From Lysinibacillus irui (GTDB taxonomy: Bacteria > Bacillota > Bacilli > Bacillales_A > Planococcaceae): a stretch of DNA of 64,000 nucleotides. The notes beneath the pieces are model-generated. The model searched no databases. It was not told the origin of the DNA and was given only the letters and a program-made list of their open reading frames with translations. Numbering within the stretch: position 1 is the first letter of the stretch; each line of letters opens with the position of its first letter. A program made the translations under genes and the position numbers. Below, one piece after another: positions 1 through 64,000 of the stretch. Location of the stretch: assembly GCF_028877475.1 (NCBI RefSeq), contig NZ_CP113527.1, positions 4,333,501 through 4,397,500 on the forward strand, written 5' to 3'.

Positions 1-841
1 CATCAGCACCCATTAGAGGTACATCAATACCCATCTCACGTGCTTGTTTTACGATTAATCCAACTTCTTCATAATATCCAGGGATGAAGATAAAGTCTGG
101 ATTTGCAGCTTTAATATTTGTTAATTGTGTACGGAAGTCTGTATCCTTCGCTACATATGCTTCTTCTTTTACAACTTTTCCGCCACTCTTAGTAATCGTT
201 TCTTTAAAGGATTTTGCTAAACCTTTTGCATAATCTGATGCGTTATCTGCGAAGATAGCTACGTTTTTCGCATCTAGCTCACCAGAAGCGAAGTTAGCTG
301 CCACAATCCCTTGGAATGGGTCAATAAAGCAAGTACGGAATGCATATTCATTAACACTACCATCTTCGTTCACTGTAATATTTGGAGCCGTACCTGAACC
401 AGTAACAATCGGAATTTTATTATCATTAGCAATTTGAACCGTTGCTACTGTATTCCCCGATGTTGCAGGTGCAAGCATTGCTACTACTTTATCTTGTGTT
501 GCTAGTTTAATAGCGGCCGCAGTTGCCTCAGAGTTTTCAGATTTATTATCTACTTTAATCAGTTCAATTTTCTTACCATCAATACCGCCAGCATCATTAA
601 TTTCTTTTACAGCAAGTTCTGCGCCTAGACCAATTGAAGAACCATAAGATGCTACATTCCCTGAAAGTTCTAAGTTTGCTCCGATTTTAATTGTATCGCC
701 GTCAGATGAACCTCCACCTGATGAAGAACTTCCACCAGAACTTGAATCGTCTCCGTTACCGCAACCCGCAAGAACACCAGCAAGTAATGAAGATGCTACT
801 AAAAGTGAACCGAACTTCTTAAGCTTTTTGCTCTCTTTCAT
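1..841 (-). CDS. ABC transporter substrate-binding lipoprotein, branched-chain amino acid (LivJ-like) type, partial
   Basis: The N-terminal 280 residues of a periplasmic-binding-fold lipoprotein that would deliver an amino acid (probably branched-chain) to an ABC importer at the outer face of the membrane. The start ATG at 841 follows an AGGGGG ribosome binding site (851-856). A signal peptide ends in the lipobox LAGC (Cys27), followed by a Gly/Ser-rich linker and the type I binding fold (GANLELSGNVASYG, then the Leu/Ile/Val-binding-type sequence KEINDAGGIDGKKIEL). The C-terminus lies outside the window. It has its own promoter and a possible CodY site just upstream. The family assignment is firm; the substrate is inferred from family resemblance only. 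Confidence 0.88.
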   Translation of the reverse strand, partial: MKESKKLKKFGSLLVASSLLAGVLAGCGNGDDSSSGGSSSSGGGSSDGDTIKIGANLELSGNVASYGSSIGLGAELAVKEINDAGGIDGKKIELIKVDNKSENSEATAAAIKLATQDKVVAMLAPATSGNTVATVQIANDNKIPIVTGSGTAPNITVNEDGSVNEYAFRTCFIDPFQGIVAANFASGELDAKNVAIFADNASDYAKGLAKSFKETITKSGGKVVKEEAYVAKDTDFRTQLTNIKAANPDFIFIPGYYEEVGLIVKQAREMGIDVPLMGAD

Positions 842-876
842 AATTAAATTCCCCCTGAAAGTTTCTCAAATATTAG

Positions 877-891
877 ATATTTCAGATAATT
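877..891 (-). promoter_or_regulatory. Possible CodY box overlapping the -10
   Basis: On the minus strand the 15-mer AATTATCTGAAATAT matches the CodY consensus AATTTTCWGAAAATT at 12 of 15 positions and overlaps the 3' end of the -10. A position over the start site would suit repression of an amino-acid importer in rich medium. AT-rich background makes a chance match possible. Confidence 0.35.
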
Positions 892-917
892 ATAAACAAT
901 TACATTCATTTGCTCAA
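889..917 (-). promoter_or_regulatory. Sigma-A promoter of the solute-binding protein gene
   Basis: On the minus strand TTGAGC (912-917) and TATAAT (889-894) are separated by 17 bp, and the start codon lies about 48 bp downstream of the -10. The rest of the 842-1240 gap is AT-rich, with a short CTA run (1141-1156) and no gene that I can support. Confidence 0.7.
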
Positions 918-1240
918 TAGCAAAAATAATTATTTATAACTACCTTAAACAAATGAAAAATATTATTCATATAAGCCTTTTACATTGTAAAACATTCTTT
1001 ATATTTAGTCTAGAGTGATTTTTCAGTATAATTAGTTATTTGTGAATTATCTTTTAATTAGGTTTTTAATCTAGTGCTAAACTCTTAGATAGAATCACTT
1101 TTTCACAATAAAGTTTAGCTAATTATAATGTCTCCTATTACTACTACTACTACTACGATTATTTCCCTGAAAATAATCGCGCGAATAATCATGAAACTCT
1201 CATTCACGTCACTTAAAACTGTGTAATATTTGAAAATAGT

Positions 1241-1282
1241 AAAAAGCTTAGAACGGGTTTCTCCAAGGCTCTAAGCTTTTTT
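1241..1282 (-). terminator. Intrinsic terminator of the methyltransferase gene
   Basis: The arms AAAGCTTAGA and TCTAAGCTTT pair around a roughly 15-nt loop, and on the minus strand the stem runs into a T-rich tract. The stop codon (1271-1273) lies within the stem. Confidence 0.8.
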
Positions 1283-1873
1283 TAATACGAATACACAAAG
1301 ACGTTCATTAATATTTGTTTCATTTTCTAAATTGACTTCATGAAGTAATTCAAATGGCGTTCCCTGATGTAAAAACTGTAAATAATCATATGGTGGATAA
1401 TATAAAATTATATGAATATCTCGCATTTGCTGCTCATAGGATTTCCAAATATTATGAATGACTGTGCGAAAAATATGAATCGAAAAAGGATTAAAAAAGA
1501 AAAATACATTATCGCGTGGCTTTATTTCATAAGCCTCAGCTATCGTATGAATAAATGTAATAGGTGCATGTGCTCGTACCTTTTGGAGATAATTACGTTT
1601 ATTATCTTCAGCTTCTGCATAAAACCCTGCATCCATTTCTACCCCAATTGTTGGAATATGAAATTTATGGTACACATAAATAGGAACACGCCCTTTTCCA
1701 CACCCCATATCAATAAATACAGGATGATCAGGCATCTCATATGCTGCAAATAATTGTTCCAATCCTTTGTAGGGTGTAGGCTCATAACGATGGTAGTGTG
1801 CAAGCTTAGGAAAACCATATTGTTCTCCAACCGTGTTAATATGCAAAAGTTTATCAAACTGCTGTTCATTCAT
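1271..1873 (-). CDS. Class I SAM-dependent methyltransferase
   Basis: A 200-residue soluble protein of the Rossmann-fold methyltransferase class. Motif I is FIDMGCGKGR (residues 53-62), the usual glycine-rich SAM-binding loop, with an acidic residue at the end of the next strand (GVEMD). The post-motif sequence NVFFFFNPFS near residue 120 resembles the NPPF/NPF motif seen where an amino or base nitrogen is methylated, but this is not specific enough to name the substrate. The gene stands alone between two minus-strand units with its own terminator. The substrate is unknown. Confidence 0.8.
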   Translation of the reverse strand: MNEQQFDKLLHINTVGEQYGFPKLAHYHRYEPTPYKGLEQLFAAYEMPDHPVFIDMGCGKGRVPIYVYHKFHIPTIGVEMDAGFYAEAEDNKRNYLQKVRAHAPITFIHTIAEAYEIKPRDNVFFFFNPFSIHIFRTVIHNIWKSYEQQMRDIHIILYYPPYDYLQFLHQGTPFELLHEVNLENETNINERLCVFVLKKA

Positions 1874-1960
1874 ATGAAAGACTCCTCTGAAAAGAATGCT
1901 TTATTTTAGCACGATAAAAAGCAAAAACCATACCCAAAAGTTTTGGATATGGTTACTTTT

Positions 1961-3736
1961 TTACTGACCCCTACGCTTGAATCGAACAACAAAGAGGAGT
2001 GCTAGGAGAAGAATCACTAGGCAAGCAACTGCTGTAAATACTGTTTGTTTATCGATAACAGGTGCTCGATAGGATGTTTCAATAGCCGCATTCGGCATAG
2101 GCATACCTATCAGATTTCCATTTTCATCCGGACGTTGCATTTGTTCCCCATTCTGTCCTTCTCTTGGACCATTGCCCTCCTTGTTAAACGGTGGGCCCTG
2201 TGATGGATCAAAATCCTCTGGGAGCTGACTCGCATCAAAATCACCTGGCATAGAATTTATTTCACCATTTTCATTTGGAGTGCGTATCCCCCTATTCTGA
2301 GAGGCTGTAGAGGCTTCTACGACAAGTTCACCCGACAGTTGCTTTAAAATAGATTGAGAGCGCTGTTTAGCAAATTCAGGTAAGCTATTTTCACCTTCAA
2401 CCGCTTCTAAAAACTGCTCTGTGGTAGAAAATTTAGTTGGATCTGCTTCAACATAAGTAGTTAATAAAACTGCTAACTTTTTAGTAATCGATTGCACATA
2501 GTCTTCAGTTAAATATGTTGTGGCAAACTCTTCTAAATAACTTTCATATTTATTACGATATTCCTCTTGTGCAAGCAAGGCATTCAACAGTGGTCGCTCC
2601 TCTAACGTTGTGCCAGAAACGGGGGTCGTTACACTAAAATTTATAGCACTCTCGGTTAATAAGTTGCTCGACATCCCCATTCCCATGTTAAAGCCACCGC
2701 CCTGCCGTTGCTTATTTCCATTAAAATCCTGATCAAGTGATTCATTGTTTTGCTCTAACGGTCTTTGCATCATAGTAGAATCGTCGGCTGTATTTTTACT
2801 ATTTCCTCTGTCTCCTCCAACACCAAAGCCACCAAAGGACATATTATAATCCCAAGGAATCATAGAAAAAACTCCATTCTGTTCGTACAAATAGTAGTTA
2901 TGTTTCATATTTCCTTGATAACTATCTAAATTTACAAGCGCCGTATTGACGGCAAAATAGCGTAACATTTCATCGACATCAATATATTTTTCTATGTCCC
3001 CGTTATTATTTATAGCATCTAGCATTTCAATAAACTTTGACTGATCTATATTGCCTTCATTAGTTTTCAATCCAATGCCCGTATAGTCTGCTATATTATC
3101 ACTTATATATTTCAGATCACTGCCTACCCCATCTGGCTTAAATAAAAAGCCATCATTAGAGCCATAATTTTTAGCTAAGAATGTCTCATCCACTGCTTCT
3201 ACTCCTAAAAACAAACCTCGATCCTTACCATTTACTGTAACATACATATAAGAATGTGCTGGCGTTGGTATACCCATTTGCTCCATCAATTCATAAGATA
3301 TATATTCTCTCATCAGTGTAGCGTCACTATAATTATTATTTAAATTTAATTTTTTCAGTCCATATAAACTTTGAGTATCATCATAATAATCAAAATCAAT
3401 TTTTAAACTATAACGATCAGAGTCACTGTTGACAACCGATCGTAATGATAAATTTCCTTTTGTTCGAATAGCAACATTCTCAATTTTTTTGCCGTTTACT
3501 GTAATATCCGCCTGTTTTAACTCCTCAGCAGCTGCATTTTCGAGCATGTCATCCCACTCTTCCTCATTTATCTCGATATCAACTGTCGTTACTTTATTGT
3601 TATTAAATACTAGATTCTCATAGGAAAACTCAGAATTTTTCGATTTAATTCCTACATTTGGAAGAACAGCATATATAACGACAAAGAGAAGGAGTAATAT
3701 TGCCATGAACAGGTAGACTATTCGTGTTTTAATCAT
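1961..3736 (-). CDS. CotH-family protein kinase, membrane anchored
   Basis: A 591-residue CotH kinase-domain protein. CotH of Bacillus phosphorylates spore-coat proteins; this homologue instead has an N-terminal membrane segment and a C-terminal one (about VFTAVACLVILLLALLFVV) followed by a basic tail, so the kinase domain should lie outside the membrane. Conserved family sequences are visible: LKKLNLNNNYSDATLMREY, GLFLGVEAVDETFLAKNYG, and the acidic LDSYQGNMKHNYYLYE / IPWDYNMSFGG pair expected to hold the metal-binding Asp residues. A Gly/Met/Asn-rich insert and a Pro/Asn-rich stalk precede the C-terminal helix. The ATG at 3736 is preferred to an in-frame GTG at 3745 because AGAGAGG is 8 nt from it. 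It is the last gene after the VTC and DUF4956 genes. Confidence 0.88.
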   Translation of the reverse strand: MIKTRIVYLFMAILLLLFVVIYAVLPNVGIKSKNSEFSYENLVFNNNKVTTVDIEINEEEWDDMLENAAAEELKQADITVNGKKIENVAIRTKGNLSLRSVVNSDSDRYSLKIDFDYYDDTQSLYGLKKLNLNNNYSDATLMREYISYELMEQMGIPTPAHSYMYVTVNGKDRGLFLGVEAVDETFLAKNYGSNDGFLFKPDGVGSDLKYISDNIADYTGIGLKTNEGNIDQSKFIEMLDAINNNGDIEKYIDVDEMLRYFAVNTALVNLDSYQGNMKHNYYLYEQNGVFSMIPWDYNMSFGGFGVGGDRGNSKNTADDSTMMQRPLEQNNESLDQDFNGNKQRQGGGFNMGMGMSSNLLTESAINFSVTTPVSGTTLEERPLLNALLAQEEYRNKYESYLEEFATTYLTEDYVQSITKKLAVLLTTYVEADPTKFSTTEQFLEAVEGENSLPEFAKQRSQSILKQLSGELVVEASTASQNRGIRTPNENGEINSMPGDFDASQLPEDFDPSQGPPFNKEGNGPREGQNGEQMQRPDENGNLIGMPMPNAAIETSYRAPVIDKQTVFTAVACLVILLLALLFVVRFKRRGQ

Positions 3737-3778
3737 AGCTTGCACCTCTCTTTGTAATCCTTTGTATTAATGAGGTCA

Positions 3779-4462
3779 TTACGCTGTGAAATTTCCATCG
3801 TAGCTAAGCATGATGGCAGATTTTACACCAGTCACTTTTGTCAGTTCATCCATCAATTGAGCATCATTTTGTTTGACACGAATTTCATATGTTGTTTCAA
3901 TTTCTTCATTTTGCATTATTGATTTTGACTTAAGGGCGAATTTTTTTGTTTGTGTGGCAATAATTCTCTCCACCTCAGCATTTGCTCGCTCTTCTTCATA
4001 CTTAACAATCAATAAATAAGGGTTTTCTACTGTAATTTTGTTAACGAATACTAGTAGTACAAGCCCAATTAATACAGCACCTATAATGACTAATGGGATA
4101 AAACCTGCACCACATAAAATACCTGAAACAATTGCCCAGAAAATATAAACTAAATCCATTGGATCCTTAATAGGTGTACGGAATCGTACAATGGATAAAG
4201 CACCAACCATCCCAAGTGATAACAGAACATTTGAGCTGATTCCCATTATGACAAGTGCTGTTGCCATCGTCATAATTAACAATGATATATTAAACGAATG
4301 GGAGTAAATGACACCATTAAAGGTTTTCTTATATACAGCGTAAATGAAAAGTCCGATAAAAAACGCTACTACTAAACCAATAATGGAATCGATTAATGAA
4401 AAAGAAGTTGTTTTTTCTAAAAAGTTGGATTTAAATATATCACTAAATTTAATTGTATCCAT
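3779..4462 (-). CDS. DUF4956 family membrane protein
   Basis: A 227-residue protein with about four hydrophobic segments in the first 150 residues (LIDSIIGLVVAFFIGLFIYA onward) and a soluble C-terminal domain of about 80 residues that looks like a small alpha/beta fold. The hallmark GMVGALSIVRFRTPIKDP, with its conserved Arg-Phe-Arg in the membrane part, is typical of DUF4956. The family has no established biochemistry but repeatedly lies next to VTC-domain and CotH genes, as here. It starts 17 nt after the VTC gene, with GGAGAA as ribosome binding site, and the CotH gene follows 42 nt later, so the three are co-transcribed. Confidence 0.85.
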   Translation of the reverse strand: MDTIKFSDIFKSNFLEKTTSFSLIDSIIGLVVAFFIGLFIYAVYKKTFNGVIYSHSFNISLLIMTMATALVIMGISSNVLLSLGMVGALSIVRFRTPIKDPMDLVYIFWAIVSGILCGAGFIPLVIIGAVLIGLVLLVFVNKITVENPYLLIVKYEEERANAEVERIIATQTKKFALKSKSIMQNEEIETTYEIRVKQNDAQLMDELTKVTGVKSAIMLSYDGNFTA

Positions 4463-4479
4463 GTTTATTCTCCTTTGTA

Positions 4480-5181
4480 TTAGCCATACATCCGACTAAG
4501 TTGATATTTTGAATAGGCCTCAGCATGTGTATCCACAGACTGTAGCAAATACTTAATGATATCCGGGAAATATTCATCGTATTTTACCTCTAAAATGACA
4601 AGATTCGACTCGAGTACATCTACCATAGGCAAGTTTTGATTAAACATATCTGTATTACGCAGACTTGATTGCACCTTACTATCAAAAGTAACTCGCACAT
4701 TACCGTATGGATAGATATAGGCCTCTCGTTCATAATCCACCACCGTTGTAGGTTTTAATTGGCTATAATACATCTCTTGATATAAGTCTTGAATTAATCC
4801 TCGATTGTCTTTTTCCATCCATGATAAATCTCCAACCCGTATTTTTTCATATTCTGTTTGAGATATTGCACATTTAGTTTTAAACGTTAAATTATTTCGT
4901 TTACTCTTTCTTTCCAAATTAATAACGGTACTAGATCTTCCATATATGCGTACCCGATATTTATCTCGATTGATATAACCCTCCTTCTTCTCATTCAGCA
5001 CTTTATTCGCGAAATTATCGAAATACGTACTACGAATTAAATATTTTCCGTCCATACCTGCATGCTTGTCTAACTGCATTACATGCTGAAGCTTCGTTTT
5101 TAACAATGTATAATCCGGATAGGAAATGGCTTGTTTAATTTCCTTACGCCCATTTGGATTAAATGAAGTTACTCTAGGCAT
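4480..5181 (-). CDS. VTC-domain (polyphosphate polymerase-like) protein
   Basis: A 233-residue protein of the VTC/CYTH tunnel-fold superfamily, whose eukaryotic member VTC4 makes polyphosphate from ATP. Visible family features are RKEIKQAI, YLIRSTYFDN, YRVRIYGRSS, NLERKSKRNNLTFKTKC and the acidic end LVILEVKYDEYFPDII, which provide the ring of basic and acidic residues in the tunnel. An upstream in-frame ATG at 5211 lacks a ribosome binding site, whereas the ATG at 5181 has AGGGAG 12 nt before it; I chose the latter with moderate confidence. It is the first gene of the VTC-DUF4956-CotH unit and has a promoter with direct repeats shared with the adjacent two-component system. Polymerase activity is inferred. 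Confidence 0.82.
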   Translation of the reverse strand: MPRVTSFNPNGRKEIKQAISYPDYTLLKTKLQHVMQLDKHAGMDGKYLIRSTYFDNFANKVLNEKKEGYINRDKYRVRIYGRSSTVINLERKSKRNNLTFKTKCAISQTEYEKIRVGDLSWMEKDNRGLIQDLYQEMYYSQLKPTTVVDYEREAYIYPYGNVRVTFDSKVQSSLRNTDMFNQNLPMVDVLESNLVILEVKYDEYFPDIIKYLLQSVDTHAEAYSKYQLSRMYG

Positions 5182-5279
5182 TTCACACTCACTCTCCCTA
5201 CTTAATTTCATTGACCATTGAAATATGGCGGTATGACGATCCCAAACTACGTCTTCTCTGTTTGTCGTCTACACTTTTT

Positions 5280-5313
5280 ACTATAAAGAGCATTTGTGTC
5301 AGACAGATGTCAG
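5280..5313 (-). promoter_or_regulatory. Promoter with CTGACA direct repeat upstream of the VTC-DUF4956-CotH unit
   Basis: On the minus strand CTGACA (5308-5313), five bases, CTGACA (5297-5302), eleven bases, then TATAGT (5280-5285) as -10. The two hexamers repeat at 11 bp, one helical turn, the layout used by OmpR/PhoB-family dimers. No good -35 is present, as expected for an activated promoter. The arrangement is identical to that at 7484-7517. Confidence 0.75.
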
Positions 5314-5343
5314 CTTTACACTTTCTTCAACTATTTTTACAAT

Positions 5344-5376
5344 AAAAAAACTACTCCGCTTTTATAGCGAAGTAGC
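5344..5376 (-). terminator. Terminator of the two-component operon
   Basis: The stem arms CTACTCCGC and GCGAAGTAG (5351-5359, 5368-5376) are followed on the minus strand by seven T. The kinase stop codon lies in the loop. It separates the two-component genes from the downstream VTC unit. Confidence 0.85.
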
Positions 5377-6777
5377 TGTTTGTAGCACTAACTCAAAGGA
5401 CGTTCCTGAGGCATTACTTTCAATTAATATCAAGTCACCTCCACTGGATTGTGCCATCATTTTACTAAGAGGTAACCCTAAACCCAAACCACGAATAGTA
5501 TATTTTTTATTCTCTCCTCTATAAAAACGCTCAAAAATAAAAGCCTGATCCTCTAGAGGAATTCCGTGACCTGTATCCTTCACAATAATCGATAGTTTAT
5601 CCCCTCGCTCCTTTAGTATGAGCGTGATCGTTCCTTTATCCATTGCCTGCTTAGCATTAGTTAATAGGTTTGTCATGATTTGTTGAATACGGACAATGTC
5701 TACCTGTACATACACTGCTTGTTCAATCAAATGTAAATTTACTTTTACACTGTCTTCATCCTGTAAAACTTCCCATTGCGCCACGGCATCTCGCAACAGC
5801 TGATTAACATCCACGGACTGAATTTTAACTGGAATTGCGTCCACAGCAAAATGGTTAAAGGCAAGTAAGTCACCGACCATTGTTTTCATTTTTGTTGTTT
5901 CAACCATAGCCATTTCAATAAAATCCATGGCATCCAATCCTGTTACAACACCATCTTTTACAGCTTGTAGTAAGCCACTTATGGAGGTAACAGGTGTTTT
6001 CAATTCATGGGTAACGCCCGCTAATAACTCCGTTCGAGTTTTCTCTAGCTGCTCTAATTTGTTTGCCATATTTTCAAAAGATGTAACAAGCTCATAGACC
6101 TCTTTTTCCTTACTATCTTGAGGCAAATCAACAGTATAATTACCTTCCTGTATATGCTTGGCTGCCTCTGCTACTTGTTTAATTGGACGAGCTAAACGTT
6201 TTGATAAGAAGTAAATAGCAATCCAACCCAATAAGGCTAATGCTCCAATTAATAAAGCAAGCTGACCATATGCTTGGTTAACTCTTGTTAGATTGTCCTT
6301 CTTCTCCTTCACAAGTACCCAGCCCAATAACTGATTATTACCTTCTATCTTTCTTTTCACCACATATTCAGGCTCTAGCCCCCCTGTTATTTCCTTCGTA
6401 CCTTCTTCATCGTCCAACAAGCCCGCTACATTTTTAGCACTACCAGGTGGTACGGGTCGGTTACTTGTAAGGATATTGCCTTCTGTATCAACGACATATA
6501 AAATAGGATCTATTTCTCTCATATTAAAACGCTCTCGATCCCCAATAAAACCTGGTATACCATTAATTGGACCATTATTTGGGTTTGTTGTATCCGTTAA
6601 ACGATAGACCGTCTCGTCTGCTAAAAATTCCATTAATTCTAATCGATTTTCAAATGTTGTATGGCGAATCCACGCTGCCGAGATGAGAAAAATGATAGCC
6701 AATCCTATAAAAAGTGTAAGTAAATAACGGCTTGTCCAATAATGAAGTAAGGATATACGCTTATTTTTTTTGAACAC
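5362..6777 (-). CDS. Two-component sensor histidine kinase
   Basis: A 471-residue membrane kinase that should autophosphorylate on His257 (AGVTHELKTP) and pass phosphate to the adjacent regulator. Two membrane segments (about 18-36 and 172-192) flank a 135-residue extracellular sensor region; HAMP (about 190-245), HisKA and HATPase domains follow, with the N box LLTNAKQAM and G boxes DTGHGIP and GLGLGL. It starts at a GTG that overlaps the end of the regulator gene by 17 bp, so translation is probably coupled. The organisation resembles Bacillus YkoH-type kinases. The signal is unknown; the target is probably the VTC-DUF4956-CotH unit next door. Confidence 0.92.
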   Translation of the reverse strand: MFKKNKRISLLHYWTSRYLLTLFIGLAIIFLISAAWIRHTTFENRLELMEFLADETVYRLTDTTNPNNGPINGIPGFIGDRERFNMREIDPILYVVDTEGNILTSNRPVPPGSAKNVAGLLDDEEGTKEITGGLEPEYVVKRKIEGNNQLLGWVLVKEKKDNLTRVNQAYGQLALLIGALALLGWIAIYFLSKRLARPIKQVAEAAKHIQEGNYTVDLPQDSKEKEVYELVTSFENMANKLEQLEKTRTELLAGVTHELKTPVTSISGLLQAVKDGVVTGLDAMDFIEMAMVETTKMKTMVGDLLAFNHFAVDAIPVKIQSVDVNQLLRDAVAQWEVLQDEDSVKVNLHLIEQAVYVQVDIVRIQQIMTNLLTNAKQAMDKGTITLILKERGDKLSIIVKDTGHGIPLEDQAFIFERFYRGENKKYTIRGLGLGLPLSKMMAQSSGGDLILIESNASGTSFELVLQTATSL

Positions 6778-7447
6778 TTAACTGATACCCCAATCCACGT
6801 AGCGTTTTTATTTCTCCTTCTTTCACATCCCAATCTTTTAAAGCCCTTCGTAGCCTTTTTATTGCTAAATCTACCGCACGATCACTACCTTCATACTCCC
6901 AACCCCAAATTTGATCTATTAGCTGCTCACGGGTAAATGTTTGATTAGGATGATCAACTAAAAACATAAGCACCGATAAATCTCTTGGCGTTAATATAAT
7001 TTCTTCGCCTCCCAGAAATACTCTATGTGCTTTCCTATCAATTTGGAGCGATCCATAACGTTTTATTGTGGATGAATCTAGGCTTCCTTCGGCACGTCTT
7101 AAAACAGCCTTTACTCTTGCAACAACCTCATCCGCTATAAAGGGCTTGGCAATATAATCGTCTGCTCCATGATTAAATCCTTCTAAGCGGTAATTAACCT
7201 CTCCTAATGCTGTCAGCATAATAATAGGACACGTACTTAACTCCCTAATCTCCTGTAAAATAGCCCAACCATTTTTTTCTGGTAACATAATATCTAACAA
7301 CACTAAGTCTGGCTTTGTCTTAAGAAACATATCCAAGGCTTCCCCACCATTAAAACATTGTGACACCCCATACCCTACTTTTTGTAAATATACCTTTAAA
7401 ACCTGACTTATTGCATATTCATCCTCTACTACTAGTATGTTTACCAT
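6761..7447 (-). CDS. OmpR/PhoB-family response regulator
   Basis: A 228-residue two-domain regulator with a receiver (acid pocket VVEDE, phospho-acceptor Asp in LLDIMLPEKNGW, switch Thr in MLTALG, Lys in IAKPF) and a winged-helix DNA-binding domain (ILTPRDLSVLMFLVDHPNQ, DLAIKRLRRAL, TLRGLGYQ). Of two in-frame ATGs, that at 7447 has the better spacing from GAGGTG. It is first in the operon with the kinase. OmpR-family proteins bind as head-to-tail dimers to repeats spaced 10-11 bp; just such repeats precede this gene and the VTC gene, which suggests autoregulation. Confidence 0.93.
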   Translation of the reverse strand: MVNILVVEDEYAISQVLKVYLQKVGYGVSQCFNGGEALDMFLKTKPDLVLLDIMLPEKNGWAILQEIRELSTCPIIMLTALGEVNYRLEGFNHGADDYIAKPFIADEVVARVKAVLRRAEGSLDSSTIKRYGSLQIDRKAHRVFLGGEEIILTPRDLSVLMFLVDHPNQTFTREQLIDQIWGWEYEGSDRAVDLAIKRLRRALKDWDVKEGEIKTLRGLGYQLSVQKK

Positions 7448-7483
7448 CGTCATTCACCTCGCTACTAGCTAGCTTTTGGCTTT

Positions 7484-7517
7484 ATTATAGCATCGGATTA
7501 TGTCAGTTAAATGTCAG
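7484..7517 (-). promoter_or_regulatory. Promoter with CTGACA direct repeat upstream of the two-component operon
   Basis: On the minus strand CTGACA (7512-7517), five bases, CTGACA (7501-7506), eleven bases, then TATAAT (7484-7489). Spacing and order are the same as at 5280-5313, so one regulator probably serves both. The start codon of the regulator gene is about 37 bp downstream of the -10. Confidence 0.78.
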
Positions 7518-7564
7518 CCTTCCTCTGCTTATAACCCCGTAAGAGAATATCTAGGGGGCATCTA

Positions 7565-7620
7565 TTGACAATGTCTTCCTACGCCAATTATCATTGATTG
7601 CGAATGATAATCATTGATAA
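7565..7620 (+). promoter_or_regulatory. Promoter with overlapping Fur boxes for the haem oxygenase gene
   Basis: TTGACA at 7565-7570 is followed 17 bp later by a -10-like ATTATC (7588-7593). A perfect 9-bp inverted repeat, ATTATCATT (7588-7596) and AATGATAAT (7603-7611), and a second overlapping match around TGATAATCATTGATAA (7605-7620) fit the Bacillus Fur consensus built from TGATAAT/ATTATCA half sites. Binding there would block RNA polymerase when iron is plentiful. Confidence 0.8.
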
Positions 7621-7663
7621 TTCATTCATAGACCTACAAAAATAAAATAAGGGGGGTAATAGC

Positions 7664-7999
7664 ATGATTATTGTGACTAATCGTATTCAAGTAAAGCCAG
7701 GCTTTGCTGCAAGAATGGCACCAAACTTCACAAAGCCGGGACCACTTCAACAATTTGAAGGCTTCCATAAAGTAGAGGTATTAATTTCAACCGATGATCC
7801 TACTTATGATGAAATGAGTGTAAATATGTATTGGGAATCTAAGGAGCATTTCCAAGCATGGCGTAATAGCGATGCATTTGCTGCAGCCCATCATCGTCCA
7901 AATTCGGGTTCTGAGGGAGATAAAGCTGATAGCCCAATTATCGGTAGCAAAATCGTAGTTGCAGAATTAGCAACTTCTATTGAAGCTTTACGTTCATAA
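7664..7999 (+). CDS. IsdG/HmoA-family haem-degrading monooxygenase
   Basis: A 111-residue antibiotic-biosynthesis-monooxygenase (ABM) fold protein that opens haem to release iron in the cytoplasm. The catalytic triad of IsdG enzymes (Asn7, Trp67, His77 in Staphylococcus) is matched by Asn6, Trp66 and His76 in MIIVTNRIQV, FQAWRNSD and AFAAAHHRP. The length is normal for the family. The gene is monocistronic, with a GGGGGG-type ribosome binding site, an upstream Fur box and a downstream terminator, which fits iron-starvation control. No haem-uptake genes are next to it. Confidence 0.9.
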   Translation: MIIVTNRIQVKPGFAARMAPNFTKPGPLQQFEGFHKVEVLISTDDPTYDEMSVNMYWESKEHFQAWRNSDAFAAAHHRPNSGSEGDKADSPIIGSKIVVAELATSIEALRS

Positions 8000-8033
8000 A
8001 CAACAACTAAAATACTTATCTTCTGATTCTATC

Positions 8034-8076
8034 TAAAAAGCCCTGCACGCTGATCTACCATGCAGGGTCTTTTTTC
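8034..8076 (+). terminator. Terminator after the haem oxygenase gene
   Basis: The arms CCCTGCA (8041-8047) and TGCAGGG (8061-8067) are followed by a T-rich tract; an A-run on the other side may let it serve the convergent YeiH-type gene as well. Confidence 0.85.
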
Positions 8077-8106
8077 TATTTAATTAGACCACTTTCCAGA
8101 CCCGTA

Positions 8107-9135
8107 TCAAGTCAAAAATATGACTAGTATATAGCCCAGTATGGATAGACAGACAGAGCCAACTAAACCAGCGATAAATGCCTTTACACCAAGCTCCTTA
8201 AATGTTTTAATCTCGACATTTAATCCAAGACCAGCCATCGCCATAGCAATTAAAATATAAGCAATATTTACAAATGCTTGCGCCACATTCGCTGGTATTA
8301 TCCCTAATGAATTGATAGCGCTCATCGCTAAAAACCCTAAAATAAACCATGGAATAATAGACAATGTAAATCCCTTTTTCTCTTCGCTTTTATCCATTTT
8401 TCGATAGAAAATACCAATAATAATGGCTACTGGTACTAGCAGTGCAACACGTGTTAATTTCACAATGACAGCTATATCAATTGCTTCATTCCCGCCAGCT
8501 GAAGCTGCTGCAATAACGTGGGCGATTTCATGTAATGTACCACCTGCGAAAATTCCATACTCCGTCGGTGTTAAGTCAAGAATAGAGTAGAGTACTGTAT
8601 AAATAAGTGTAAATACAGTTCCTAATAGGGCCACAATTGCTGCCCCTACTGCCGTTTCCTTTTGATTTGCTTTAATTTGTGGTGCGATTGCCACTACAGC
8701 AGCTGCTCCACAAATTGCTGTCCCACAGGCAGTTAATATTCCTAGCTTCTGATCAACTTTGAGCATTTTTGTTAATCCGTAGACAACCATTAACGCAAAC
8801 AACAAATTAATAACTGCAATCAAGAAAACGCTCGCACCTGCATGATAGATATCCGCTAAATTTAAGCGCATGCCCAATAATATGATTCCCAACCTTAAGA
8901 GTTTTTTGCTAGAGAATGCAATCCCCACTTGCCAGGTATCCTGTACTTTAAATGCTGCTCGCCAAGCCATTCCTACTATAATGGCAATAACCAACTGTCC
9001 CAAAATAGAGAAGAAAGGGAATGTAGCAATATATTTCGCTACTAAAGCAATAAGGAGCGTTAACAATATTCCCTTCAAGAAATTTGGAGTAAGGGTGGAT
9101 TTTTCTTTATTCTGTCTTATAACCATGTTGTTCAC
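8107..9135 (-). CDS. YeiH/UPF0324-family putative sulfate exporter
   Basis: A 342-residue integral membrane protein with about ten hydrophobic segments. Family signatures are visible: AFSSKKLLRLGIILLGMRL near residue 80, ILTACGTAICGAAAVVAIAP in the middle, and GTLHEIAHVIAAASAGG with conserved His-Glu-His. The family (Pfam Cons_hypoth698) is annotated as a sulfate-exporter-like transporter, but direct transport data are scarce. It starts at GTG with GGGAG 6 nt upstream and is divergent from a LysR-family gene, as in the yeiE-yeiH pair of enterobacteria, so that regulator probably controls it. Confidence 0.85.
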   Translation of the reverse strand: MNNMVIRQNKEKSTLTPNFLKGILLTLLIALVAKYIATFPFFSILGQLVIAIIVGMAWRAAFKVQDTWQVGIAFSSKKLLRLGIILLGMRLNLADIYHAGASVFLIAVINLLFALMVVYGLTKMLKVDQKLGILTACGTAICGAAAVVAIAPQIKANQKETAVGAAIVALLGTVFTLIYTVLYSILDLTPTEYGIFAGGTLHEIAHVIAAASAGGNEAIDIAVIVKLTRVALLVPVAIIIGIFYRKMDKSEEKKGFTLSIIPWFILGFLAMSAINSLGIIPANVAQAFVNIAYILIAMAMAGLGLNVEIKTFKELGVKAFIAGLVGSVCLSILGYILVIFLT

Positions 9136-9205
9136 TTCTTTCTCCCTTGTTGATTATTACTTTATTAAAAAGCACACTATTAGTAAAATACATATATATA
9201 ATCGT

Positions 9206-9228
9206 TATTATTAATATTTCTAATAATA
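9206..9228. promoter_or_regulatory. Inverted repeat in the YeiH/LysR intergenic region
   Basis: The arms TATTATTA (9206-9213) and TAATAATA (9221-9228) form a perfect 8-bp inverted repeat with a 7-bp centre, fitting the T-N11-A pattern of LysR-type sites. It abuts the ribosome binding site of the regulator gene. The AT-rich composition weakens the call. Confidence 0.35.
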
Positions 9229-9239
9229 GAGGTGGAGCT

Positions 9240-10121
9240 ATGCAATTCGACGCTTTAAAAACTTTCGTCACACTAGTTGAGGTGAATAACTTTACGAAAA
9301 CCTCTGAATTACTTCATATTTCTCAACCAAGTGTTAGTCTACACATTAAAAATCTAGAGCAGGAATTACAGACAACCTTATTTATTCGTTCACCTAAGTC
9401 TGTACAAATTACACCAACTGGTGAAATTCTTTATAAAAGAGCTAAACAAATCATGGCTATTGCGGAAGCAGCGAGAGAAGACATAGCAGCCTACCATCAA
9501 GAAGTCCAAGGTACACTAGTAATAGGGGCGAGTTTTACGATTGGAGAATATATATTGCCTCCCATCATAGCAGGCTTGCAGCAGCAGTTCCCTCAGCTTG
9601 AGCTTCAAGTTATTATTGGCAATACAAAAGAAATCATTCAATATACAAAATTATTGCAAGTTGATATTGGTCTCATAGAAGGGCAGGCTCATGATAATGA
9701 ACTATTGATTAAACCATTTATGAAGGATGAGCTATTTATTGTCAGTGCCAGCAATCATCCTCTCACAAGGGAACAACCTATTACTGCTGACAAACTTCAA
9801 CAGCAAAGTTGGGTTGCACGTGAAGAAGGGTCTGGAACACGCTATTATTTAGATCATTTATTCAGAGCAAATGGTCTACAGATTCATTCCCTTTTGACTA
9901 TTAGCAGTAATCAAGGGGTCAAGGAGAGCGTTATCCAAGGACTTGGACTTTCCCTGCTGTCTGCCTGTGTGATTGAACGTGAATTAAAAAATGGCGATAT
10001 GACCATTTTGCCACTTGAAGGACAGCATTTTATGCGGACATTTTCTTATCTTTGCTCACCAACCGTGAAAAATAAACGCAATGTCGACATTCTCATTGAT
10101 GTATTAAAAAAGAAAGCTTAG
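9240..10121 (+). CDS. LysR-family transcriptional regulator (YeiE/CysL-like)
   Basis: A 293-residue LysR-type regulator. The N-terminal winged helix-turn-helix is clear (FVTLVEVNNFTKTSELLHIS, QPSVSLHIKNLEQEL), followed by a two-lobed effector domain beginning about residue 90 (GTLVIGASFTIGEYILPPII). The ATG at 9240 with AGAGGTGGAG is preferred over in-frame codons upstream that lack a ribosome binding site. It is divergent from the YeiH-family exporter and probably regulates it and itself. The sequence is closest in feel to CysL/YeiE proteins, which link to sulfur metabolism, but the effector cannot be read from sequence. Confidence 0.9.
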   Translation: MQFDALKTFVTLVEVNNFTKTSELLHISQPSVSLHIKNLEQELQTTLFIRSPKSVQITPTGEILYKRAKQIMAIAEAAREDIAAYHQEVQGTLVIGASFTIGEYILPPIIAGLQQQFPQLELQVIIGNTKEIIQYTKLLQVDIGLIEGQAHDNELLIKPFMKDELFIVSASNHPLTREQPITADKLQQQSWVAREEGSGTRYYLDHLFRANGLQIHSLLTISSNQGVKESVIQGLGLSLLSACVIERELKNGDMTILPLEGQHFMRTFSYLCSPTVKNKRNVDILIDVLKKKA

Positions 10122-10146
10122 CAACTTTTCTAGTCGCTAAGCTTTC
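10106..10146 (-). terminator. Terminator between the two convergent LysR genes
   Basis: Perfect 11-bp arms GAAAGCTTAGC (10112-10122) and GCTAAGCTTTC (10136-10146) contain the stop codons of both genes. The T-run follows on the minus strand, so it mainly serves the 10137-11054 gene. Confidence 0.8.
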
Positions 10147-11054
10147 CTGATTGTCCTTCTCGTATTCAAACTTTTTGATTCAATGATTTCGACAAATTTT
10201 GTCGCGGCTCTAGAAAGAGGTACTGTTTTCAAATAACACATACCAATACTTCTTGCCGGGATACTTTCCTTTAAGGTTAATTCGTAGAGGTGACCTCGTT
10301 GAAGATAATCCTTTGAAAACTCCTTTGTTACACACGCAATGCCGAGGTTACTACGGGCAAACTCTAGCACTAGATCGTGGGAGCCTAGCTCAAACTCTGG
10401 TTCAATATAGATCCCTCTTGCAAGGAGATAATCTTCTACATATTTTCGTGAATTTGATTTTTTCTCAAGGAAAATAAGTGGGAATTTCAACAGATCCTCA
10501 TAGCGTAAACTTTTAGATGATAGTGTTTTATACTTCTCCCCGCAGACAAAGATATCTTGAATATCTGTGCATACTGTTAACTGTAAAGTAGAATCTTCTA
10601 TTGGAAAATTACAAAATCCTATATCTACCTCACCTGATTTAATAAAATTACAAATCTCAGAGGTTGTACCATTTAGCATCTGTAATTTAATATTCGGATA
10701 CATAGTATGAAACGCTTCTAAATAAGGCATTAAAAAGAAGCGTGAAATGGTATCTCCTACCCCAATCTTTAATTGCCCTGTCGTTAAATTTTTAAATTCC
10801 AGTAACTTCTCTTCTCCAGCATCTAGAAGTCCTAAAGCTGAATTTGTATATTCGAAAAGTAGGCTGCCCTCTGTGGTCAAAGTCACACCTTTCGGGGTCC
10901 GATTAAAAAGACGTGTACCGAGCTCTTTCTCCAATTGCATCATAGCCTGACTAACAGCTGGCTGTGTCATGTATAAATCCTTAGCAGCCCTCGAAAAGCT
11001 ATTATTTTTTGCTACAACACTAAAAACGCGATATAAATCTAATTTCCCTATCAT
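10137..11054 (-). CDS. LysR-family transcriptional regulator
   Basis: A 305-residue LysR-type protein. The DNA-binding domain covers about residues 1-65 (VFSVVAKNNSFSRAAKDLYM, QPAVSQAMMQLEKELGTRLF, NRTPKGVTLT) and the effector domain starts at about LKIGVGDTISRFFLMPYLE. The start ATG has AAGGGG 7 nt upstream. It is divergent from the gammaglutamyl-ligase-family gene at 11177 across 122 bp, the usual LysR arrangement, so that gene is its likely target. The effector is unknown. Confidence 0.9.
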   Translation of the reverse strand: MIGKLDLYRVFSVVAKNNSFSRAAKDLYMTQPAVSQAMMQLEKELGTRLFNRTPKGVTLTTEGSLLFEYTNSALGLLDAGEEKLLEFKNLTTGQLKIGVGDTISRFFLMPYLEAFHTMYPNIKLQMLNGTTSEICNFIKSGEVDIGFCNFPIEDSTLQLTVCTDIQDIFVCGEKYKTLSSKSLRYEDLLKFPLIFLEKKSNSRKYVEDYLLARGIYIEPEFELGSHDLVLEFARSNLGIACVTKEFSKDYLQRGHLYELTLKESIPARSIGMCYLKTVPLSRAATKFVEIIESKSLNTRRTIRKA

Positions 11055-11176
11055 ATAAGCACCCCTTATAGCTATTATATGAACTATTAATTTTACTTAT
11101 ATCATTAATGAAGAGTATAGTAAAATCATATGGATTTTATTTCATTTGACGTTAGAGAGAATGAGGAGAGATTAAA

Positions 11177-12367
11177 TTGGAACGTGTAATCGGTACAGTT
11201 GTAAGAGGTCTTCGTGGTCCTATTATTAACGAGGGCGATAATATTGAACAAATCGTTGTAGATACAGTGTTAAATGCTGCAAAAATTGAAGGATATGCAA
11301 TCGAGGATCGTGATATTGTCACAGTAACTGAGTCTGTCGTGGCACGTGCACAAGGTAACTATGCAACGATTGACGATATCGCAGTAGATGTAGCGGCAAA
11401 GTTCGGTGATGATACGGTAGGTGTTATTTTCCCAATTTTAAGTCGCAACCGCTTTGCAAACTGTTTACGTGGAATCGCAAAAGGTGTAAAAAAAGTTGTA
11501 TTAATGCTTAGCTACCCATCCGATGAAGTTGGTAATCACCTTGTAGATATTGATGAGCTTGATGTAAAAGGTATTAACCCATGGACGGATACACTAAATG
11601 AGGTTGAGTTCCGCGAGCATTTTGGCTATAAAAAACATACATTTACTGGTGTAGATTATATTGAATACTATAAAGAGTTAATTGAAGCGGAAGGGGCTTC
11701 CTGTGAGGTCATCTTCTCTAATAATCCAAAAACAATTTTAAATTATACAAAGAGTATTTTAACATGTGACATTCATACACGTTTCCGCACAAAACGTATT
11801 TTAACAGCGAATGGTGCAGAAAAAGTTTACAGCCTTGATAACATTTTAGCTGAATCTATTAACGGTTCTGGCTTCAATGCGGAGTATGGCCTTCTTGGCT
11901 CGAATAAAGCAACTGAGGATAGTGTGAAATTATTCCCACACACTTGCCAACCAATTGTTGACGGAATCCAAGCAAAAATTAAAGAAGCTACTGGCAAAAC
12001 TGTAGAGGTCATGATTTACGGTGATGGCGCATTTAAAGATCCAGTAGGCAAAATTTGGGAGCTTGCAGATCCTGTTGTTTCGCCAGCGTTCACAGCGGGA
12101 TTACATGGTACACCGAACGAAGTAAAATTAAAATACTTAGCAGACAATGATTTTGCGGACCTTCGAGGTGAGGAATTAAAAGCTGCTATTTCGGAATATA
12201 TTCAGAATAAAGATGAGGATTTAACTGGTCAAATGGCTGCACAAGGAACAACACCTCGTCGCTTAACTGACCTAATCGGTTCCCTATCTGATCTTACATC
12301 TGGTTCAGGTGATAAAGGAACACCTATGATATACATTCAAGGCTACTTTGATAATTACACTAAATAA
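11177..12367 (+). CDS. Coenzyme F420-0:L-glutamate ligase (CofE) family protein
   Basis: A 396-residue protein related to CofE, which adds glutamate to the deazaflavin cofactor F420-0 using GTP. It is longer than classical CofE (about 250 residues). Family-like segments include GTVVRGLRGPIINEGDNIEQIV, DIVTVTESVVARAQGNYATI, the central LLGSNKATEDSVKLFP and VMIYGDGAFKDPVGKIWELADP. The start is TTG with GAGGAG (11162-11167) at good spacing. Bacilli are not known to make F420 and no other F420 gene is in the window, so it may gamma-glutamylate another acceptor. It stands alone, divergent from a LysR gene, and ends at a strong terminator. Confidence 0.75.
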   Translation: MERVIGTVVRGLRGPIINEGDNIEQIVVDTVLNAAKIEGYAIEDRDIVTVTESVVARAQGNYATIDDIAVDVAAKFGDDTVGVIFPILSRNRFANCLRGIAKGVKKVVLMLSYPSDEVGNHLVDIDELDVKGINPWTDTLNEVEFREHFGYKKHTFTGVDYIEYYKELIEAEGASCEVIFSNNPKTILNYTKSILTCDIHTRFRTKRILTANGAEKVYSLDNILAESINGSGFNAEYGLLGSNKATEDSVKLFPHTCQPIVDGIQAKIKEATGKTVEVMIYGDGAFKDPVGKIWELADPVVSPAFTAGLHGTPNEVKLKYLADNDFADLRGEELKAAISEYIQNKDEDLTGQMAAQGTTPRRLTDLIGSLSDLTSGSGDKGTPMIYIQGYFDNYTK

Positions 12368-12369
12368 AC

Positions 12370-12407
12370 AAAAATGAACTCTCGTCCTAATGAAGAGAGT
12401 TCATTTT
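12370..12407. terminator. Bidirectional terminator
   Basis: Thirteen-base arms (12371-12383 and 12395-12407, core TGAACTCTC / GAGAGTTCA) with an 11-nt loop are flanked by A and T runs on both sides. It ends the CofE-family gene on the plus strand and can end the tRNA-like and RNA-repair transcript on the minus strand. Confidence 0.88.
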
Positions 12408-12413
12408 TATTTA

Positions 12414-12483
12414 TGATGAGGATGACAGGAATCGAACCTGTAATCTCTTTGAAAAGGGATATGCTATCCTTGCACACTTCCTC
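12414..12483 (-). tRNA. Degenerate tRNA or tRNA-like RNA gene
   Basis: Read on the minus strand this 70-nt stretch folds only imperfectly as a tRNA. The acceptor arms GAGGAAG/CATCCTC pair in 6 of 7 positions. The D arm is short (TGC/GCA around AAGGATA, keeping the GG). The anticodon stem ATCCC/GAGAT has one mismatch and an 8-nt loop TTTTCAAA (UUC or UUU would be read). The variable region is a single base. The T arm ACAGG-TTCGATT-CCTGT is perfect, and the 3' end is ATCA instead of CCA. It lies 94 nt downstream of the RNA ligase gene in the same orientation and before a terminator. It could be a tRNA pseudogene, or a tRNA-like small RNA such as tRNA-Other of Bacillus cereus. Confidence 0.5.
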
Positions 12484-12577
12484 ATAGTTTATAATTTTTG
12501 AAAGATTATTATAGTATTACATTTTTCTCAGTCCTTTTTATTGTATAATTCGTCACCTTAATTTCATTAGCTCCATT

Positions 12578-13213
12578 TTATTTTAAGCCATTAGGTATGA
12601 TTTCTTCTTGTAGCCAATGCTCACTTGTTTGAACATGCTGTGGTCTCACAAATTTCCCCAAATTATATCGAAAATCATCATAATGGAATGCGTCAATATT
12701 TCTAATGACATATCCCTCTTGTTCACCATCAAATATTGATTTACCAGTAAATGTACGTTTTATCTTTTCTTCATCAAAAATACCCCGATATAAAACAGGA
12801 ACCGTTTCAATACCTAATTCAGCCGCATATGCTACTGTTTCGTCCCAACTTAAACATATATTTTTTTCATTCCAAATACTAAATAAATAAAAATAACTTG
12901 TTAGTGCTTTATAATAAATGGAATGCTTCGCATACACATTTTCCCCGCATAATCGCCAATCATTCGGTATATGATAAGCAAAACTCGCATGAAATGTTTT
13001 TACCCAATGTCTAGAGGGATGATTAGCGGAATGGATGCTTCTAGCATGCATATAGTCTTTATATAGTGTTGTACCTTCCCCGTCTAACTTTTCAGTTACA
13101 ACAACCTCTTTCCCAACAAAATGATTTACATTTTTAGCAACCTTATCATCATGTGTGTAGCCTCTGCTCCATGGCAAATGAAAGCTTCTTGGATATTTCA
13201 TTAACTTCGTCAT
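12578..13213 (-). CDS. RNA ligase family protein (Rnl2-like nucleotidyltransferase)
   Basis: A 211-residue covalent nucleotidyltransferase that should seal RNA (or nicked) ends with ATP through a Lys-AMP intermediate. Motif I is EKLDGEG with nucleophile Lys42; a motif III-like CGENVYAKHS lies at 89-98; motif IV is EGYVIRN (166-172) and motif V is KFVR (187-190). It is little more than the catalytic domain, shorter than T4 Rnl2 (334 residues), with no C-terminal domain. It starts 24 nt after the kinase-HD gene with its own GGGAG, so the two are an operon of end-healing and sealing enzymes. Whether RNA or DNA is the physiological substrate cannot be read from sequence. Confidence 0.85.
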   Translation of the reverse strand: MTKLMKYPRSFHLPWSRGYTHDDKVAKNVNHFVGKEVVVTEKLDGEGTTLYKDYMHARSIHSANHPSRHWVKTFHASFAYHIPNDWRLCGENVYAKHSIYYKALTSYFYLFSIWNEKNICLSWDETVAYAAELGIETVPVLYRGIFDEEKIKRTFTGKSIFDGEQEGYVIRNIDAFHYDDFRYNLGKFVRPQHVQTSEHWLQEEIIPNGLK

Positions 13214-13237
13214 ATTTTCACTCCCTTTCCCTATTGT

Positions 13238-14194
13238 TTATTTGGCAAATTGATCTGCCTCACGGAAAAAATAAAGCCTTGTTAATAAATCACCATCTAA
13301 TAAGTGATAAATTTGGCTTCCTCCTCGATCGCCCCCATACTGGATTAACATATGAAATTGCACTAAATGAACAACCTTTAACACAAAGTCCTTTTCAAAG
13401 CCTAACTCTAATAGAAAATGGCACACCAGTTGAGCAGATACGTTTTCATGTCCAAAATAGCCATAGCGTTGTTGTAATGGTTTATATTTTTTGCAAAATG
13501 GTTTACCGACATCATGAAACAATGCAGCTATTTGTAGAGCTAGTTTATCGCTTTCTAAATAATACTCATTGATATACGCATACACAAAATACGTATGCTG
13601 ACATAATAAAAATTGATGGAATGAGTTTTCTTGATCGAATTGATAAATTTCTTTAAAAAGTGGAACTGATCGAAGTGTTTGAAAAAGTTCTTCATAAGTG
13701 GGCTGGCTTTGTAAGAGTGAAATAAATTGTTGTTGAGAAATATCATAAGGACCTGATTCATGTACAATATGCACTTCATCAAAACCTTCTCCTACTGTCG
13801 GGAATTCTAAATACTTTCTCATTTTCTCCATTACCATTAATGGGACATGCCGTTTCCGTTGCTGGTTTCTTTCTACACAGGTTACATAAGGTGTATCAAA
13901 ATAATAACACTCCTTTTTAAAGGTACTTGGTAACTTTCGTAATGCAAATATCCTGCGCTCCCGTTCAATATTGGTTGCATCCACAATGACAGAAAACCCT
14001 TTTGCCACTAAGTTATTAAGACGCTCATATAATGTACGAAAGACCACACGCGATTTCTGCTTAGTTGCGTCACCAAACAATTCATCCCGTATAGCGTCAC
14101 TAGATAGGATAACCGCATTTTCTCTTTTCGCTAGCTCTTTTACAAATGTACTTTTTCCACTACCAGGCAACCCCACTGTAAAGATCACCTTCAT
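13238..14194 (-). CDS. Polynucleotide kinase-HD phosphohydrolase fusion (RNA end healing)
   Basis: A 318-residue two-domain protein. Residues 1-150 form a P-loop kinase like T4 Pnkp: Walker A GLPGSGKST (8-16), the SSDAIRDE segment with catalytic Asp33, and an Arg-rich lid RNQQRKRH. Residues 170-318 carry an HD domain (FLLCQHTYFVYAY, LFHDVGKP with His227-Asp228, GHENVSAQ). Such a pair could phosphorylate 5'-OH ends and remove a 2',3'-cyclic or 3' phosphate, preparing ends for the adjacent RNA ligase. In the characterised HD-Pnk enzyme of Runella the domains are in the opposite order. The ATG at 14194 (GGGAGG, 8 nt) is preferred over an in-frame GTG at 14203. Confidence 0.82.
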   Translation of the reverse strand: MKVIFTVGLPGSGKSTFVKELAKRENAVILSSDAIRDELFGDATKQKSRVVFRTLYERLNNLVAKGFSVIVDATNIERERRIFALRKLPSTFKKECYYFDTPYVTCVERNQQRKRHVPLMVMEKMRKYLEFPTVGEGFDEVHIVHESGPYDISQQQFISLLQSQPTYEELFQTLRSVPLFKEIYQFDQENSFHQFLLCQHTYFVYAYINEYYLESDKLALQIAALFHDVGKPFCKKYKPLQQRYGYFGHENVSAQLVCHFLLELGFEKDFVLKVVHLVQFHMLIQYGGDRGGSQIYHLLDGDLLTRLYFFREADQFAK

Positions 14195-14314
14195 TATTTT
14201 CACCTCCCTTCAAGTTTTTATATCGTGTAATGTGGCGTCATCTTTAGTATATCGCCTATCATTTCTAATAAAAATTTATGGTCATCAGTCATAATATGAT
14301 GCAATTTTACATAT

Positions 14315-14348
14315 AAAAAAGACTGCTCCACCTTTTTTAGAGCAGTCT
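14315..14348 (-). terminator. Terminator upstream of the kinase-HD operon
   Basis: The arms GACTGCTC (14321-14328) and GAGCAGTC (14340-14347) are followed by six T on the minus strand. No minus-strand gene precedes it; the extended -10 at 14382-14390 lies only about 35 bp upstream. The hairpin therefore ends either a short RNA or a leader of the operon that starts at 14194. Confidence 0.7.
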
Positions 14349-14381
14349 ATGTATATCAATAACTTATTAGCTTATACATTT

Positions 14382-14390
14382 ATTATAGCA
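14382..14390 (-). promoter_or_regulatory. Extended -10 promoter for a short RNA or leader
   Basis: On the minus strand TGCTATAAT gives a perfect extended -10; no good -35 is present. A transcript from about 14375 would reach the terminator after roughly 60 nt. The transcribed part holds a second possible hairpin (ATGTAT...ATACAT). Otherwise the gap 14195-14618 holds only the small ORF at 14438 and a TATACT-like -10 near 14244. Confidence 0.5.
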
Positions 14391-14437
14391 TAAATTTACA
14401 AAAATTACTAGACTATACTTCCTTCAGGAGTAGAGGT

Positions 14438-14524
14438 ATGATAAATTTCCTACTTCAATCACCCTATCGAATAATTGCATTGAGGCTCTTTTGCTTTTTC
14501 CTAGGGTCTTTGGACAACCTATAA
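14438..14524 (+). CDS. Possible 28-residue leader peptide upstream of helD
   Basis: ATG at 14438 is preceded by AGGAG (14427-14431) at 7 nt and opens a 28-codon frame ending at TAA, rich in hydrophobic residues (MINFLLQSPYRIIALRLFCF then FLGSLDNL). It lies about 95 nt before the helD start on the same strand. Short upstream frames control some ribosome- and RNA-polymerase-protection genes by attenuation, but I see no terminator between it and helD. It may be chance. Confidence 0.25.
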   Translation: MINFLLQSPYRIIALRLFCFFLGSLDNL

Positions 14525-14618
14525 AAGAGAATCACAATTACCTTCATCTTACCATTTATATAGGTGAGGGTTATTGTCAAGGTAAGCAAATAACTACGGA
14601 GAGGAATGTGAGTAAACG

Positions 14619-16922
14619 TTGGAAAATCAAAAAGAATGGCTAGAAGAAAAGCTTTATCTTGAGGATTCTTTAAACCTCATTCATCACAAAATAAAAGAAA
14701 TACAGCTAAAAGAGAAAGGCTTCAAAGAAAATGCTGTCGCCTTAAAGAAAACGTTTTGGAATGACGTCAGGGTTAATTTAGATACGGCTGAGGATGTCGA
14801 TGAAACTTTTTTTGCCATTAAGCAACAGGTAGAGCTTTTATCTGACTCAGAGCTTGCACAACAACGTGCGATTCGAAATGTGAAGGTCTATGAACGTTTA
14901 CAACAATCACCCTATTTTGCTCGTATTGACTTTTTACAAAATGGGGAAAAAGATCCCTTAAAAATTTATATAGGTGTTGCTACATTATTGGATGAACAGG
15001 ATGAAAATATAATCATATATGACTGGCGAGCGCCTATCTCAAGTATGTATTATGATTACACACCTGGCGATGCATCCTACGAAACATTAGGTGAAGAAAT
15101 TCATGGAGAAATGTTATTAAAAAGACAATTTATTATTAAAAATGGCCAACTACAATCGATGTTTAATACAGGCCTTACAATTGGCGATGATTTATTGCTA
15201 GATATTCTTGCCCAAAATGCAAACGAGCATATTCGTAGTATCGTTGCAACGATTCAAGCTGAACAAAATAAAATTATTCGACATGTAAACTCCCGATACC
15301 TCATCGTCGAAGGTGTTGCTGGTAGTGGTAAAACTGCGGTGGCCTTACAGAGGGTCGCCTATCTATTGTATCGTTATCGCAATGAAATGACTGCCGATCA
15401 AATATTACTAATAACGCCTAATCAACTTTTCAATCAATATGTCCATACGGTCTTACCCGATTTAGGTGAAGACAATATGCAACAATTAACTTTTATAGAG
15501 TATGTGGAAAAACGATTAGGTCGTCAATTCCAATTGGAATACCCTTATGAGCAACTAGAAGATCTTTTAACAGAAAAGGATGACGCTCATTATGAAACTA
15601 AATTAAGTATTATTTCATATAAAGCGAGCCTTGATTTCAAAGATTTAATGGATCACTATGTAAGCTATTTATCGAATAAGGGCTTATTATTTAAAAATAT
15701 TGTATTTCGTGGGGAACGTATTATTACTGCACAGGAAATTTCGGAATACTTCTATTCCTTCCCTTCCTCTATATCGATACCGGATCGCCTACAATTCGTG
15801 AAAGAGTGGTTATTACAGCAACTAACGAAATTTGAAAGAGCTGAGCGTACAAAGGAATGGGTAGAAGAAGCAACTGAACTTTTAGATAAAGAAGACTACT
15901 CTAAGTCTTACAGTGAGCTTTTATATGAGGGAAGCTATACAGAAAACTCCTTCGATGATTTTGATCAAGAACGCCAAAAATTAGCGAGACAAATTGTTAA
16001 AAAACACTTTAAACCGTTACGTAATTCTGTTACCAAGTTAAAGTTTGTTCATATTTTAGGTATATATCGCCAACTCTTTGATCAAAATAGCCCTTTTTAC
16101 AAAGCTTTACAGCATCTTATGCCCGATCATTGGGAAGATATTTGCCAACACACACATACTAATTTAACAAAACGCCTTATTGCCTATGAGGACGCCGCTC
16201 CATTTTTATATTTACAGGACAAAATTGAAGGGCAACAGACAAATACGATGATCCGTCATGTTTTAATTGATGAAGCACAGGACTATTCACCATTCCAACT
16301 CACAGTATTACAGCAACTATTTCCAAAAGCTCGAATGACCATCTTAGGGGATGGACACCAAACGATTCACCCTCATACCTTTGAGAATCCTTCACTACTT
16401 GACCCTGAATTATATGGTGGGCAGGCCGAAAAAATGATTTTAACCAAAAGCTATCGTTCGACAAAGCAAATCATTTCACTCACTTCCAATATTTTAAATG
16501 ATGGTAGTGAAGTAGAGGCTTTTAACCGCAATGGTCCTGAACCTTCAATTACCATTGTGCCAAATGAATTAGAGTTAGTTGATCGAATTATCCAGAACAT
16601 CAATAATCTTTCTACCAAATTTGAAACAATTGCAGTCATTTGTAAAACTACAGCTGAATGCTCTGCTGTATACGAACAATTAAGAAACCAAATAGATATT
16701 CAACTCATTACTCACAGCACTAAGCAATTTAAAAAGGGTATTTTATTACTTCCAGCGTATATGGCGAAAGGAATTGAGTTTGACGCTGTCATTATCTATA
16801 ATGCGTCTGCCGCTAATTATTCAAGAGAAAGTGAACGGTACTATTTCTATACAGCCTGTACGAGAGCTATGCATGAGTTGTTCATCTATTCCATTAATAA
16901 AGTAACTTCTTTCCTTCAATAA
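14619..16922 (+). CDS. helD: RNA polymerase recycling motor HelD
   Basis: A 767-residue UvrD-like ATPase of the HelD family, which removes stalled RNA polymerase from DNA and recycles it. An N-terminal antiparallel coiled coil (about 1-70), which reaches into the secondary channel in Bacillus HelD, precedes the helicase domains. Motif I is EGVAGSGKTAVALQRVAYLL, motif II is LIDEAQDYSPFQL, with GDGHQTIHP, LTKSYRSTKQI and FYTACTRAMHELFIYS later. Length matches B. subtilis HelD (774). The only start is TTG, since a stop lies just upstream; GGAGAGG lies about 14 nt before it, a long spacing. It is monocistronic. Confidence 0.92.
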   Translation: MENQKEWLEEKLYLEDSLNLIHHKIKEIQLKEKGFKENAVALKKTFWNDVRVNLDTAEDVDETFFAIKQQVELLSDSELAQQRAIRNVKVYERLQQSPYFARIDFLQNGEKDPLKIYIGVATLLDEQDENIIIYDWRAPISSMYYDYTPGDASYETLGEEIHGEMLLKRQFIIKNGQLQSMFNTGLTIGDDLLLDILAQNANEHIRSIVATIQAEQNKIIRHVNSRYLIVEGVAGSGKTAVALQRVAYLLYRYRNEMTADQILLITPNQLFNQYVHTVLPDLGEDNMQQLTFIEYVEKRLGRQFQLEYPYEQLEDLLTEKDDAHYETKLSIISYKASLDFKDLMDHYVSYLSNKGLLFKNIVFRGERIITAQEISEYFYSFPSSISIPDRLQFVKEWLLQQLTKFERAERTKEWVEEATELLDKEDYSKSYSELLYEGSYTENSFDDFDQERQKLARQIVKKHFKPLRNSVTKLKFVHILGIYRQLFDQNSPFYKALQHLMPDHWEDICQHTHTNLTKRLIAYEDAAPFLYLQDKIEGQQTNTMIRHVLIDEAQDYSPFQLTVLQQLFPKARMTILGDGHQTIHPHTFENPSLLDPELYGGQAEKMILTKSYRSTKQIISLTSNILNDGSEVEAFNRNGPEPSITIVPNELELVDRIIQNINNLSTKFETIAVICKTTAECSAVYEQLRNQIDIQLITHSTKQFKKGILLLPAYMAKGIEFDAVIIYNASAANYSRESERYYFYTACTRAMHELFIYSINKVTSFLQ

Positions 16923-16928
16923 CAGGTT

Positions 16929-16968
16929 ACAGGAGATTCTGCATTTTACAGACTCTCCTGTTTATTTT
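16929..16968 (+). terminator. Terminator after helD
   Basis: The arms ACAGGAGA-TCTG and CAGA-TCTCCTGT (16929-16941, 16949-16961) with one internal mismatch are followed by TTTATTTTAT. Confidence 0.8.
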
Positions 16969-17722
16969 ATATATAGAACGTATAGTCTTCTGGAATGACA
17001 CGTTTTAAAAATTTCTTTGTGCGCTCCTCTTTTGGGCTTACGAATATATTATGGGGACTACCCTCTTCAACAACAACGCCTCCATCCATGAAAATCACGC
17101 GATTGGCGACATCTTTGGCAAAGCCCATTTCATGTGTGACCACAAGCATTGTAGTACCCTCAGCCGCAATATTTTTCATGACTTGCAATACTTCTCCTAC
17201 TAATTCGGGATCAAGTGCAGATGTTGGCTCATCAAATAAAATAATATCAGGATTCAATGCTACTGCTCGTGCAATGCCTACACGCTGTTGCTGACCGCCA
17301 GATAACTGACTAGGATAGGCGTTGTATTTTTCAGATAAGCCTACTTTGTCTAGTGCCTTTTTGCCAATTTCCACAGCCTGAGCCTTCGGGATCTTACGTC
17401 CAACGATTAACCCTTCGGTAACATTTTCTAATGCCGTTTTATTTGTGAACAGATTATAATTTTGGAAGACAAATGCGACGCGCTGACGAATTGCATGTAC
17501 GTCTTTTTTCTTTACATGTTGAAAATCAACTTCGATATCTCCAAATGTCGCATAGCCTTGATCTGCCTTTTCTAAAAAATTGATGCAGCGTAATAATGTT
17601 GTTTTCCCTGAGCCACTAGGACCTAAAATAACAACAACATCCCCTTTATCAATAGCTAAATCAACACCTTTTAAAATTTCATTGCCACCAAATGACTTAT
17701 GAATATTTTTAATTTCTAACAT
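16967..17722 (-). CDS. Polar amino acid (cystine-type) ABC transporter ATP-binding protein
   Basis: A 251-residue ABC ATPase that powers import by the two permeases encoded upstream. Walker [11 protein letters not shown]-loop FQNYNLF, signature [14 protein letters not shown], Walker [13 protein letters not shown] and the switch His in VVTHEMGF are all intact. It belongs to the GlnQ/HisP/TcyN group and is the last gene of a five-gene minus-strand operon. The nearest Bacillus analogue by gene order is tcyN of the sulfur-regulated ytmI operon, so cystine or another organosulfur compound is the likely cargo. Confidence 0.92.
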
Positions 17723-17735
17723 AATTATTCACCCC

Positions 17736-18437
17736 TTAGGCATGTGCCGCTTTGTATTTGCTTAAATACTTTTCATAGCGCTTAAACAAGTATTCGACTG
17801 TACTACATAAAATTAAGTACACGATAAAGATATCCAAATAGGCTTCTACGTAATTATAGCCAACGTTTGCTGCCACTTTTGCCTTCAATGTAATTTCAGG
17901 AAGGGACATTGCGTAGCCTAGGGAGGTAGCCTTAATAAGATTAACGGTAGCTGTGCAAATATTCGGCAATGCAACTACTAAAGCTTGCGGAATGATGATT
18001 CGAGTATATGCTTGGAATGTTGTTAAACCTACTGAATGCGCTGCCTCTAATTGCCCTTTTTCAATTGTACTTAATGCAGAACGAAATACCTCTATTAAAA
18101 TTGCCGTTGAACTGAACGCGAAAACAATAAATGCATACCAAATTGGATTGATTTTATAAATATCATATTCTATATGATACTTTTCAAAAATAACTTTTAA
18201 CATTAACGGGATACTACTATATATAATAAAGATTTGTATAATGATCGGCGTCCCTCGTACGAAAGAAACATAAATTTTCGCTAGATGGTGGATAACTGGA
18301 ATTTTATTAATCCTCGTAAGTGCCAGTAAAAAACCAAGTGGTAGAGCTATCAACAAAGCAACAACTGTCACAAGGAGAGCGATAGGAACACCAGATAATG
18401 CAACAAAAAATGTTTCAAGTAAAAATTGATAATTCAC
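17736..18437 (-). CDS. Amino acid ABC transporter permease (TcyM/TcyL-like)
   Basis: A 233-residue polar amino acid permease with about five membrane helices. The EAA loop that docks on the ATPase is visible as QLEAAHSVGLTTFQAYTRIIIPQALVVALP. It starts at GTG with AAGGAGG 7 nt upstream, 12 nt after the preceding permease gene, and 13 nt before the ATPase. With the other permease it should form a heterodimeric channel. Confidence 0.9.
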   Translation of the reverse strand: MNYQFLLETFFVALSGVPIALLVTVVALLIALPLGFLLALTRINKIPVIHHLAKIYVSFVRGTPIIIQIFIIYSSIPLMLKVIFEKYHIEYDIYKINPIWYAFIVFAFSSTAILIEVFRSALSTIEKGQLEAAHSVGLTTFQAYTRIIIPQALVVALPNICTATVNLIKATSLGYAMSLPEITLKAKVAANVGYNYVEAYLDIFIVYLILCSTVEYLFKRYEKYLSKYKAAHA

Positions 18438-18449
18438 AGTTATGCCTCC

Positions 18450-19157
18450 TTACGTTGTTTCTAAGGTCTTCTTACCCTTGCCAAATACCTTTTCTAATAT
18501 AGCAAATATTTTTTCTATAATAATTGATAACACCCAATAAATAATGGCTAATGCAATATAAATTTCTAATGCATGTGCATTGATATTACTTGCGATAATT
18601 AAATTTGCCTTACCGACAATATCAATTAAACCAATTGTATAAGCTAGTGCACCTTCCTGTAATAAAGCGATCATGCCATTCCCAAAGTTCGGCAGAGCAA
18701 CTACAAGTGCCTGCGGGAAAATGATTCGACGGTAGGCCTGGAATGGTGTTAGCCCAACACTAACAGCTGCTTCAAACTGTCCTTTGGGAATTGCTAAATA
18801 AGCGGATCGTATTACCTCAGACATAATTGCTGCAAACTGCAGGGTGAAAGTTACGACTACGAAAATAGCCGTCTCAATTGAATGGAGATTGAGACCGACA
18901 TTTTCAGCTAATGCTGGGACACCATAATAAACAAGAAATAATAAAACAATAGAGGGCGTACAACGCATAATTGTTGTATACAAGTTTGCGATTTTTTGTA
19001 ACCATTTCAAGGAAGATAGTTTAGCTGCCGCTAACAATAAGCCAAACAGTGTACCTAAAATAATAGAGGACCCTGCAACTAGGAACGTAATTTTTAAAAA
19101 GGGTACTAACACAGGGATTGCGTTCCAAATATATGTTGCGTCAAAATATTTATCCAT
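18450..19157 (-). CDS. Amino acid ABC transporter permease (TcyL/TcyM-like)
   Basis: A 235-residue permease of the HisM/GlnP family with about five membrane helices and the EAA-loop sequence QFEAAVSVGLTPFQAYRRIIFPQALVVALP, nearly identical to that of its partner, indicating an old duplication. It follows the binding-protein gene after 83 nt that contain a stem-loop (19187-19219). Confidence 0.9.
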   Translation of the reverse strand: MDKYFDATYIWNAIPVLVPFLKITFLVAGSSIILGTLFGLLLAAAKLSSLKWLQKIANLYTTIMRCTPSIVLLFLVYYGVPALAENVGLNLHSIETAIFVVVTFTLQFAAIMSEVIRSAYLAIPKGQFEAAVSVGLTPFQAYRRIIFPQALVVALPNFGNGMIALLQEGALAYTIGLIDIVGKANLIIASNINAHALEIYIALAIIYWVLSIIIEKIFAILEKVFGKGKKTLETT

Positions 19158-19186
19158 TTCCTCACCAACTTTTGTTTTTATGAATA

Positions 19187-19219
19187 AAGACTGCTGAGTG
19201 TCACTGACTCAACAGCCTT
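19187..19219 (-). other. Stem-loop between binding-protein and permease genes
   Basis: The 13-base arms 19187-19199 and 19207-19219 pair at 11 positions plus wobbles, with a 7-nt loop, and only a short U-rich tail (CTTTATTC). Such intercistronic hairpins commonly protect the upstream binding-protein mRNA or partly stop transcription, so that more binding protein than permease is made. Confidence 0.55.
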
Positions 19220-19240
19220 ATAAATTCGTTATTTTTTCAA

Positions 19241-20104
19241 CTAACGATTAACATTTTCTAATACTTCAAATAAATCACGGCCATAGAACTTAGTGCTTAA
19301 TTCATTTGTTTTCTTTTGTTCCTTAATTTGTGCTATCGCTTTATCATAAGCATCAGCGAATTCTTGTTCCTTTTTATTGAACAATGGCCATGTTTTAATG
19401 ACAGCAAATTCGTTATAAACAACCTCATCTTTTAAGTTATAATAAGGGCCATCTTCGGCAAGAACCTGTTGTTTAAATGGTCCCTCAATCATGACACCAC
19501 CATCAACACGGCCTTCATTTACCCACTGCACAACATCAACTGTAAATGCATCGCCAGCCTCAAGCTTAACTTTATTATCAGGGTTTGCCGTATTGTATTC
19601 ATCAATAATTGTATATTGAGCGTTATTAGCAGCAATCGGTGCTAACGAATAGCCCTTTTTCGCAAAATCAGCTAATGTTTTCACACCTTCATCCTCTTTA
19701 CGTAAAACTAGACCTGCACTACTTAACCCTAAAAACTCCTTCGGGAAAATAAATTTCTCTGTTCGCTCTTGCGTAAAGAAGGCATTTTTCACCCCTACTT
19801 GATATTTCCCTTGCTCTACACCAATTAATAAATCATCACTCGTTGTGCCTACATATTCGAATTGATAGTCCGGCAATAATTCATCTACTAATTTCATTAC
19901 TTCTACATCATAACCTGTAGGATTCCCATTATCGTCAATATAACTAATCGGCTTTGATGCTTGATCATAGGCAACCTTAACCGTACGAACCTTATCACCA
20001 TCGCCTGAATCCTTTTCAGCTGATTCTCCAGAATTACAAGCTGTTAAAAGTGCTATAGAAGCCAAACCAACCGCAGCAAGTTGAAAAATTTTATTTTTCT
20101 TCAT
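19241..20104 (-). CDS. Polar amino acid ABC transporter substrate-binding lipoprotein
   Basis: A 287-residue extracellular solute-binding protein (family 3). The signal peptide ends in lipobox LTAC (Cys23), followed by an acidic linker and the binding fold (VRTVKVAYDQASKPISYIDD, NPTGYDVEVMKLVDELLPDY, GVKNAFFTQERTEKFIFP). The SBP_bac_3 ligand-contact region is present (GYDVEVM and FTQERTEK). Start ATG has AAGGAG. It lies between the SfnB-like gene and the permeases. Cargo is probably cystine or a sulfur-containing amino acid, by gene-order analogy with TcyJ/TcyK. Confidence 0.9.
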   Translation of the reverse strand: MKKNKIFQLAAVGLASIALLTACNSGESAEKDSGDGDKVRTVKVAYDQASKPISYIDDNGNPTGYDVEVMKLVDELLPDYQFEYVGTTSDDLLIGVEQGKYQVGVKNAFFTQERTEKFIFPKEFLGLSSAGLVLRKEDEGVKTLADFAKKGYSLAPIAANNAQYTIIDEYNTANPDNKVKLEAGDAFTVDVVQWVNEGRVDGGVMIEGPFKQQVLAEDGPYYNLKDEVVYNEFAVIKTWPLFNKKEQEFADAYDKAIAQIKEQKKTNELSTKFYGRDLFEVLENVNR

Positions 20105-20139
20105 ATGTCATTTCTCCTTATTCCTCATGTAAATTTTCA

Positions 20140-21306
20140 TTAACTTTCAGATAGCTTCTTTTGTTCGATTGCAGCAGTCGCTAATTTAATAATCGTCATA
20201 TCATCCATTGGCGGATTATGAAGTCCTGCACGAACGTTGCGATAGTAGCGTTGTAATGGATTTGTCAGCTGTAAGCTTTTTGCTCCAACTACCCGCATTG
20301 CCTTATCCACTATTTCAATAGCCAGATTTGTAACTGTATGTTTAGCCACAGCCATTTCATTTGTGATAAGTCCGCGTCTAGCTGGATCATCGTAGGCTTC
20401 AGCCACCCCATACAGGACAAAGCGTGCTTGATGGAGCTTTAATTCAATATCTCCTAAAAGCTGTTGTACATTTGGTAACGTACTAATCGGAGCATTCAAG
20501 CTATTGGGCTGATGATGATTAGCAAAATGAATGGCATAATCACGGGCAGCTTGTGCAATACCTAAATAGGTAGCTGGAATATGGAGTATCCAGCCGTTTA
20601 TCTTACCGCCACTAGGATGACTTGGTAACTCAACTAAATGCTCCTTTGCTACAACGACATCTTTTAACACAAGATCATGGCTACTTGTGCCTCGCATTGC
20701 AGACATTTCCCAATTTTCTTCAATGGATAACCCTTTCGAATCTTTATGAATGAGGAAAAACCCAATTTGCTGCTTTTCTTCAATCCAAGCTGAAGTTAGA
20801 AAATAATCGAGTACTGGAGATGCAGTCGTAAAGATCTTGCGTCCATTTAATAGCCAGCCATCTTTTGTAGAAACAGCGGTTGTTCCAGGTCGACCACCAC
20901 GCGTTGGACTTCCCGTTGCTGCCTCACTAACAGCTCTATTAATGATGGCACCTCCCTTTATTTCTTCAGCAAACGCTGTTAATAAATTCTCAGTCCATAA
21001 CTTCGTTTCATATATTTCACCGACAACGCCTAATGTCCACCCAAGGGATAGAGATGCGTTCTCGTCATAGCTTGCTAACGTTTCTTGCACAAGCACCATA
21101 TCATAGACTGATAGACCTTCTCCGCCATATTGCTTCGGTAAAGTAAGCTGCGGGTAGCCCATTTGCAAAAGTAATCGATACGCCTCGAAAGGGAAACGAG
21201 ATTGTTCATCCACCTCAACAGCCTTGGACTTGATCGGCTCTGCAATAGCTGCGAGTTGCCCTAACCAAAATCGTTGTCGCTCTGTTTTTACAAATAAATT
21301 TTTCAA
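20140..21306 (-). CDS. Acyl-CoA dehydrogenase-family flavoprotein (SfnB/DszC-like sulfur acquisition oxidoreductase)
   Basis: A 388-residue protein with the three-part acyl-CoA dehydrogenase fold: helical N-domain with LTLPKQYGGEGLSVYDMVLV, middle beta-domain (GWLLNGRKIFTTASPVLDYFLTSAW, shortened here in description) and C-terminal helices with VAKHTVTNLAIEIVDKAMRV and RYYRNVRAGLHNPPMDD. The last motif resembles the DszC/SfnB branch, which are flavin-dependent monooxygenases that use reduced FMN to attack organosulfur compounds, not true dehydrogenases. A TTG start at 21306 is chosen because AAGGAG lies 6 nt upstream; the frame is open further to 21336. Its place at the head of a cystine-type transporter operon supports a role in sulfur scavenging. 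Confidence 0.8.
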   Translation of the reverse strand: MKNLFVKTERQRFWLGQLAAIAEPIKSKAVEVDEQSRFPFEAYRLLLQMGYPQLTLPKQYGGEGLSVYDMVLVQETLASYDENASLSLGWTLGVVGEIYETKLWTENLLTAFAEEIKGGAIINRAVSEAATGSPTRGGRPGTTAVSTKDGWLLNGRKIFTTASPVLDYFLTSAWIEEKQQIGFFLIHKDSKGLSIEENWEMSAMRGTSSHDLVLKDVVVAKEHLVELPSHPSGGKINGWILHIPATYLGIAQAARDYAIHFANHHQPNSLNAPISTLPNVQQLLGDIELKLHQARFVLYGVAEAYDDPARRGLITNEMAVAKHTVTNLAIEIVDKAMRVVGAKSLQLTNPLQRYYRNVRAGLHNPPMDDMTIIKLATAAIEQKKLSES

Positions 21307-21332
21307 GTAGATCTCCTTCTTCCCACAATATA

Positions 21333-21455
21333 TCAATTACACCTCGGCATATTTGTATCTAGTTTTTTTTGGGCTTGCTCGAAAAGCTCCCCTTCAAAAT
21401 CCGATACTTCCGAAGGGTTTATCTTGATTGAGCACCCAGTGAAATGAAAAATCAT
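21333..21455 (-). CDS. Possible 40-residue small protein upstream of the sulfur operon
   Basis: An open frame of 40 codons starting at ATG 21455, with GAGGAAG very close to the start (spacing short), and ending just before the SfnB-like gene. The predicted peptide begins MIFHFTGCSIKINPSEV and has an acidic-amphipathic C-terminal half (SDFEGELFEQAQKKLD). Composition is coding-like, but I recognise no family. It may be a small protein, a leader peptide or a gene remnant. Confidence 0.3.
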   Translation of the reverse strand: MIFHFTGCSIKINPSEVSDFEGELFEQAQKKLDTNMPRCN

Positions 21456-21526
21456 CTTCCTCTATAGAGGAGGAGTATTCCGTTCAATTAATATAAATCA
21501 TATAAATTTACTAAGAATTATTAGTG

Positions 21527-21560
21527 AAAAAAAATCTCTACCTACTTATTGTAGGGAGAT
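21527..21560 (-). terminator. Terminator in the leader of the sulfur operon
   Basis: A hairpin (ATCTC-CCTAC paired with GTAGG-GAGAT, two-base bulge) is followed by eight T on the minus strand. It lies about 40 nt downstream of a strong promoter in the same direction and upstream of the operon, so it acts as an attenuator or ends a short RNA. Confidence 0.75.
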
Positions 21561-21597
21561 GCTATTAGGTACTGAATTTTCAGATTCGTTGACACTT

Positions 21598-21626
21598 ATA
21601 ATACTTTTCACATTTAAAAATGTCAA
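21598..21626 (-). promoter_or_regulatory. Strong sigma-A promoter upstream of the sulfur operon
   Basis: On the minus strand TTGACA (21621-21626) and TATTAT (21598-21603) have the optimal 17-bp spacer. The start would be about 21591. I looked for S-box and T-box landmarks in the leader and saw none. Confidence 0.8.
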
Positions 21627-21748
21627 TGGGTAATATACAAGTTTTTTTGTTAGTTTAATATGAATTAAAATGATTCAACTTTACCCTTTGATTTATGCAC
21701 CAAGCTTTGTTTACAACATATGCTAAGACTAATGAAAGAGGTGTATAC

Positions 21749-22495
21749 ATGACGAACAACTTCACTTCGCCACAAAATGGTGGCACCTTATCCTATTTCG
21801 CTCCACAAGTAATTCAAACTAAGTTTGGTGATATTAATGGTGATGGCTTTTTTGAAACCATTTTTTTAATGGGCACTAAACAGCCTGATAGTCCCTTATG
21901 GAAAGATATAACACTCGCTATTTTTTATGGTCAAACAAGACAAATGGAACATATTCCACTGAAACAAAATATAGGCTATAACCCAACCCTTTTCTTAGGC
22001 GATTTTACTGGTAATCATATTGAGGATATTTTTGTAATCTCCGATACAGGAGGTAGTGGAGGTATAATTAATGGCGAGATATTTGCCTCGATCAACAACC
22101 AAATACTTTCTATTTTTGATGCAGAGTCTTTCAATAACAAACTAAAATATAGTGTCCGTTATGTTGATCACTACAAGGCTGATGTTCAAAGTTCGAATCC
22201 TGCTAAACGATACACCATCGATTTACAGTATAAGGGTACAGACTACTTAGCAGAAATCTATAATCCAGATGGCACTTTAAAGCAACCAATTGAAGGCTGG
22301 GTAGACCCTTTTAGTGGACTATATCCCGTTGATTATGATCGAGATGGGACATATGAAATTTTAGGATATCAAGAAATTGCCGGTAGATATCATGCTGACG
22401 GATTAGGTTATGTAGAAAATATTTTAAAATGGAATGGTCGTGAATTTATAATAGACCGACAAACAGTATCTATTTTTGGAGAGGATTTATCATAG
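21749..22495 (+). CDS. FG-GAP/VCBS-repeat-like hypothetical protein
   Basis: A 248-residue protein with no signal peptide. Three Asp-rich segments resemble FG-GAP beta-propeller calcium loops: FGDINGDGFFETIFLMG (about 29-45), LGDFTGNHIEDIFVISDTGG and DYDRDGTYEILGYQEIAG. Such loops (DxNxDGxxD) bind calcium in integrin-like blades. The protein is short for a full propeller. The ATG at 21749 is preferred because AGAGG lies 7 nt upstream. Function is unknown; similar proteins occur in spore-forming Bacilli. Confidence 0.65.
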   Translation: MTNNFTSPQNGGTLSYFAPQVIQTKFGDINGDGFFETIFLMGTKQPDSPLWKDITLAIFYGQTRQMEHIPLKQNIGYNPTLFLGDFTGNHIEDIFVISDTGGSGGIINGEIFASINNQILSIFDAESFNNKLKYSVRYVDHYKADVQSSNPAKRYTIDLQYKGTDYLAEIYNPDGTLKQPIEGWVDPFSGLYPVDYDRDGTYEILGYQEIAGRYHADGLGYVENILKWNGREFIIDRQTVSIFGEDLS

Positions 22496-22516
22496 AGACT
22501 ATCTCTATTAAATAAG

Positions 22517-22575
22517 ATAAAAAAGTAAATCTGCTCGTTTTAATGCAATAATCTAACAAAAACGAGCAGATATTG
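22517..22575 (-). terminator. Terminator between the FG-GAP-like and VOC genes
   Basis: ATCTGCTCGTTTT and its complement AAAACGAGCAGAT form a 13-bp stem with a 17-nt loop; a U-rich tract (TTTACTTTTTTAT) follows on the minus strand. Confidence 0.75.
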
Positions 22576-22579
22576 GTAT

Positions 22580-22960
22580 TTATACTTGTTTTTCAACTAA
22601 AGCAAAATAGTTATTTTCAGGGTCTGCAAAATTAAAAACTCTACCCATTGGCATCATTACTAGATCCCCTACCTTAATGCCCTTTGCTTGAAAGTCTTGG
22701 TACATTTCTTCAATTTTATCGGCGTAAAACATAATGGAAGGTGTTCCTAAATTTAGTTCTGGCTGCATTTTAGCGATAATTTCTTTATTGTGCAATACAA
22801 AGGATGTTTGAGCTTCCTTCGTTGGGGCAATTTCTATCCAGCGCATCCCAGCTTCTTCCTGTTCAGCAACGACAACAAATCCTACTTTTTCAGTCCAAAA
22901 CTTTACCGCTACATCTTGATCATTAACATAGAGCATTACCTGTCCAATTTGATGAATCAT
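22580..22960 (-). CDS. VOC/glyoxalase-fold protein
   Basis: A 126-residue vicinal-oxygen-chelate protein with two beta-alpha-beta-beta-beta modules. The N-terminal IGQVMLYVNDQDVAVKFWTEKVGFVV and C-terminal GRVFNFADPENNYFALVEK are typical of the glyoxalase/bleomycin-resistance superfamily; His3 and Glu near the C-terminus could be metal ligands. The ATG at 22960 has GGAGG at 6 nt, preferred over an in-frame ATG at 22999. Substrate cannot be predicted. Confidence 0.8.
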   Translation of the reverse strand: MIHQIGQVMLYVNDQDVAVKFWTEKVGFVVVAEQEEAGMRWIEIAPTKEAQTSFVLHNKEIIAKMQPELNLGTPSIMFYADKIEEMYQDFQAKGIKVGDLVMMPMGRVFNFADPENNYFALVEKQV

Positions 22961-23186
22961 GATATTCCTCCCTCCTCTTTTGAGATTAGTATACATCAAT
23001 CTTGACCTTTATATAGCTTCTAACAATATTTAATTTTGAGAAATTTCGAATAATTGATAGTCATATATATTACTCACAAATAATTAATCTAAAGTACTTA
23101 ACTTTTCTTTTTTTTCTGATAGAATGAGAATTATTTACCTTCTAGGGAAAAGTATAGAACAAAAAAATTATGTGAGGATAATACAA

Positions 23187-25136
23187 GTGAAACAACTAAG
23201 TTTAAGAAAAAAGCTTATTTTCTCGTTTTTAGCAATGCTTCTCATCCCAACACTGTTAATTGGAATTGTTTCCTACCAAAGTGCTGAAAAGCAGATTTCA
23301 GAAGAACAACAAGCAAGTGCAACTGAAAGTGTACGTATTCTTAATACCAACATTACGAACATGATTAAACCAAAATTAGAGGATGTACAATATTTTTCAA
23401 AGAAATTTAATAAATCCTTCTTTCAAGATGAAAATGTTCCAAAACTTAAATCATTACTAAATGAATACGTTAATATGCACCCTGAAGTAGAATTGATTTA
23501 TATTGGTACTTCTGATGGCAAACTATTGGACGAGCCTGCTCAAGACTATCCTGATGGCTTTGATCCACGTACACGGCCTTGGTATACACAGGCTTTAGAT
23601 AGTAATGGCGGGGTTTCTATTACAGCTCCATATGTAACCCAATCTACAGGTGACATCGTTATTACAATCACTCAAGCATTACCAGATGGCTCTGGCGTAT
23701 TAGGACTAGATTTAAATATTTCGACACTAAGTGACATAACGAATAATATTCGCATTGGAGAGACTGGCTTTGCTTCCCTTTTAGATAACAATAAAATTTA
23801 TATTGCCCAGCCAGATAAAGAAAGTGGTACCGAGGCAGCAGAAAGCTATATTACAAAAATTTATGAACAAGAAAGCGGATCTATTGTTGAAAAGGACCGT
23901 CATATGCAGTTTATGACCAATGAACTAACTGGTTGGAAGGTAATTGGTACAATGTTTACTGCAGAGGCTGCAAAGGCTGCTACCTCCACATTGAAGATTA
24001 ACTTAATCATTATTGTAGTTTCAATTTTAGTTGGCGTTTTGTTTATGCTCTTCATGATTAAATCGGTTGTCAACCCGATTAATAAACTTAAACAAAGTGC
24101 CTTAAAAATTAGTGATGGTGATTTAACAGAGTTTATTGACATTCATTCTAAAGATGAAATAGGACAACTCGGTGAAGCATTTGTCTCGATGAAAGTTAGC
24201 CTAAAAAAGCTAATTCGTAATGTTGACCAAAGCTCACAACAGGTTCAAAATTCTGCCCAAAGTCTTTCTGCAAATGCTGAGCAAAATATTGCAGCATCGG
24301 AACAGGTAACAGAAGCTATGCAACAGGTTGCTATGAGTACTGAGAAGCAAACAACCAGCATTGACCAAAACGCTATTTCAGTTGAGGAAATTGCTAAAGG
24401 GGTTGTCGAAGTTGCTGATAGCGCACTCCAAGTTTCAGACCTATCCAGTCAAGCCATTCAACTAGCTGAAGAAGGAGGCCAATCTGTCGAACAAACTGTA
24501 CAACAAATGAATTATATTCATGAATCTGTTACACAATCGGATAGAATGATTAAAACTCTTTATGACCGCACTAAAGAAATCGGTTCAATTTTAGAAATGA
24601 TCAGTGCTATTTCTGACCAAACCAATTTACTAGCTCTAAATGCTGCTATTGAAGCAGCACGAGCAGGAGAACACGGCAAAGGCTTTGCAGTCGTGGCAGA
24701 TGAAGTTCGAAAATTAGCAGAGCAATCCCATCAATCAGCGGAACAAATTTCTGCGCTTATTACAGGTATTCAACAGGATACGGCTAAATCTGTTCAAACA
24801 ATGATGAAAGCTTCCACAGATGTCCAAGAAGGTCTACAGTTATCCAAGGATACAAAAAAGAAATTTACAAGTATCATTGAAAGTCTTCGAGAGATGGCAC
24901 CGAAAATGGAGGATATTTCTGCATCAGCACAGGAGATGTCTGCGGTGGTGGAAGAAGTGTCAGCAACAGCGATTGAACTGTCAGACCATGCAAAACTTAA
25001 TGCTGCTGCCTCTGAAGAAGTGGCAGCATCAACGGAGCAAACATTATCTTCCATGCAGGAGATTGCTTCTTCAGCTAAAACGTTACTCGATATGGCTGAT
25101 GAATTACAGGGCTATGTAAATCGTTTTAATTACTAA
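23187..25136 (+). CDS. Methyl-accepting chemotaxis protein with dCACHE sensor
   Basis: A 649-residue chemoreceptor. A membrane segment near residues 10-32 and another near 275-300 flank a large extracellular sensor with the dCACHE pattern ([44 protein letters not shown]), a fold that commonly binds amino acids. HAMP follows, then the signalling hairpin with the CheA/CheW-contacting tip [38 protein letters not shown] (given here as positions about 475-512). The GTG at 23187 has GAGG 9 nt upstream; earlier in-frame codons lack one. No che genes are adjacent. Confidence 0.9.
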
Positions 25137-25143
25137 TGAAACA

Positions 25144-25186
25144 GCACGATGATCGTTGGGTAAAACCCAGGATCATCGTGCTTTTA
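25144..25186 (+). terminator. Terminator after the dCACHE chemoreceptor gene
   Basis: Arms GCACGATGATC (25144-25154) and GATCATCGTGC (25171-25181) form a perfect 11-bp stem followed by TTTTA. Confidence 0.85.
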
Positions 25187-25196
25187 ATTGCGCTAT

Positions 25197-25616
25197 TTAT
25201 TCATTTACCTCATGGCTAAATTGCCATTCAACGCCGAATTTATCAGTAAGCGAGCCGTAACATTTACTCCAAAAAGTTTCTTGTAACTCCATTGTCACTT
25301 TTCCACCATCTTTAAGCTTGTCAAACGCTTTTCGCATTTGTTCTTCATCATCGGAAACAATCGCTAGCGTGACATTATTCCCAACTGAGAACGGTGAGCC
25401 CGGAAATGTATCTGAGAACATAATTCTACTACCAAATACAGAAAGTCTTGTATGCATAACAAGATCCTTCGCTTCCTCTGGTAAGGGATAATCAGGATTT
25501 TGGGGTGAATCTCCAAACGTCATAATTTCAGCCTTGTCCGTATTAAAAACATCTTCATAAAACGTAACAGCTTCTCGACAATTCCCATTAAAAATTAAAT
25601 ATACCTCTACTGCCAT
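25197..25616 (-). CDS. VOC family protein (PhnB/YjdN-like)
   Basis: A 139-residue VOC-fold protein of the PhnB/YjdN group: YLIFNGNCREAVTFYEDVFN at the N-terminus, the middle MHTRLSVFGSRIMFSDTFPG, and the diagnostic C-terminal ETFWSKCYGSLTDKFGVEWQ. The YGxxxDxxGxxW ending is conserved in this group. No enzymatic activity is established for them. ATG at 25616 has AGGGAG 8 nt upstream. Confidence 0.85.
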   Translation of the reverse strand: MAVEVYLIFNGNCREAVTFYEDVFNTDKAEIMTFGDSPQNPDYPLPEEAKDLVMHTRLSVFGSRIMFSDTFPGSPFSVGNNVTLAIVSDDEEQMRKAFDKLKDGGKVTMELQETFWSKCYGSLTDKFGVEWQFSHEVNE

Positions 25617-25760
25617 TTCCAACACTCCCTTGTCATTTTTTGAAACAATTCTATTGTACATGGATTACAAATCAGAACACAAATTATAAATGAAAAATTC
25701 ATTTACCCAAAAATTTTACTACATTTAATTTTAAATTTTTTATTTATTTTCACAAAAGCT

Positions 25761-25806
25761 TTGACATTTACTCAAAAATCATGTAAATTACCAAATGGCG
25801 AACAAT
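25761..25806 (+). promoter_or_regulatory. Promoter of guaC with a possible PurR half site
   Basis: TTGACA (25761-25766), 17-bp spacer, TAAATT (25784-25789). Immediately downstream AATGGCGAACAAT (25794-25806) matches the Bacillus PurBox AWWWCCGAACWWT except at two positions, keeping the CGAAC core. guaC belongs to the PurR regulon in B. subtilis. Confidence 0.55.
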
Positions 25807-25851
25807 TTAAATTAAATCTTTAAAAATATTCGTATTTTAGGAGTGTATATA

Positions 25852-26835
25852 ATGGATAACGTATTTGACTATGAGGATATTCAACTAATTCCCGCAAAAT
25901 GTATTGTAGAAAGTCGTTCAGAATGTGATACTTCTGTTACTTTAGGAGGACATACTTTTAAACTTCCTGTAGTACCTGCAAATATGCAAACAATTATCGA
26001 CGAAAGTCTTGCTAAAAAGCTAGCTGAAAACGGTTACTTTTATATCATGCATCGCTTCCAACCAGAAAAACGTAAAAACTTCATTCAAGAAATGCAAGGT
26101 GATGGCTTAATCGCTTCCATAAGCGTTGGTGTAAAAGAAGAAGAGTATACTTTTATTGAAGAATTAGCAGCTGCCCAATTAGTACCTGATTTTATTACAA
26201 TTGATATTGCACATGGTCATTCAAATGCTGTTATTCGTATGATTCAACATATTAAGAAACACCTACCAAGCAGCTTCGTCATTGCTGGTAACGTTGGAAC
26301 ACCTGAGGCAGTACGCGAACTCGAAAATGCTGGAGCAGACGCAACGAAAGTAGGAATTGGACCAGGGAAAGTTTGTATTACTAAAATCAAAACAGGCTTT
26401 GGTACAGGGGGCTGGCAATTAGCTGCATTACGTTGGTGTGCAAAGGCTGCTACTAAGCCAATTATTGCTGACGGTGGTATTCGTACACACGGAGATATCG
26501 CTAAATCTGTACGCTTCGGTGCTTCAATGGTGATGATTGGTTCACTATTTGCTGGTCATGAAGAATCACCAGGTGAAACAATCGAAATCGATGGTAAAAC
26601 AGTGAAAGAATACTTTGGCTCTGCTTCTGAATTCCAAAAAGGCGAACGTAAAAATGTCGAAGGTAAGAAAATGTATGTTGAGCATAAAGGAAGCATCAAA
26701 GATACTTTAATTGAAATGCAACAAGACTTACAATCATCTATTTCCTATGCTGGTGGTACAAAACTAGAAGCTATTCGAAATGTTGATTATGTGATCGTGA
26801 AGAACTCTATCTTCAACGGTGATAAAGTATACTAA
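25852..26835 (+). CDS. guaC: GMP reductase
   Basis: A 327-residue (beta/alpha)8 enzyme that reduces GMP to IMP with NADPH and release of ammonia, returning guanine nucleotides to the purine pool. It opens with the IMPDH/GMPR family sequence [13 protein letters not shown]; the catalytic Cys lies in [15 protein letters not shown], and the dinucleotide/phosphate loop in [21 protein letters not shown]. It lacks the CBS domains of IMP dehydrogenase, and the length fits GuaC (326 in B. subtilis). ATG at 25852 follows AGGAG by 8 nt. Monocistronic. Confidence 0.95.
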
Positions 26836-26843
26836 TAAATCGT

Positions 26844-26882
26844 AACCCCAATTAAGAGCAAACATCTTAATTGGGGTTTTTT
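26844..26882 (+). terminator. Terminator after guaC
   Basis: Perfect 14-bp arms AACCCCAATTAAGA / TCTTAATTGGGGTT with a 7-nt loop, then a run of T. Confidence 0.92.
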
Positions 26883-27004
26883 ATGAACCTTACCTCTTTT
26901 ATAATTCTTTATAAACTTACATTTATTATCAGAATTTTCTATTTAATTAGAAAACTTTGTATTATAATGTAACTATATAGAAGTTGGAACGGAGGTTTTG
27001 TCTT

Positions 27005-28735
27005 ATGAAGACAGTACGTCATAAACTTGTTAGTCTTGCCATTATCGTTATTCTGATATCCACAGGACTAGTTGGAACGGTCAATTACATTGTCGTAAAA
27101 GGCGAACTAGATCAAGTAGGCCAGCAAAGTCTTAAGAATGGCACACTAGGTATACTTAATTTAATTGAGCAGCTAGATGCCCAAGTTCAGAATGGAAAGC
27201 TAACTCTTGAAGAAGCCCAAGAAAGTGCAAGAACACAGATTGTTGGTAAAAAAGTTGAAGATAATAAACGCTCTATTGATAATCCCGTCAAATATGGAGA
27301 CAACTTCTACTTCTATGCCTTCCAGGATAATGGCCTGGTCGAAACACATCCATCTCTAGAAGGACAAGATATATCTGATTTACAAACAGAGGATGGTCGT
27401 TATTTTGTAAGAGAAATGATTGAAGCTGCAAAAGCTGGTGGAGGGTATGTACGTTATGATTGGGCAATCCCTTCCAATCCTGAAGTTGTTGCGCCCAAAA
27501 TTACTTATGTAGAAATGGATAAGCATTGGGGCTGGATTATCGCGGCTGGTACATACGAAATGGATTTTAATGCTGGTATTAACAAGGTTTTATATTACAC
27601 GCTCGGTTTGACAGTACTTGCAACTGCAATCGGTGTAGCTCTTTTCTGGTTCTTCTCTGGTCAAATGACCACTTATATACGCAAAATTATGATCATCACA
27701 TCGGATATTTCGAAAGGTAAGCTAACTGGGGATGACTTACCTGTAACTACAAAAGATGAATTAGGTATACTGGCTAATAATGTGAATAATATGAAACAAA
27801 GCTTACACGAAATGGTCAATAACACCAAGGATAGTGCATCGCACATAAGAGTTTCTTCAGAAATGCTTAGTGCCATTACAGAGGAAACTACCGCTTCAGC
27901 AGATGAAATCCATCAAGCAATCAATGCTATTTCTAAGGGAGCTATTGTGCAAGCTGAAGAAGCAGAAATGGCTATCAGTAAAGTTGAAACACTATCATCA
28001 CTCATTTCAAATGCTACAGAGAAATACAGTGAGATTACTGAAAATATGGGTATAATTAATCAATCTCAAGATAACGGTAGGCAAAAGGTTGATGTCTTAC
28101 TGCAAAATTCAAGTGAATTCACACAGGTAATTGAGGAGTTAAGGGCAAATTTTTCAAGTTTGACAAGTCAAATGAAAGAGATTCATCAAGTGGTACAAAC
28201 TATAACATCTATTTCGGAGCAAACAAATTTATTGGCACTAAATGCTAGTATTGAGGCTGCACGTGCAGGTGAACATGGTAAAGGCTTTGCCGTAGTAGCT
28301 GAAGAAGTACGAAATTTATCTGAGGATACCAACGAAGCTACTAATCGTGTTAGAAATTTATTGCAACGTATTGAAGTTGATACCGCTAATTCAGATGCAA
28401 AGATGATACACACGCTGCAACTTTCACAAAGTCAGGCGATGTCAATTAGTGAAGTAAAAGGGGCCTTTACTTTCCTCGCAGACTCCATCCGCGACATTTC
28501 GGAGCACCTTGTCTCACTCGATAAGGGGATGAACGAAATGTCTGATAATCGGATTATTGTGATGAAAGCTATTAATGAAATAGCCAGTGTAGCTACTCAA
28601 TCTGCAGCAGCTACTGAGCAAATTAATGCTTCTATTGACGAACAAAAGTCAGCAGTAACCTCTATCATGAACTCCTCTATGGAACTTCATACAGAGGCCG
28701 AGCGTATGCATGACTTAGTAGAACGCTTTACATGA
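27005..28735 (+). CDS. Methyl-accepting chemotaxis protein with sCACHE sensor
   Basis: A 576-residue chemoreceptor. TM1 (about 6-28) and TM2 (about 195-217) enclose a single CACHE domain of the sCache_2 type: [35 protein letters not shown] and [19 protein letters not shown] and the cytoplasmic signalling domain follow, with tip [20 protein letters not shown]. sCACHE_2 receptors often sense small organic acids such as pyruvate, but the ligand is not predictable here. ATG at 27005 has GGAGG 9 nt upstream. A TATAAT at 26963-26968 is a likely -10. Confidence 0.9.
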
Positions 28736-28743
28736 ATTTATAT

Positions 28744-28779
28744 AAAAAGAATGCTACGCATAGTCCGTAGCATTCTTTT
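28744..28779. terminator. Bidirectional terminator
   Basis: Arms AAAGAATGCTACG and CGTAGCATTCTTT with a 7-nt loop, flanked by A and T runs, lie between the convergent chemoreceptor and small-protein genes. Confidence 0.88.
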
Positions 28780-28784
28780 TATTA

Positions 28785-29009
28785 TTATAGTTTGTTAATA
28801 ACCGCGTGGATTGTTTCCTTAAGTTCTGCATCATGATCAGCAAGATCTACAAGGTTACCTAGACGCTCACGTAATACAGGACGCTCAATTACTAACTTTT
28901 CATCAAGTACTTGTACTAGTAGTTCAATAATTAGACGGTCACGAACATTTAACGCTTCTTCTAAACGTTCTGGTGTAATTTTCGCATCAGTTTTTGCAGC
29001 TTTTGCCAT
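28785..29009 (-). CDS. Small conserved hypothetical protein, helical
   Basis: A 74-residue, Leu/Glu-rich protein without Cys, predicted wholly alpha-helical: a basic N-terminus (MAKAAKTDAK), then ITPERLEEALNVRDRLIIEL and further amphipathic helices. AAAAGGGG precedes the ATG and a terminator follows, so it is a real gene. I do not recognise the family. Position next to a chemoreceptor is probably incidental since they converge. Confidence 0.7.
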   Translation of the reverse strand: MAKAAKTDAKITPERLEEALNVRDRLIIELLVQVLDEKLVIERPVLRERLGNLVDLADHDAELKETIHAVINKL

Positions 29010-29243
29010 TTTAAAAACCCCTTTTAAATTTTATATTCATGCACATCTATTTTAGCATACCACTAAATTATTTTGAAAACTTTCTTTCATGAAAATATAC
29101 CAAAACTTTACAAAACCAAAAGGAAACATTAACGATAAATTGTTATATTCATATCATAATGTATCTAAGCTTAGCCATATAATGACGTGTTGCTCCCTCA
29201 TTATTTAGAAACGTTTAATAAGGAATTCGATTGGAGGAATTAC

Positions 29244-29699
29244 ATGAATCAAAAAAACTCAACTTACTTACAGCTCATTAAAGCTGTGCCTAAATCTCTC
29301 CAGCTATTTCTCAATGTCTGCCTTGTATTACTAGCTCTCATACTTTCATTTTTACTTTTTAAGGAGCTAATTGAATTTCTAAAAATTTTATTATTTGCCA
29401 AGGAAGGCGGCGATTATAAACAATTCCTTGCCAATATTCTTATTTTCTTTTTATATTTTGAGTTCATCACAATGATTATTAAATATTTTAAAGAGGATTA
29501 TCATTTCCCGCTTCGCTATTTTATATATATAGGTATCACAGCGATGATTCGTTTAATTATTGTAGAGCACGATCATCCTTTGAACACGTTAATTTATTCT
29601 TTAATTATTCTAATATTAATAATAAGTTACTTTATTATTAATATCACACCACTTGAAAGACCCTCGAGATCATCTCTTTTTATAGAAAAAGAACATTAA
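29244..29699 (+). CDS. psiE: PsiE-family membrane protein
   Basis: A 151-residue protein with four hydrophobic segments (about 17-40, 60-80, 93-110, 117-135). The central YFEFITMIIKYFKEDYHFPLRYFIYIGITA (described by position, about 72-101) and RLIIVEHD are the hallmarks of PsiE, a family named from phosphate-starvation induction in E. coli whose activity is unknown. ATG at 29244 follows GGAGG by 6 nt; in-frame codons upstream lack a site. No Pho box was evident by eye. Confidence 0.82.
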   Translation: MNQKNSTYLQLIKAVPKSLQLFLNVCLVLLALILSFLLFKELIEFLKILLFAKEGGDYKQFLANILIFFLYFEFITMIIKYFKEDYHFPLRYFIYIGITAMIRLIIVEHDHPLNTLIYSLIILILIISYFIINITPLERPSRSSLFIEKEH

Positions 29700-29716
29700 T
29701 AAACCGTGAGAGTCTT

Positions 29717-30976
29717 TTAAAATGCCGATAAACATGTTGGCTTTTCAATGACGAAGAAAAATTGCTGCAATACCTGTAAATAGTGCTCATCGCTAACCGT
29801 TATTTGACTAAGCATAAAGAGCTCTTGGACTGTTACGACACCCATTATCAATGAAGAAAGCTCTGCTACATCAATGCTTACTTCAACATCATAGCTACCA
29901 CTTTCTAAAATGTTAATGGTACCATTAACGGCTTCAATAATGAGCTGTTGGCTATTCTCAACGAGTAAAGAATCCATAACGATCAATTTAATTGTCAGGG
30001 TGACACCGTTAAAATTACGCGTCTTAAGCTCATCAAAAAAACCCTTCACATTAATAATACGATACATTAGTCCAACTCCTGACATGGCACTTGCATGATA
30101 GACACTTGGAATTAATTGATTTGTACCATTCCTAACATCCCCTAGAAAGAAATGAACATTTTCTTCTTGGGTATTCCATTCAATCCTATTTACCTGGTCT
30201 GCCTGGCTGTTTAAGAATGTACTAAGCTCTAATAAAGCTTGTGGAGTCTCATAGATGAACTCTTTAATAACCAAATTGTTCAGCATAAAATTATCGTCAC
30301 TTTGCTTTTTAAACGAAAAGACTAAATAGCCCTGTACAGTACCTTGCTGTTCCATCGCAATCACATAATTTTCAATGTTTTTAAAAATAAAGGATACCTC
30401 AGATGTTGTTTTAAGAAACATCCCATGCTTTTTAGCTGCAACTCTGTTATAGCAATCTATTAGCTGTTGCTGACCTTCAATGGTTAAATATTTTAGGTGC
30501 TTTTTCGTAGGCCCCTTAGGAAAGCTTAATGGCTCTACTAAGTATTGATAGATTTTTGGTCCATACCCAAAGCCCATTTTCTTATAAAAATCCGGTCTAA
30601 ATGGATACAGTGCCACGAAGTGAATATTCTTCTCTAGAAAAATACTAAAAAAATGCTCGATTAATTCCTTTGCAACCTTCTCTTTTTTATATAATAAATC
30701 CACTGCAACTAATCCTACCCCACCGACTGGTAGCATGTTAGAGAATAGGTTCATTTGAAAGTCATGTAGTCGCATACCACCTATGAGTTTGTCATTTTCC
30801 CATAGTCCATAATAATGAAGAGACTCGTCATTGCTCTGATTGTACATAAATAGATTCTTTAGCTGCTCTTTTGTCGGTTGTGCCCCATCCATTCTTCCCG
30901 GATAGGCTCCTACAACGATATTTACAAAGGATACAAAGTCTTGTTCCTTTACTATTTCCTCTATCACTCTCACCAT
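29717..30976 (-). CDS. Eis-like GNAT N-acetyltransferase
   Basis: A 419-residue protein with the Eis architecture: N-terminal GNAT domain with acetyl-CoA loop (VAVDLLYKKEKVAKELIEHF), a second GNAT-like half, and a C-terminal SCP2-like domain (FNGVTLTIKLIVMDSLLVEN, ISVDVAEL-like end). FYKKMGFGYGPKIYQY is typical. Eis proteins acetylate amines on antibiotics or peptides, and Bacillus homologues are uncharacterised in vivo. ATG at 30976 is very near GGAGGGG; GTG at 30973 is an alternative. It is divergent from the HAAS gene. Confidence 0.82.
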   Translation of the reverse strand: MVRVIEEIVKEQDFVSFVNIVVGAYPGRMDGAQPTKEQLKNLFMYNQSNDESLHYYGLWENDKLIGGMRLHDFQMNLFSNMLPVGGVGLVAVDLLYKKEKVAKELIEHFFSIFLEKNIHFVALYPFRPDFYKKMGFGYGPKIYQYLVEPLSFPKGPTKKHLKYLTIEGQQQLIDCYNRVAAKKHGMFLKTTSEVSFIFKNIENYVIAMEQQGTVQGYLVFSFKKQSDDNFMLNNLVIKEFIYETPQALLELSTFLNSQADQVNRIEWNTQEENVHFFLGDVRNGTNQLIPSVYHASAMSGVGLMYRIINVKGFFDELKTRNFNGVTLTIKLIVMDSLLVENSQQLIIEAVNGTINILESGSYDVEVSIDVAELSSLIMGVVTVQELFMLSQITVSDEHYLQVLQQFFFVIEKPTCLSAF

Positions 30977-31102
30977 TTCCCCTCCATTTTTAAAGAATTG
31001 CATGTTGTTCTTGATTTTTTCATATTAATTTTTAGATGCCATAATAACATATATTACCACAATAAATCATGAGCATTGAAAATGATTAAAGGAGGAATTT
31101 GA

Positions 31103-32110
31103 ATGACTTTAATTGATTCTTATCTTCACGAAGTGTCTAAAAAGCTACATAAGAATACGCGGCGTGAAGAAATATTGCTTGATCTAAAGGCTACTATAGA
31201 GAATATGTTGCCTGAGCAATATTCAGAATCTGATGTGAAAACCGTACTCCAAAAACTCGGTAACCCTGTAAAAATTGCTGCAAGCTATCAGGATACACCC
31301 CGTTTTTTAATTGGCCCAGATATTTTTGACCAATACATCGGAACGATCAAACTAGTCATACCTTGGGCAATGTTCATGACGATCATTATTCAAGTAATTA
31401 AAAAAATAGTGCTGTTTGCAGGGGAAGAGGCACTTCTCACAACAATTATTTCAACATTTTCCATGATCATTGTTGCCATGATTTCTGTATTTTTTCACGT
31501 ATTGTTTTGGATCACGGTTGTCTTTATCATCGTTGAGCGATCTGGTTCTAATAAAATTCAACTGCCTTTTTTGAACGCGAAACAATGGTCCCCTGATGAT
31601 TTAGTAAAAATAAAAAATATTCCTAAAGACAAAGTCATCACTTTAAGCGATACAATTTTTAGTCTTTCAGGGATCTTTATTTTTGCTTTTGTTTATTGGA
31701 ATGCCTATCGTCTTTTAGGTATTTATACAACAAACGACAACGGTAGCTTGAAATTCGTTATGCCGATCTTTAATCAAAATATTTTACAAACGTTTGCCCC
31801 TATAGTCTTCCTATGTATTATTCTTAGTGTCGTTTTAACGTTCGTCAAATGGCGCTCAGGTCAATGGACAATGCCAATCGCTATAACTAATGCACTGCTT
31901 CAAGGTGGAGGAACCGTTGTATTTATTGCCCTGGCAATGCATCAAGATTTTATTCATAGTGCCTCCATCCCCTATATAGCCACTATCACAGATACAGCTT
32001 CAGCTAAGGTAACATTTTTTATAGATAAGATTTTACTCCTCGGTATGATTACTGCTGTATTAGTAAATGCATTTGATATATATCAAGGATTTAGAAAAGC
32101 TAAAATGTAA
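31103..32110 (+). CDS. HAAS-domain integral membrane protein
   Basis: A 335-residue protein. The first 65 residues form a HAAS-type helical domain (LIDSYLHEVSKKLHKNTRRE, VLQKLGNPVKIAASYQD), a module usually found in proteins partnered with PadR repressors. About six membrane segments follow. No PadR gene is adjacent, unlike the HAAS protein at 38957. AAAGGAGG lies 8 nt before the ATG. The role is unknown; a regulatory membrane protein is inferred from the domain only. Confidence 0.75.
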   Translation: MTLIDSYLHEVSKKLHKNTRREEILLDLKATIENMLPEQYSESDVKTVLQKLGNPVKIAASYQDTPRFLIGPDIFDQYIGTIKLVIPWAMFMTIIIQVIKKIVLFAGEEALLTTIISTFSMIIVAMISVFFHVLFWITVVFIIVERSGSNKIQLPFLNAKQWSPDDLVKIKNIPKDKVITLSDTIFSLSGIFIFAFVYWNAYRLLGIYTTNDNGSLKFVMPIFNQNILQTFAPIVFLCIILSVVLTFVKWRSGQWTMPIAITNALLQGGGTVVFIALAMHQDFIHSASIPYIATITDTASAKVTFFIDKILLLGMITAVLVNAFDIYQGFRKAKM

Positions 32111-32260
32111 ACTCTCTTTCATTCAATTTCTAGCAAACTATACATTCAGATCGCCAAAATACCTTTATTCTCTGATGTTTTGTATAATGATAAAGTTGAA
32201 AGTATTTTATATACATGAATAATAATCTGCACAATTCAATCAGAGTAAGGAGAAGTAACT

Positions 32261-33409
32261 ATGACCATTCTTCTAGTAGATGACAATCAAGTCAATTTAT
32301 TTGTCATTGAAAAAATACTAAAAAATGCAGGTTATGATAACTGTGTTTCTCTTTCATCTGCTTATGAGCTATTTGATTATTTACAATTAGATGCACCAAA
32401 TCCAACAGGAAATTCAGTAGATTTAATATTGTTAGATATTATGATGCCAGAAGTAGATGGTATTGAGGCCTGCAAACGTATTAAACAAAATGAAAGTTTG
32501 AAAGATATTCAAATTATATTTGTCACAGCGCTCGAAGATAAAAACAAGCTAGCAGAAGCATTAGATATCGGTGGTGTAGATTATATTACAAAACCAATTA
32601 ATAAAACGGAGCTGCTTGCAAGAATTCGAGTTGCATTACGTTTAAAATCGGAATTAGATTGGCACACTCAGCATGAAAAGAAAATACAATATGAACTCGA
32701 TTTAGCCACTCATGTACAACGAAGCCTACTAAGCCCACCATTAAACGAGAAGGATATCCGTATTGAAGTTTCTTATTTACCATCCTCAAATTTAGCGGGT
32801 GATATGTATTATTGGTATAAAATAGATGATCATCGCTATGCCATTATACTTTTGGATATGATGGGTCATGGAATATCTGCAGCACTTGTTTGTATGTTTA
32901 TCTCCTCTGTTTTAAGAGAGGCTGTTAAACAATTAAACGAGCCTGAACTTGTCATTAAAGAACTGAATCGTTATATGACCCTGTTGCAAGATGGAAAAGA
33001 CAATAATCTTTATTATTTTACAGCCATATATTTAGTAATTGATACAGAGCAAAAAACAGTCGAATATATAAATGCTGGTCATCCTCCTGGATACGCACTA
33101 ATAGACGAAAAAACATGTATTCCATTAAATCAAGGAAGCTGTGCGGTTGGCTTTTTCGATGAAATTAAAGTTAAAAAGCAATGTATTCAATATGAACAGG
33201 ATATTCAAATTGTGCTATTTACAGATGGCGTATTAGAAGCAATGGGACCCTGTGAAATTGAATCAGAAAAGCATTTGCAAACGCTAACATCCTCCAAGTG
33301 GGATTATTCACAATGCCTGATTGACAATTTATTACCGAAGGATAAACAAGAAAATCAACCTGATGATATGTGTGTATTAATGATTCAAGCAACTAGCACT
33401 TCTATATAA
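32261..33409 (+). CDS. rsbY: Receiver-PP2C serine phosphatase, RsbY-like
   Basis: A 382-residue protein with an N-terminal receiver (LLVDDNQ, phospho-acceptor Asp in LLDIMMPEVDG, TALED, KPI) joined by a coiled linker with the YELDLATHVQRSLLSP helix to a SpoIIE/PP2C phosphatase domain (LAGDMYYWYKI, LDMMGHGISAALVC, NAGHPPGYAL, FTDGVLEA, DDMCVLMI). All metal-binding Asp motifs are present. This is the architecture of RsbY of B. cereus, which dephosphorylates the anti-anti-sigma factor RsbV. It converges with CheR-type and hybrid-kinase genes that match its partners RsbM and RsbK. No sigB-rsbVW genes are adjacent. Confidence 0.85.
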   Translation: MTILLVDDNQVNLFVIEKILKNAGYDNCVSLSSAYELFDYLQLDAPNPTGNSVDLILLDIMMPEVDGIEACKRIKQNESLKDIQIIFVTALEDKNKLAEALDIGGVDYITKPINKTELLARIRVALRLKSELDWHTQHEKKIQYELDLATHVQRSLLSPPLNEKDIRIEVSYLPSSNLAGDMYYWYKIDDHRYAIILLDMMGHGISAALVCMFISSVLREAVKQLNEPELVIKELNRYMTLLQDGKDNNLYYFTAIYLVIDTEQKTVEYINAGHPPGYALIDEKTCIPLNQGSCAVGFFDEIKVKKQCIQYEQDIQIVLFTDGVLEAMGPCEIESEKHLQTLTSSKWDYSQCLIDNLLPKDKQENQPDDMCVLMIQATSTSI

Positions 33410-33418
33410 ATAACAAAG

Positions 33419-33447
33419 AGAGGCTATCCAATGTTAGGATAGCCTCT
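33419..33447. terminator. Hairpin between convergent rsbY and rsbM-like genes
   Basis: Perfect 11-bp arms AGAGGCTATCC / GGATAGCCTCT with a 7-nt loop. U tracts on both sides are weak; it probably serves both genes. Confidence 0.7.
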
Positions 33448-33453
33448 TACTCG

Positions 33454-34314
33454 TTAATATATTTTTTGATAAATTCTTTCATTGCTAGCAATTTCACTAT
33501 ATTTTGAAATAACCTCATCAAAGCGCAATGTTTCTTTATCCCCTAAGCATAGAAAACCTTGCTCACTTAGACTTTCATAAAACAACTGATGTACTTGACT
33601 CTGTAGCTTAGGTGAAAAATAAATAAGGACATTTCGACATAAGACTACATGAAACTCATTGAATGATTGATCTGTTACTAAATTATGTTGAGCAAAAATA
33701 ATATTTTTCAATAATGTTGGGTGGAAGTAGGCATATTGATAATCTGTATTATAGTACTCCGAAAAAGCGTGGACACCCCCAGCAAGCATATAGTTTTTCG
33801 TATAAGCCTGCATTTTATGAATAGGAAAAGCGCCTTTCTTTGCTTTTTCTAATACTTGCTCATTCATGTCTGTTGCGTAAATTACTGCCCTATCGATTAG
33901 CCCCTCTTCTTGAAGCAAGATAGCCATAGAGTATACTTCCTCACCTGTCGCACAACCAGCATGCCAAATCCTTATTTCTGGGTACTCTCGTAAAGTGGGG
34001 ATCACTTTTTCACGAAAGGCTTTAAAAAAACTAGGGTTACGAAACATTTCGGTTACATTTATCGAAAAGTCATTCAAAATTTGCTCTAAAAATTCCTTAT
34101 CATGAATGACCTTTTCTTGTATACGTGAAATCGTTGGAATGTTATTTATTCTCATCCTATTGAAAATTCTACGCGAAATCGATGAGCGATTATATTGACG
34201 AAAATCATACCCAGATAAACGATAAATAGCCTCTAGTAACAAATCAATTTCTAAATTTGTTTGCTTATTTAATTGTATATTTTGCTCCAAAGGCTGAAAT
34301 TGTTCCATGTTCAT
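33454..34314 (-). CDS. rsbM: CheR-type protein methyltransferase, RsbM-like
   Basis: A 286-residue SAM-dependent glutamate methyltransferase. The N-terminal helical domain (YDFRQYNRSSISRRIFNRM) and the catalytic domain with FSINVTEMFRNPSFF, SAM loop WHAGCATGEEVYSMAI and VVLCRNVLIYF are those of CheR. It overlaps the end of the hybrid kinase gene by one nucleotide, and in B. cereus the equivalent RsbM methylates the kinase RsbK to damp sigma-B activation. The neighbourhood, not sequence alone, suggests this role instead of chemotaxis. Confidence 0.85.
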   Translation of the reverse strand: MNMEQFQPLEQNIQLNKQTNLEIDLLLEAIYRLSGYDFRQYNRSSISRRIFNRMRINNIPTISRIQEKVIHDKEFLEQILNDFSINVTEMFRNPSFFKAFREKVIPTLREYPEIRIWHAGCATGEEVYSMAILLQEEGLIDRAVIYATDMNEQVLEKAKKGAFPIHKMQAYTKNYMLAGGVHAFSEYYNTDYQYAYFHPTLLKNIIFAQHNLVTDQSFNEFHVVLCRNVLIYFSPKLQSQVHQLFYESLSEQGFLCLGDKETLRFDEVISKYSEIASNERIYQKIY

Positions 34315-37067
34315 TAACTCCCTTTAGAAACCAACCATACTCTTAAAACCGATATTAATTGATCTAAATTTAATGGCTTACTAATATAATCTGATGCACC
34401 AGCCTGTAACGATTTATCGCGATCATTTTTCATAGCTTTTGCTGTCAGCGCAATAATCGGTAAATCTGTGCGTTTCATTTGTTGACGAATAATAGTCATC
34501 GCTTCATAGCCATCCATATTAGGCATCATAATATCCATCAGAATAAGATCGATCTCAGCATTAGCTTGCATGACCTCTAAACATTCAAGTCCGTCTTTGG
34601 CCACTAAAATGTTCATACCTCTTTTTTCTAGAGCAGTTTTTAACGCATAAATATTACGGTTATCATCATCTACTATTAAAATATTTTTCCCTTGGAAGAC
34701 CTCTACTTCTTGTTGAAGAGCTTCCTCCATTTCTTGTGGTTGTTCTTCTATTTGTTCTTCTATTTGTTCCTCTTCTACCGTCGTAGCGGCAACTTCGTTC
34801 ATAGCAAGCTTTTGGCAATGTTCCTCTTCAATTCCATTTGGTAAACTTGGAATCGTTAACGTAAAGCTACTTCCTTGTCCCTCTGCACTTTGCAGCGTAA
34901 TCCAGCCACCAAGCAGCTTAGCAAATTCCTTACAAATTGAAAGACCGAGCCCAGTTCCACCATATTTCCGAACTGTAGCACCATCTGCTTGCTGGAATGA
35001 TTCAAAAATTAGCTGATGCTTGTCTTTTGGAATACCTATCCCTGTATCAGATACGGTAATTTCCAGCCAATCTGTGCTTATGTCTTGCATATTATTTGTT
35101 AATTGTTGTGGTGTTAGCTGGTTAATGGCTAATGATACAGATCCTTGTTCCGTAAATTTAAACGCATTTGATAATAAATTTTTTATGATTTGATGGAATC
35201 TCTTTTCATCCGTATAGAATACATCTACAACATGATCTGCCTTTGAAATATCGAATGCTAAATTTTTCTTCATTGCAACAGGTGCAAAGGTATGTTCAAT
35301 TTGCACTGGTACTTCACTCATATTCACTTCATTAAAAATGATATCAAGCTTCCCAGCCTCTACTTTTGATAAATCTAAAATATCATTGATTAAAGCAAGT
35401 AAATCTTCTCCAGAAGAATGAATCACTTTAGCAAACTCTGTTTCCTCGTCTGTTAAGTTTTGTTGACTATTTTCTGCTAGCATCTCCGATAAAATTAATA
35501 TGCTATTTAAAGGTGTTCTTAATTCATGTGACATATTTGCTAAGAACTCGGATTTATAATTAGAATTAAGTATTAGTTGTTCTGCACTTTCTTCTAATTC
35601 CTTCTTCGCCCTCTCCAACTCTTTAGATTTAGATTCAGCCTCTTTCGTGCGCTCTTCTAGTTGCTCATTAATCATTGTCAGCTCTTCTGTTTGCATTTGT
35701 AACTCTTCAGATTGTGTCTGAAGCTCTTCTGACTGAACCTGTAATTCTTCTGTCATTGCTCTGGATTCATTTAATAGACGAACAATTTCCATACGCCCTA
35801 ACACACTATTCACTGTTAAGCCAAATGTTTCAGTAACTTGCTGCACTAATTCTTGCTGCAACTCACTAAATTTAGTCATTGTTGCGATTTCTACCACTGC
35901 TATAACTTCATTCTCAAAAATTATAGGGATCAATAAAATATTTTGTGGCCTTACTTCACCTAAACCCGTTCTAATTAAGCGATAGTCTTGCGGAATATTA
36001 TCATAAAATAATATCCTTTTTTCTAATGCGCATTGACCGATTAATCCTTGTCCCATTTTAAAGCTTTCAATACCGACACGGTCATCTCCATCAGCAAAAG
36101 CAGCCTTTTTCACAAAATGTACTTGTTCCTCTGTTACTTCTCTGACATAGAATGCACCAAGGGAGGCTTGTGTTTTCTGTGCTACTTCTGATAGGAAGAT
36201 CTCAGCTAATTTTGTAATTGCTGAAACACCTTGATATTTTGTCACGATTTCTGCAATATTACTTTGTAACCATTCTCTCTTTTCTACTGACTCTAACAGT
36301 ATATTTGTTGCTTCAGCAAGATCATTTATTTCATCATTAGAGCTCACATGGATTCTTCTCGTGAAATCACCTTTCGTAGCAGCCATTTCTTTAATGGTTT
36401 GTGTAACTTCCGTTATCGTTCTCACGATTGAACGTGAAATTCCACTAGCTATCACAATGGCAATGACAGAAACTAAAATTAAGATCCCAAATAAGCCACT
36501 TGTTAATTTACTATTCTGTTTGTCTAATTGACTTGCCTTTGCTTGTGTATAAGCATTTTCAGTTGAGCGGAAGGAATCAAATAATTTGCGCATTTTCTCC
36601 ATATCTTGGCGCCCACTATCTACTTTAAAAAATTCATTCAACGCTTCTATATTATTATCCTTTTTCAATTGGATTGTTGGCTTACCTGAAGTATTTATCC
36701 AATGTTCAATCGTTTCCTCTATCTCTTTTAACTTTTCCTGTTGAGAAGGTTTTTCCTTCATTTGCTGATAGAGATTATTAAAATCTAACTTCCAATTTTC
36801 AGCCGCATTATCATAGGGCTCTAGATAACTTGGTTCACCTGTAATGATGAAACCTCGCTGACTCGATTCCATATCTAATACATACTTTTCAATCTCATTG
36901 GTTAAAGTTTGAACATTGGAATCGTATTTAATAATAAAATTCCGTTCTTTTTGTAAAGAAGTAATTTGATTATTTAATATGACAACGGCAGCAAGTAAGC
37001 AAAGAATGATTACGATATAACCTAATGTAATCTTGGAGCGTATACCCAATTTCAATTTATTTAACAT
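34314..37067 (-). CDS. rsbK: CHASE3-HAMP-GAF hybrid histidine kinase/receiver, RsbK-like
   Basis: A 917-residue sensor. TM1 (about 12-32), extracellular CHASE3 (about 38-180) and TM2 (about 190-210) lead to HAMP, a GAF domain (about 275-425), a long coiled coil with SEELQ/TEEL heptad repeats (about 438-500), HisKA with His514 (MSHELRTPL), HATPase (SNAFKFTEQG, DTGIGIP, GTGLGLSI), an acidic Gln/Glu-rich linker and a C-terminal receiver (VDDDNRN, LMDIMMPNMDG, KPL). This matches B. cereus RsbK. The Glu-rich coiled coil after GAF is where methylation by RsbM is expected. The hybrid receiver probably tunes phosphate flow to RsbY. Confidence 0.87.
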   Translation of the reverse strand: MLNKLKLGIRSKITLGYIVIILCLLAAVVILNNQITSLQKERNFIIKYDSNVQTLTNEIEKYVLDMESSQRGFIITGEPSYLEPYDNAAENWKLDFNNLYQQMKEKPSQQEKLKEIEETIEHWINTSGKPTIQLKKDNNIEALNEFFKVDSGRQDMEKMRKLFDSFRSTENAYTQAKASQLDKQNSKLTSGLFGILILVSVIAIVIASGISRSIVRTITEVTQTIKEMAATKGDFTRRIHVSSNDEINDLAEATNILLESVEKREWLQSNIAEIVTKYQGVSAITKLAEIFLSEVAQKTQASLGAFYVREVTEEQVHFVKKAAFADGDDRVGIESFKMGQGLIGQCALEKRILFYDNIPQDYRLIRTGLGEVRPQNILLIPIIFENEVIAVVEIATMTKFSELQQELVQQVTETFGLTVNSVLGRMEIVRLLNESRAMTEELQVQSEELQTQSEELQMQTEELTMINEQLEERTKEAESKSKELERAKKELEESAEQLILNSNYKSEFLANMSHELRTPLNSILILSEMLAENSQQNLTDEETEFAKVIHSSGEDLLALINDILDLSKVEAGKLDIIFNEVNMSEVPVQIEHTFAPVAMKKNLAFDISKADHVVDVFYTDEKRFHQIIKNLLSNAFKFTEQGSVSLAINQLTPQQLTNNMQDISTDWLEITVSDTGIGIPKDKHQLIFESFQQADGATVRKYGGTGLGLSICKEFAKLLGGWITLQSAEGQGSSFTLTIPSLPNGIEEEHCQKLAMNEVAATTVEEEQIEEQIEEQPQEMEEALQQEVEVFQGKNILIVDDDNRNIYALKTALEKRGMNILVAKDGLECLEVMQANAEIDLILMDIMMPNMDGYEAMTIIRQQMKRTDLPIIALTAKAMKNDRDKSLQAGASDYISKPLNLDQLISVLRVWLVSKGS

Positions 37068-37252
37068 TTGGTTTTCCTACCTTTACCTTTCTTTCACTTT
37101 ATTATTATTACTAGTATACATGCAAAAATAACTAATTATCTCTTCTTTTAACATTCACAATAAAGAAACTTTGCCAATTTAATATTAATAAGTCTAGAAT
37201 TTTTTCATATACATCATATAGTGAACGAATTCTAATTAAGGAGAGAATACAT

Positions 37253-38443
37253 GTGGATATCATCGTAAGGCCAGGAGATTCACTTTGGCATTTTAGTGAA
37301 GTGTTTAACATACCACTTCAACTAATTCTAGATTCCAATAAAAATATTAATCCCCAATTTTTAAGAGTTGGACAACGCATTCGTATTCCTGGTTTTATAA
37401 ACATTAGCTATCAAATCAAACAAGGGGACTCTTTTTGGCAGATTGCACAGAGTCGAAACCTGCCCCTCATCGCCATATTACTCGTTAATCCTGGTCTCAA
37501 CCCCAATCACTTACAAATAGGTCAGATCATTCACATACCTCAACGCATTACATGGCGCTTAGTTGAAGGTAAACAAAATTACACGTACACTCATATGATG
37601 AATGATATAAAAAAGCTGCTCAACGTATATCCTTTTCTCCAAAGTACAAGCATTGGGAGCTCCGTTTTAGGGAAAGAACTCCCTGAGCTTTTAATTGGCA
37701 ATGGAGCTAAACGTATTCATTATAACGGCTCGTTTCATGCGAATGAATGGATTACTACACCTATTATTCTAACATTTTTAAATGACTATTTGCTCGCCCT
37801 CACTAATCAAAGTAGTATTCGTGGCATTTCTCCATTTTCTTTATATCAACAAACATCCCTTTCTATAGTACCCATGGTGAACCCTGATGGAGTCGATTTA
37901 GTATTACAAGGCCCACCAAGTGATGAAGCATTAAAAAATCAATTGATTACATGGAATAATGGGAGCTCCGATTTTTCTGGTTGGAAAGCAAATATCCATG
38001 GGATCGATTTAAATGATCAATTTCCTGCAAAATGGGAGCTAGAAAGTGCCCGCAATCCCAAATCACCTGGCCCTAGAGATTATAGTGGGGAAAGGCCTTT
38101 ATCTGAACCCGAAGCCATTGCAATGGCCAACATGACCAAGCAACGTGATTTTTTAAGAGTTCTAGCATTTCATACACAAGGTCGCGTTATTTATTGGGGC
38201 TTTGAAAATCTTGAGCCCCCAGAATCCGAAGTCCTTGTGAATGAATTTAGTAGAGTTAGTGGCTATGAGCCCATTCAATCTGCAGGTAGCTATGCAGGCT
38301 ATAAAGACTGGTTTATTCAAGATTGGCGTAGACCGGGCTTTACCGTTGAGCTGGGAAGTGGTACAAATCCTCTCCCCCTCAGCCAGTTTGATGACATTTA
38401 TGACGAAGCTTTAGGGATTTTCCTCGCTGCATTGTATATGTAA
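37253..38443 (+). CDS. Gamma-D-glutamyl-L-diamino acid endopeptidase I (LysM-LysM-M14)
   Basis: A 396-residue enzyme that cuts the gamma-D-Glu-diaminopimelate bond of muropeptides during sporulation. Two LysM modules (about 2-47, VRPGDSLWHFSEVF; and 51-97, IKQGDSFWQIAQSR) precede a zinc carboxypeptidase A-like M14 domain: zinc ligands in FHANEW (His, Glu), later His in AFHTQG, and catalytic Glu in VELGSG near the end. There is no signal peptide, as known for the sporangial endopeptidase I of Bacillus sphaericus, which has this same length and order. Start is GTG with AAGGAG 9 nt upstream. Confidence 0.9.
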   Translation: MDIIVRPGDSLWHFSEVFNIPLQLILDSNKNINPQFLRVGQRIRIPGFINISYQIKQGDSFWQIAQSRNLPLIAILLVNPGLNPNHLQIGQIIHIPQRITWRLVEGKQNYTYTHMMNDIKKLLNVYPFLQSTSIGSSVLGKELPELLIGNGAKRIHYNGSFHANEWITTPIILTFLNDYLLALTNQSSIRGISPFSLYQQTSLSIVPMVNPDGVDLVLQGPPSDEALKNQLITWNNGSSDFSGWKANIHGIDLNDQFPAKWELESARNPKSPGPRDYSGERPLSEPEAIAMANMTKQRDFLRVLAFHTQGRVIYWGFENLEPPESEVLVNEFSRVSGYEPIQSAGSYAGYKDWFIQDWRRPGFTVELGSGTNPLPLSQFDDIYDEALGIFLAALYM

Positions 38444-38562
38444 AAAGATTGTGCGAACTCCACTCACCATGAAAGAATCCTTTTAGGATTTTCAGTGAGT
38501 GGAGTCTTTTTGTGTGGTATTGTCTCGGCATACTAGCACTATAAAAAAGAAAACAAATTACT

Positions 38563-38591
38563 TTGACAGGTAGAGTAATGTTTGCTAATAT
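38563..38591 (+). promoter_or_regulatory. Promoter of the PadR operon
   Basis: TTGACA (38563-38568), exact 17-bp spacer, TAATAT (38586-38591); the PadR start is 40 bp downstream. Confidence 0.85.
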
Positions 38592-38598
38592 TACTCTA
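38571..38598 (+). promoter_or_regulatory. PadR operator (inverted repeat over the promoter)
   Basis: Perfect 9-bp arms TAGAGTAAT (38571-38579) and ATTACTCTA (38590-38598) with a 10-bp centre lie between the -35 and just past the -10, an ideal repressor position. A third half-like TAGAGCAAT begins at 38604. Autoregulation by the PadR protein is inferred. Confidence 0.75.
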
Positions 38599-38630
38599 AC
38601 AGATAGAGCAATAAATAAAGTAGGTGACTT

Positions 38631-38960
38631 ATGGTTCGCAGTGATATTATCCGAGGACATTTGGATTCGATTATTTTACGGCTAATTTCAGAAAAGGATC
38701 GTTATGGCTACGAAATTTCTCAGGAAATAAGTCTCCGTACAAACAATCGGTTTCAAATCAAGGAAGCAACTTTGTATGCAGTTTTTCAACGACTTGAGAA
38801 AAAGGAAATTATTGAAGCCTATTATGGAGATGTTTCACATGGAGGCAAAAGAAAGTATTACCGTATTACTCCATTAGGTAGAGCCTATTTAAATGAGTTA
38901 GTGAAAGAATGGTCGGAAGTAAAAGAAATAATCGATTTATTTATGGAGGGCTTAGAATGA
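38631..38960 (+). CDS. PadR-family transcriptional regulator
   Basis: A 109-residue winged-helix repressor. The family pattern is complete: RGHLDSIILRLISEKDRYGYEISQEI, IKEATLYAVFQRLEKKEIIEAYYG, GKRKYYRITPLGRAYL, then a short dimerisation helix. PadR_s1-type proteins of this size usually respond to membrane stress, lipophilic ligands or antimicrobial compounds. It overlaps the next gene by ATGA and has a palindrome over its own promoter. Confidence 0.92.
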   Translation: MVRSDIIRGHLDSIILRLISEKDRYGYEISQEISLRTNNRFQIKEATLYAVFQRLEKKEIIEAYYGDVSHGGKRKYYRITPLGRAYLNELVKEWSEVKEIIDLFMEGLE

Positions 38961-39364
38961 AAAGAATAAAAAACCATATTGATGAGCTTTTTAAAGATAT
39001 TCCTCGTAACAACGAGACTGAAATGGTCAAACAAGAGATTATTGAAAATCTTGAAGAAAAGGTATTTTATTTGATGGATCAAGGAAAAGAACAAGAAGAT
39101 GCTATTAATAAAGCAATTGTAGAATTTGGAGATATTGAAGACTTAAAAAAAGAATTGGGTGTTAAAGAGCCTGCAAAGAAAAACATGGCAAAATTAAATT
39201 TAGAGTTTTCAATTTGGGGAAGTAGCTTAATTATTGCCTTTTTTATTTTCATTAATCTTTATTACACGCCGCATACAATTTGGGCAATCTATCCGATCTT
39301 CGCTATTCTATGGTGGCCTTTATCTATGTACTTTGTGTGGACGCGTAAGAGATGGGGTGAATAA
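38957..39364 (+). CDS. HAAS-domain two-TM membrane protein
   Basis: A 135-residue protein: an N-terminal HAAS-type helical domain (about 1-75, KNHIDELFKDIPRNNETEMV, NKAIVEFGDIEDLKKELGV) of the kind found beside PadR regulators, then two membrane helices. The C-terminal part contains PHTIWAIYPIFAILWWPLS, which recurs four times in the next gene. Start ATG at 38957 has GGAGG 7 nt upstream and overlaps the PadR stop, so translation is coupled. Confidence 0.83.
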   Translation: MKRIKNHIDELFKDIPRNNETEMVKQEIIENLEEKVFYLMDQGKEQEDAINKAIVEFGDIEDLKKELGVKEPAKKNMAKLNLEFSIWGSSLIIAFFIFINLYYTPHTIWAIYPIFAILWWPLSMYFVWTRKRWGE

Positions 39365-39366
39365 TC

Positions 39367-40023
39367 ATGAGGAACTTTATTAACTTTTCTATAGCTGGGA
39401 GCTTGATGACAATGATTTTCTTAGGGATTGTCAATTACACGACATCGCCCCAAACAATATGGTTTATCTACCCTTGCATACTGCTTCTACTATGGCCTAT
39501 TACATTATTTTTTATGTCAAAAAAAATGTATAAACAATACTCTCTCGTTTGTAGTGCTATAATTATCTCGTTTCTTATTATCGAAAATTATCTATACGCT
39601 CCAAATCATTTATGGTTCATTTATGCCATCTATCCGATTATCTGGTGGCCACTTCTAATGTATTTAGGAGAAAAAGCAAAGACGTTACAAACAGCACTTA
39701 TTGGCTGTGCTTCTACAATTATATATTACGCATTGCTAAATATCATGGTATCTCCACAATATCCTTGGGCGATTTATCCCGCATTTTTAGTCATGTGGTG
39801 GCCTCTTGCTTTATATCATGCTCAACGCAAAACTTTTGTAGCCTTCTCCGTTACAGCTACATTGCTAATTAGTATCTTTTTCATTACAGTCAATGTTATT
39901 TCTTCACCAAGCGTTATATGGGCAATTTACCCTATTTTCGTGACACTATGGTGGCCACTAAGTATGTACTTTTATGTCTATAAAAGAAGAATGTATCACG
40001 CTACTTTTGTGAAACGAATGTAA
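39367..40023 (+). CDS. Multi-pass membrane protein with four WxIYP/WWPL repeats
   Basis: A 218-residue protein made of four successive two-helix units, each ending in a version of P..IWAIYP....LWWPL..Y: PQTIWFIYPCILLLLWPI, PNHLWFIYAIYPIIWWPL, PQYPWAIYPAFLVMWWPL and PSVIWAIYPIFVTLWWPL. The unit resembles the Pfam 2TM domain. It starts 2 nt after the HAAS gene, so it belongs to the PadR operon. The repeats indicate growth by internal duplication. No catalytic residues are apparent; a PadR-controlled membrane-stress or compound-sensing role is a guess. Confidence 0.75.
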   Translation: MRNFINFSIAGSLMTMIFLGIVNYTTSPQTIWFIYPCILLLLWPITLFFMSKKMYKQYSLVCSAIIISFLIIENYLYAPNHLWFIYAIYPIIWWPLLMYLGEKAKTLQTALIGCASTIIYYALLNIMVSPQYPWAIYPAFLVMWWPLALYHAQRKTFVAFSVTATLLISIFFITVNVISSPSVIWAIYPIFVTLWWPLSMYFYVYKRRMYHATFVKRM

Positions 40024-40222
40024 AAAAGAAGTCTATTAAAAAATTCATAATATACCTTGATATGATGTTTCCTTTCTTTTATTGGCGCTACTATTCCCAC
40101 CATGGACTCATCTATAAAAGGGGCTAAGGTACTTGTAGCTTTTAAACAATTATTAATGATTGGAAAGGTTAATTTAGTTGCTATATAATTTAACCATTAA
40201 ATATTTTAACGGACGTGATTAT

Positions 40223-40630
40223 ATGGCTGAAAGTCTACACAATGTAGAGATTATTATGAAGGAAATGCTAGATATACAGCAAAAGTCAAAAATGTTTGTA
40301 GAGCTTTTATCTAAAGGGGAAGCGTTATCACAAAACCAATTAATTTTACTCCTGCAACTAAAAATAAATGATGGTATGAAGGCGACAGAAATTGCCGAAT
40401 TCTTCAGTATCACTCCTGGAGCTGTCACTTCCATGTGCGATAAACTGGAAAAACTAGAGCTGATACAACGAATTAGAGAAAATAATGACCGCCGTGTCGT
40501 CAAAATGACTTTAACAAGCAATGGGGACAAAAAGGTTCAAGAAATCTTTTTAAAGTTTTCACAGGATAAACTCATAGATATGGCCAATATTTTACGTGAA
40601 GTAAATCAATTAATGAATAAAATTTTTTAG
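40223..40630 (+). CDS. MarR-family transcriptional regulator
   Basis: A 135-residue winged-helix protein. The wHTH is clear (NQLILLLQLKINDGMKATEIAEFF, SITPGAVTSMCDKLEKLELIQRI, NDRRVVKMTLTSNGDKKV), flanked by N- and C-terminal dimerisation helices. The ATG at 40223 is used, though its ribosome binding site (GGACGTG) is weak. The next gene downstream has a 57-bp palindrome in its promoter region, a plausible operator for this protein. Confidence 0.88.
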   Translation: MAESLHNVEIIMKEMLDIQQKSKMFVELLSKGEALSQNQLILLLQLKINDGMKATEIAEFFSITPGAVTSMCDKLEKLELIQRIRENNDRRVVKMTLTSNGDKKVQEIFLKFSQDKLIDMANILREVNQLMNKIF

Positions 40631-40657
40631 GATTTCAACAAATTGAAATCCTTTTTT
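40630..40657 (+). terminator. Terminator after the MarR gene
   Basis: Stem GGATTTCAA / TTGAAATCC with a short loop, followed by TTTTTT. The stop codon overlaps the stem. Confidence 0.85.
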
Positions 40658-40688
40658 ATTGCCTCAAAATTAGGGAATTCATTTGTTC

Positions 40689-40694
40689 TTGACA
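40689..40694 (+). promoter_or_regulatory. -35 element of the bactofilin-like operon
   Basis: TTGACA lies 12 bp upstream of the long palindrome. A -10 would fall inside the first arm (TTTAAT at 40713-40718, 18-bp spacer), so the palindrome covers the -10 and the transcription start. Confidence 0.5.
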
Positions 40695-40706
40695 AAGGGA
40701 AGTTGC

Positions 40707-40763
40707 ATATACTTTAATTAATATATATTTTAGTAATTAAAATATATATTAATTAAAGTATAT
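40707..40763. repeat. Perfect 26-bp inverted repeat with 5-bp centre
   Basis: The arms 40707-40732 and 40738-40763 are exactly complementary over all 26 positions (they begin ATATACTTTAATTAAT and end in its complement) with the loop GTAAT. The arms are entirely AT except for one C/G pair. It sits between a -35 and the ribosome binding site of the bactofilin-like gene. It may be an operator for the MarR protein encoded upstream, or an mRNA 5' hairpin; it has no T-run, so it is not a terminator. Confidence 0.9.
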
Positions 40764-40775
40764 GAGGTGACTTTT

Positions 40776-41435
40776 ATGTTTCAACAACTGCGTACCCTAA
40801 CACTTACGAATGGCCGTATTAAATATTTGGATATTGAGTATGAGCAATTAAATATTCGTGGAGCCGTAACAATACATCAAGAAGTTCGCATGCAAAAAGT
40901 GTCTACTCATGGCCATAGCTCATTTTATTTTCCCGTTATTGTCCATGAATTTAACAGCACAGGTTCATGTACGTTAAAAGATTATTGTGAAATCGATGAA
41001 CTAACAAATGCAGGTAACCTTAAAGTAAAAAAAGGTTGTGTCCAAAAAATCAATAGTACCGGGAAAGTAATAATTGAAGGGAAACTACAGAGCGAACATT
41101 TTGAGGCTCTTGGTGTAGTGAAAGCCGCTGAATTAGTAGCTAATCACTTTCAGTTGAAATTATCAGGAGAAAGTAAAATTGGCAGGCTGCGAGCTGAAAA
41201 TGTAATGATAAAAAAAGATCGAGTGACACTTCTTCCATTATTTAAGAAAAGGTTAATTTGTCACACAATCTGTGGAAAACAGTTAAAGCTATCTTATACA
41301 AATGCACAAATTGTGGAAGGTGAAGTAGTTATAGTAGGAGAAAATTGTCTCATCGAAAGGCTTTATTATACAGATGATTATTCAATCGATTCAAATGCAG
41401 TCGTGCATCATATTATTCGGAGGGAAATAGAATGA
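40776..41435 (+). CDS. Bactofilin-like polymer-forming protein
   Basis: A 219-residue protein with short repeating beta strands (for example STGSCTLKDYCEIDEL, NAGNLKVKKGCVQKI, STGKVIIEGKLQSEHFEALG) spaced about 18-20 residues apart, as in the right-handed beta-helix of bactofilins and the YhbE/YhbF proteins of B. subtilis. Bactofilins polymerise without nucleotide and scaffold cell-surface or envelope machinery. ATG at 40776 with GAGGTG is preferred to an in-frame GTG at 40767. It overlaps the next, two-TM gene by 4 bp, which could tether it to the membrane. Confidence 0.65.
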   Translation: MFQQLRTLTLTNGRIKYLDIEYEQLNIRGAVTIHQEVRMQKVSTHGHSSFYFPVIVHEFNSTGSCTLKDYCEIDELTNAGNLKVKKGCVQKINSTGKVIIEGKLQSEHFEALGVVKAAELVANHFQLKLSGESKIGRLRAENVMIKKDRVTLLPLFKKRLICHTICGKQLKLSYTNAQIVEGEVVIVGENCLIERLYYTDDYSIDSNAVVHHIIRREIE

Positions 41436-41713
41436 TATTCCTAAAAATGCTACAAGCTTTTTTTTGCTCACTAGCTCTTGTTGTATTGTCAGTTCTATAC
41501 ATTGGCTTACTCTTAAGTGCTATACTATCTATATTCGCTGGCTTTTTACGAACATTCGGACTGGATCAAATTAAAATGAGTATCTGGTACGGTGTAGATA
41601 TACCTATTATTTTCAGTATCCCTCTAGCACTTCTAGTAGCTGTACTTCTGTTCTTTTGCGCCACATACATCAAACGTTCTATTGTATTCTGTATATCCAA
41701 ACTTCGCGTTTAG
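41432..41713 (+). CDS. Small two-TM membrane protein
   Basis: A 93-residue protein with two long hydrophobic segments (about 8-35 and 52-77) and a basic C-terminus (IKRSIVFCISKLRV). It begins inside the stop of the bactofilin-like gene (ATGA), so the two are coupled. I recognise no family. In Bacillus, bactofilin-like genes often have a small membrane partner; the same is inferred here. Confidence 0.72.
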   Translation: MIFLKMLQAFFCSLALVVLSVLYIGLLLSAILSIFAGFLRTFGLDQIKMSIWYGVDIPIIFSIPLALLVAVLLFFCATYIKRSIVFCISKLRV

Positions 41714-41722
41714 AATAATCAA

Positions 41723-41758
41723 GAAAAGGCATATTCTTTTGGGAAACTGCCTTTTCCT
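41723..41758 (+). terminator. Terminator after the bactofilin-like operon
   Basis: Arms GAAAAGGCA and TGCCTTTTC (9 bp, 16-nt loop) end in a T tract. Confidence 0.6.
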
Positions 41759-41831
41759 GAGCAATACGATGACTCTTTTTATTAAGGTAATCATTGTTCC
41801 ATTCTCAGTTATCAAGTATTAAGGAACATTG

Positions 41832-42911
41832 CTAAAGCTCCCCTTCTAGAAAATTGATGATGTAGACTTCTGGTCTAGCAAGAAACTCTGTAAAGCTGCA
41901 TAAATCAGCGTATTCTTCATGCTCCACATCATAGCACCCAATTTGGCCCTTTCCATTTGGGTTCCACACTACTTCTATGTCAGAATAATTATCAACATAT
42001 GCCGAAAGTCGGAGAAGTTTTTGACGACCAAGCTTCATCTCAATTGTGTCTGTAAGCTTAAAAAACTCAATATACTGAATGTCATAATCATTTGGTGGAA
42101 GTTTAAGATACAATTTATCACCCGTTAGAAAATCGACCAATTCATCTGGTAAATTATATTTATTTAACGCATATTTTTTATTTACTATTGAATGAAGTTC
42201 CGCAGGTTCTTGTGCTTTCAAATAATTCGCTAGCTCTTCATTTTTCAAACCTACGGCAATAGTATAAGCTCTTTCTCCATTTTTCTCGGTTAAAGAGACA
42301 TCTGCACCACGTTCAACCAAATATTTCACCATAGCAATATTCCCCATGCGTGAGGCAATAGTTAACGGTGTGGCAGCATAGGGGTAAACCATGTCAGACT
42401 TTTGATAATTAATATCTGCCCCCTCATCGAGTAAATAAGTGACTGTTTTCATATCATAATTAGCTACAGCCTCACGTAATACGGCCCCACCATGTTCTTT
42501 AATATCTAGTCCGAGCTCATGAATAAGTGGGATATTTTTTTTATTCCCATAGTAGGCCTGTGAAAAGGCTCCAGAACCAACCTGATTATATCCATCTAGA
42601 TTTGCCCCTTGTTTGACAAGGTAACGGATGATATTCTCCTTACAATATCGAACAGCAACTAAAAAAGCAGGGTTTTTTTCGACATTCAAGTTGACATTAT
42701 ATTCAACTAACAGTTTTACTACATCAAATTTTTGTAAAATCAGTGCTAAGTTTAATGGACTTAACGTGGTATGCTTACTTAATATAAAATGTTCTTCAAT
42801 ATTCCAGCCCCTATTCTTTGCTACTCGTAAAGCGGTGATATTACCAGTATAAATATGCATTGCAATCTCTGGTAGCTCCTGAAATGTCCCAATATCTTTT
42901 AGCTTAATCAT
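41832..42911 (-). CDS. Ankyrin-repeat protein
   Basis: A 359-residue protein. Several ankyrin repeats span about 15-230, the clearest being TTLSPLNLALILQKFDVVKLL, KMVYPYAATPLTIASRMGN (position about 165), and IAMVKYLVERGADVSLTEKNG. A C-terminal non-ankyrin domain of about 125 residues (YALNKYNLPDELVDFLTGDK, PNDYDIQYIEFFKLTDTIEM) resembles SMI1/KNR4-like immunity or recognition domains in its hydrophobic pattern, but I cannot confirm that. There is no signal peptide. No toxin gene lies adjacent. It is a lone gene with GGAAGGGAG upstream. Confidence 0.8.
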   Translation of the reverse strand: MIKLKDIGTFQELPEIAMHIYTGNITALRVAKNRGWNIEEHFILSKHTTLSPLNLALILQKFDVVKLLVEYNVNLNVEKNPAFLVAVRYCKENIIRYLVKQGANLDGYNQVGSGAFSQAYYGNKKNIPLIHELGLDIKEHGGAVLREAVANYDMKTVTYLLDEGADINYQKSDMVYPYAATPLTIASRMGNIAMVKYLVERGADVSLTEKNGERAYTIAVGLKNEELANYLKAQEPAELHSIVNKKYALNKYNLPDELVDFLTGDKLYLKLPPNDYDIQYIEFFKLTDTIEMKLGRQKLLRLSAYVDNYSDIEVVWNPNGKGQIGCYDVEHEEYADLCSFTEFLARPEVYIINFLEGEL

Positions 42912-43093
42912 CTATTGAATGGCTCCCTTCCTACATTTACGAAAAGTATAGAAAACAACCTATAACAAAACAACAGGATATATGGCTCCAGTTTTAAAAA
43001 GATCATGATGAAGTCAAAAAGATTTATACTAATTTTTATAGTTACTTTGTTAAAATTGTGGCAAGCATTAAAAATTTCCCAGGAAAAGGCATA

Positions 43094-43132
43094 CAAAAAG
43101 AGCTCTCAATTTTAAATAGATTGAGAGCTCTT
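43094..43132 (-). terminator. Terminator after mqo
   Basis: Perfect 13-bp arms AAGAGCTCTCAAT / ATTGAGAGCTCTT and a run of T on the minus strand. Confidence 0.88.
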
Positions 43133-43138
43133 CCTTAT

Positions 43139-44620
43139 TTATTTCAAACCTAGTGCTTTATCTGTTGTTGCATTAATTTCTTTTAGAAGCTCTGGGTTTT
43201 CTGCTAAAGATAAACCATATGATGGAATCATTTCTTTAATTTTTGGTTCCCACTCTTTGATATGTTGAGGGAAACATTTATTAAGAACCTCAAGCATAAC
43301 ATGTACAGCAGTAGACGCACCTGGTGAAGCTCCGAGTAAAGCTGCAATTGAACCATCAGCAGCACTTACAACTTCCGTACCAAATTGAAGTGTACCTTTA
43401 CCGCCCGCTTCTGTATCTTTAATAACTTGTACACGTTGACCAGCAACGATAATATCCCAATCATCACTCTTCGCGTTTGGAATGAACTCACGTAACTCTT
43501 CCATACGTTGTTCTTTTGAAAGCATAAGCTGTTGGATTAAATACTTTGTTAATCCCATCTCTTTAACGCCTGCCGCTAATAAAGTTGTGATATTATGCGG
43601 TTTAACAGAAGCAAATAAATCCATATTTGAGCCTGTTTTTAAGAACTTAGGTGAGAAACCTGCGAATGGTCCAAATAGTAGTGATTTTTTATTATCAATA
43701 TAACGTGTATCAAGATGCGGTACTGACATTGGTGGAGCACCAACTTTTGCTTTTCCATACACTTTTGCATGATGCTTTTCAGCTACTTCTGGATTATTAC
43801 ATTGTAAGAATAGACCACTAATTGGGAATCCACCAATATGTTTTCCTTCAGGAATACCAGATTTTTGTAGTAATTCTAGGCTTCCTCCACCAGCTCCAAG
43901 GAAGACAAATTTCGCTGAATGATATTCCATTTTACAGCCGTCTAAATCATGCACACGTACTTCCCATGAACCATCACTAGTTTGTTTTAAACTTTCAACA
44001 CTGTGTTTGTAGTTCACATCTACATCTTGTGCTTTTAAGTGGTCAATTAACATACGTGTTAAAGCACCAAAGTTAACATCTGTACCAGTGTCAATTTTCG
44101 TTGCAGCAATATCTTCACCAGCTGGACGATTTTCCATAATAAGTGGAATCCATTTTTTTAGTGTTTCAGGATCTTTTGAGAATTCCATTCCTTCAAATAA
44201 AGGATTTTTTGTCATCGTTTCATGACGTCTTTTTAGAAACTCAACATTTTCTTTCCCTTGTACTAAACTCATATGTGGTAAAGGCATAATGAAGTCTTGT
44301 GGATTATTGATCAGCTTATTGTTTACAAGATACGACCAAAATTGTCTTGAAACATGGAACTGTTCATTAACATTAATCGCTTTTTTGATATCGATTGATC
44401 CGTCTTTTTTCTCTGAAGTGTAGTTCAGCTCACATAGTGCAGCATGTCCAGTTCCAGCATTATTCAATTCGTGAGAACTTTCCTCGCCTGCTTTCTCAAG
44501 CTTTTCAAACACTGTAATTTTCCAATCTGGTGCTAATTCTTTGAGTAATGTTCCCAAAGTTGCACTCATGATTCCGGCACCAATTAAGATAACATCTGAT
44601 TTAATTTGTCTGTTACTCAT
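43139..44620 (-). CDS. mqo: Malate:quinone oxidoreductase
   Basis: A 493-residue FAD-dependent, membrane-associated dehydrogenase that oxidises malate to oxaloacetate and reduces quinone, bypassing NAD-malate dehydrogenase in the citric acid cycle. The FAD-binding loop is [17 protein letters not shown] near the N-terminus, with [30 protein letters not shown] typical of Mqo (given as about residues 39-68), and the C-terminal [29 protein letters not shown]. Length is usual for the family. Start ATG has AAGGAAGG. It is monocistronic. Confidence 0.95.
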
Positions 44621-45008
44621 TTTTACCTTCCTTATATATTAAGATTTGCAGAAAGGATGTAAGCACTCCTGCTTTAGAAGTACTGTAAGCCATGGAGCAA
44701 CCTCGGAGCACACCATTTCTGTATCAATTATTACCTTATTGCAGTTTATCACAATTAGTTCAAGAATAAAATATCAACTATTTATATGAGAGTTATCCGC
44801 TTTTTTCGAGTCTTTCTGTTCATAATTCAAGCAAAAAACTCACTTTTTCTTACGGATAAAACTAGGATTATTTAAGCTTTTTGGAATAATCGGCCTAAAA
44901 ATGGTTGACATTTTCATAAAAAATAGGTTCTTTTTTTATTATATCTATATAATAACATAAAATTAGGGAGCTCGTCTTGTTTCTGAACTAACTCCCTACT
45001 CCTTAAGT
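44621..45008. other. 388-bp gap upstream of mqo, leader with hairpin
   Basis: No gene is supported here. On the minus strand, about 40-60 nt before mqo, arms 44662-44669 and 44677-44684 can pair over 8 positions (two G-U), around loop TGCTTTA. The rest is AT-rich. It holds the upstream promoter of mqo (not clearly assignable) and the terminator of the nucleotidyltransferase gene. Confidence 0.4.
44959..44998 (-). terminator. Terminator after the nucleotidyltransferase gene
   Basis: Arms TAGGGAG and CTCCCTA with a 21-nt loop, then ATTTTATG on the minus strand. Confidence 0.6.
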
Positions 45009-45779
45009 TTAATCATCGATCGGACTTTTCATTTGCCAGCCATCTATATGAAAACCACCCATTTTTTTGAGTACATAATTGACTAATGCTTCAAATAACT
45101 CCATCTTCTTTTGAGCATCATCTTCTTGCATTGCTTTCATAAAAGATTTTTTAAAGTCATCATCTGGAAATGCTGTCTTACAATATTTTTGTAGATACAG
45201 TGGATCTTCAAGATACGCACAGATTTGATAAGAAGGTATCATTTCTAAATTCAAAAAGTGACAGTACTCCGTAAACAAATTAGCTAATTCGTTATGGTAC
45301 GTAAAGGTAAAGTCTTTCCTATCTTGTTCATAACAGTCCTTTAAATTATCTAATGCATCCCATAATCCGTATTTTTTTATTTCTAAGACAGTTTTATTCA
45401 CTTTCTTATATCTTTTGCTTAGCCACTCTTCTGCTTCATATTTCAGGTCTTTTATTATTCCAGTATAATCATATAAAATTCTACCTGTTTTAAATTGCAC
45501 CATCGACATAGTTCTACGCTTGTTAAAATCATCTAGGAAATACCGACGAATTTGACTTGGAGGATTAGCAAAGTATTCAATTAGAAACCCATTAATCACT
45601 CGATTGCCTCTTTCCCGCCATGCCACATCTTCTGCCAAAATAATATGTACATCGATGTCAGATCGCTTAGAGGGATTCCCCGTAACATAACTCCCACAAA
45701 CAAGCGCTCCTATAACCTCATCTCTGTCTTGCCAATCTTTTAAGAACGTTTCTAGTGCTGTTTTCCATTTGTCCAACAA
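45009..45779 (-). CDS. Nucleotidyltransferase-domain protein (aminoglycoside-type fold)
   Basis: A 256-residue pol-beta-superfamily nucleotidyltransferase. The active-site pattern is complete: GALVCGSYVTGNPSKRSDIDVHIIL, that is GSY-x11-DxD, with a third acidic residue near NGFLIEYF. The C-terminal helical part (about 140-250) resembles those of Bacillus proteins annotated as aminoglycoside-adenylyltransferase-like, but a resistance role cannot be claimed. The start is TTG with AAAGGGA 8 nt upstream. Monocistronic. Confidence 0.78.
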   Translation of the reverse strand: MLDKWKTALETFLKDWQDRDEVIGALVCGSYVTGNPSKRSDIDVHIILAEDVAWRERGNRVINGFLIEYFANPPSQIRRYFLDDFNKRRTMSMVQFKTGRILYDYTGIIKDLKYEAEEWLSKRYKKVNKTVLEIKKYGLWDALDNLKDCYEQDRKDFTFTYHNELANLFTEYCHFLNLEMIPSYQICAYLEDPLYLQKYCKTAFPDDDFKKSFMKAMQEDDAQKKMELFEALVNYVLKKMGGFHIDGWQMKSPIDD

Positions 45780-45861
45780 TTAATCAATCCCTTTTGTAAT
45801 TTTTTAATAGTATTATTTTTTTCTTCAGTCATTCCCTATTTCTATAATAGAGTTCATTGAA

Positions 45862-45895
45862 TAAAAAAACCGTACTCTCTTTCAAGTACGGTTCT
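45862..45895 (-). terminator. Terminator after the single-TM small protein
   Basis: Arms AACCGTACT and AGTACGGTT with an 8-nt loop; seven T follow on the minus strand. Confidence 0.88.
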
Positions 45896-45898
45896 TAG

Positions 45899-46048
45899 TT
45901 AAAATAAACTTGATAAAAATGTTTGCATAGATGTTGGTAATAGCTGATAGAACAGTCCTTCATATTTAATATCGAGTACGCCCGCAATGATGATAATAAC
46001 GATTATGAAAAATAAAAGAATTTTCTTATTTTTAGAAGTCCACTTCAA
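45899..46048 (-). CDS. Small single-TM protein
   Basis: A 49-residue protein. A basic N-terminus (WTSKNKK) leads into a strongly hydrophobic helix (ILLFFIIVIIIIAGVLDI) and a short soluble tail ending QTFLSSLF. TTG at 46048 is 8 nt from GGGGAG and is preferred over the longer frame, whose upstream part has no site. A terminator follows directly. Orientation with the N-terminus inside is predicted from the positive residues. No family recognised. Confidence 0.55.
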   Translation of the reverse strand: MKWTSKNKKILLFFIIVIIIIAGVLDIKYEGLFYQLLPTSMQTFLSSLF

Positions 46049-46204
46049 TAGATTCACTCCCCTGACTTTATAGTAAGCATGTTCAGTATAGATGGGTTTA
46101 TATAAAGTAGTCATCCCTAATTTATAGTTGTCAATTAATTTTATAATGTCACATAAATTAAAATAATACGGTAAAATCGATCATTATGTAAGAAAGGAAT
46201 GACT

Positions 46205-46696
46205 ATGGTAAATTTTAAATCTTTTCGTGGTGTGATAACAAACATAAATAATTTTCCTGTAGGACAAAATGGGGACCGAGATGGCTGTTATAAAATGATG
46301 ACTGTAGAAGATGGAACTGGTGGAGTCGTAAATTTTATCATTTCTCCTTCTACTTATTTTGTAAATCAAGAAATCGTTACAACAGGTCAATGGGTTACAG
46401 GTTATTATGATGGTGATGCACCAGTACCAATGATTTATCCACCGCAATATCGTGCATTGATTGTTGTCAAAGAAAGTAATTATCAAAATGTTAAGGTGGA
46501 CTATTTTAATAACCAATTAGTTAGTAATGATGGACAATTACAATTAAATCTTTCATCTACTACTATTATTTCACTTAAAAACGGTCAACCTTTTTCAAAT
46601 AATCCAGCTAATCGCAACCTCATTGTCATTTATGGTCCTACTACTAGAAGTATTCCTGCGCAAACTTCACCATATGAAATCATTGTTTGGTGTTAG
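46205..46696 (+). CDS. Conserved hypothetical protein
   Basis: A 163-residue soluble protein rich in Asn, Thr and Val, mainly beta by pattern (FRGVITNINNFPVGQNGDRD, YKMMTVEDGTGGVVNFIISP, QWVTGYYDGDAPVPMIYPPQ), with a Cys at the very C-terminus. The opening looks like an OB-fold nucleic-acid-binding barrel (a strand RGVITNI, then EDGTGGVVNF), but that is a weak impression. The ATG at 46205 is chosen because AGAAAGGA is 8 nt before it and abuts the ATG at 46199. Function unknown. Confidence 0.68.
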   Translation: MVNFKSFRGVITNINNFPVGQNGDRDGCYKMMTVEDGTGGVVNFIISPSTYFVNQEIVTTGQWVTGYYDGDAPVPMIYPPQYRALIVVKESNYQNVKVDYFNNQLVSNDGQLQLNLSSTTIISLKNGQPFSNNPANRNLIVIYGPTTRSIPAQTSPYEIIVWC

Positions 46697-46714
46697 TTAC
46701 ATCACTAAAATGAT

Positions 46715-46751
46715 AAACGGCTTAGTTCCCTCTTTATGGGTGTAAGCCGTT
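46715..46751 (+). terminator. Hairpin after the 46205 gene
   Basis: Arms AACGGCTTA and TAAGCCGTT with an 18-nt loop; the following T tract is short. Confidence 0.6.
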
Positions 46752-46762
46752 CATATTTGTCA

Positions 46763-47047
46763 TTATCTATTCATATCATTTTTCATTTCATGCAATTGCT
46801 GTTTAATCTGATCCAAATATTCTTTATTTTGCTGAACAGTATCTAAATGTTCACCATATTGCTCTGCATTAAAACGAGCATTTTCTGCATGCTTAATTTG
46901 GTTAAAGGCATGCTCTATTGCTATTTCTTCTGGATGTGACTTTGCATGCTTTAACATGCGATCAGCCTTTTGTACAGAATTACTAAACAATGTACTAGGA
47001 TGATCCTGCTTCCAACTTGTATCTGAGTGTTTAGCCAATTGATACAT
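46763..47047 (-). CDS. Small helical hypothetical protein
   Basis: A 94-residue protein rich in Lys, His, Glu and Gln with long amphipathic helices (SVQKADRMLKHAKSHPEE, HLDTVQQNKEYLDQIKQQ). GGAAGGGAAG precedes the ATG. There is no signal peptide or membrane segment. The composition and lone-gene context near a spore-protein gene recall small sporulation proteins, but I cannot name a family. Confidence 0.65.
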   Translation of the reverse strand: MYQLAKHSDTSWKQDHPSTLFSNSVQKADRMLKHAKSHPEEIAIEHAFNQIKHAENARFNAEQYGEHLDTVQQNKEYLDQIKQQLHEMKNDMNR

Positions 47048-47148
47048 CTTCCCTTCCTAAAGAAATTTCATTGTTCTAAAAGTAGTATTATGAATTGCTT
47101 AGGAAATATGTATGGAAGAAAATTAAAAAACAGTATTTCCCAGGACAT

Positions 47149-47177
47149 AAAAAGAACTAAGGCTAAATCCTTAGTTC
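47149..47177 (-). terminator. Terminator after the SASP-like gene
   Basis: Arms GAACTAAGG and CCTTAGTTC, 6-nt loop, then five T on the minus strand. Confidence 0.88.
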
Positions 47178-47211
47178 CTCTCAATGTGTTGAATAGATAG
47201 TCAAATATAAA

Positions 47212-47424
47212 CTAGTGCCACGCAGTTCTCTCACTAACCGGTTGTTTGATACCTGTTTTTCCTTGCGTTTCAGCAAAGTTCTTGACCTGTGATGAAGCCG
47301 CATCAAGCCCAAATTCAGCACCAAACTCTTCCTGAGGAAGTTTCTGACGCTGCTGAATTGATTGCTTTGCACTTCTCGTTCCATTTGCTTTTGCATTGTT
47401 ACGATTTGTTTTCATATTTGACAT
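47212..47424 (-). CDS. Probable gamma-type small acid-soluble spore protein
   Basis: A 70-residue hydrophilic protein, rich in Gln, Asn, Lys and Ala and lacking Cys and most bulky residues apart from Phe. The segment QEEFGAEFGLDAAS resembles the EFGTEFASET repeat of gamma-type SASP, which in spores is stored and then degraded by the GPR protease to supply amino acids. Only one such segment is present, and true SspE has two or three. ATG at 47424 has GGAGG at 6 nt; the ATG at 47430 abuts it. Forespore expression is expected, but I saw no convincing sigma-G promoter. Confidence 0.5.
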   Translation of the reverse strand: MSNMKTNRNNAKANGTRSAKQSIQQRQKLPQEEFGAEFGLDAASSQVKNFAETQGKTGIKQPVSERTAWH

Positions 47425-47581
47425 AACCATCCTCCATCGATTATTTGAAAAGTTTCAAAACCGTTTATTTGGTTTTTTAAACTTCTCACTCTAAAGTTTG
47501 TCCATCGAGGAATAAAAGAATGTGCATTAAATTTTCTATTTAGCTAAGGATAATGTTGAGGCTTTTTCAATGTTAAGTCGC

Positions 47582-47611
47582 TTGCAATCTTATTTTCTTT
47601 CTGACTATAAT
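47582..47611 (+). promoter_or_regulatory. Promoter of the gnt operon
   Basis: TTGCAA (47582-47587), 18-bp spacer, TATAAT (47606-47611). The operator begins at the last base of the -10. Confidence 0.75.
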
Positions 47612-47627
47612 ACTTGTATACAAGTAT
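47610..47627 (+). promoter_or_regulatory. GntR operator
   Basis: ATACTTGTATACAAGTAT is a perfect 18-bp palindrome, the same sequence that I know as the gnt operator of B. subtilis, lying over the transcription start. Gluconate releases GntR from it. Confidence 0.93.
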
Positions 47628-47651
47628 ACTCTGGATCGAAAAGGTGATATT

Positions 47652-48383
47652 ATGAGCGAATTAAAGGATTACTTATATCCACAAAAATGGCTTTCTAAGG
47701 CTTCAACAGGCGATCGCGTAGCATATGAACTTAGAATGCGTATTATTTCAGGATTAATTGAAAGCGGTACCATTCTTTCTGAAAATAAACTTGCAGCAGA
47801 TTTTGAAGTAAGTCGTTCGCCCATTCGTGAAGCATTAAGAATATTAGCGGCTGAAAATATCATTCGATTAGAAAAAATGGGTGCTGTTGTCCTTGGTTTA
47901 TCGGAAAAAGAGATTGAAGAAATTTATGATGTTCGATTGCTGATTGAAACATTTGTGTTTGAACGTCTTATAAAAATGGATACAACTAACTTAGCGCTAG
48001 AGCTTAGCAAAACATTAGAAATGATGAAGGTTGCCATTAAATATAACGATGCAGACGAATTTTCTTATCAGGATATTATGTTCCACGAGGCAATTATTCG
48101 CTCCATCGGACATTCCTATATCACCATGATTTGGAATAATTTAAAACCAGTAATGGAAGGCTTAATTTTATTATCAATGCGTATGCGCTTTAAAGAAAAA
48201 TATGAGGATTTTACTCGCATTGTGAAAAATCACGAACTCTATATTGATGCTATTAGAGCCAAAGATCGAGAGCTTATGATCAAATCCTTACATGAAAATT
48301 TTGATGATGTTCAAGGCAAGGTAGAAGACCTATGGCGGTCACAGCAAATGCTATCTAAAGGGGTTGAGCCACAAAATGACTAA
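47652..48383 (+). CDS. gntR: Gluconate operon transcriptional repressor
   Basis: A 243-residue FadR-subfamily GntR repressor. The winged helix is at about 20-85 (VAYELRMRIISGLIESGTIL, ENKLAADFEVSRSPIREALRIL, AENIIRLEKMGAVVLGLSEKE), then the all-helical FCD ligand domain with likely metal-ligand Asp/His (YDVRLLIETFVFERL, MFHEAIIRSIGHSY, NHELYIDAI). It ends inside the first codons of gntK. Its operator lies at its own promoter, and a cre lies inside the gene. Confidence 0.95.
   Translation: MSELKDYLYPQKWLSKASTGDRVAYELRMRIISGLIESGTILSENKLAADFEVSRSPIREALRILAAENIIRLEKMGAVVLGLSEKEIEEIYDVRLLIETFVFERLIKMDTTNLALELSKTLEMMKVAIKYNDADEFSYQDIMFHEAIIRSIGHSYITMIWNNLKPVMEGLILLSMRMRFKEKYEDFTRIVKNHELYIDAIRAKDRELMIKSLHENFDDVQGKVEDLWRSQQMLSKGVEPQND
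47757..47772 (+). promoter_or_regulatory. cre site for CcpA inside gntR
   Basis: ATTGAAAGCGGTACCA fits the WTGNAARCGNWWWCA consensus at 14 of 15 positions and, as I recall, equals the cre within gntR of B. subtilis. CcpA-HPr(Ser-P) bound there would block transcription when glucose is present. Confidence 0.88.
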
Positions 48384-49917
48384 CTATATGTTAGGTGTTG
48401 ATATAGGGACTACTAGTACAAAAGCTGTGTTATTTAGTGAACAAGGTAAGGTTATTCAACAAGAAAATATAGGGTATCCATTATATACGCCTGATATTTC
48501 AACAGCTGAACAAAATCCAGAAGAGATTTTTCAAGCTGTACTGCAAGCCATTTCTAACATTATGAAAGTCCATTCAGATAAATCATTATTATTTGTGTCC
48601 TTTAGCAGTGCTATGCATAGTGTAATCGCTATAGACGAAAATGATTTACCGTTAACACCTGTTATCACATGGGCAGATAATCGTAGTGAAGCTTGGGCAC
48701 ATAAAATTAAAGATGACTGGAATGGTCATGAAATTTATAAAAGAACAGGTACACCTATTCACCCAATGTCACCTCTAAGCAAAATTACTTGGCTTGTGCA
48801 TGAACATCCTGAAATCGCGTGCAAAACAAAGAAATATATCGGTATTAAAGAATACATTTTTAAAAAATTCTTTAATCAATATGTCGTCGATTATTCATTA
48901 GCCTCGTGTATGGGCATGATGAATCTCCACACATTAGATTGGGACGAAGAAGCGTTAACTGTTGCCGGTATTTCGAGAGCACAATTGTCGACACTCGTAC
49001 CAACAACTCAATTATTTTCGAACTGCAATGACCTTTTAGCTAAACAAATTGGTATTGACCCACAAACACCTTTTATCATTGGTGCAAGTGATGGCGTACT
49101 TTCTAATCTAGGTGTGAATGCCATTCGAGAAGGTGAAATTGCTGTCACAATTGGGACAAGTGGTGCTATTCGCACTATTATTGATAAGCCTAAAACTGAT
49201 GTGAAAGGTAGAATTTTCTGCTATGCCTTAACAGAGAATCATTGGGTCATTGGTGGACCTGTAAACAATGGCGGTATGGTACTTCGCTGGATTCGGGATG
49301 AATTTGCTTCATCTGAAATTGAAACAGCCAAAAGACTCGGGATTGATCCATATGAAGTATTGACCAAAATTGCAGAACGTGTAAGACCGGGTGCTGATGG
49401 ATTGCTATTCCATCCGTATTTATCGGGTGAACGTGCACCTTTATGGAATCCAGATGTACGTGGATCATTTTTTGGTTTAACCATGTCGCATAAAAAAGAA
49501 CATATGATACGAGCAGCTCTTGAAGGGGTTATCTACAATTTATATACCGTCTATTTAGCATTGCTCGAGTGTATGGAAACTCCCGTAACTCGTATTCAAG
49601 CGACAGGTGGTTTTTCACGCTCTGAGATTTGGAGACAAATGATGGCTGATATTTTTGAATCGGAAGTAGTTGTCCCTGAAAGTTATGAGAGCTCCTGTCT
49701 TGGTGCTTGTATTTTAGGTTTATATGCTATCGGAAAAATCGATTCCTTTGACATTGTCGCTGATATGATTGGTGACACTTATAAACATACACCTATCGAA
49801 GATGCAGCAAAAGAATATAGACAGCTACTCCCTATTTTCATTCGTTTATCCAGGGTGTTAGCAGATGATTATGCATCCATTGCTCAATATCAAAGGAGCT
49901 TAATTAAGCCCGACTAA
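48376..49917 (+). CDS. gntK: Gluconokinase
   Basis: A 513-residue FGGY-family kinase that phosphorylates gluconate to 6-phosphogluconate. The N-terminal phosphate loop is VDIGTTSTKAVLF, followed by VIDEND-type contacts (SSAMHSVIA), ITWADNRSEAWA and the C-terminal FGGY signature-like TGGFSRSEIWRQMMADIFE with ESSCLGACILG. Length matches B. subtilis GntK (513). The ATG at 48376 is 12 nt from AAAGGGG; the frame is open to 48364. Translation is coupled to gntR. Confidence 0.93.
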   Translation: MTNYMLGVDIGTTSTKAVLFSEQGKVIQQENIGYPLYTPDISTAEQNPEEIFQAVLQAISNIMKVHSDKSLLFVSFSSAMHSVIAIDENDLPLTPVITWADNRSEAWAHKIKDDWNGHEIYKRTGTPIHPMSPLSKITWLVHEHPEIACKTKKYIGIKEYIFKKFFNQYVVDYSLASCMGMMNLHTLDWDEEALTVAGISRAQLSTLVPTTQLFSNCNDLLAKQIGIDPQTPFIIGASDGVLSNLGVNAIREGEIAVTIGTSGAIRTIIDKPKTDVKGRIFCYALTENHWVIGGPVNNGGMVLRWIRDEFASSEIETAKRLGIDPYEVLTKIAERVRPGADGLLFHPYLSGERAPLWNPDVRGSFFGLTMSHKKEHMIRAALEGVIYNLYTVYLALLECMETPVTRIQATGGFSRSEIWRQMMADIFESEVVVPESYESSCLGACILGLYAIGKIDSFDIVADMIGDTYKHTPIEDAAKEYRQLLPIFIRLSRVLADDYASIAQYQRSLIKPD

Positions 49918-49932
49918 AGAGGAGGAGAATAC

Positions 49933-51279
49933 ATGCCATTAATTATTGTAGGTATTGGTATTATCGCACTGTTAATTTTAATAATGGGCTTTAAATTAAA
50001 TACGTTTATCTCATTAATTATCGTTTCATTTGGAGTGGCATTGGCTCTTGGGATGCCTTTAGATGGCATCGTGAAGACGATTGAAGCAGGATTAGGCGGT
50101 ACATTAGGTCATTTAGCATTAATATTTGGACTTGGAGCTATGCTAGGGAAACTAATTGCTGATTCAGGAGGGGCACAGCGTATTGCCATGACCCTTGTTA
50201 ATAAATTTGGGGAAAAGAATATCCAATGGGCTGTTGTAGCGGCATCCTTTATTATCGGTATAGCTCTTTTCTTTGAAGTAGGATTAGTGCTATTAATCCC
50301 TATAGTCTTCGCTATTTCAAGACAATTAAAGGTTTCTATTTTATATTTAGGAATTCCTATGACTGCAGCATTATCTGTTACACACGGATTTTTACCACCT
50401 CATCCAGGACCAACTGTCATCGCTGGTGAATTCGGGGCAAACATTGGTGAAGTTTTACTTTATGGATTTATCATCGCCATTCCGACCGTTATTTTAGCAG
50501 GGCCGCTATTCACAAAATTAGCGAAAAGGTTAGTGCCTGAATCATTCAACAAAACTGGTAATATCGCTTCTCTTGGTGAACAAAAAACATTTGAACTAGA
50601 GGATACACCTAGTTTTAGTATCAGTGTTTTCACTGCACTACTACCTGTTATTTTAATGTCTATCGCTACTATTATTACACTGCTACAAAAAACAATAGGC
50701 TTTGAAGATAATGGCTTCTTAGCAGGAATCCGCTTCATCGGTGAAGCTGGTACATCCATGTTAATCTCCTTACTAGTGGCTACCTATACGATGGGAATCG
50801 CAAGAAACATTCCTATTAAACAGGTCATGGAATCATGTACTACAGCAATTACTCATATCGGCATGATGCTCTTAATAATTGGTGGAGGGGGCGCCTTCAA
50901 GCAGGTATTAATCGATGGTGGTGTTGGGGATTACGTTGCTGAGTTATTCCATGGAACTACCTTATCACCGATCTTACTTGCTTGGATTATCGCCGCTATT
51001 TTACGTATTTCATTGGGATCAGCTACCGTTGCTGCTTTAACAACAGCTGGGTTAGTCATTCCAATGTTAGGTCAAAGCGATGTAAACCTTGCCTTGGTCG
51101 TATTGGCAACGGGGGCAGGAAGCTTAATTGCTTCACATGTCAATGATGCTGGTTTCTGGATGTTTAAAGAGTATTTTGGGCTGAGCATGAAGGAAACCTT
51201 TGCTACATGGACACTACTCGAAACAATAGTATCTGTGGCTGGTTTAGGATTTATTTTATTACTTAGTTTATTTGTTTAA
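49933..51279 (+). CDS. gntP: Gluconate permease
   Basis: A 448-residue GntP-family symporter with about 12-14 hydrophobic segments. Conserved family sequences are ALIFGLGAMLGKLIADSGGAQRIA near residue 60, VTHGFLPPHPGPTVIA, LIIGGGGAFKQVLIDGGVGDY and GSLIASHVNDAGFWMFKEYFG. It imports gluconate for GntK. The start follows gntK by 15 nt with GAGGAGG. Confidence 0.95.
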   Translation: MPLIIVGIGIIALLILIMGFKLNTFISLIIVSFGVALALGMPLDGIVKTIEAGLGGTLGHLALIFGLGAMLGKLIADSGGAQRIAMTLVNKFGEKNIQWAVVAASFIIGIALFFEVGLVLLIPIVFAISRQLKVSILYLGIPMTAALSVTHGFLPPHPGPTVIAGEFGANIGEVLLYGFIIAIPTVILAGPLFTKLAKRLVPESFNKTGNIASLGEQKTFELEDTPSFSISVFTALLPVILMSIATIITLLQKTIGFEDNGFLAGIRFIGEAGTSMLISLLVATYTMGIARNIPIKQVMESCTTAITHIGMMLLIIGGGGAFKQVLIDGGVGDYVAELFHGTTLSPILLAWIIAAILRISLGSATVAALTTAGLVIPMLGQSDVNLALVVLATGAGSLIASHVNDAGFWMFKEYFGLSMKETFATWTLLETIVSVAGLGFILLLSLFV

Positions 51280-51305
51280 GAAATGTATAAAAAGGAGCGG
51301 GCACA

Positions 51306-52706
51306 ATGTTAAATACAATAGGCGTTATTGGTTTAGGCGTGATGGGCAGTAATATCGCTTTAAACATGGCTAATAATGGCGAGCAAGTAGCCGTTTATAA
51401 TTACACACGAGATTTAACCGACAAACTTCTAGAAAAAGTCGAAGGACAGGCGCTTACTCCCTACTATGATATAGAAGACTTCGTACAATCTTTAGAGAAA
51501 CCAAGAAAGATTTTTTTAATGGTTACAGCAGGAAACGCTATTGATTCTGTTATTCAGTCTGTAGTGCCTTTCCTTGAAAAAGGCGATGTGATTATGGATG
51601 GTGGTAACTCACACTATAAAGATACTGAGCGTAGATATGATGAATTAAAGGGACTAGGAATCGGATATTTAGGCATTGGTATTTCTGGTGGTGAAGTTGG
51701 TGCATTGACAGGTCCTTCTATCATGCCAGGTGGAGATCAAGAGGTCTATGAAAAAGCTGCGCCTATTCTTACGAAGATCGCAGCACAAGTAAAAGGGATG
51801 CCATGCTGTACGTATATTGGCCCTAAAGGTGCAGGTCACTTCGTTAAAATGGTCCACAATGGAATCGAATATGCAGATATGCAACTAATTGCCGAAGCTT
51901 ATACATTTTTAAGAAAAAATGTTGGGTTATCTGTTGAGGAAATTGCTACTATCTTTGAAACTTGGAATCAAGGCGAACTAAAAAGCTACTTAATCGAAAT
52001 TACAGCTGACATTTTAAGAAAAAAAGATGAAGTAACGGGATTACCGCTAATTGATATGATTCTTGATAAAGCAGGTCAAAAAGGGACTGGAAAATGGACT
52101 AGTATGCAATCCATTGATAATGGTATTCCTACATCCATTATTACAGAGGCCTTATTTGCACGCTATATTTCATCATTAAAAGGGGAGCGAGTTCGTGCGG
52201 AGGCTGTATTAACAGGACCTGACTACAATCAACAAAGCCTTGATAAAGAGGTTTGGGTTGAATACGTACGACAAGCTTTGTATATGGGTAAAATCTGTGC
52301 TTATGCGCAAGGTTTCACACAATATAAAATGACATCGGAACTTTATGACTGGAACTTGCCATTAAAGGATATTGCATTAATTTTCCGTAGCGGCTGTATT
52401 ATCCGTGCAGAGTTCTTAAATGTTATTAGTGAAGCCTACCAACAGCAGCCTACTCTAGATAATTTATTAATTGACCCATACTTTGCAGAAAAGACGAAGG
52501 ACTATCAAATGGGATTGAGAAAAATTGTGTGTGAAGGTATACAAGCAGGTAATGCATTCCCATGTTTAAGTGCTTCTCTCACATATTATGATAGTTATCG
52601 CACAGGTTCATCAAATGCCAATATGTTACAGGCCCAACGTGATTACTTTGGCGCTCATACGTATGAACGTATTGATGCAGAAGGTGTTTTCCATACAAAT
52701 TGGTAA
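51306..52706 (+). CDS. gntZ: 6-phosphogluconate dehydrogenase, decarboxylating
   Basis: A 466-residue enzyme turning 6-phosphogluconate into ribulose 5-phosphate, CO2 and NAD(P)H, the last step of the gnt pathway. The Rossmann motif is VIGLGVMGSNIALNMANNGEQV; the substrate motifs GISGGEVGALTGPSIMPGGD, KGAGHFVKMVHNGIEYADMQ and FRSGCIIRAEFL and the C-terminal SASLTYYDSYRTG are complete. Length fits GntZ of B. subtilis (468). AAGGAG precedes the ATG, and a strong terminator follows. Confidence 0.95.
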   Translation: MLNTIGVIGLGVMGSNIALNMANNGEQVAVYNYTRDLTDKLLEKVEGQALTPYYDIEDFVQSLEKPRKIFLMVTAGNAIDSVIQSVVPFLEKGDVIMDGGNSHYKDTERRYDELKGLGIGYLGIGISGGEVGALTGPSIMPGGDQEVYEKAAPILTKIAAQVKGMPCCTYIGPKGAGHFVKMVHNGIEYADMQLIAEAYTFLRKNVGLSVEEIATIFETWNQGELKSYLIEITADILRKKDEVTGLPLIDMILDKAGQKGTGKWTSMQSIDNGIPTSIITEALFARYISSLKGERVRAEAVLTGPDYNQQSLDKEVWVEYVRQALYMGKICAYAQGFTQYKMTSELYDWNLPLKDIALIFRSGCIIRAEFLNVISEAYQQQPTLDNLLIDPYFAEKTKDYQMGLRKIVCEGIQAGNAFPCLSASLTYYDSYRTGSSNANMLQAQRDYFGAHTYERIDAEGVFHTNW

Positions 52707-52710
52707 GTAA

Positions 52711-52768
52711 AAAGCTAAAATATACATCATTCCCTATCGATGACTGATTGTATATTTTAGCTTTTTTT
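52711..52768. terminator. Bidirectional terminator after gntZ
   Basis: Perfect 16-bp arms 52711-52726 and 52749-52764 (AAAGCTAAAATATACA and its complement) with a 22-nt loop and T/A runs; it serves gntZ and the convergent diguanylate cyclase gene. Confidence 0.9.
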
Positions 52769-54296
52769 ATTCTCTATAAACATGGACTCGATTACGTCCT
52801 GCTTCTTTTGCTGCATATAAGGCTTTATCGGCTTTATTCAAAAGCTGATAAAGCGACTCTTCTCCAATTTTACCCTCTGCCACTCCACAGCTAATCGTCG
52901 CTCTAATAGTGCCCACAATAGTCATAAGGGGAGAAGTCTCTATGCTGCGACAGAGCTGATTTGCTAATTTTTCACCTTCAGCTAATGTATAGCCCTTGAG
53001 TGTAAGAACAAACTCCTCACCGCCATACCTTGCAAAAAATTGTCCATTTTTCAGCTCACTCTGGCAAGCCTTTACAACATGAACAAGTAATTGATCCCCA
53101 GTTGCATGTCCATACGTATCATTTACATGTTTAAAGTGATCAATATCCATTAAAACGACTGTAAAGCCAGTAGCTTCTTCGTACGTTTCTAGATGTTTGA
53201 AAAAAGCTCGACGATTATAGATTTGTGTAAGCTCATCATAGTAAGCCTGTTGTTCTAACATATGTTGTAGCTTTTTTACTTCAGTAAAATCCGTGAAAAT
53301 TAGCAGTAACCCATTACCATGATTAACATGCTGGAGTGCTGATATACGTACTTGATAAGTACGATTGATATGGTTTAGCTCAATTTCTTGCGTATTCTCT
53401 ATCGCTTTCAAATTAAAGGGCATAAATTGTCCAGTTACCTGGAGCCACACCTGGGCAAAGTCCATACCAAACATGGATCTAGATAGTTGAGGGAACATTT
53501 GGTTACACGATTGATTAAACTCTATTAATCGTGACGATTCATCTAGCACAATGACACCATCATTGATATTATGAAATATTACATCCTTAGTAATAGGCAT
53601 GACGCTAAATAAACGAGAGGAACTTATTGACCATAAATACAACAGTGAGGAAGCCCATAACACCATTGGAACGGGATCAACTCCTTGAGGTGTTAAGCCC
53701 AACAAGTAAATAAATGCGGTTACCATAGGGATCAGCTGACCACACATTAAAGCAATGAGTTGTTTTCGATAGGCTTTACTTGTTTCTTTCCATTGCTTTA
53801 CTATTAATAAAAATGCTACAAACATACAGCCAAATGTAAATATCCCATGTATGATATACCATACTCCAATTTCCTGATGAATATAAGGTGATCCCAATAC
53901 AGGGTCAATTTCAAATACTCTATAATGAAAATGGTGCATATCATTTGTAGCAACCATGATTAAGCTGATAAAGGGAATGGAAAGTAGTGCAATTACCTTT
54001 TTCCGTGTCAGTTGAAAGCCCAAATATCTCATGATAAACAATAGTCCGAGAGGTGTTGAAGTGGCCATACCTGCGTATTGAATAGCGGTCCAAAACTTTA
54101 TTGCCCCCAATGTTGTCGCTATTAAACCAAAAGCAGAGGCAAAACAATATATCGATATTAATGCGGTATAACTAATAAACAAATGCGCAATTTTTGTATA
54201 GTTAAATCGTTGTAGAAATACGTATAAACATAAATACAAATTTAGTACACCCGATGTGCAGCCAAGAGTAATAAAAGCAGTCAATTGTGAATTCAT
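52767..54296 (-). CDS. 7TM-PAS-GGDEF diguanylate cyclase
   Basis: A 509-residue membrane protein. About seven helices (residues 5-235) form an N-terminal 7TM sensor of the histidine-kinase N-terminal type, followed by a PAS domain (DGVIVLDESSRLIEFNQSCN) and a GGDEF domain with an intact active site (MDIDHFKHVNDTYGHATGDQLL, ARYGGEEFVLTL). It should make c-di-GMP from two GTP. The usual inhibitory RxxD site five residues before the GGEEF is absent (sequence LKNGQFFARYGGEEF). ATG at 54296 is 9 nt from AGAGG. Confidence 0.9.
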   Translation of the reverse strand: MNSQLTAFITLGCTSGVLNLYLCLYVFLQRFNYTKIAHLFISYTALISIYCFASAFGLIATTLGAIKFWTAIQYAGMATSTPLGLLFIMRYLGFQLTRKKVIALLSIPFISLIMVATNDMHHFHYRVFEIDPVLGSPYIHQEIGVWYIIHGIFTFGCMFVAFLLIVKQWKETSKAYRKQLIALMCGQLIPMVTAFIYLLGLTPQGVDPVPMVLWASSLLYLWSISSSRLFSVMPITKDVIFHNINDGVIVLDESSRLIEFNQSCNQMFPQLSRSMFGMDFAQVWLQVTGQFMPFNLKAIENTQEIELNHINRTYQVRISALQHVNHGNGLLLIFTDFTEVKKLQHMLEQQAYYDELTQIYNRRAFFKHLETYEEATGFTVVLMDIDHFKHVNDTYGHATGDQLLVHVVKACQSELKNGQFFARYGGEEFVLTLKGYTLAEGEKLANQLCRSIETSPLMTIVGTIRATISCGVAEGKIGEESLYQLLNKADKALYAAKEAGRNRVHVYRE

Positions 54297-54409
54297 GTCT
54301 ATGTACCTCTTTAAAATTTTTAATTTTAATGTAGCATACATATAAAATTTTGTGGATTTATTTATTTATTGCTCAAATGGTAGCTAAAAAATTTTTAAGG
54401 AGTACCAGT

Positions 54410-54742
54410 ATGACTAATAGGGACAACCCTGAAATCATTTTTATTACAGATCCAGCCGAAAGCCTAACCCACCCGTTTTTTAATAAACAAATTGTTTTTA
54501 CTGGAGCTCTTTCTACAATGACCCGTTCAGAAGCAGCTAAACAAGTAAAAGTTTGTGGAGGGTCCTTGCAAGGCGCCGTTACACAGCAAACAGATTTCGT
54601 TATTCTTGGAGATAAACGTCGTGGTATTAGTACTAAACAACGTAAAGCAGAACACCTCATAAATCAGGGTCATGACATTCAACTAATAATAGAGGATGAT
54701 TTTTTATGGCTTATTTCGATGAAAGAGGACATTCAAAAATAA
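54410..54742 (+). CDS. BRCT-domain protein
   Basis: A 110-residue protein that is nearly all one BRCT domain (FFNKQIVFTGALSTMTRSEAAK, VKVCGGSLQGAVTQQTDFVI, DIQLIIEDDFLWLI), with the conserved FTG, CGG and Trp. It resembles the C-terminal BRCT of NAD-dependent DNA ligase and DnaQ-like exonucleases; here it stands alone, so it probably binds DNA ends or another protein. ATG at 54410 is 7 nt from AAGGAG. Confidence 0.85.
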   Translation: MTNRDNPEIIFITDPAESLTHPFFNKQIVFTGALSTMTRSEAAKQVKVCGGSLQGAVTQQTDFVILGDKRRGISTKQRKAEHLINQGHDIQLIIEDDFLWLISMKEDIQK

Positions 54743-54780
54743 AAGGAGTATGTAAGATCAATTTACATACTCCTTTTTTA
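54741..54780. terminator. Bidirectional terminator
   Basis: Arms AAAAGGAGTATGTAA and TTACATACTCCTTTT (15 bp), 7-nt loop, T runs on both strands, between the BRCT gene and the convergent DUF4179 gene. Confidence 0.9.
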
Positions 54781-54783
54781 TGC

Positions 54784-55875
54784 TTATTGCAGCGGAACAA
54801 CGATCGGCTTTATTGTATACGGTTCTTTTATAAGTTCCAATGCTCCTGTACTATCCTTGATCTTGTAGAAGTTTACTACAGGAGTGATCATTATAGATGT
54901 TGCTTGTTTATCAAAATTATTAATAACAATGCGTGGGAAATTTCCTCGACCTACAAAGTCTGTATTATGACTATTTCCTCTAAAATGAATAACATTATAC
55001 TCATTCCCTAAATTATCTTTCACGACATATTCAATGCCAGCCCCTCGCCATTCACCATTTTCCTTCTCTACAAACACCTCTTCTGAAAGATAAATTGCTG
55101 TAGAGATAGGGGTTTTCGTTATTTTAAAAGCTTCTATTTTTATACCTTCCGCTTCCGTTTTCATGCTATCTTTTTCTATACGCTGTGTTTTACTTTCAAG
55201 CTTCCCTAAAGTAAATTCAAATGACCAATTTCCTGCCACAGCATTATTCACATTATTTAAATCAACAACTTGATCTCCTTGAAAAGTAATATGAACTTCC
55301 TCAGGCTTTGAGCCTCTGATGAGTTCAAAAATATATAATACTGCATACTCATTGTCGTTTATTTTTTGAACCAAATGATTCGTGGCATAGCCTCCATATT
55401 GATACCTTTTACCAAATTCCTTAGCAGTTAGTTCACGATTTTCACCATATAATACTGGCCTTTCTCCTAAATCTTTCGCACTTTTAATGGTGTACGCAAT
55501 GGTAATATTTTCTCCATCATATACAGCATCGTTTACAGATACTTCGATCCCATTACTCTCCTGGACCATTCCAATATTTGTAGAGTATTCATCATAATTG
55601 TCGAAAACATACTTTTCGTTATCAATGAACAACTCGAAGATATTTCCAATAATCGGCATATTCGCTGCAAATGTAGGAAATGCATAGCCAATTGTAATAC
55701 TAGAAGCGATGAAAAAGGTTGCTGCAGCAACAAAATTTCTAATAAGGTGCTTTTTCTTTTTTGCCTTTAACACATTTCTTTTAATTCTCTCTTTTTCAAG
55801 CGTACTCACTTCCATTGGCTCTATATTTATATGATCAAGATTTAAATGATTAAATTGTTGATATAGCTTTTTCAT
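54784..55875 (-). CDS. DUF4179-domain protein, putative anti-sigma factor
   Basis: A 363-residue single-pass membrane protein. The cytoplasmic N-terminus (about 1-45, EVSTLEKERIKRNVLKAKKK) precedes a membrane helix (FVAAATFFIASSITIGYAF), and the rest is an extracellular DUF4179 domain (GMVQESNGIEVSVNDAVYDG, ITIAYTIKSAK) of unknown function. DUF4179 proteins often lie next to ECF sigma factors as here, overlapping it by 4 bp, which supports an anti-sigma role in signalling envelope stress. Direct evidence is lacking. Confidence 0.8.
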   Translation of the reverse strand: MKKLYQQFNHLNLDHINIEPMEVSTLEKERIKRNVLKAKKKKHLIRNFVAAATFFIASSITIGYAFPTFAANMPIIGNIFELFIDNEKYVFDNYDEYSTNIGMVQESNGIEVSVNDAVYDGENITIAYTIKSAKDLGERPVLYGENRELTAKEFGKRYQYGGYATNHLVQKINDNEYAVLYIFELIRGSKPEEVHITFQGDQVVDLNNVNNAVAGNWSFEFTLGKLESKTQRIEKDSMKTEAEGIKIEAFKITKTPISTAIYLSEEVFVEKENGEWRGAGIEYVVKDNLGNEYNVIHFRGNSHNTDFVGRGNFPRIVINNFDKQATSIMITPVVNFYKIKDSTGALELIKEPYTIKPIVVPLQ

Positions 55876-56426
55876 GACATACTCCCCCCTAAATGAATTT
55901 GCTGTAATCTTTTTTTCCCACGATATAATCGGTTATTAATAGCAGCTTTTGTTAAACCACAATGCTCAGCAATTTCTTCGTTTTTCATATTTAAAAAGTA
56001 TTTCATTGTAAAAATATCACGGTCCAATTGCTCCAATTGACTCATCATCATAAGTAACTCCTCTGTAGATGACTTAATTAAATATTCATCCTCAGCAGAT
56101 TTTACTGCATTTCCTGTCTCATCAATTTCATAAAAAAATGGCGCTTTAGATAGCTTTCTTTGCTTCGTAATAGCTTTATACTTCGCTATAGTGCAAATCC
56201 ATTTTCTAAAATCCTCTTTATCTCCCTTGAACTGTTTAGCATTTTCATATGCACCTAAGAAAGTATCACTTATACATTCTTCAATTATTTGAGGATCATT
56301 ATAAGATTTTAAGGCATTGTAAATAATAGCTTTTACAATTCCGATATATTCATCAATCACGTATTGAAGTGCTTCTTCTCGATTTTTCTTTAGATGCTTT
56401 ATAAAGTTTTCAGCTGTTATCCTCAT
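55872..56426 (-). CDS. ECF-type RNA polymerase sigma factor
   Basis: A 184-residue sigma-70 family protein with regions 2 (about 20-85: YVIDEYIGIVKAIIYNALKS, ISDTFLGAYENAKQF, FRKWICTIAKYKAI) and 4 (about 120-175: LMMMSQLEQLDRDIFTMKYF, NEEIAEHCGLTKAAINNRLYRGKKRL) and no regions 1 or 3, as in ECF group members. It heads a two-gene operon with a putative anti-sigma factor. A GAAC/CGAT pair lies upstream, a possible self-recognised promoter. Confidence 0.92.
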   Translation of the reverse strand: MRITAENFIKHLKKNREEALQYVIDEYIGIVKAIIYNALKSYNDPQIIEECISDTFLGAYENAKQFKGDKEDFRKWICTIAKYKAITKQRKLSKAPFFYEIDETGNAVKSAEDEYLIKSSTEELLMMMSQLEQLDRDIFTMKYFLNMKNEEIAEHCGLTKAAINNRLYRGKKRLQQIHLGGSMS

Positions 56427-56474
56427 CCAAACACCCTTTCTTCCACAATCATAAAGGACCCTTCATACAAAAAC

Positions 56475-56497
56475 ATCGCTAATATTTGGAATTGTTC
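56475..56497 (-). promoter_or_regulatory. Possible ECF-type promoter
   Basis: On the minus strand GAAC (56494-56497) and CGAT (56475-56478) with a 15-bp spacer resemble the GAAC...CGTC promoters of ECF factors, about 50 bp before the sigma gene. Short motifs; low weight. Confidence 0.3.
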
Positions 56498-56539
56498 TCA
56501 TATTATTTAAAAATATTTACATTTCGAATTTTATAGCCA

Positions 56540-56575
56540 ATATAAAAGGCTAAATCGTCATTGATTTAGCCTTTT
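56540..56575 (-). terminator. Terminator after the cyclophilin gene
   Basis: Arms AAAAGGCTAAATC and GATTTAGCCTTTT with a 6-nt loop and a weak T tail on the minus strand. Confidence 0.75.
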
Positions 56576-56606
56576 ACTTATTTAAATATCTATTACTTCA
56601 CATCAA

Positions 56607-57281
56607 CTATTTATTTACCTTAGGTGCTGGATAATCAAAGCCCTTCGTATCAACCTCAACCTTTTTCATTTGTTGATCTTCTAGTGGTTTATCTGTAGCA
56701 TCTCGCTCAGCTGCAACAATTGCATCGACTGTTTCCATACCCTCGATGACTTTTCCAAAAGCAGCATAATCTCCATCAAGGTGCGGAGCTTCCTTGACCA
56801 TAATGAAGAATTGAGAGTTGGCAGAGTTAGGGTCCTTCGAACGAGCCATCGAAATAACACCCCGTTCATGCTTCATGTTATTGTCAAAACCATTTGAAGA
56901 AAACTCACCATCAATCGAATAATCTGGTCCACCAGTTCCATTCCCTAATGGATCTCCACCCTGAATCATAAAATCAGGAATCACACGGTGGAAAATAAGG
57001 CCATCATAAAACCCTTTATTTACTAAGGAAATAAAATTAGCAACTGTGTTCGGTGCTACGGTAGGCTCCAATTCAATGACAATTTTCTCATCATTATTCA
57101 TTGTAATGGTTACTATTGGTTTTTCCTTCACCTCTGATGCGTAATTAGCTGTTTTCTGAGATTCCTTAGTTGTATTTCCCTCTGTTTGCTCACTATCTTT
57201 AGCAGTACCACAGCCTGTCAACATCATAACGATTGCTAACAGTGAAAACACTAAATAGAAACCTTTAAAACGTGCGAACAT
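56607..57281 (-). CDS. Cyclophilin-type peptidyl-prolyl isomerase lipoprotein
   Basis: A 224-residue lipoprotein: signal peptide with lipobox LTGC (Cys24) and a Lys/Glu/Thr linker, then a cyclophilin domain catalysing cis-trans isomerisation of X-Pro bonds outside the membrane. The catalytic Arg lies in FHRVIPDFMIQGGDP; SMARSKDPNSANSQFFIM, APHLDGDYAAFGKVIEGM complete the core. PrsA-like folding of exported proteins is the likely role. It stands alone with GAGGAG upstream. Confidence 0.93.
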   Translation of the reverse strand: MFARFKGFYLVFSLLAIVMMLTGCGTAKDSEQTEGNTTKESQKTANYASEVKEKPIVTITMNNDEKIVIELEPTVAPNTVANFISLVNKGFYDGLIFHRVIPDFMIQGGDPLGNGTGGPDYSIDGEFSSNGFDNNMKHERGVISMARSKDPNSANSQFFIMVKEAPHLDGDYAAFGKVIEGMETVDAIVAAERDATDKPLEDQQMKKVEVDTKGFDYPAPKVNK

Positions 57282-57683
57282 ATTCTTTCAGCTCCTCTTG
57301 TTAACCGTCTATTCATTATAAAACTATCGGATTATTTACAACAAATCAAGGTAGTTCCTATCAGTAAGATTATAAAAACCTTTGTATTATTCATAGCCAT
57401 TAGAACAATTATGCCAGGAATGGTAGATTTAATTTTCCTATTAAATACATATCAAAAGAAAGATAACTGAACTTCACATAAAGAAGGATTGTAGTCCTAC
57501 TTTATAAAGCTAATAACAAAAACTTAGAATACTTTTAAAAATTTTTAACTAATTTCTACATTTTTTTACCAACATGTTTATTACTACTGTAAAATGAAAA
57601 TAATGAGACATTCGATACGAATAAAGCAAAAATTTAATAAAAATTTCTATGGGACAACGATACAAAATGGGAGGTTCACTTAA
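57282..57683. other. 402-bp AT-rich gap before the GGDEF-EAL gene
   Basis: No gene is supported. A 10-bp imperfect hairpin (57478-57505, ATAAAG-AGGA / TCCT-CTTTAT with one A-A mismatch) lacks a T-run. A TTTACC with a later TAAAAT near 57590 is a weak promoter. I saw no riboswitch landmark. Confidence 0.3.
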
Positions 57684-60461
57684 ATGTCTATGGAACAAAC
57701 AAGGTATTCTCGACTGGCCAATATTACGAAGATGATTAACATGAAGCTAGATTTACGTGAAGTATTGGAGCAGGTAACAACTGCAATATCTGAAGAAATC
57801 GTCAAATGTGATTCTGTGGGCATTTATCTGCCACAAAAAGATGGAACATTTAGAGGGTATGTTGGAAAACCAGAAGTAATTAATGGTTGGACATTGAATA
57901 TGCATATTATTGACACCGAAATAGATTTACTGGCTAAAGAAGTAATTGAAACAAAGAAAACAATCTATATTCCTGATACGTCAAAGGATAATCGACCTGA
58001 CCCTCGAGCTGTTGAAGGATTTCATATTAAATCTTTGTTAGTACTACCTATTTCCTTTGAGCAAGAATTATTTGGTCTTGTTTTTTTATTTGATTATGGT
58101 ATTCCAATGAACTTAACAGAGGAAGAAATTCAAACGGTTGAAGCATATGTAAATATGGCTGCTGTTGCTATCCAAAACGCAAACAACTTAGCTTATAAAG
58201 AACACCTTATTAACGAAAAACAGTTGCTGCTCGATGTTACACGTGACTTATCAATGTGCTCTTCACTACAAGAGAGTCTTGATAAATGCTTTTTTTACTT
58301 AGAAAAGGTTCTAGACAATAAAAATATTGGCGTTCACCTATTAGACCCTTTAGCAGAAAAGAATATAAAACCAGCAAAGTTGAGTAAGGATAGCGATTGG
58401 ACGGAAGAAAATTGGCTAAAAACACATAATAAAATAAAAATTGATGAAAGCAATGATGCTGTAATGCAGGAGGTTTTTGAAACCAAAAAGGCCATTCTTA
58501 TTCCAAATGTCTTTGAGGATGACAGACCTAATCATGAAGTCTGTCGCAATTTTGGCATAAACGGTTTAGTTATGTTTCCTTTGATATCAATGGGTGAGAT
58601 TTTAGGACAAATCTCTATTGTAAATCTTGAGAAAAAGCCATTCTACTACTCAGAAGCTCAATTACAATTAGCCCAATCAATTGTTGATACTACTGCATCT
58701 GCATTATCAAACCTGTTATATATGGAAAAGCAAGAGATCATTATCGAGGAAAGAACCTCCGAAGTAAGAGAAAAAAATAAAGAGCTCGAAAGAGTTGTCG
58801 CAGAGTTACAGCAGCTTAGCCGTGAAAAGGAGTTGATTCTCAATTCCGCAGGGGAGGGGATCTTTGGGTTAGATCTTGATCGAAACATTACATTTTGCAA
58901 TCCTGCAGGTGCACACATGTTGGGATATGAAACAGAGAAGGAACTGATTGGAAAATCAGTCGATATTATAATGAGTGGCTGTGAAACAGAGGACAAAATT
59001 ATGGTTTCACCCTTCTTAAACACAAATTTTAATAGCTACAAAGTTTTTTTTAGAAAAGATAATTCAAACTTTCCAGTCGAATATGTAACCTCATTAATAA
59101 AAGAAGGAGACAAGGTCGTAGGTGAAGTTGTGACATTTAAAGATATAACACAAAGAAAGCAACTAGAAGAGAAAATTAAATACCACGCTTATTTTGATAG
59201 CTTAACAGATTTACCCAACCGAATTCTTTTATTAGACCGATTAACTCAAGGTTTAAAATCTGCAAAAGTGAATGGTGAAAAATTAGCAGTTCTCTATTTA
59301 GATCTAGATCGTTTCAAATTAGTAAATGATTCACTCGGTCATAGCTATGGGGATCTATTGCTCCAAAATGTTGCCAAACGTTTAAGTGCTTGCGTTCCAG
59401 AAGATGCAACCGTGTCAAGGCAGGGTGGGGATGAGTTTACAATCTGTTTACCTAATATTAAATGTGAAAACGACATTTTGAAGGTTATTAATTGTATAAA
59501 TGATTCCTTCTCTAAACCTTTTAATTTAATAGACCATGAAATTTACATTAAAACAAGTATCGGTATAAGCCTGTTTCCTGAAAACGGTGAGACTACAGAA
59601 ACATTAATAAAAAATGCAGACACAGCTATGTACAAATCAAAAGAAACACCCGGTACTAGCTACCATTTCTTTAGCGAAGGGATGGATACAAGAACTTTTG
59701 AAAGTATCCAACTTGAGAATGATTTATATAAAGCTTTAGAGCGAGATGAACTAATTATCTTCTATCAGCCACAAATAAATTATAAAACAAATAGAATTAA
59801 GGGTGTTGAAGCTCTATTAAGATGGAATCATCGAAAACATGGAATGATAGCACCGGATAAGTTTATTCCCATTGCTGAAGAAACAGGTTTAATTGTTCCT
59901 ATAGGTGAGTGGGTTCTTAGGGAAGCCTGCAAGCAATTAAAAGAATGGCATAACCAGGGATGTCCTTTAATTAGTGTGTCGGTGAATTTATCTGTCCATC
60001 AGTTCGAGCAGAATGATTTATTTGCTATTGTAAAAAACGTCCTAAAGGAAACAGATTTGTCACCCGAGTATTTACAACTAGAGCTTACGGAAAATCTCAT
60101 TGTTAAAAATACAGAGGTAACTTTAAAAACGATGACACAACTGCAAGGACTTGGGGTAAATTTAGCAATTGATGATTTTGGTACTGGATATTCATCCCTA
60201 GGTTATTTGAAAAACTTGCCGATTTCTACATTAAAAATTGATAAATCCTTTGTTCAAGAAATGTTAACGGATGACGCAGCAGCTATTACGAATACGATTA
60301 TTACGCTTGCTCAAAACTTAAAACTGGAGGTTATTGCCGAAGGAGTTGAAACCAAAGAACAGGCAGACTATTTATTGGCACAAAATTGTCATTTAATGCA
60401 AGGATATTTTTTCAGCAAGCCTATGAAATCTGGAGAAATTATGAAAAAATATTTCAAGTAG
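57684..60461 (+). CDS. GAF-GAF-PAS-GGDEF-EAL c-di-GMP turnover protein
   Basis: A 925-residue soluble protein. Two GAF domains (about 15-170 and 190-350), a coiled coil (355-385), PAS (about 385-500), GGDEF ([13 protein letters not shown], with [19 protein letters not shown]) and EAL (about 680-920: [71 protein letters not shown]). Both catalytic motifs look intact, so it may make or degrade c-di-GMP. GGGAGG precedes the ATG by 9 nt. It has no membrane segment. A thiamine-diphosphate enzyme gene follows 32 nt later. Confidence 0.93.
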
Positions 60462-60493
60462 TGTTTAAATTTATTAAGCAAAGGAGATTTAAA

Positions 60494-62131
60494 ATGAAAG
60501 CAGCTCGTACGGTCTTAGAGTATTTAAAAAATAGCGGTGTGCAATATATTTTTGGTATTCCAGCAGGTTCAGTCAATGCATTTTTTGATGAACTCTATGA
60601 TATGAAGGAATTAACACCGATTGTCACAAAGCATGAAGGAGCAGCATCATATATGGCTGCTGCTTACGCAAAGTATACAAATCATCTAAGTGTATGTATT
60701 GGCTGTAGTGGTCCAGGGGGGACAAATCTTGTAACAGGTGCCGCAAATGCCATGCGAGAGCATTTGCCGGTTTTATTTTTAACTGGTGCTGTTCCTGTTA
60801 ATACAATTGGTCTAAATGCCTCTCAGGAATTGGATGCGCAACCGATTTTCCAATCAGTTACCAAGTATAGTGTAACTGTTAAAGAATCAAAGGATTTATT
60901 AAAGGAAATAGTAAAAGCCTCCGAAATTGCTATATCGGGAGTTCCTGGTCCGGTACATATTGCTATACCAATCGATGTTCAACATGAAACAGTTGAAAAC
61001 GTAGAAATACCAGCTTCACCAAAAAGAACAGCCATGGTTCCTGAAATAGATACCATTAAAAATGTAGCCGAACAGCTAATACAAAGAAAAAATGGTTATA
61101 TTTTGGTAGGACAAGGGGTAAGAAATTCTGTTGAATCATTATTAGAATTAGCAGAAATTCTTAATTGGCCTATTATTACAACACCACAAGCCAAAGGGTA
61201 CATTCCAGAGGATCATCCTCTCCTCGTTGGCGTTTTCGGTTTTGCTGGTCACGAAGCCGCTTCAGAATTGATAGCTGAAGGAGATGGACAAGTATTATTA
61301 ATTGTAGGTTCAAGTTTAGGTGAAACAGCAACAAATAACTACAATTTAAATCTTACAAAAAACCGCTTTTCTATACAGATGGACTTTGACCAATCCGTCT
61401 TCAATCGAAAATACGAGATTGATATGCCCGTGCTAGGTGATATCAATCTAAGTTTATTATTACTTATTGAAGAATTAAGAGCGAAAGGTTTAACAAGAAC
61501 CTCCCTTGAGATTAAAGAAAATAAAGAAATTCTTGAAAATGCAGAGGAATATAACACGAAAAATGTTCTGTTAAATATTCAAAAATATTTACCAGCATCT
61601 ACAAGGTATACTATCGATATCGGAGAGTTTATGTCCTATGTCATTCATCATATGAAAGTTTTAGATTATGATACTTTTAATATAAATGTTCATTTTGGCG
61701 CAATGGGAAGTGGGATTGGATCTGCTATTGGTTCGAAATTAGCTGAACCTGAACGTCCTGTTGTATGTATCACTGGTGATGGTTGTTTCTTCATGCATGG
61801 AATGGAAATATTAACAGCGAAAGAGTATAATTTACCGATTTTATTTATTGTCATGAATAATGCTCGTTTAGGCATGGTATATCATGGACATGCTTTACAG
61901 TTTCAACGTACTCATCCATCCTTTGAGCAAAATCCAATTAATATAAGTGCTATGGCTTCAGCGATGGATATACCGAGTTTCCAAGTAACTGGACTACAAG
62001 ATATTACTAACGATATGATTAATAACTTAATGAATTTAAATGGACCAGCTGTATTGGAAGTAGTTTTAACAGATCATAACACACCTCCTATGGGAGACCG
62101 AGTTAAATTTTTATCGTCTTTTGGGAAATAG
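60494..62131 (+). CDS. Thiamine-diphosphate-dependent enzyme, acetolactate synthase/pyruvate oxidase-like
   Basis: A 545-residue enzyme of the acetohydroxyacid synthase family. The Pyr domain has the catalytic Glu48 (TKHEGAASYMAAAYAKYT) and GCSGPGGTNLVTGAANA; a central domain and the PP domain with the TPP/Mg motif (GDGCFFMHGMEILTAKEYN, then LFIVMNNARLGMVYHG) follow. It lacks the regulatory subunit gene of biosynthetic AHAS, so it may be a catabolic acetolactate synthase, pyruvate oxidase or related decarboxylase; the sequence does not decide. AAAGGAG lies 7 nt before the ATG. It is probably co-transcribed with the GGDEF-EAL gene. Confidence 0.85.
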   Translation: MKAARTVLEYLKNSGVQYIFGIPAGSVNAFFDELYDMKELTPIVTKHEGAASYMAAAYAKYTNHLSVCIGCSGPGGTNLVTGAANAMREHLPVLFLTGAVPVNTIGLNASQELDAQPIFQSVTKYSVTVKESKDLLKEIVKASEIAISGVPGPVHIAIPIDVQHETVENVEIPASPKRTAMVPEIDTIKNVAEQLIQRKNGYILVGQGVRNSVESLLELAEILNWPIITTPQAKGYIPEDHPLLVGVFGFAGHEAASELIAEGDGQVLLIVGSSLGETATNNYNLNLTKNRFSIQMDFDQSVFNRKYEIDMPVLGDINLSLLLLIEELRAKGLTRTSLEIKENKEILENAEEYNTKNVLLNIQKYLPASTRYTIDIGEFMSYVIHHMKVLDYDTFNINVHFGAMGSGIGSAIGSKLAEPERPVVCITGDGCFFMHGMEILTAKEYNLPILFIVMNNARLGMVYHGHALQFQRTHPSFEQNPINISAMASAMDIPSFQVTGLQDITNDMINNLMNLNGPAVLEVVLTDHNTPPMGDRVKFLSSFGK

Positions 62132-62159
62132 AACCGTTAAAGCATCATAACTATAAAAA

Positions 62160-62205
62160 GATCATATAGATGGGGAGAATCTCTCCCCTCTAAATGATTT
62201 TTTTG
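62160..62205 (+). terminator. Terminator after the TPP-enzyme gene
   Basis: A stem with core GATGGGGAGA / TCTCCCCTC, extended by ATCAT/ATGAT, and a run of seven T. Confidence 0.88.
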
Positions 62206-62263
62206 ATCTTACTATAAACTGTTTATGTATTATAAGTTCCCGACTCTAAACCTAACGAATTGT

Positions 62264-62857
62264 TTACAAATTAGAAAATGAATGTCGAATAACTCCAAGT
62301 ATAGCCCCTATTGTTTGTCCTTTAAAAGCATCTGAAACTGCTTCACCTGAGGGGTTTGAGAAATAATAGCTGGCCATTTTTTCATTGTAGTAATACCCTA
62401 AACCTGTGAGAGCATCTTGTAAGTCAGCTGGGAGCTCTTCTAATCCTGTGTGTTCAGTGAAATACTTTGTAGGAAAGACCTTCACATCCACATCTCCTGC
62501 ACCAGTGTGTACTACAAATAAGTCTTTTTCATGTTGAACAATCCACTGATCTTTTGAATATAACGAAAGTCGTGATCCTTCTAATGAGGATATTGCTTCT
62601 AAATTAACACCAAAAATTTCATTTATTATTTTGCGTATCTTTGCCCCTGTTATTGCCCCATCGTATTGATGTAGATGGTAATCTATTACCCCTCTCCCTG
62701 AAGATAAAGATGTCTCTTTTAACTTTTTAGATAGAATAGGTGCTTTATCTAAATTAATACCAAAAATTAAATCAACAACATGAAAAATCTCAGAACTACT
62801 CATTTTTCTTCCATAAGAATTTAAATGCTGATCCATCTTTTCTGCCTTTTTCATCAT
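62264..62857 (-). CDS. Hypothetical protein with internal duplication
   Basis: A 197-residue soluble protein. Residues about 25-60 (VVDLIFGINLDKAPILSKKL) and 75-110 (IINEIFGVNLEAISSLEGSR) match as an internal repeat: (I/V)xxIFGxNLxx...L. The rest is a mixed alpha/beta tail (FVVHTGAGDVDVKVFPTKYF, GLGYYYNEKMASYYF) ending in hydrophobic GQTIGAILGVIRHSF. GGGAGG lies 5 nt before the ATG. No signal peptide or membrane segment. I do not recognise the family. Confidence 0.65.
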   Translation of the reverse strand: MMKKAEKMDQHLNSYGRKMSSSEIFHVVDLIFGINLDKAPILSKKLKETSLSSGRGVIDYHLHQYDGAITGAKIRKIINEIFGVNLEAISSLEGSRLSLYSKDQWIVQHEKDLFVVHTGAGDVDVKVFPTKYFTEHTGLEELPADLQDALTGLGYYYNEKMASYYFSNPSGEAVSDAFKGQTIGAILGVIRHSFSNL

Positions 62858-62888
62858 TCAACCCTCCCATAAAAACTATAACACTACT

Positions 62889-62919
62889 AAAGAAGCAAGA
62901 GGTAAATTCTCTTGCTTCT
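62889..62919 (-). terminator. Hairpin after the LRR gene
   Basis: Perfect 11-bp arms AGAAGCAAGAG / CTCTTGCTTCT with a 7-nt loop; only TTTAG follows, so it is a weak terminator at best. Confidence 0.5.
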
Positions 62920-63000
62920 CGCACAATTTTAAATCTAACAATTACGAAAGACCAGGCCTTTAATGTATAAATTCTATAGCAACTAAAAGGTTCATTACCC

Positions 63001-64000
63001 TCAATAAATCTCAATTCTTCCTTTGTCTAGAACAGACTTATTTTGCACCTGATTTCCTAAAATATAAAGCTTTTTCAAATTAGGTAGATTCACTAAAGGC
63101 TCTACATTTGAAATAGCGTTGTTTTCCAGATGAAGAACCTCAATTTGTTGCCAGTTTTTCATAATATTTAACGATTGTAAGGAACTATCTTGTAACGTGA
63201 ATGAACGGAGAGCTGAAAAGTCTACAAAGTAAGGTATGACCTTCTCAACATCTTGTACCCAATCACCATTACCTATTCGACTCGTTACATCATTCAAGGT
63301 TAAATGCTCCAACACATTATTCGTGAATGGTTGCGTACTATTTAATTGAAGACTACATTTATAACAATTTAAGGTTTTTACATGCTGTAAATTGAATAAT
63401 TCACTTGTTTCCTGAAAAAACGCTGTCTCATTAAAGTTAAGTGTATGCAGATTCGGTAGTTGATTGAAAGAACGAATACCTGTAAAATCACCATATTCTC
63501 TTGCTGTAAGTTGTTCTAGCTGTGGGTATTTCAGTAATTCTGATCCATCAAAGGACACTCCTGCTCCCCCACTTATATAAACCGTCAAATCTTTTAAAGC
63601 TGGCGCCTCTAACTTTTCTATAAAAGAACCTGGAAGTTCGGCCTTTTTCAAATGGGGCACTACAATTGTTGACGTATCTCCATAATAACCAGTTACCGAT
63701 AACTCAGTCAGTGATGATAGACTGTTCACAATATCAAGCAATTCTAATTGTCCTGGAGAAGATAAACGCAGCTTTGTCAAAGATGATTTATTTCTAAGTT
63801 TTTCTAAATTCGTAATGTTCATATATTCAAGATCAAGTGATTGTAGGTTAGGCATATTATCTATAAAATCAAGCGTTTTTAAATTTCTTACTGATGAGAG
63901 TTTCAATTCTTGTAATTGATTCAATGAATAAAGTGAGTTAAAATCTGTCGCCTCACTAATTTCTAGTGCTAACGATTCTAAATTAGTGAGTGTAGACAAC
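63001..64000 (-). CDS. Leucine-rich-repeat protein, 5' end outside the window
   Basis: At least 332 C-terminal residues of a protein built from about 22-residue repeats of the internalin-like type, for example NLQSLDLEYMNITNLEKLRN, LTELSVTGYYGDTSTIVVP and QIEVLHLENNAISNVEPLVN, ending with NLKKLYILGNQVQNKSVLD. The pattern LxxLxLxxNxIxxIxPL is clear in the last repeats and degenerate earlier. LRR proteins bind other proteins; exported and cytosolic forms exist and the N-terminus, which would decide, is missing. Frame extends to the edge. Confidence 0.85.
   Translation of the reverse strand, partial: LSTLTNLESLALEISEATDFNSLYSLNQLQELKLSSVRNLKTLDFIDNMPNLQSLDLEYMNITNLEKLRNKSSLTKLRLSSPGQLELLDIVNSLSSLTELSVTGYYGDTSTIVVPHLKKAELPGSFIEKLEAPALKDLTVYISGGAGVSFDGSELLKYPQLEQLTAREYGDFTGIRSFNQLPNLHTLNFNETAFFQETSELFNLQHVKTLNCYKCSLQLNSTQPFTNNVLEHLTLNDVTSRIGNGDWVQDVEKVIPYFVDFSALRSFTLQDSSLQSLNIMKNWQQIEVLHLENNAISNVEPLVNLPNLKKLYILGNQVQNKSVLDKGRIEIY

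Follow-up and report, generated by a model that had tools for sequence, protein, structure and literature searches.

On the minus strand of the 64-kb window (the whole stretch of 64,000 nucleotides analysed here), a gene for a polynucleotide kinase fused to an HD domain (Pnk-HD) is followed 24 nt after its stop codon by an RNA ligase gene, and then by a tRNA-like sequence and a terminator (Table 1). The tRNA-like sequence exceeds the Rfam tRNA gathering score of 29 bits and is the sole Rfam match at gathering score in the whole 64 kb. An initial annotation had named these four elements, and Pfam, Rfam, and the sequence itself bear them out; it missed a Shine-Dalgarno-AUG-UAA arrangement between the ligase gene and the tRNA-like RNA (the start-stop element), which is the most informative new fact at this locus.

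Table 1 Features of the Pnk-HD/ligase locus, in window coordinates.
Feature	Position	Strand	Basis
Pnk-HD protein, 318 aa, N-terminal P-loop polynucleotide kinase and C-terminal HD phosphohydrolase	13238..14194	-	Pfam AAA_33, HD
RNA ligase, 211 aa, nucleotidyltransferase domain only	12578..13213	-	PF09414
Start-stop element: Shine-Dalgarno AAAAAGGA 12539-12532, ATG 12522-12520, TAA 12519-12517	12516..12539	-	Pattern counts
tRNA-like RNA: acceptor, D, and T arms retained; variable hairpin instead of anticodon arm	12417..12483	-	Rfam RF00005 34.3 bits; covariance model R1; arm-wise conservation
Symmetrical intrinsic terminator, common to convergent gene at 11177-12367	12370..12409	.	Sequence, by eye
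Tentative sigma-D-like promoter pattern TAAA-N15-CACGATAT, upstream of kinase gene	14220..14246	-	Pattern match

On one side the operon meets a convergent gene resembling F420-0 gamma-glutamyl ligase; on the other side is HelD (14619-16922), transcribed divergently. The same-strand genes between these flanks are those for Pnk-HD and the PF09414 ligase, with RtcB and RtcA absent there; we take the present ligase family to be unrelated to RtcB. By eye, the terminator is an inverted repeat of AATGAACTCTC and GAGAGTTCATT followed by T, and it falls outside the range of the terminator scan because of its 11-nt loop. The pattern TAAA-N14-16-NNCGATAT, based on the sigma-D consensus, occurs in 12 of 17 genus operons, counted without a shuffled control, and marks a tentative promoter. 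We do not claim an attenuator 5′ of the kinase gene, because the terminator hairpin at 14348-14320 recurs in only some relatives and is missing from others. A defence-system label was also set aside: in PADLOC the kinase had only weak P-loop and HD matches, and the ligase had none. Among the titles and abstract openings that searches of open-licence papers listed, none describes an operon of Pnk-HD and ligase that carries either a start-stop element or a tRNA-like RNA. Throughout, “genus” and “family” are units of the grouping scheme, and some neighbouring-genus loci carry NCBI names such as that of Lysinibacillus odysseyi (L057, sequence identical to L034).

A single open reading frame encodes both Pnk-HD domains, with AAA_33 at residues 6-135 (E 8.9e-27) and HD at residues 203-285 (E 1.1e-6); the ATG is at 14194, and a GTG-started frame extends to 14203. 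When the window protein is aligned with 14 relatives, down to 42% identity (A10), the P-loop (G8..S15), D33, R36, and R113/K114/R115 are invariant, as are H200, H227/D228, H249, H281, and D314 of the HD domain. The P-loop and the kinase and HD residues are also invariant or nearly so in an alignment of 18 sequences (A1). The roles of these motif residues are those we presume for them. By sequence, the protein has a 5′-OH kinase domain with a P-loop and catalytic Asp, and an HD domain with conserved predicted metal ligands as the predicted 3′-end phosphoesterase; the kinase domain is related to PSTK, Pnkp-type, and T4 Pnk structures. The order of the domains departs from that of the HD-Pnk family, such as Runella HD-Pnk, in which HD is N-terminal and the kinase C-terminal. 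This reversal had been pointed out before, and the claim is right because HD (48-173) precedes the kinase (266-394) in the Deinococcus radiodurans cluster DRB0098-DRB0100. In six Pnk-HD loci of ~30% identity (L037-L042), no ligase match was found.

The ligase matches PF09414 (E 1.6e-34), and K42, D44, G45, R58, E91, E166, G167, and K187 are invariant in an alignment of the window sequence with 18 relatives, to 48% identity (A9), which come from records titled Verrucomicrobiales, Pleionea, Ardenticatenales, and Clostridia, among others. These are the motifs of a covalent nucleotidyltransferase ligase, with residue roles that we again assume; at E 0.01, no PDB relative was found by sequence. The predicted catalytic residues of kinase, HD domain, and ligase, whose loss would count against a repair function, are thus conserved in relatives, and the two genes travel together, as the initial annotation expected. 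Ligase relatives occur in 32 phage records, where 24 of the 25 among the matches listed have lengths of 235-735 kb. They also occur in 61 records of plasmids, the D. radiodurans cluster included. To our knowledge, no natural substrate or partner has been established for the minimal RNA ligases of bacteria. As reported in PMC1997131, the relative DRB0100 self-adenylates at the conserved lysine but failed to seal any DNA or RNA substrate that was tried. For this reason, sealing of broken RNA by the present ligase is a prediction, and the “self-contained heal-and-seal” system first proposed for this locus is likewise still a proposal.

Three known repair systems offer points of comparison. The D. 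radiodurans cluster has a ligase 48% identical to the present one, likewise with a single nucleotidyltransferase domain and near a kinase-HD protein; apart from the domain order, it differs in having a TIGR02452-family gene in between (macro-like according to PMC1997131), which is lacking here, and its locus has no Rfam match at gathering score. T4 Pnkp/Rnl1 has the three predicted activities in common with the present operon, and its kinase matches by sequence, but here the phosphoesterase is an HD domain and the ligase is minimal. The Rsr-YrlBA-RtcBA operons of Salmonella, as described in PMC7790460, also combine RNA repair genes with a noncoding RNA having a tRNA-like domain, so that the parallel with Y RNAs of Rtc operons drawn earlier is a real one; here, however, the RNA lies 3′ of the ligase gene, behind the start-stop site. 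A search for a Ro60/TROVE gene in 20 genomes found none, with the same search positive in 1 of 14 control genomes (Deinobacterium).

Kinase matches (E 0.001 or better) are present in 22 of 32 genus genomes: 17 have open kinase and ligase frames (L001-L017), one is broken in both (L018), and four are decayed (G019, G022, G023, G030). Each of the 17 open operons has the tRNA-like RNA behind its ligase gene, as does L018 (18/18), where the RNA scores 82.4 bits despite frameshifts in both genes. A covariance model built from these 18 genus copies (R1) was run on 261 family genomes and reached at least 61.8 bits in 20, every one of which has the operon or its remains; G019 scored 47.8 bits, and the next-best matches (44.7-49.0 bits) were ordinary tRNA-Gly(GCC) genes at all nine loci checked. 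No high-scoring copy was found in the ten genus genomes without a kinase match, one of which is 86% complete; four had no R1 match, and six had best E-values of 9.9e-5 to 0.0076 under stricter filters. Altered copies persist in three of the four decayed operons (L019, L020, L022), and in the fourth (L021) the sequence is truncated and gives no match. The three score below all 18 copies used for the model, a comparison that is biased because decayed copies are absent from R1. Conservation of the tRNA-like element with the operon in this genus is, on these counts, evidently more than chance, and the tRNA-like observation is stronger inside the genus than previously reported.

Outside the genus the situation differs. 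The tRNA-like RNA is missing from six neighbouring-genus loci: five in which both enzyme frames stay open along the stretch that was matched (L031-L035), and one with damaged genes (L036). Brevibacillus, Aneurinibacillus, and Saccharibacillus loci gave no tRNA-like match. On 15 genomes with more distant operons, R1 scored 24.7-43.3 bits, off the operon sites in the two genomes compared (G272, G273). The proposal that the RNA is a part of the operon therefore stands for the genus, where it is selected and accompanies all 17 open operons, and fails as a general rule, given L031-L036 and the other genera that lack such an RNA. As neighbouring genera keep the enzymes and the start-stop element without it, the tRNA mimic is dispensable in related systems. 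SpF41, a streptococcal tRNA-like sRNA, was considered as a relative and rejected: its match in the window region is weak (24 bits vs a threshold of 52), and the single locus over the cut-off among 299 genomes has, by eye, an enolase-like frame upstream and no ligase-like frame within its 3.1 kb.

To assess selection, we took L001-L017 in pairs, leaving out pairs with more than 90% identity at fourfold-degenerate ligase sites, and used an R1-fitted alignment with gaps counted as differences. Mean identity is 51.3% at fourfold ligase sites and 83.7% over the whole ligase DNA; within the RNA it is 92.4% in the acceptor stem, 96.4% in the T arm, 70.9% in the D arm, 78.8% in the anticodon stem, and 44.5% in the anticodon loop. 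The start-stop element reaches 94.9%, with 6 of its 22 positions identical by construction since ATGTAA was the alignment anchor. Because the acceptor stem and T arm lie far above the fourfold-site identity and the anticodon loop is unconstrained, the pattern indicates that the tRNA-like sequence is a selected, non-decoding RNA that keeps the elbow half of a tRNA. Like the Y RNAs of Ro60 systems, it has a tRNA-like fold, with modest folding support: single-sequence comparison with shuffles gave z -2.06 for the window copy and -0.88 for L016. The genus copies are so alike that covariation is weak, with 87.9% of cells paired vs 87.2% in shuffles (18 of 500 shuffles as high) and 40-55% for slid control structures. 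One of the acceptor-stem pairs does not form in 19 of the 20 distinct rows. We noticed by eye that CCCU of the mimic could pair with the Shine-Dalgarno sequence; covariation of this pairing was not found by eye.

The start-stop element, AAAAAGGACTGAGAAAAATGTAAT, consists of a Shine-Dalgarno sequence at functional spacing from an ATG that is followed immediately by TAA. In a sample of 82 ligase loci, representing 58 distinct ligase-downstream sequences, ATGTAA occurs within 140 nt in 46 of the 58, and in 45 of these the energy of the Shine-Dalgarno duplex is at or below -5.6 kcal/mol; the remaining one (L072) has a duplex of -1.1 kcal/mol and seems by eye to lie inside a coding frame. These counts are not independent, because many loci are close relatives. 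Among single-base shuffles, 9.5% contain ATGTAA and 1.3% contain it together with a duplex at or below -5. Loci of the window's genus, Metasolibacillus, Brevibacillus, Saccharibacillus, and Gottfriedia have the element; it is missing from L036, Aneurinibacillus (L054, L122), two Brevibacillus-group genomes (L134, L136), the fragment L139, three Clostridia loci (L074-L076), and three non-Bacillota loci (L070, L071, L078). The pattern RAARGGANTGAGNNNNATGTAAT matched 16 of 398 Bacilli genomes, always at the ligase and in 16 of the 22 ligase genomes, and had zero matches in the 398 genomes when read backwards; a narrower pattern matched 9 of 261 family genomes, one of which (G067) retains the ligase tail only. 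In the decayed operons of the genus the element is lost or altered. A promoter reading of the conserved block 5′ of the tRNA-like RNA was rejected because the spacing fits a Shine-Dalgarno-ATG, the block occurs in L031-L033 without a tRNA-like RNA behind it, and exact patterns match only the locus or its remains.

Start-stop arrangements have precedents, with start-stop uORFs known in eukaryotes (PMC5972666) and start-stop sites known from bacterial ribosome profiling (PMC11955535). In the latter, from E. coli and C. jejuni, initiation is likewise followed by a stop directly or within one codon; that source describes its 18 putative C. jejuni sites as internal and out of frame, whereas the present element is intergenic, 3′ of the ligase gene, and conserved across genera.

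What follows the start-stop element varies by lineage. In the window's genus it is the tRNA mimic. Two of four operons of the Gottfriedia group (L067, L068) have a different tRNA-like RNA, at 33.1 and 45.7 bits, which is closest to tRNA-Trp among 16 tRNAs compared, has an identical 16-nt D-arm run, and by eye carries a small AU loop instead of an anticodon; the fold of L068 is no better than shuffles (z 0.35), and no tRNA-like RNA was found in the other two operons (G268, G270). Brevibacillus-type loci (ten analysed) instead have a covarying hairpin, with 9 double-change cells vs 3.0 in shuffles, a covariation score reached by 0 of 500 shuffles, and 92.6% of cells paired vs 28-49% for slid structures. 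Among neighbouring genera, L032 has a terminator-like hairpin only, L033 is similar by eye, and L031 has nothing obvious at this position. Since the sequence after the start-stop element differs between lineages, the tRNA mimic is best described as a lineage module, and the distribution indicates that the Shine-Dalgarno-AUG-UAA element is a general part of the system in these Bacillales. The conserved AUG-UAA thereby ties RNA repair to translation in a compact form that can be tested.

A conserved tail next to the enzymes suggests that the repair enzymes and the RNA may work together. The explanation we favour, and hold at about even confidence, is that the locus is an RNA end-healing and sealing operon with a selected noncoding 3′ module that acts on or with its own operon. 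The HD domain would remove the 2′,3′-cyclic phosphate, Pnk would phosphorylate the 5′-OH, and the ligase would seal broken RNA, most likely tRNA. The 3′ module would be part of the operon transcript. A protein that binds tRNA (RNase P, a tRNA nuclease, or the repair enzymes themselves) would recognise the mimic through its acceptor/T half, and a ribosome cycling on the start-stop site could fix or protect the end of the upstream mRNA. From such recognition together with a ribosome at the start-stop site, the module would most likely tune repair capacity or serve as a non-cleavable ligand of its own operon, and not as a decoding tRNA. In one genus a tRNA mimic is tied by selection to a minimal ligase, and a second lineage has a different tRNA-derived RNA, with no Ro60 gene; tRNA mimics thus seem to have entered repair operons on more than one occasion. 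Points that stand against the favoured explanation are the weak genus covariation, the mimic-less neighbouring genera, the survival of the RNA or the start-stop element beyond the enzymes, the ligase-less Pnk-HD loci, and the failure of DRB0100 to seal RNA in vitro (PMC1997131).

The main rival, which we consider possible and hold tentatively, is a purely cis role in mRNA stability, in which the tail is a 3′UTR stabiliser: a start-stop ribosome would block 5′-3′ exonuclease, and the structured RNA would block 3′-5′ decay or offer an RNase P cut site, the tRNA shape being a convenient processed end. The stab-SD of Bacillus cryIIIA is a parallel for ribosome-protected mRNA. The start-stop element is indeed the most widespread component and lies 3′ of the ligase in the loci examined, and the element behind it is exchangeable (tRNA-like, hairpin, or neither); however, a near-invariant T arm and acceptor stem, and two different tRNA-like RNAs in two lineages, exceed the needs of a stabiliser.

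It is rather unlikely, in our view, that the conserved sequence is not a start-stop ORF at all but an RNA- or DNA-protein recognition site that includes AUGUAA. Such a site would account for the use of ATG-TAA in all 44 distinct sequences with an SD-preceded start-stop, no other start/stop pair occurring (14 lack the SD pattern), for the confinement of exact patterns to the locus or its remains across 261 and 398 genomes, and for intact elements beside broken or missing enzyme genes in three relics (L116, L138, L146). Against it, the strength and spacing of the Shine-Dalgarno sequence suit translation initiation in every clade that has the element, and Saccharibacillus L064 has changed the spacer yet keeps the Shine-Dalgarno sequence and ATGTAA.

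More speculatively, and with a low probability in our estimation, the 3′ tail could be an inbuilt sensor of damage that also serves the repair enzymes as a ligand. Two ribotoxin targets would be on display there, the upper half of a tRNA and a start-codon ribosome whose A site holds a stop codon, and cutting or titration of the tail would alter the life of the operon mRNA or switch on an otherwise inactive ligase. If a damage sensor were at work, the failure of DRB0100 to seal oligonucleotides in vitro would be explained.

It is very improbable that the RNA is merely a hitchhiker, a pseudogene of a tRNA that came into the operon by drift. Descent of the mimic from a tRNA is plausible, because the ordinary tRNAs of the family scoring best with R1 are tRNA-Gly(GCC) at 9 of 9 loci examined; the weak covariation also fits a pseudogene. 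When 54 tRNAs were compared pairwise with the mimic, the candidate parents were Val, Lys, and, for L007, Pro, with best identities of 0.72-0.75; genuine tRNAs score higher than this against isotypes other than their own. The conservation, which is specific to particular arms and far exceeds that of neutral sites, nevertheless already disfavours hitchhiking. We give almost no credence to the idea that the RNA decodes through an unusual anticodon. Of the 18 genus loci, four score above the Rfam tRNA threshold (L001, which is the window copy, L007, L008, and L015) and 14 fall below it, but ARAGORN found no tRNA in the window and called only two of ten named loci with high R1 scores, with readings that differ, and in place of a 7-nt loop with a constant anticodon there are, by eye, hairpin loops of about 4 to 15 nt with no triplet in common, and few copies of the RNA are followed by CCA; the loop evolves at the neutral rate.

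Downstream of the ligase gene in Brevibacillus-type loci (L055, L056, L058, L060, and L138) we detected a hairpin that shows covariation and whose internal loop is conserved. At the gathering score, Rfam returned no match at this hairpin in the three loci checked (L055, L056, and L058), and we regard it as a candidate new RNA family of Brevibacillus and one related genus. The start-stop element downstream of the ligase (Shine-Dalgarno, ATG, TAA; SD-ATGTAA) is intact in the relic operons L116, L138, and L146, in which the enzyme genes are broken or missing.

The region upstream of the kinase gene carries two further features in the window, a terminator hairpin with counterparts in only part of the relatives and a promoter pattern that we label sigma-D-like by comparison with the sigma-D consensus. 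This pattern, positioned ahead of the kinase gene, is shared by 12 of 17 genus operons, a raw count without a shuffled control; if the promoter is real, RNA repair would be linked with the sigma factor of motility genes. Bacillaceae-1 RNA (RF01690) was also found close to the kinase gene in two open operons of the genus (L014, 2689-2750; L017, 2692-2757).

Features flanking the operon genes in the window
Feature	Position	Strand	Remark
Terminator hairpin	14348-14320	minus	between HelD and kinase start
Sigma-D-like promoter pattern	14220-14246	minus	immediately 5' of kinase gene
F420-0 gamma-glutamyl ligase-like protein gene	11177-12367	plus	PF01996; convergent with operon

Among distant relatives, L070 and L071 (records titled Verrucomicrobiales and Pleionea) have a kinase-like stretch downstream of the ligase, and the frame directly 3' of the ligase appears HD-like by eye; this placement suggests that kinase and HD are separate genes there and that domains have been shuffled. 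Other genera of the family contain Pnk-HD relatives with ~30% identity (L037-L042), within whose loci a search for a ligase match returned none. The PF01996 F420-0 gamma-glutamyl ligase-like gene was found in a Lysinibacillus-type genome.
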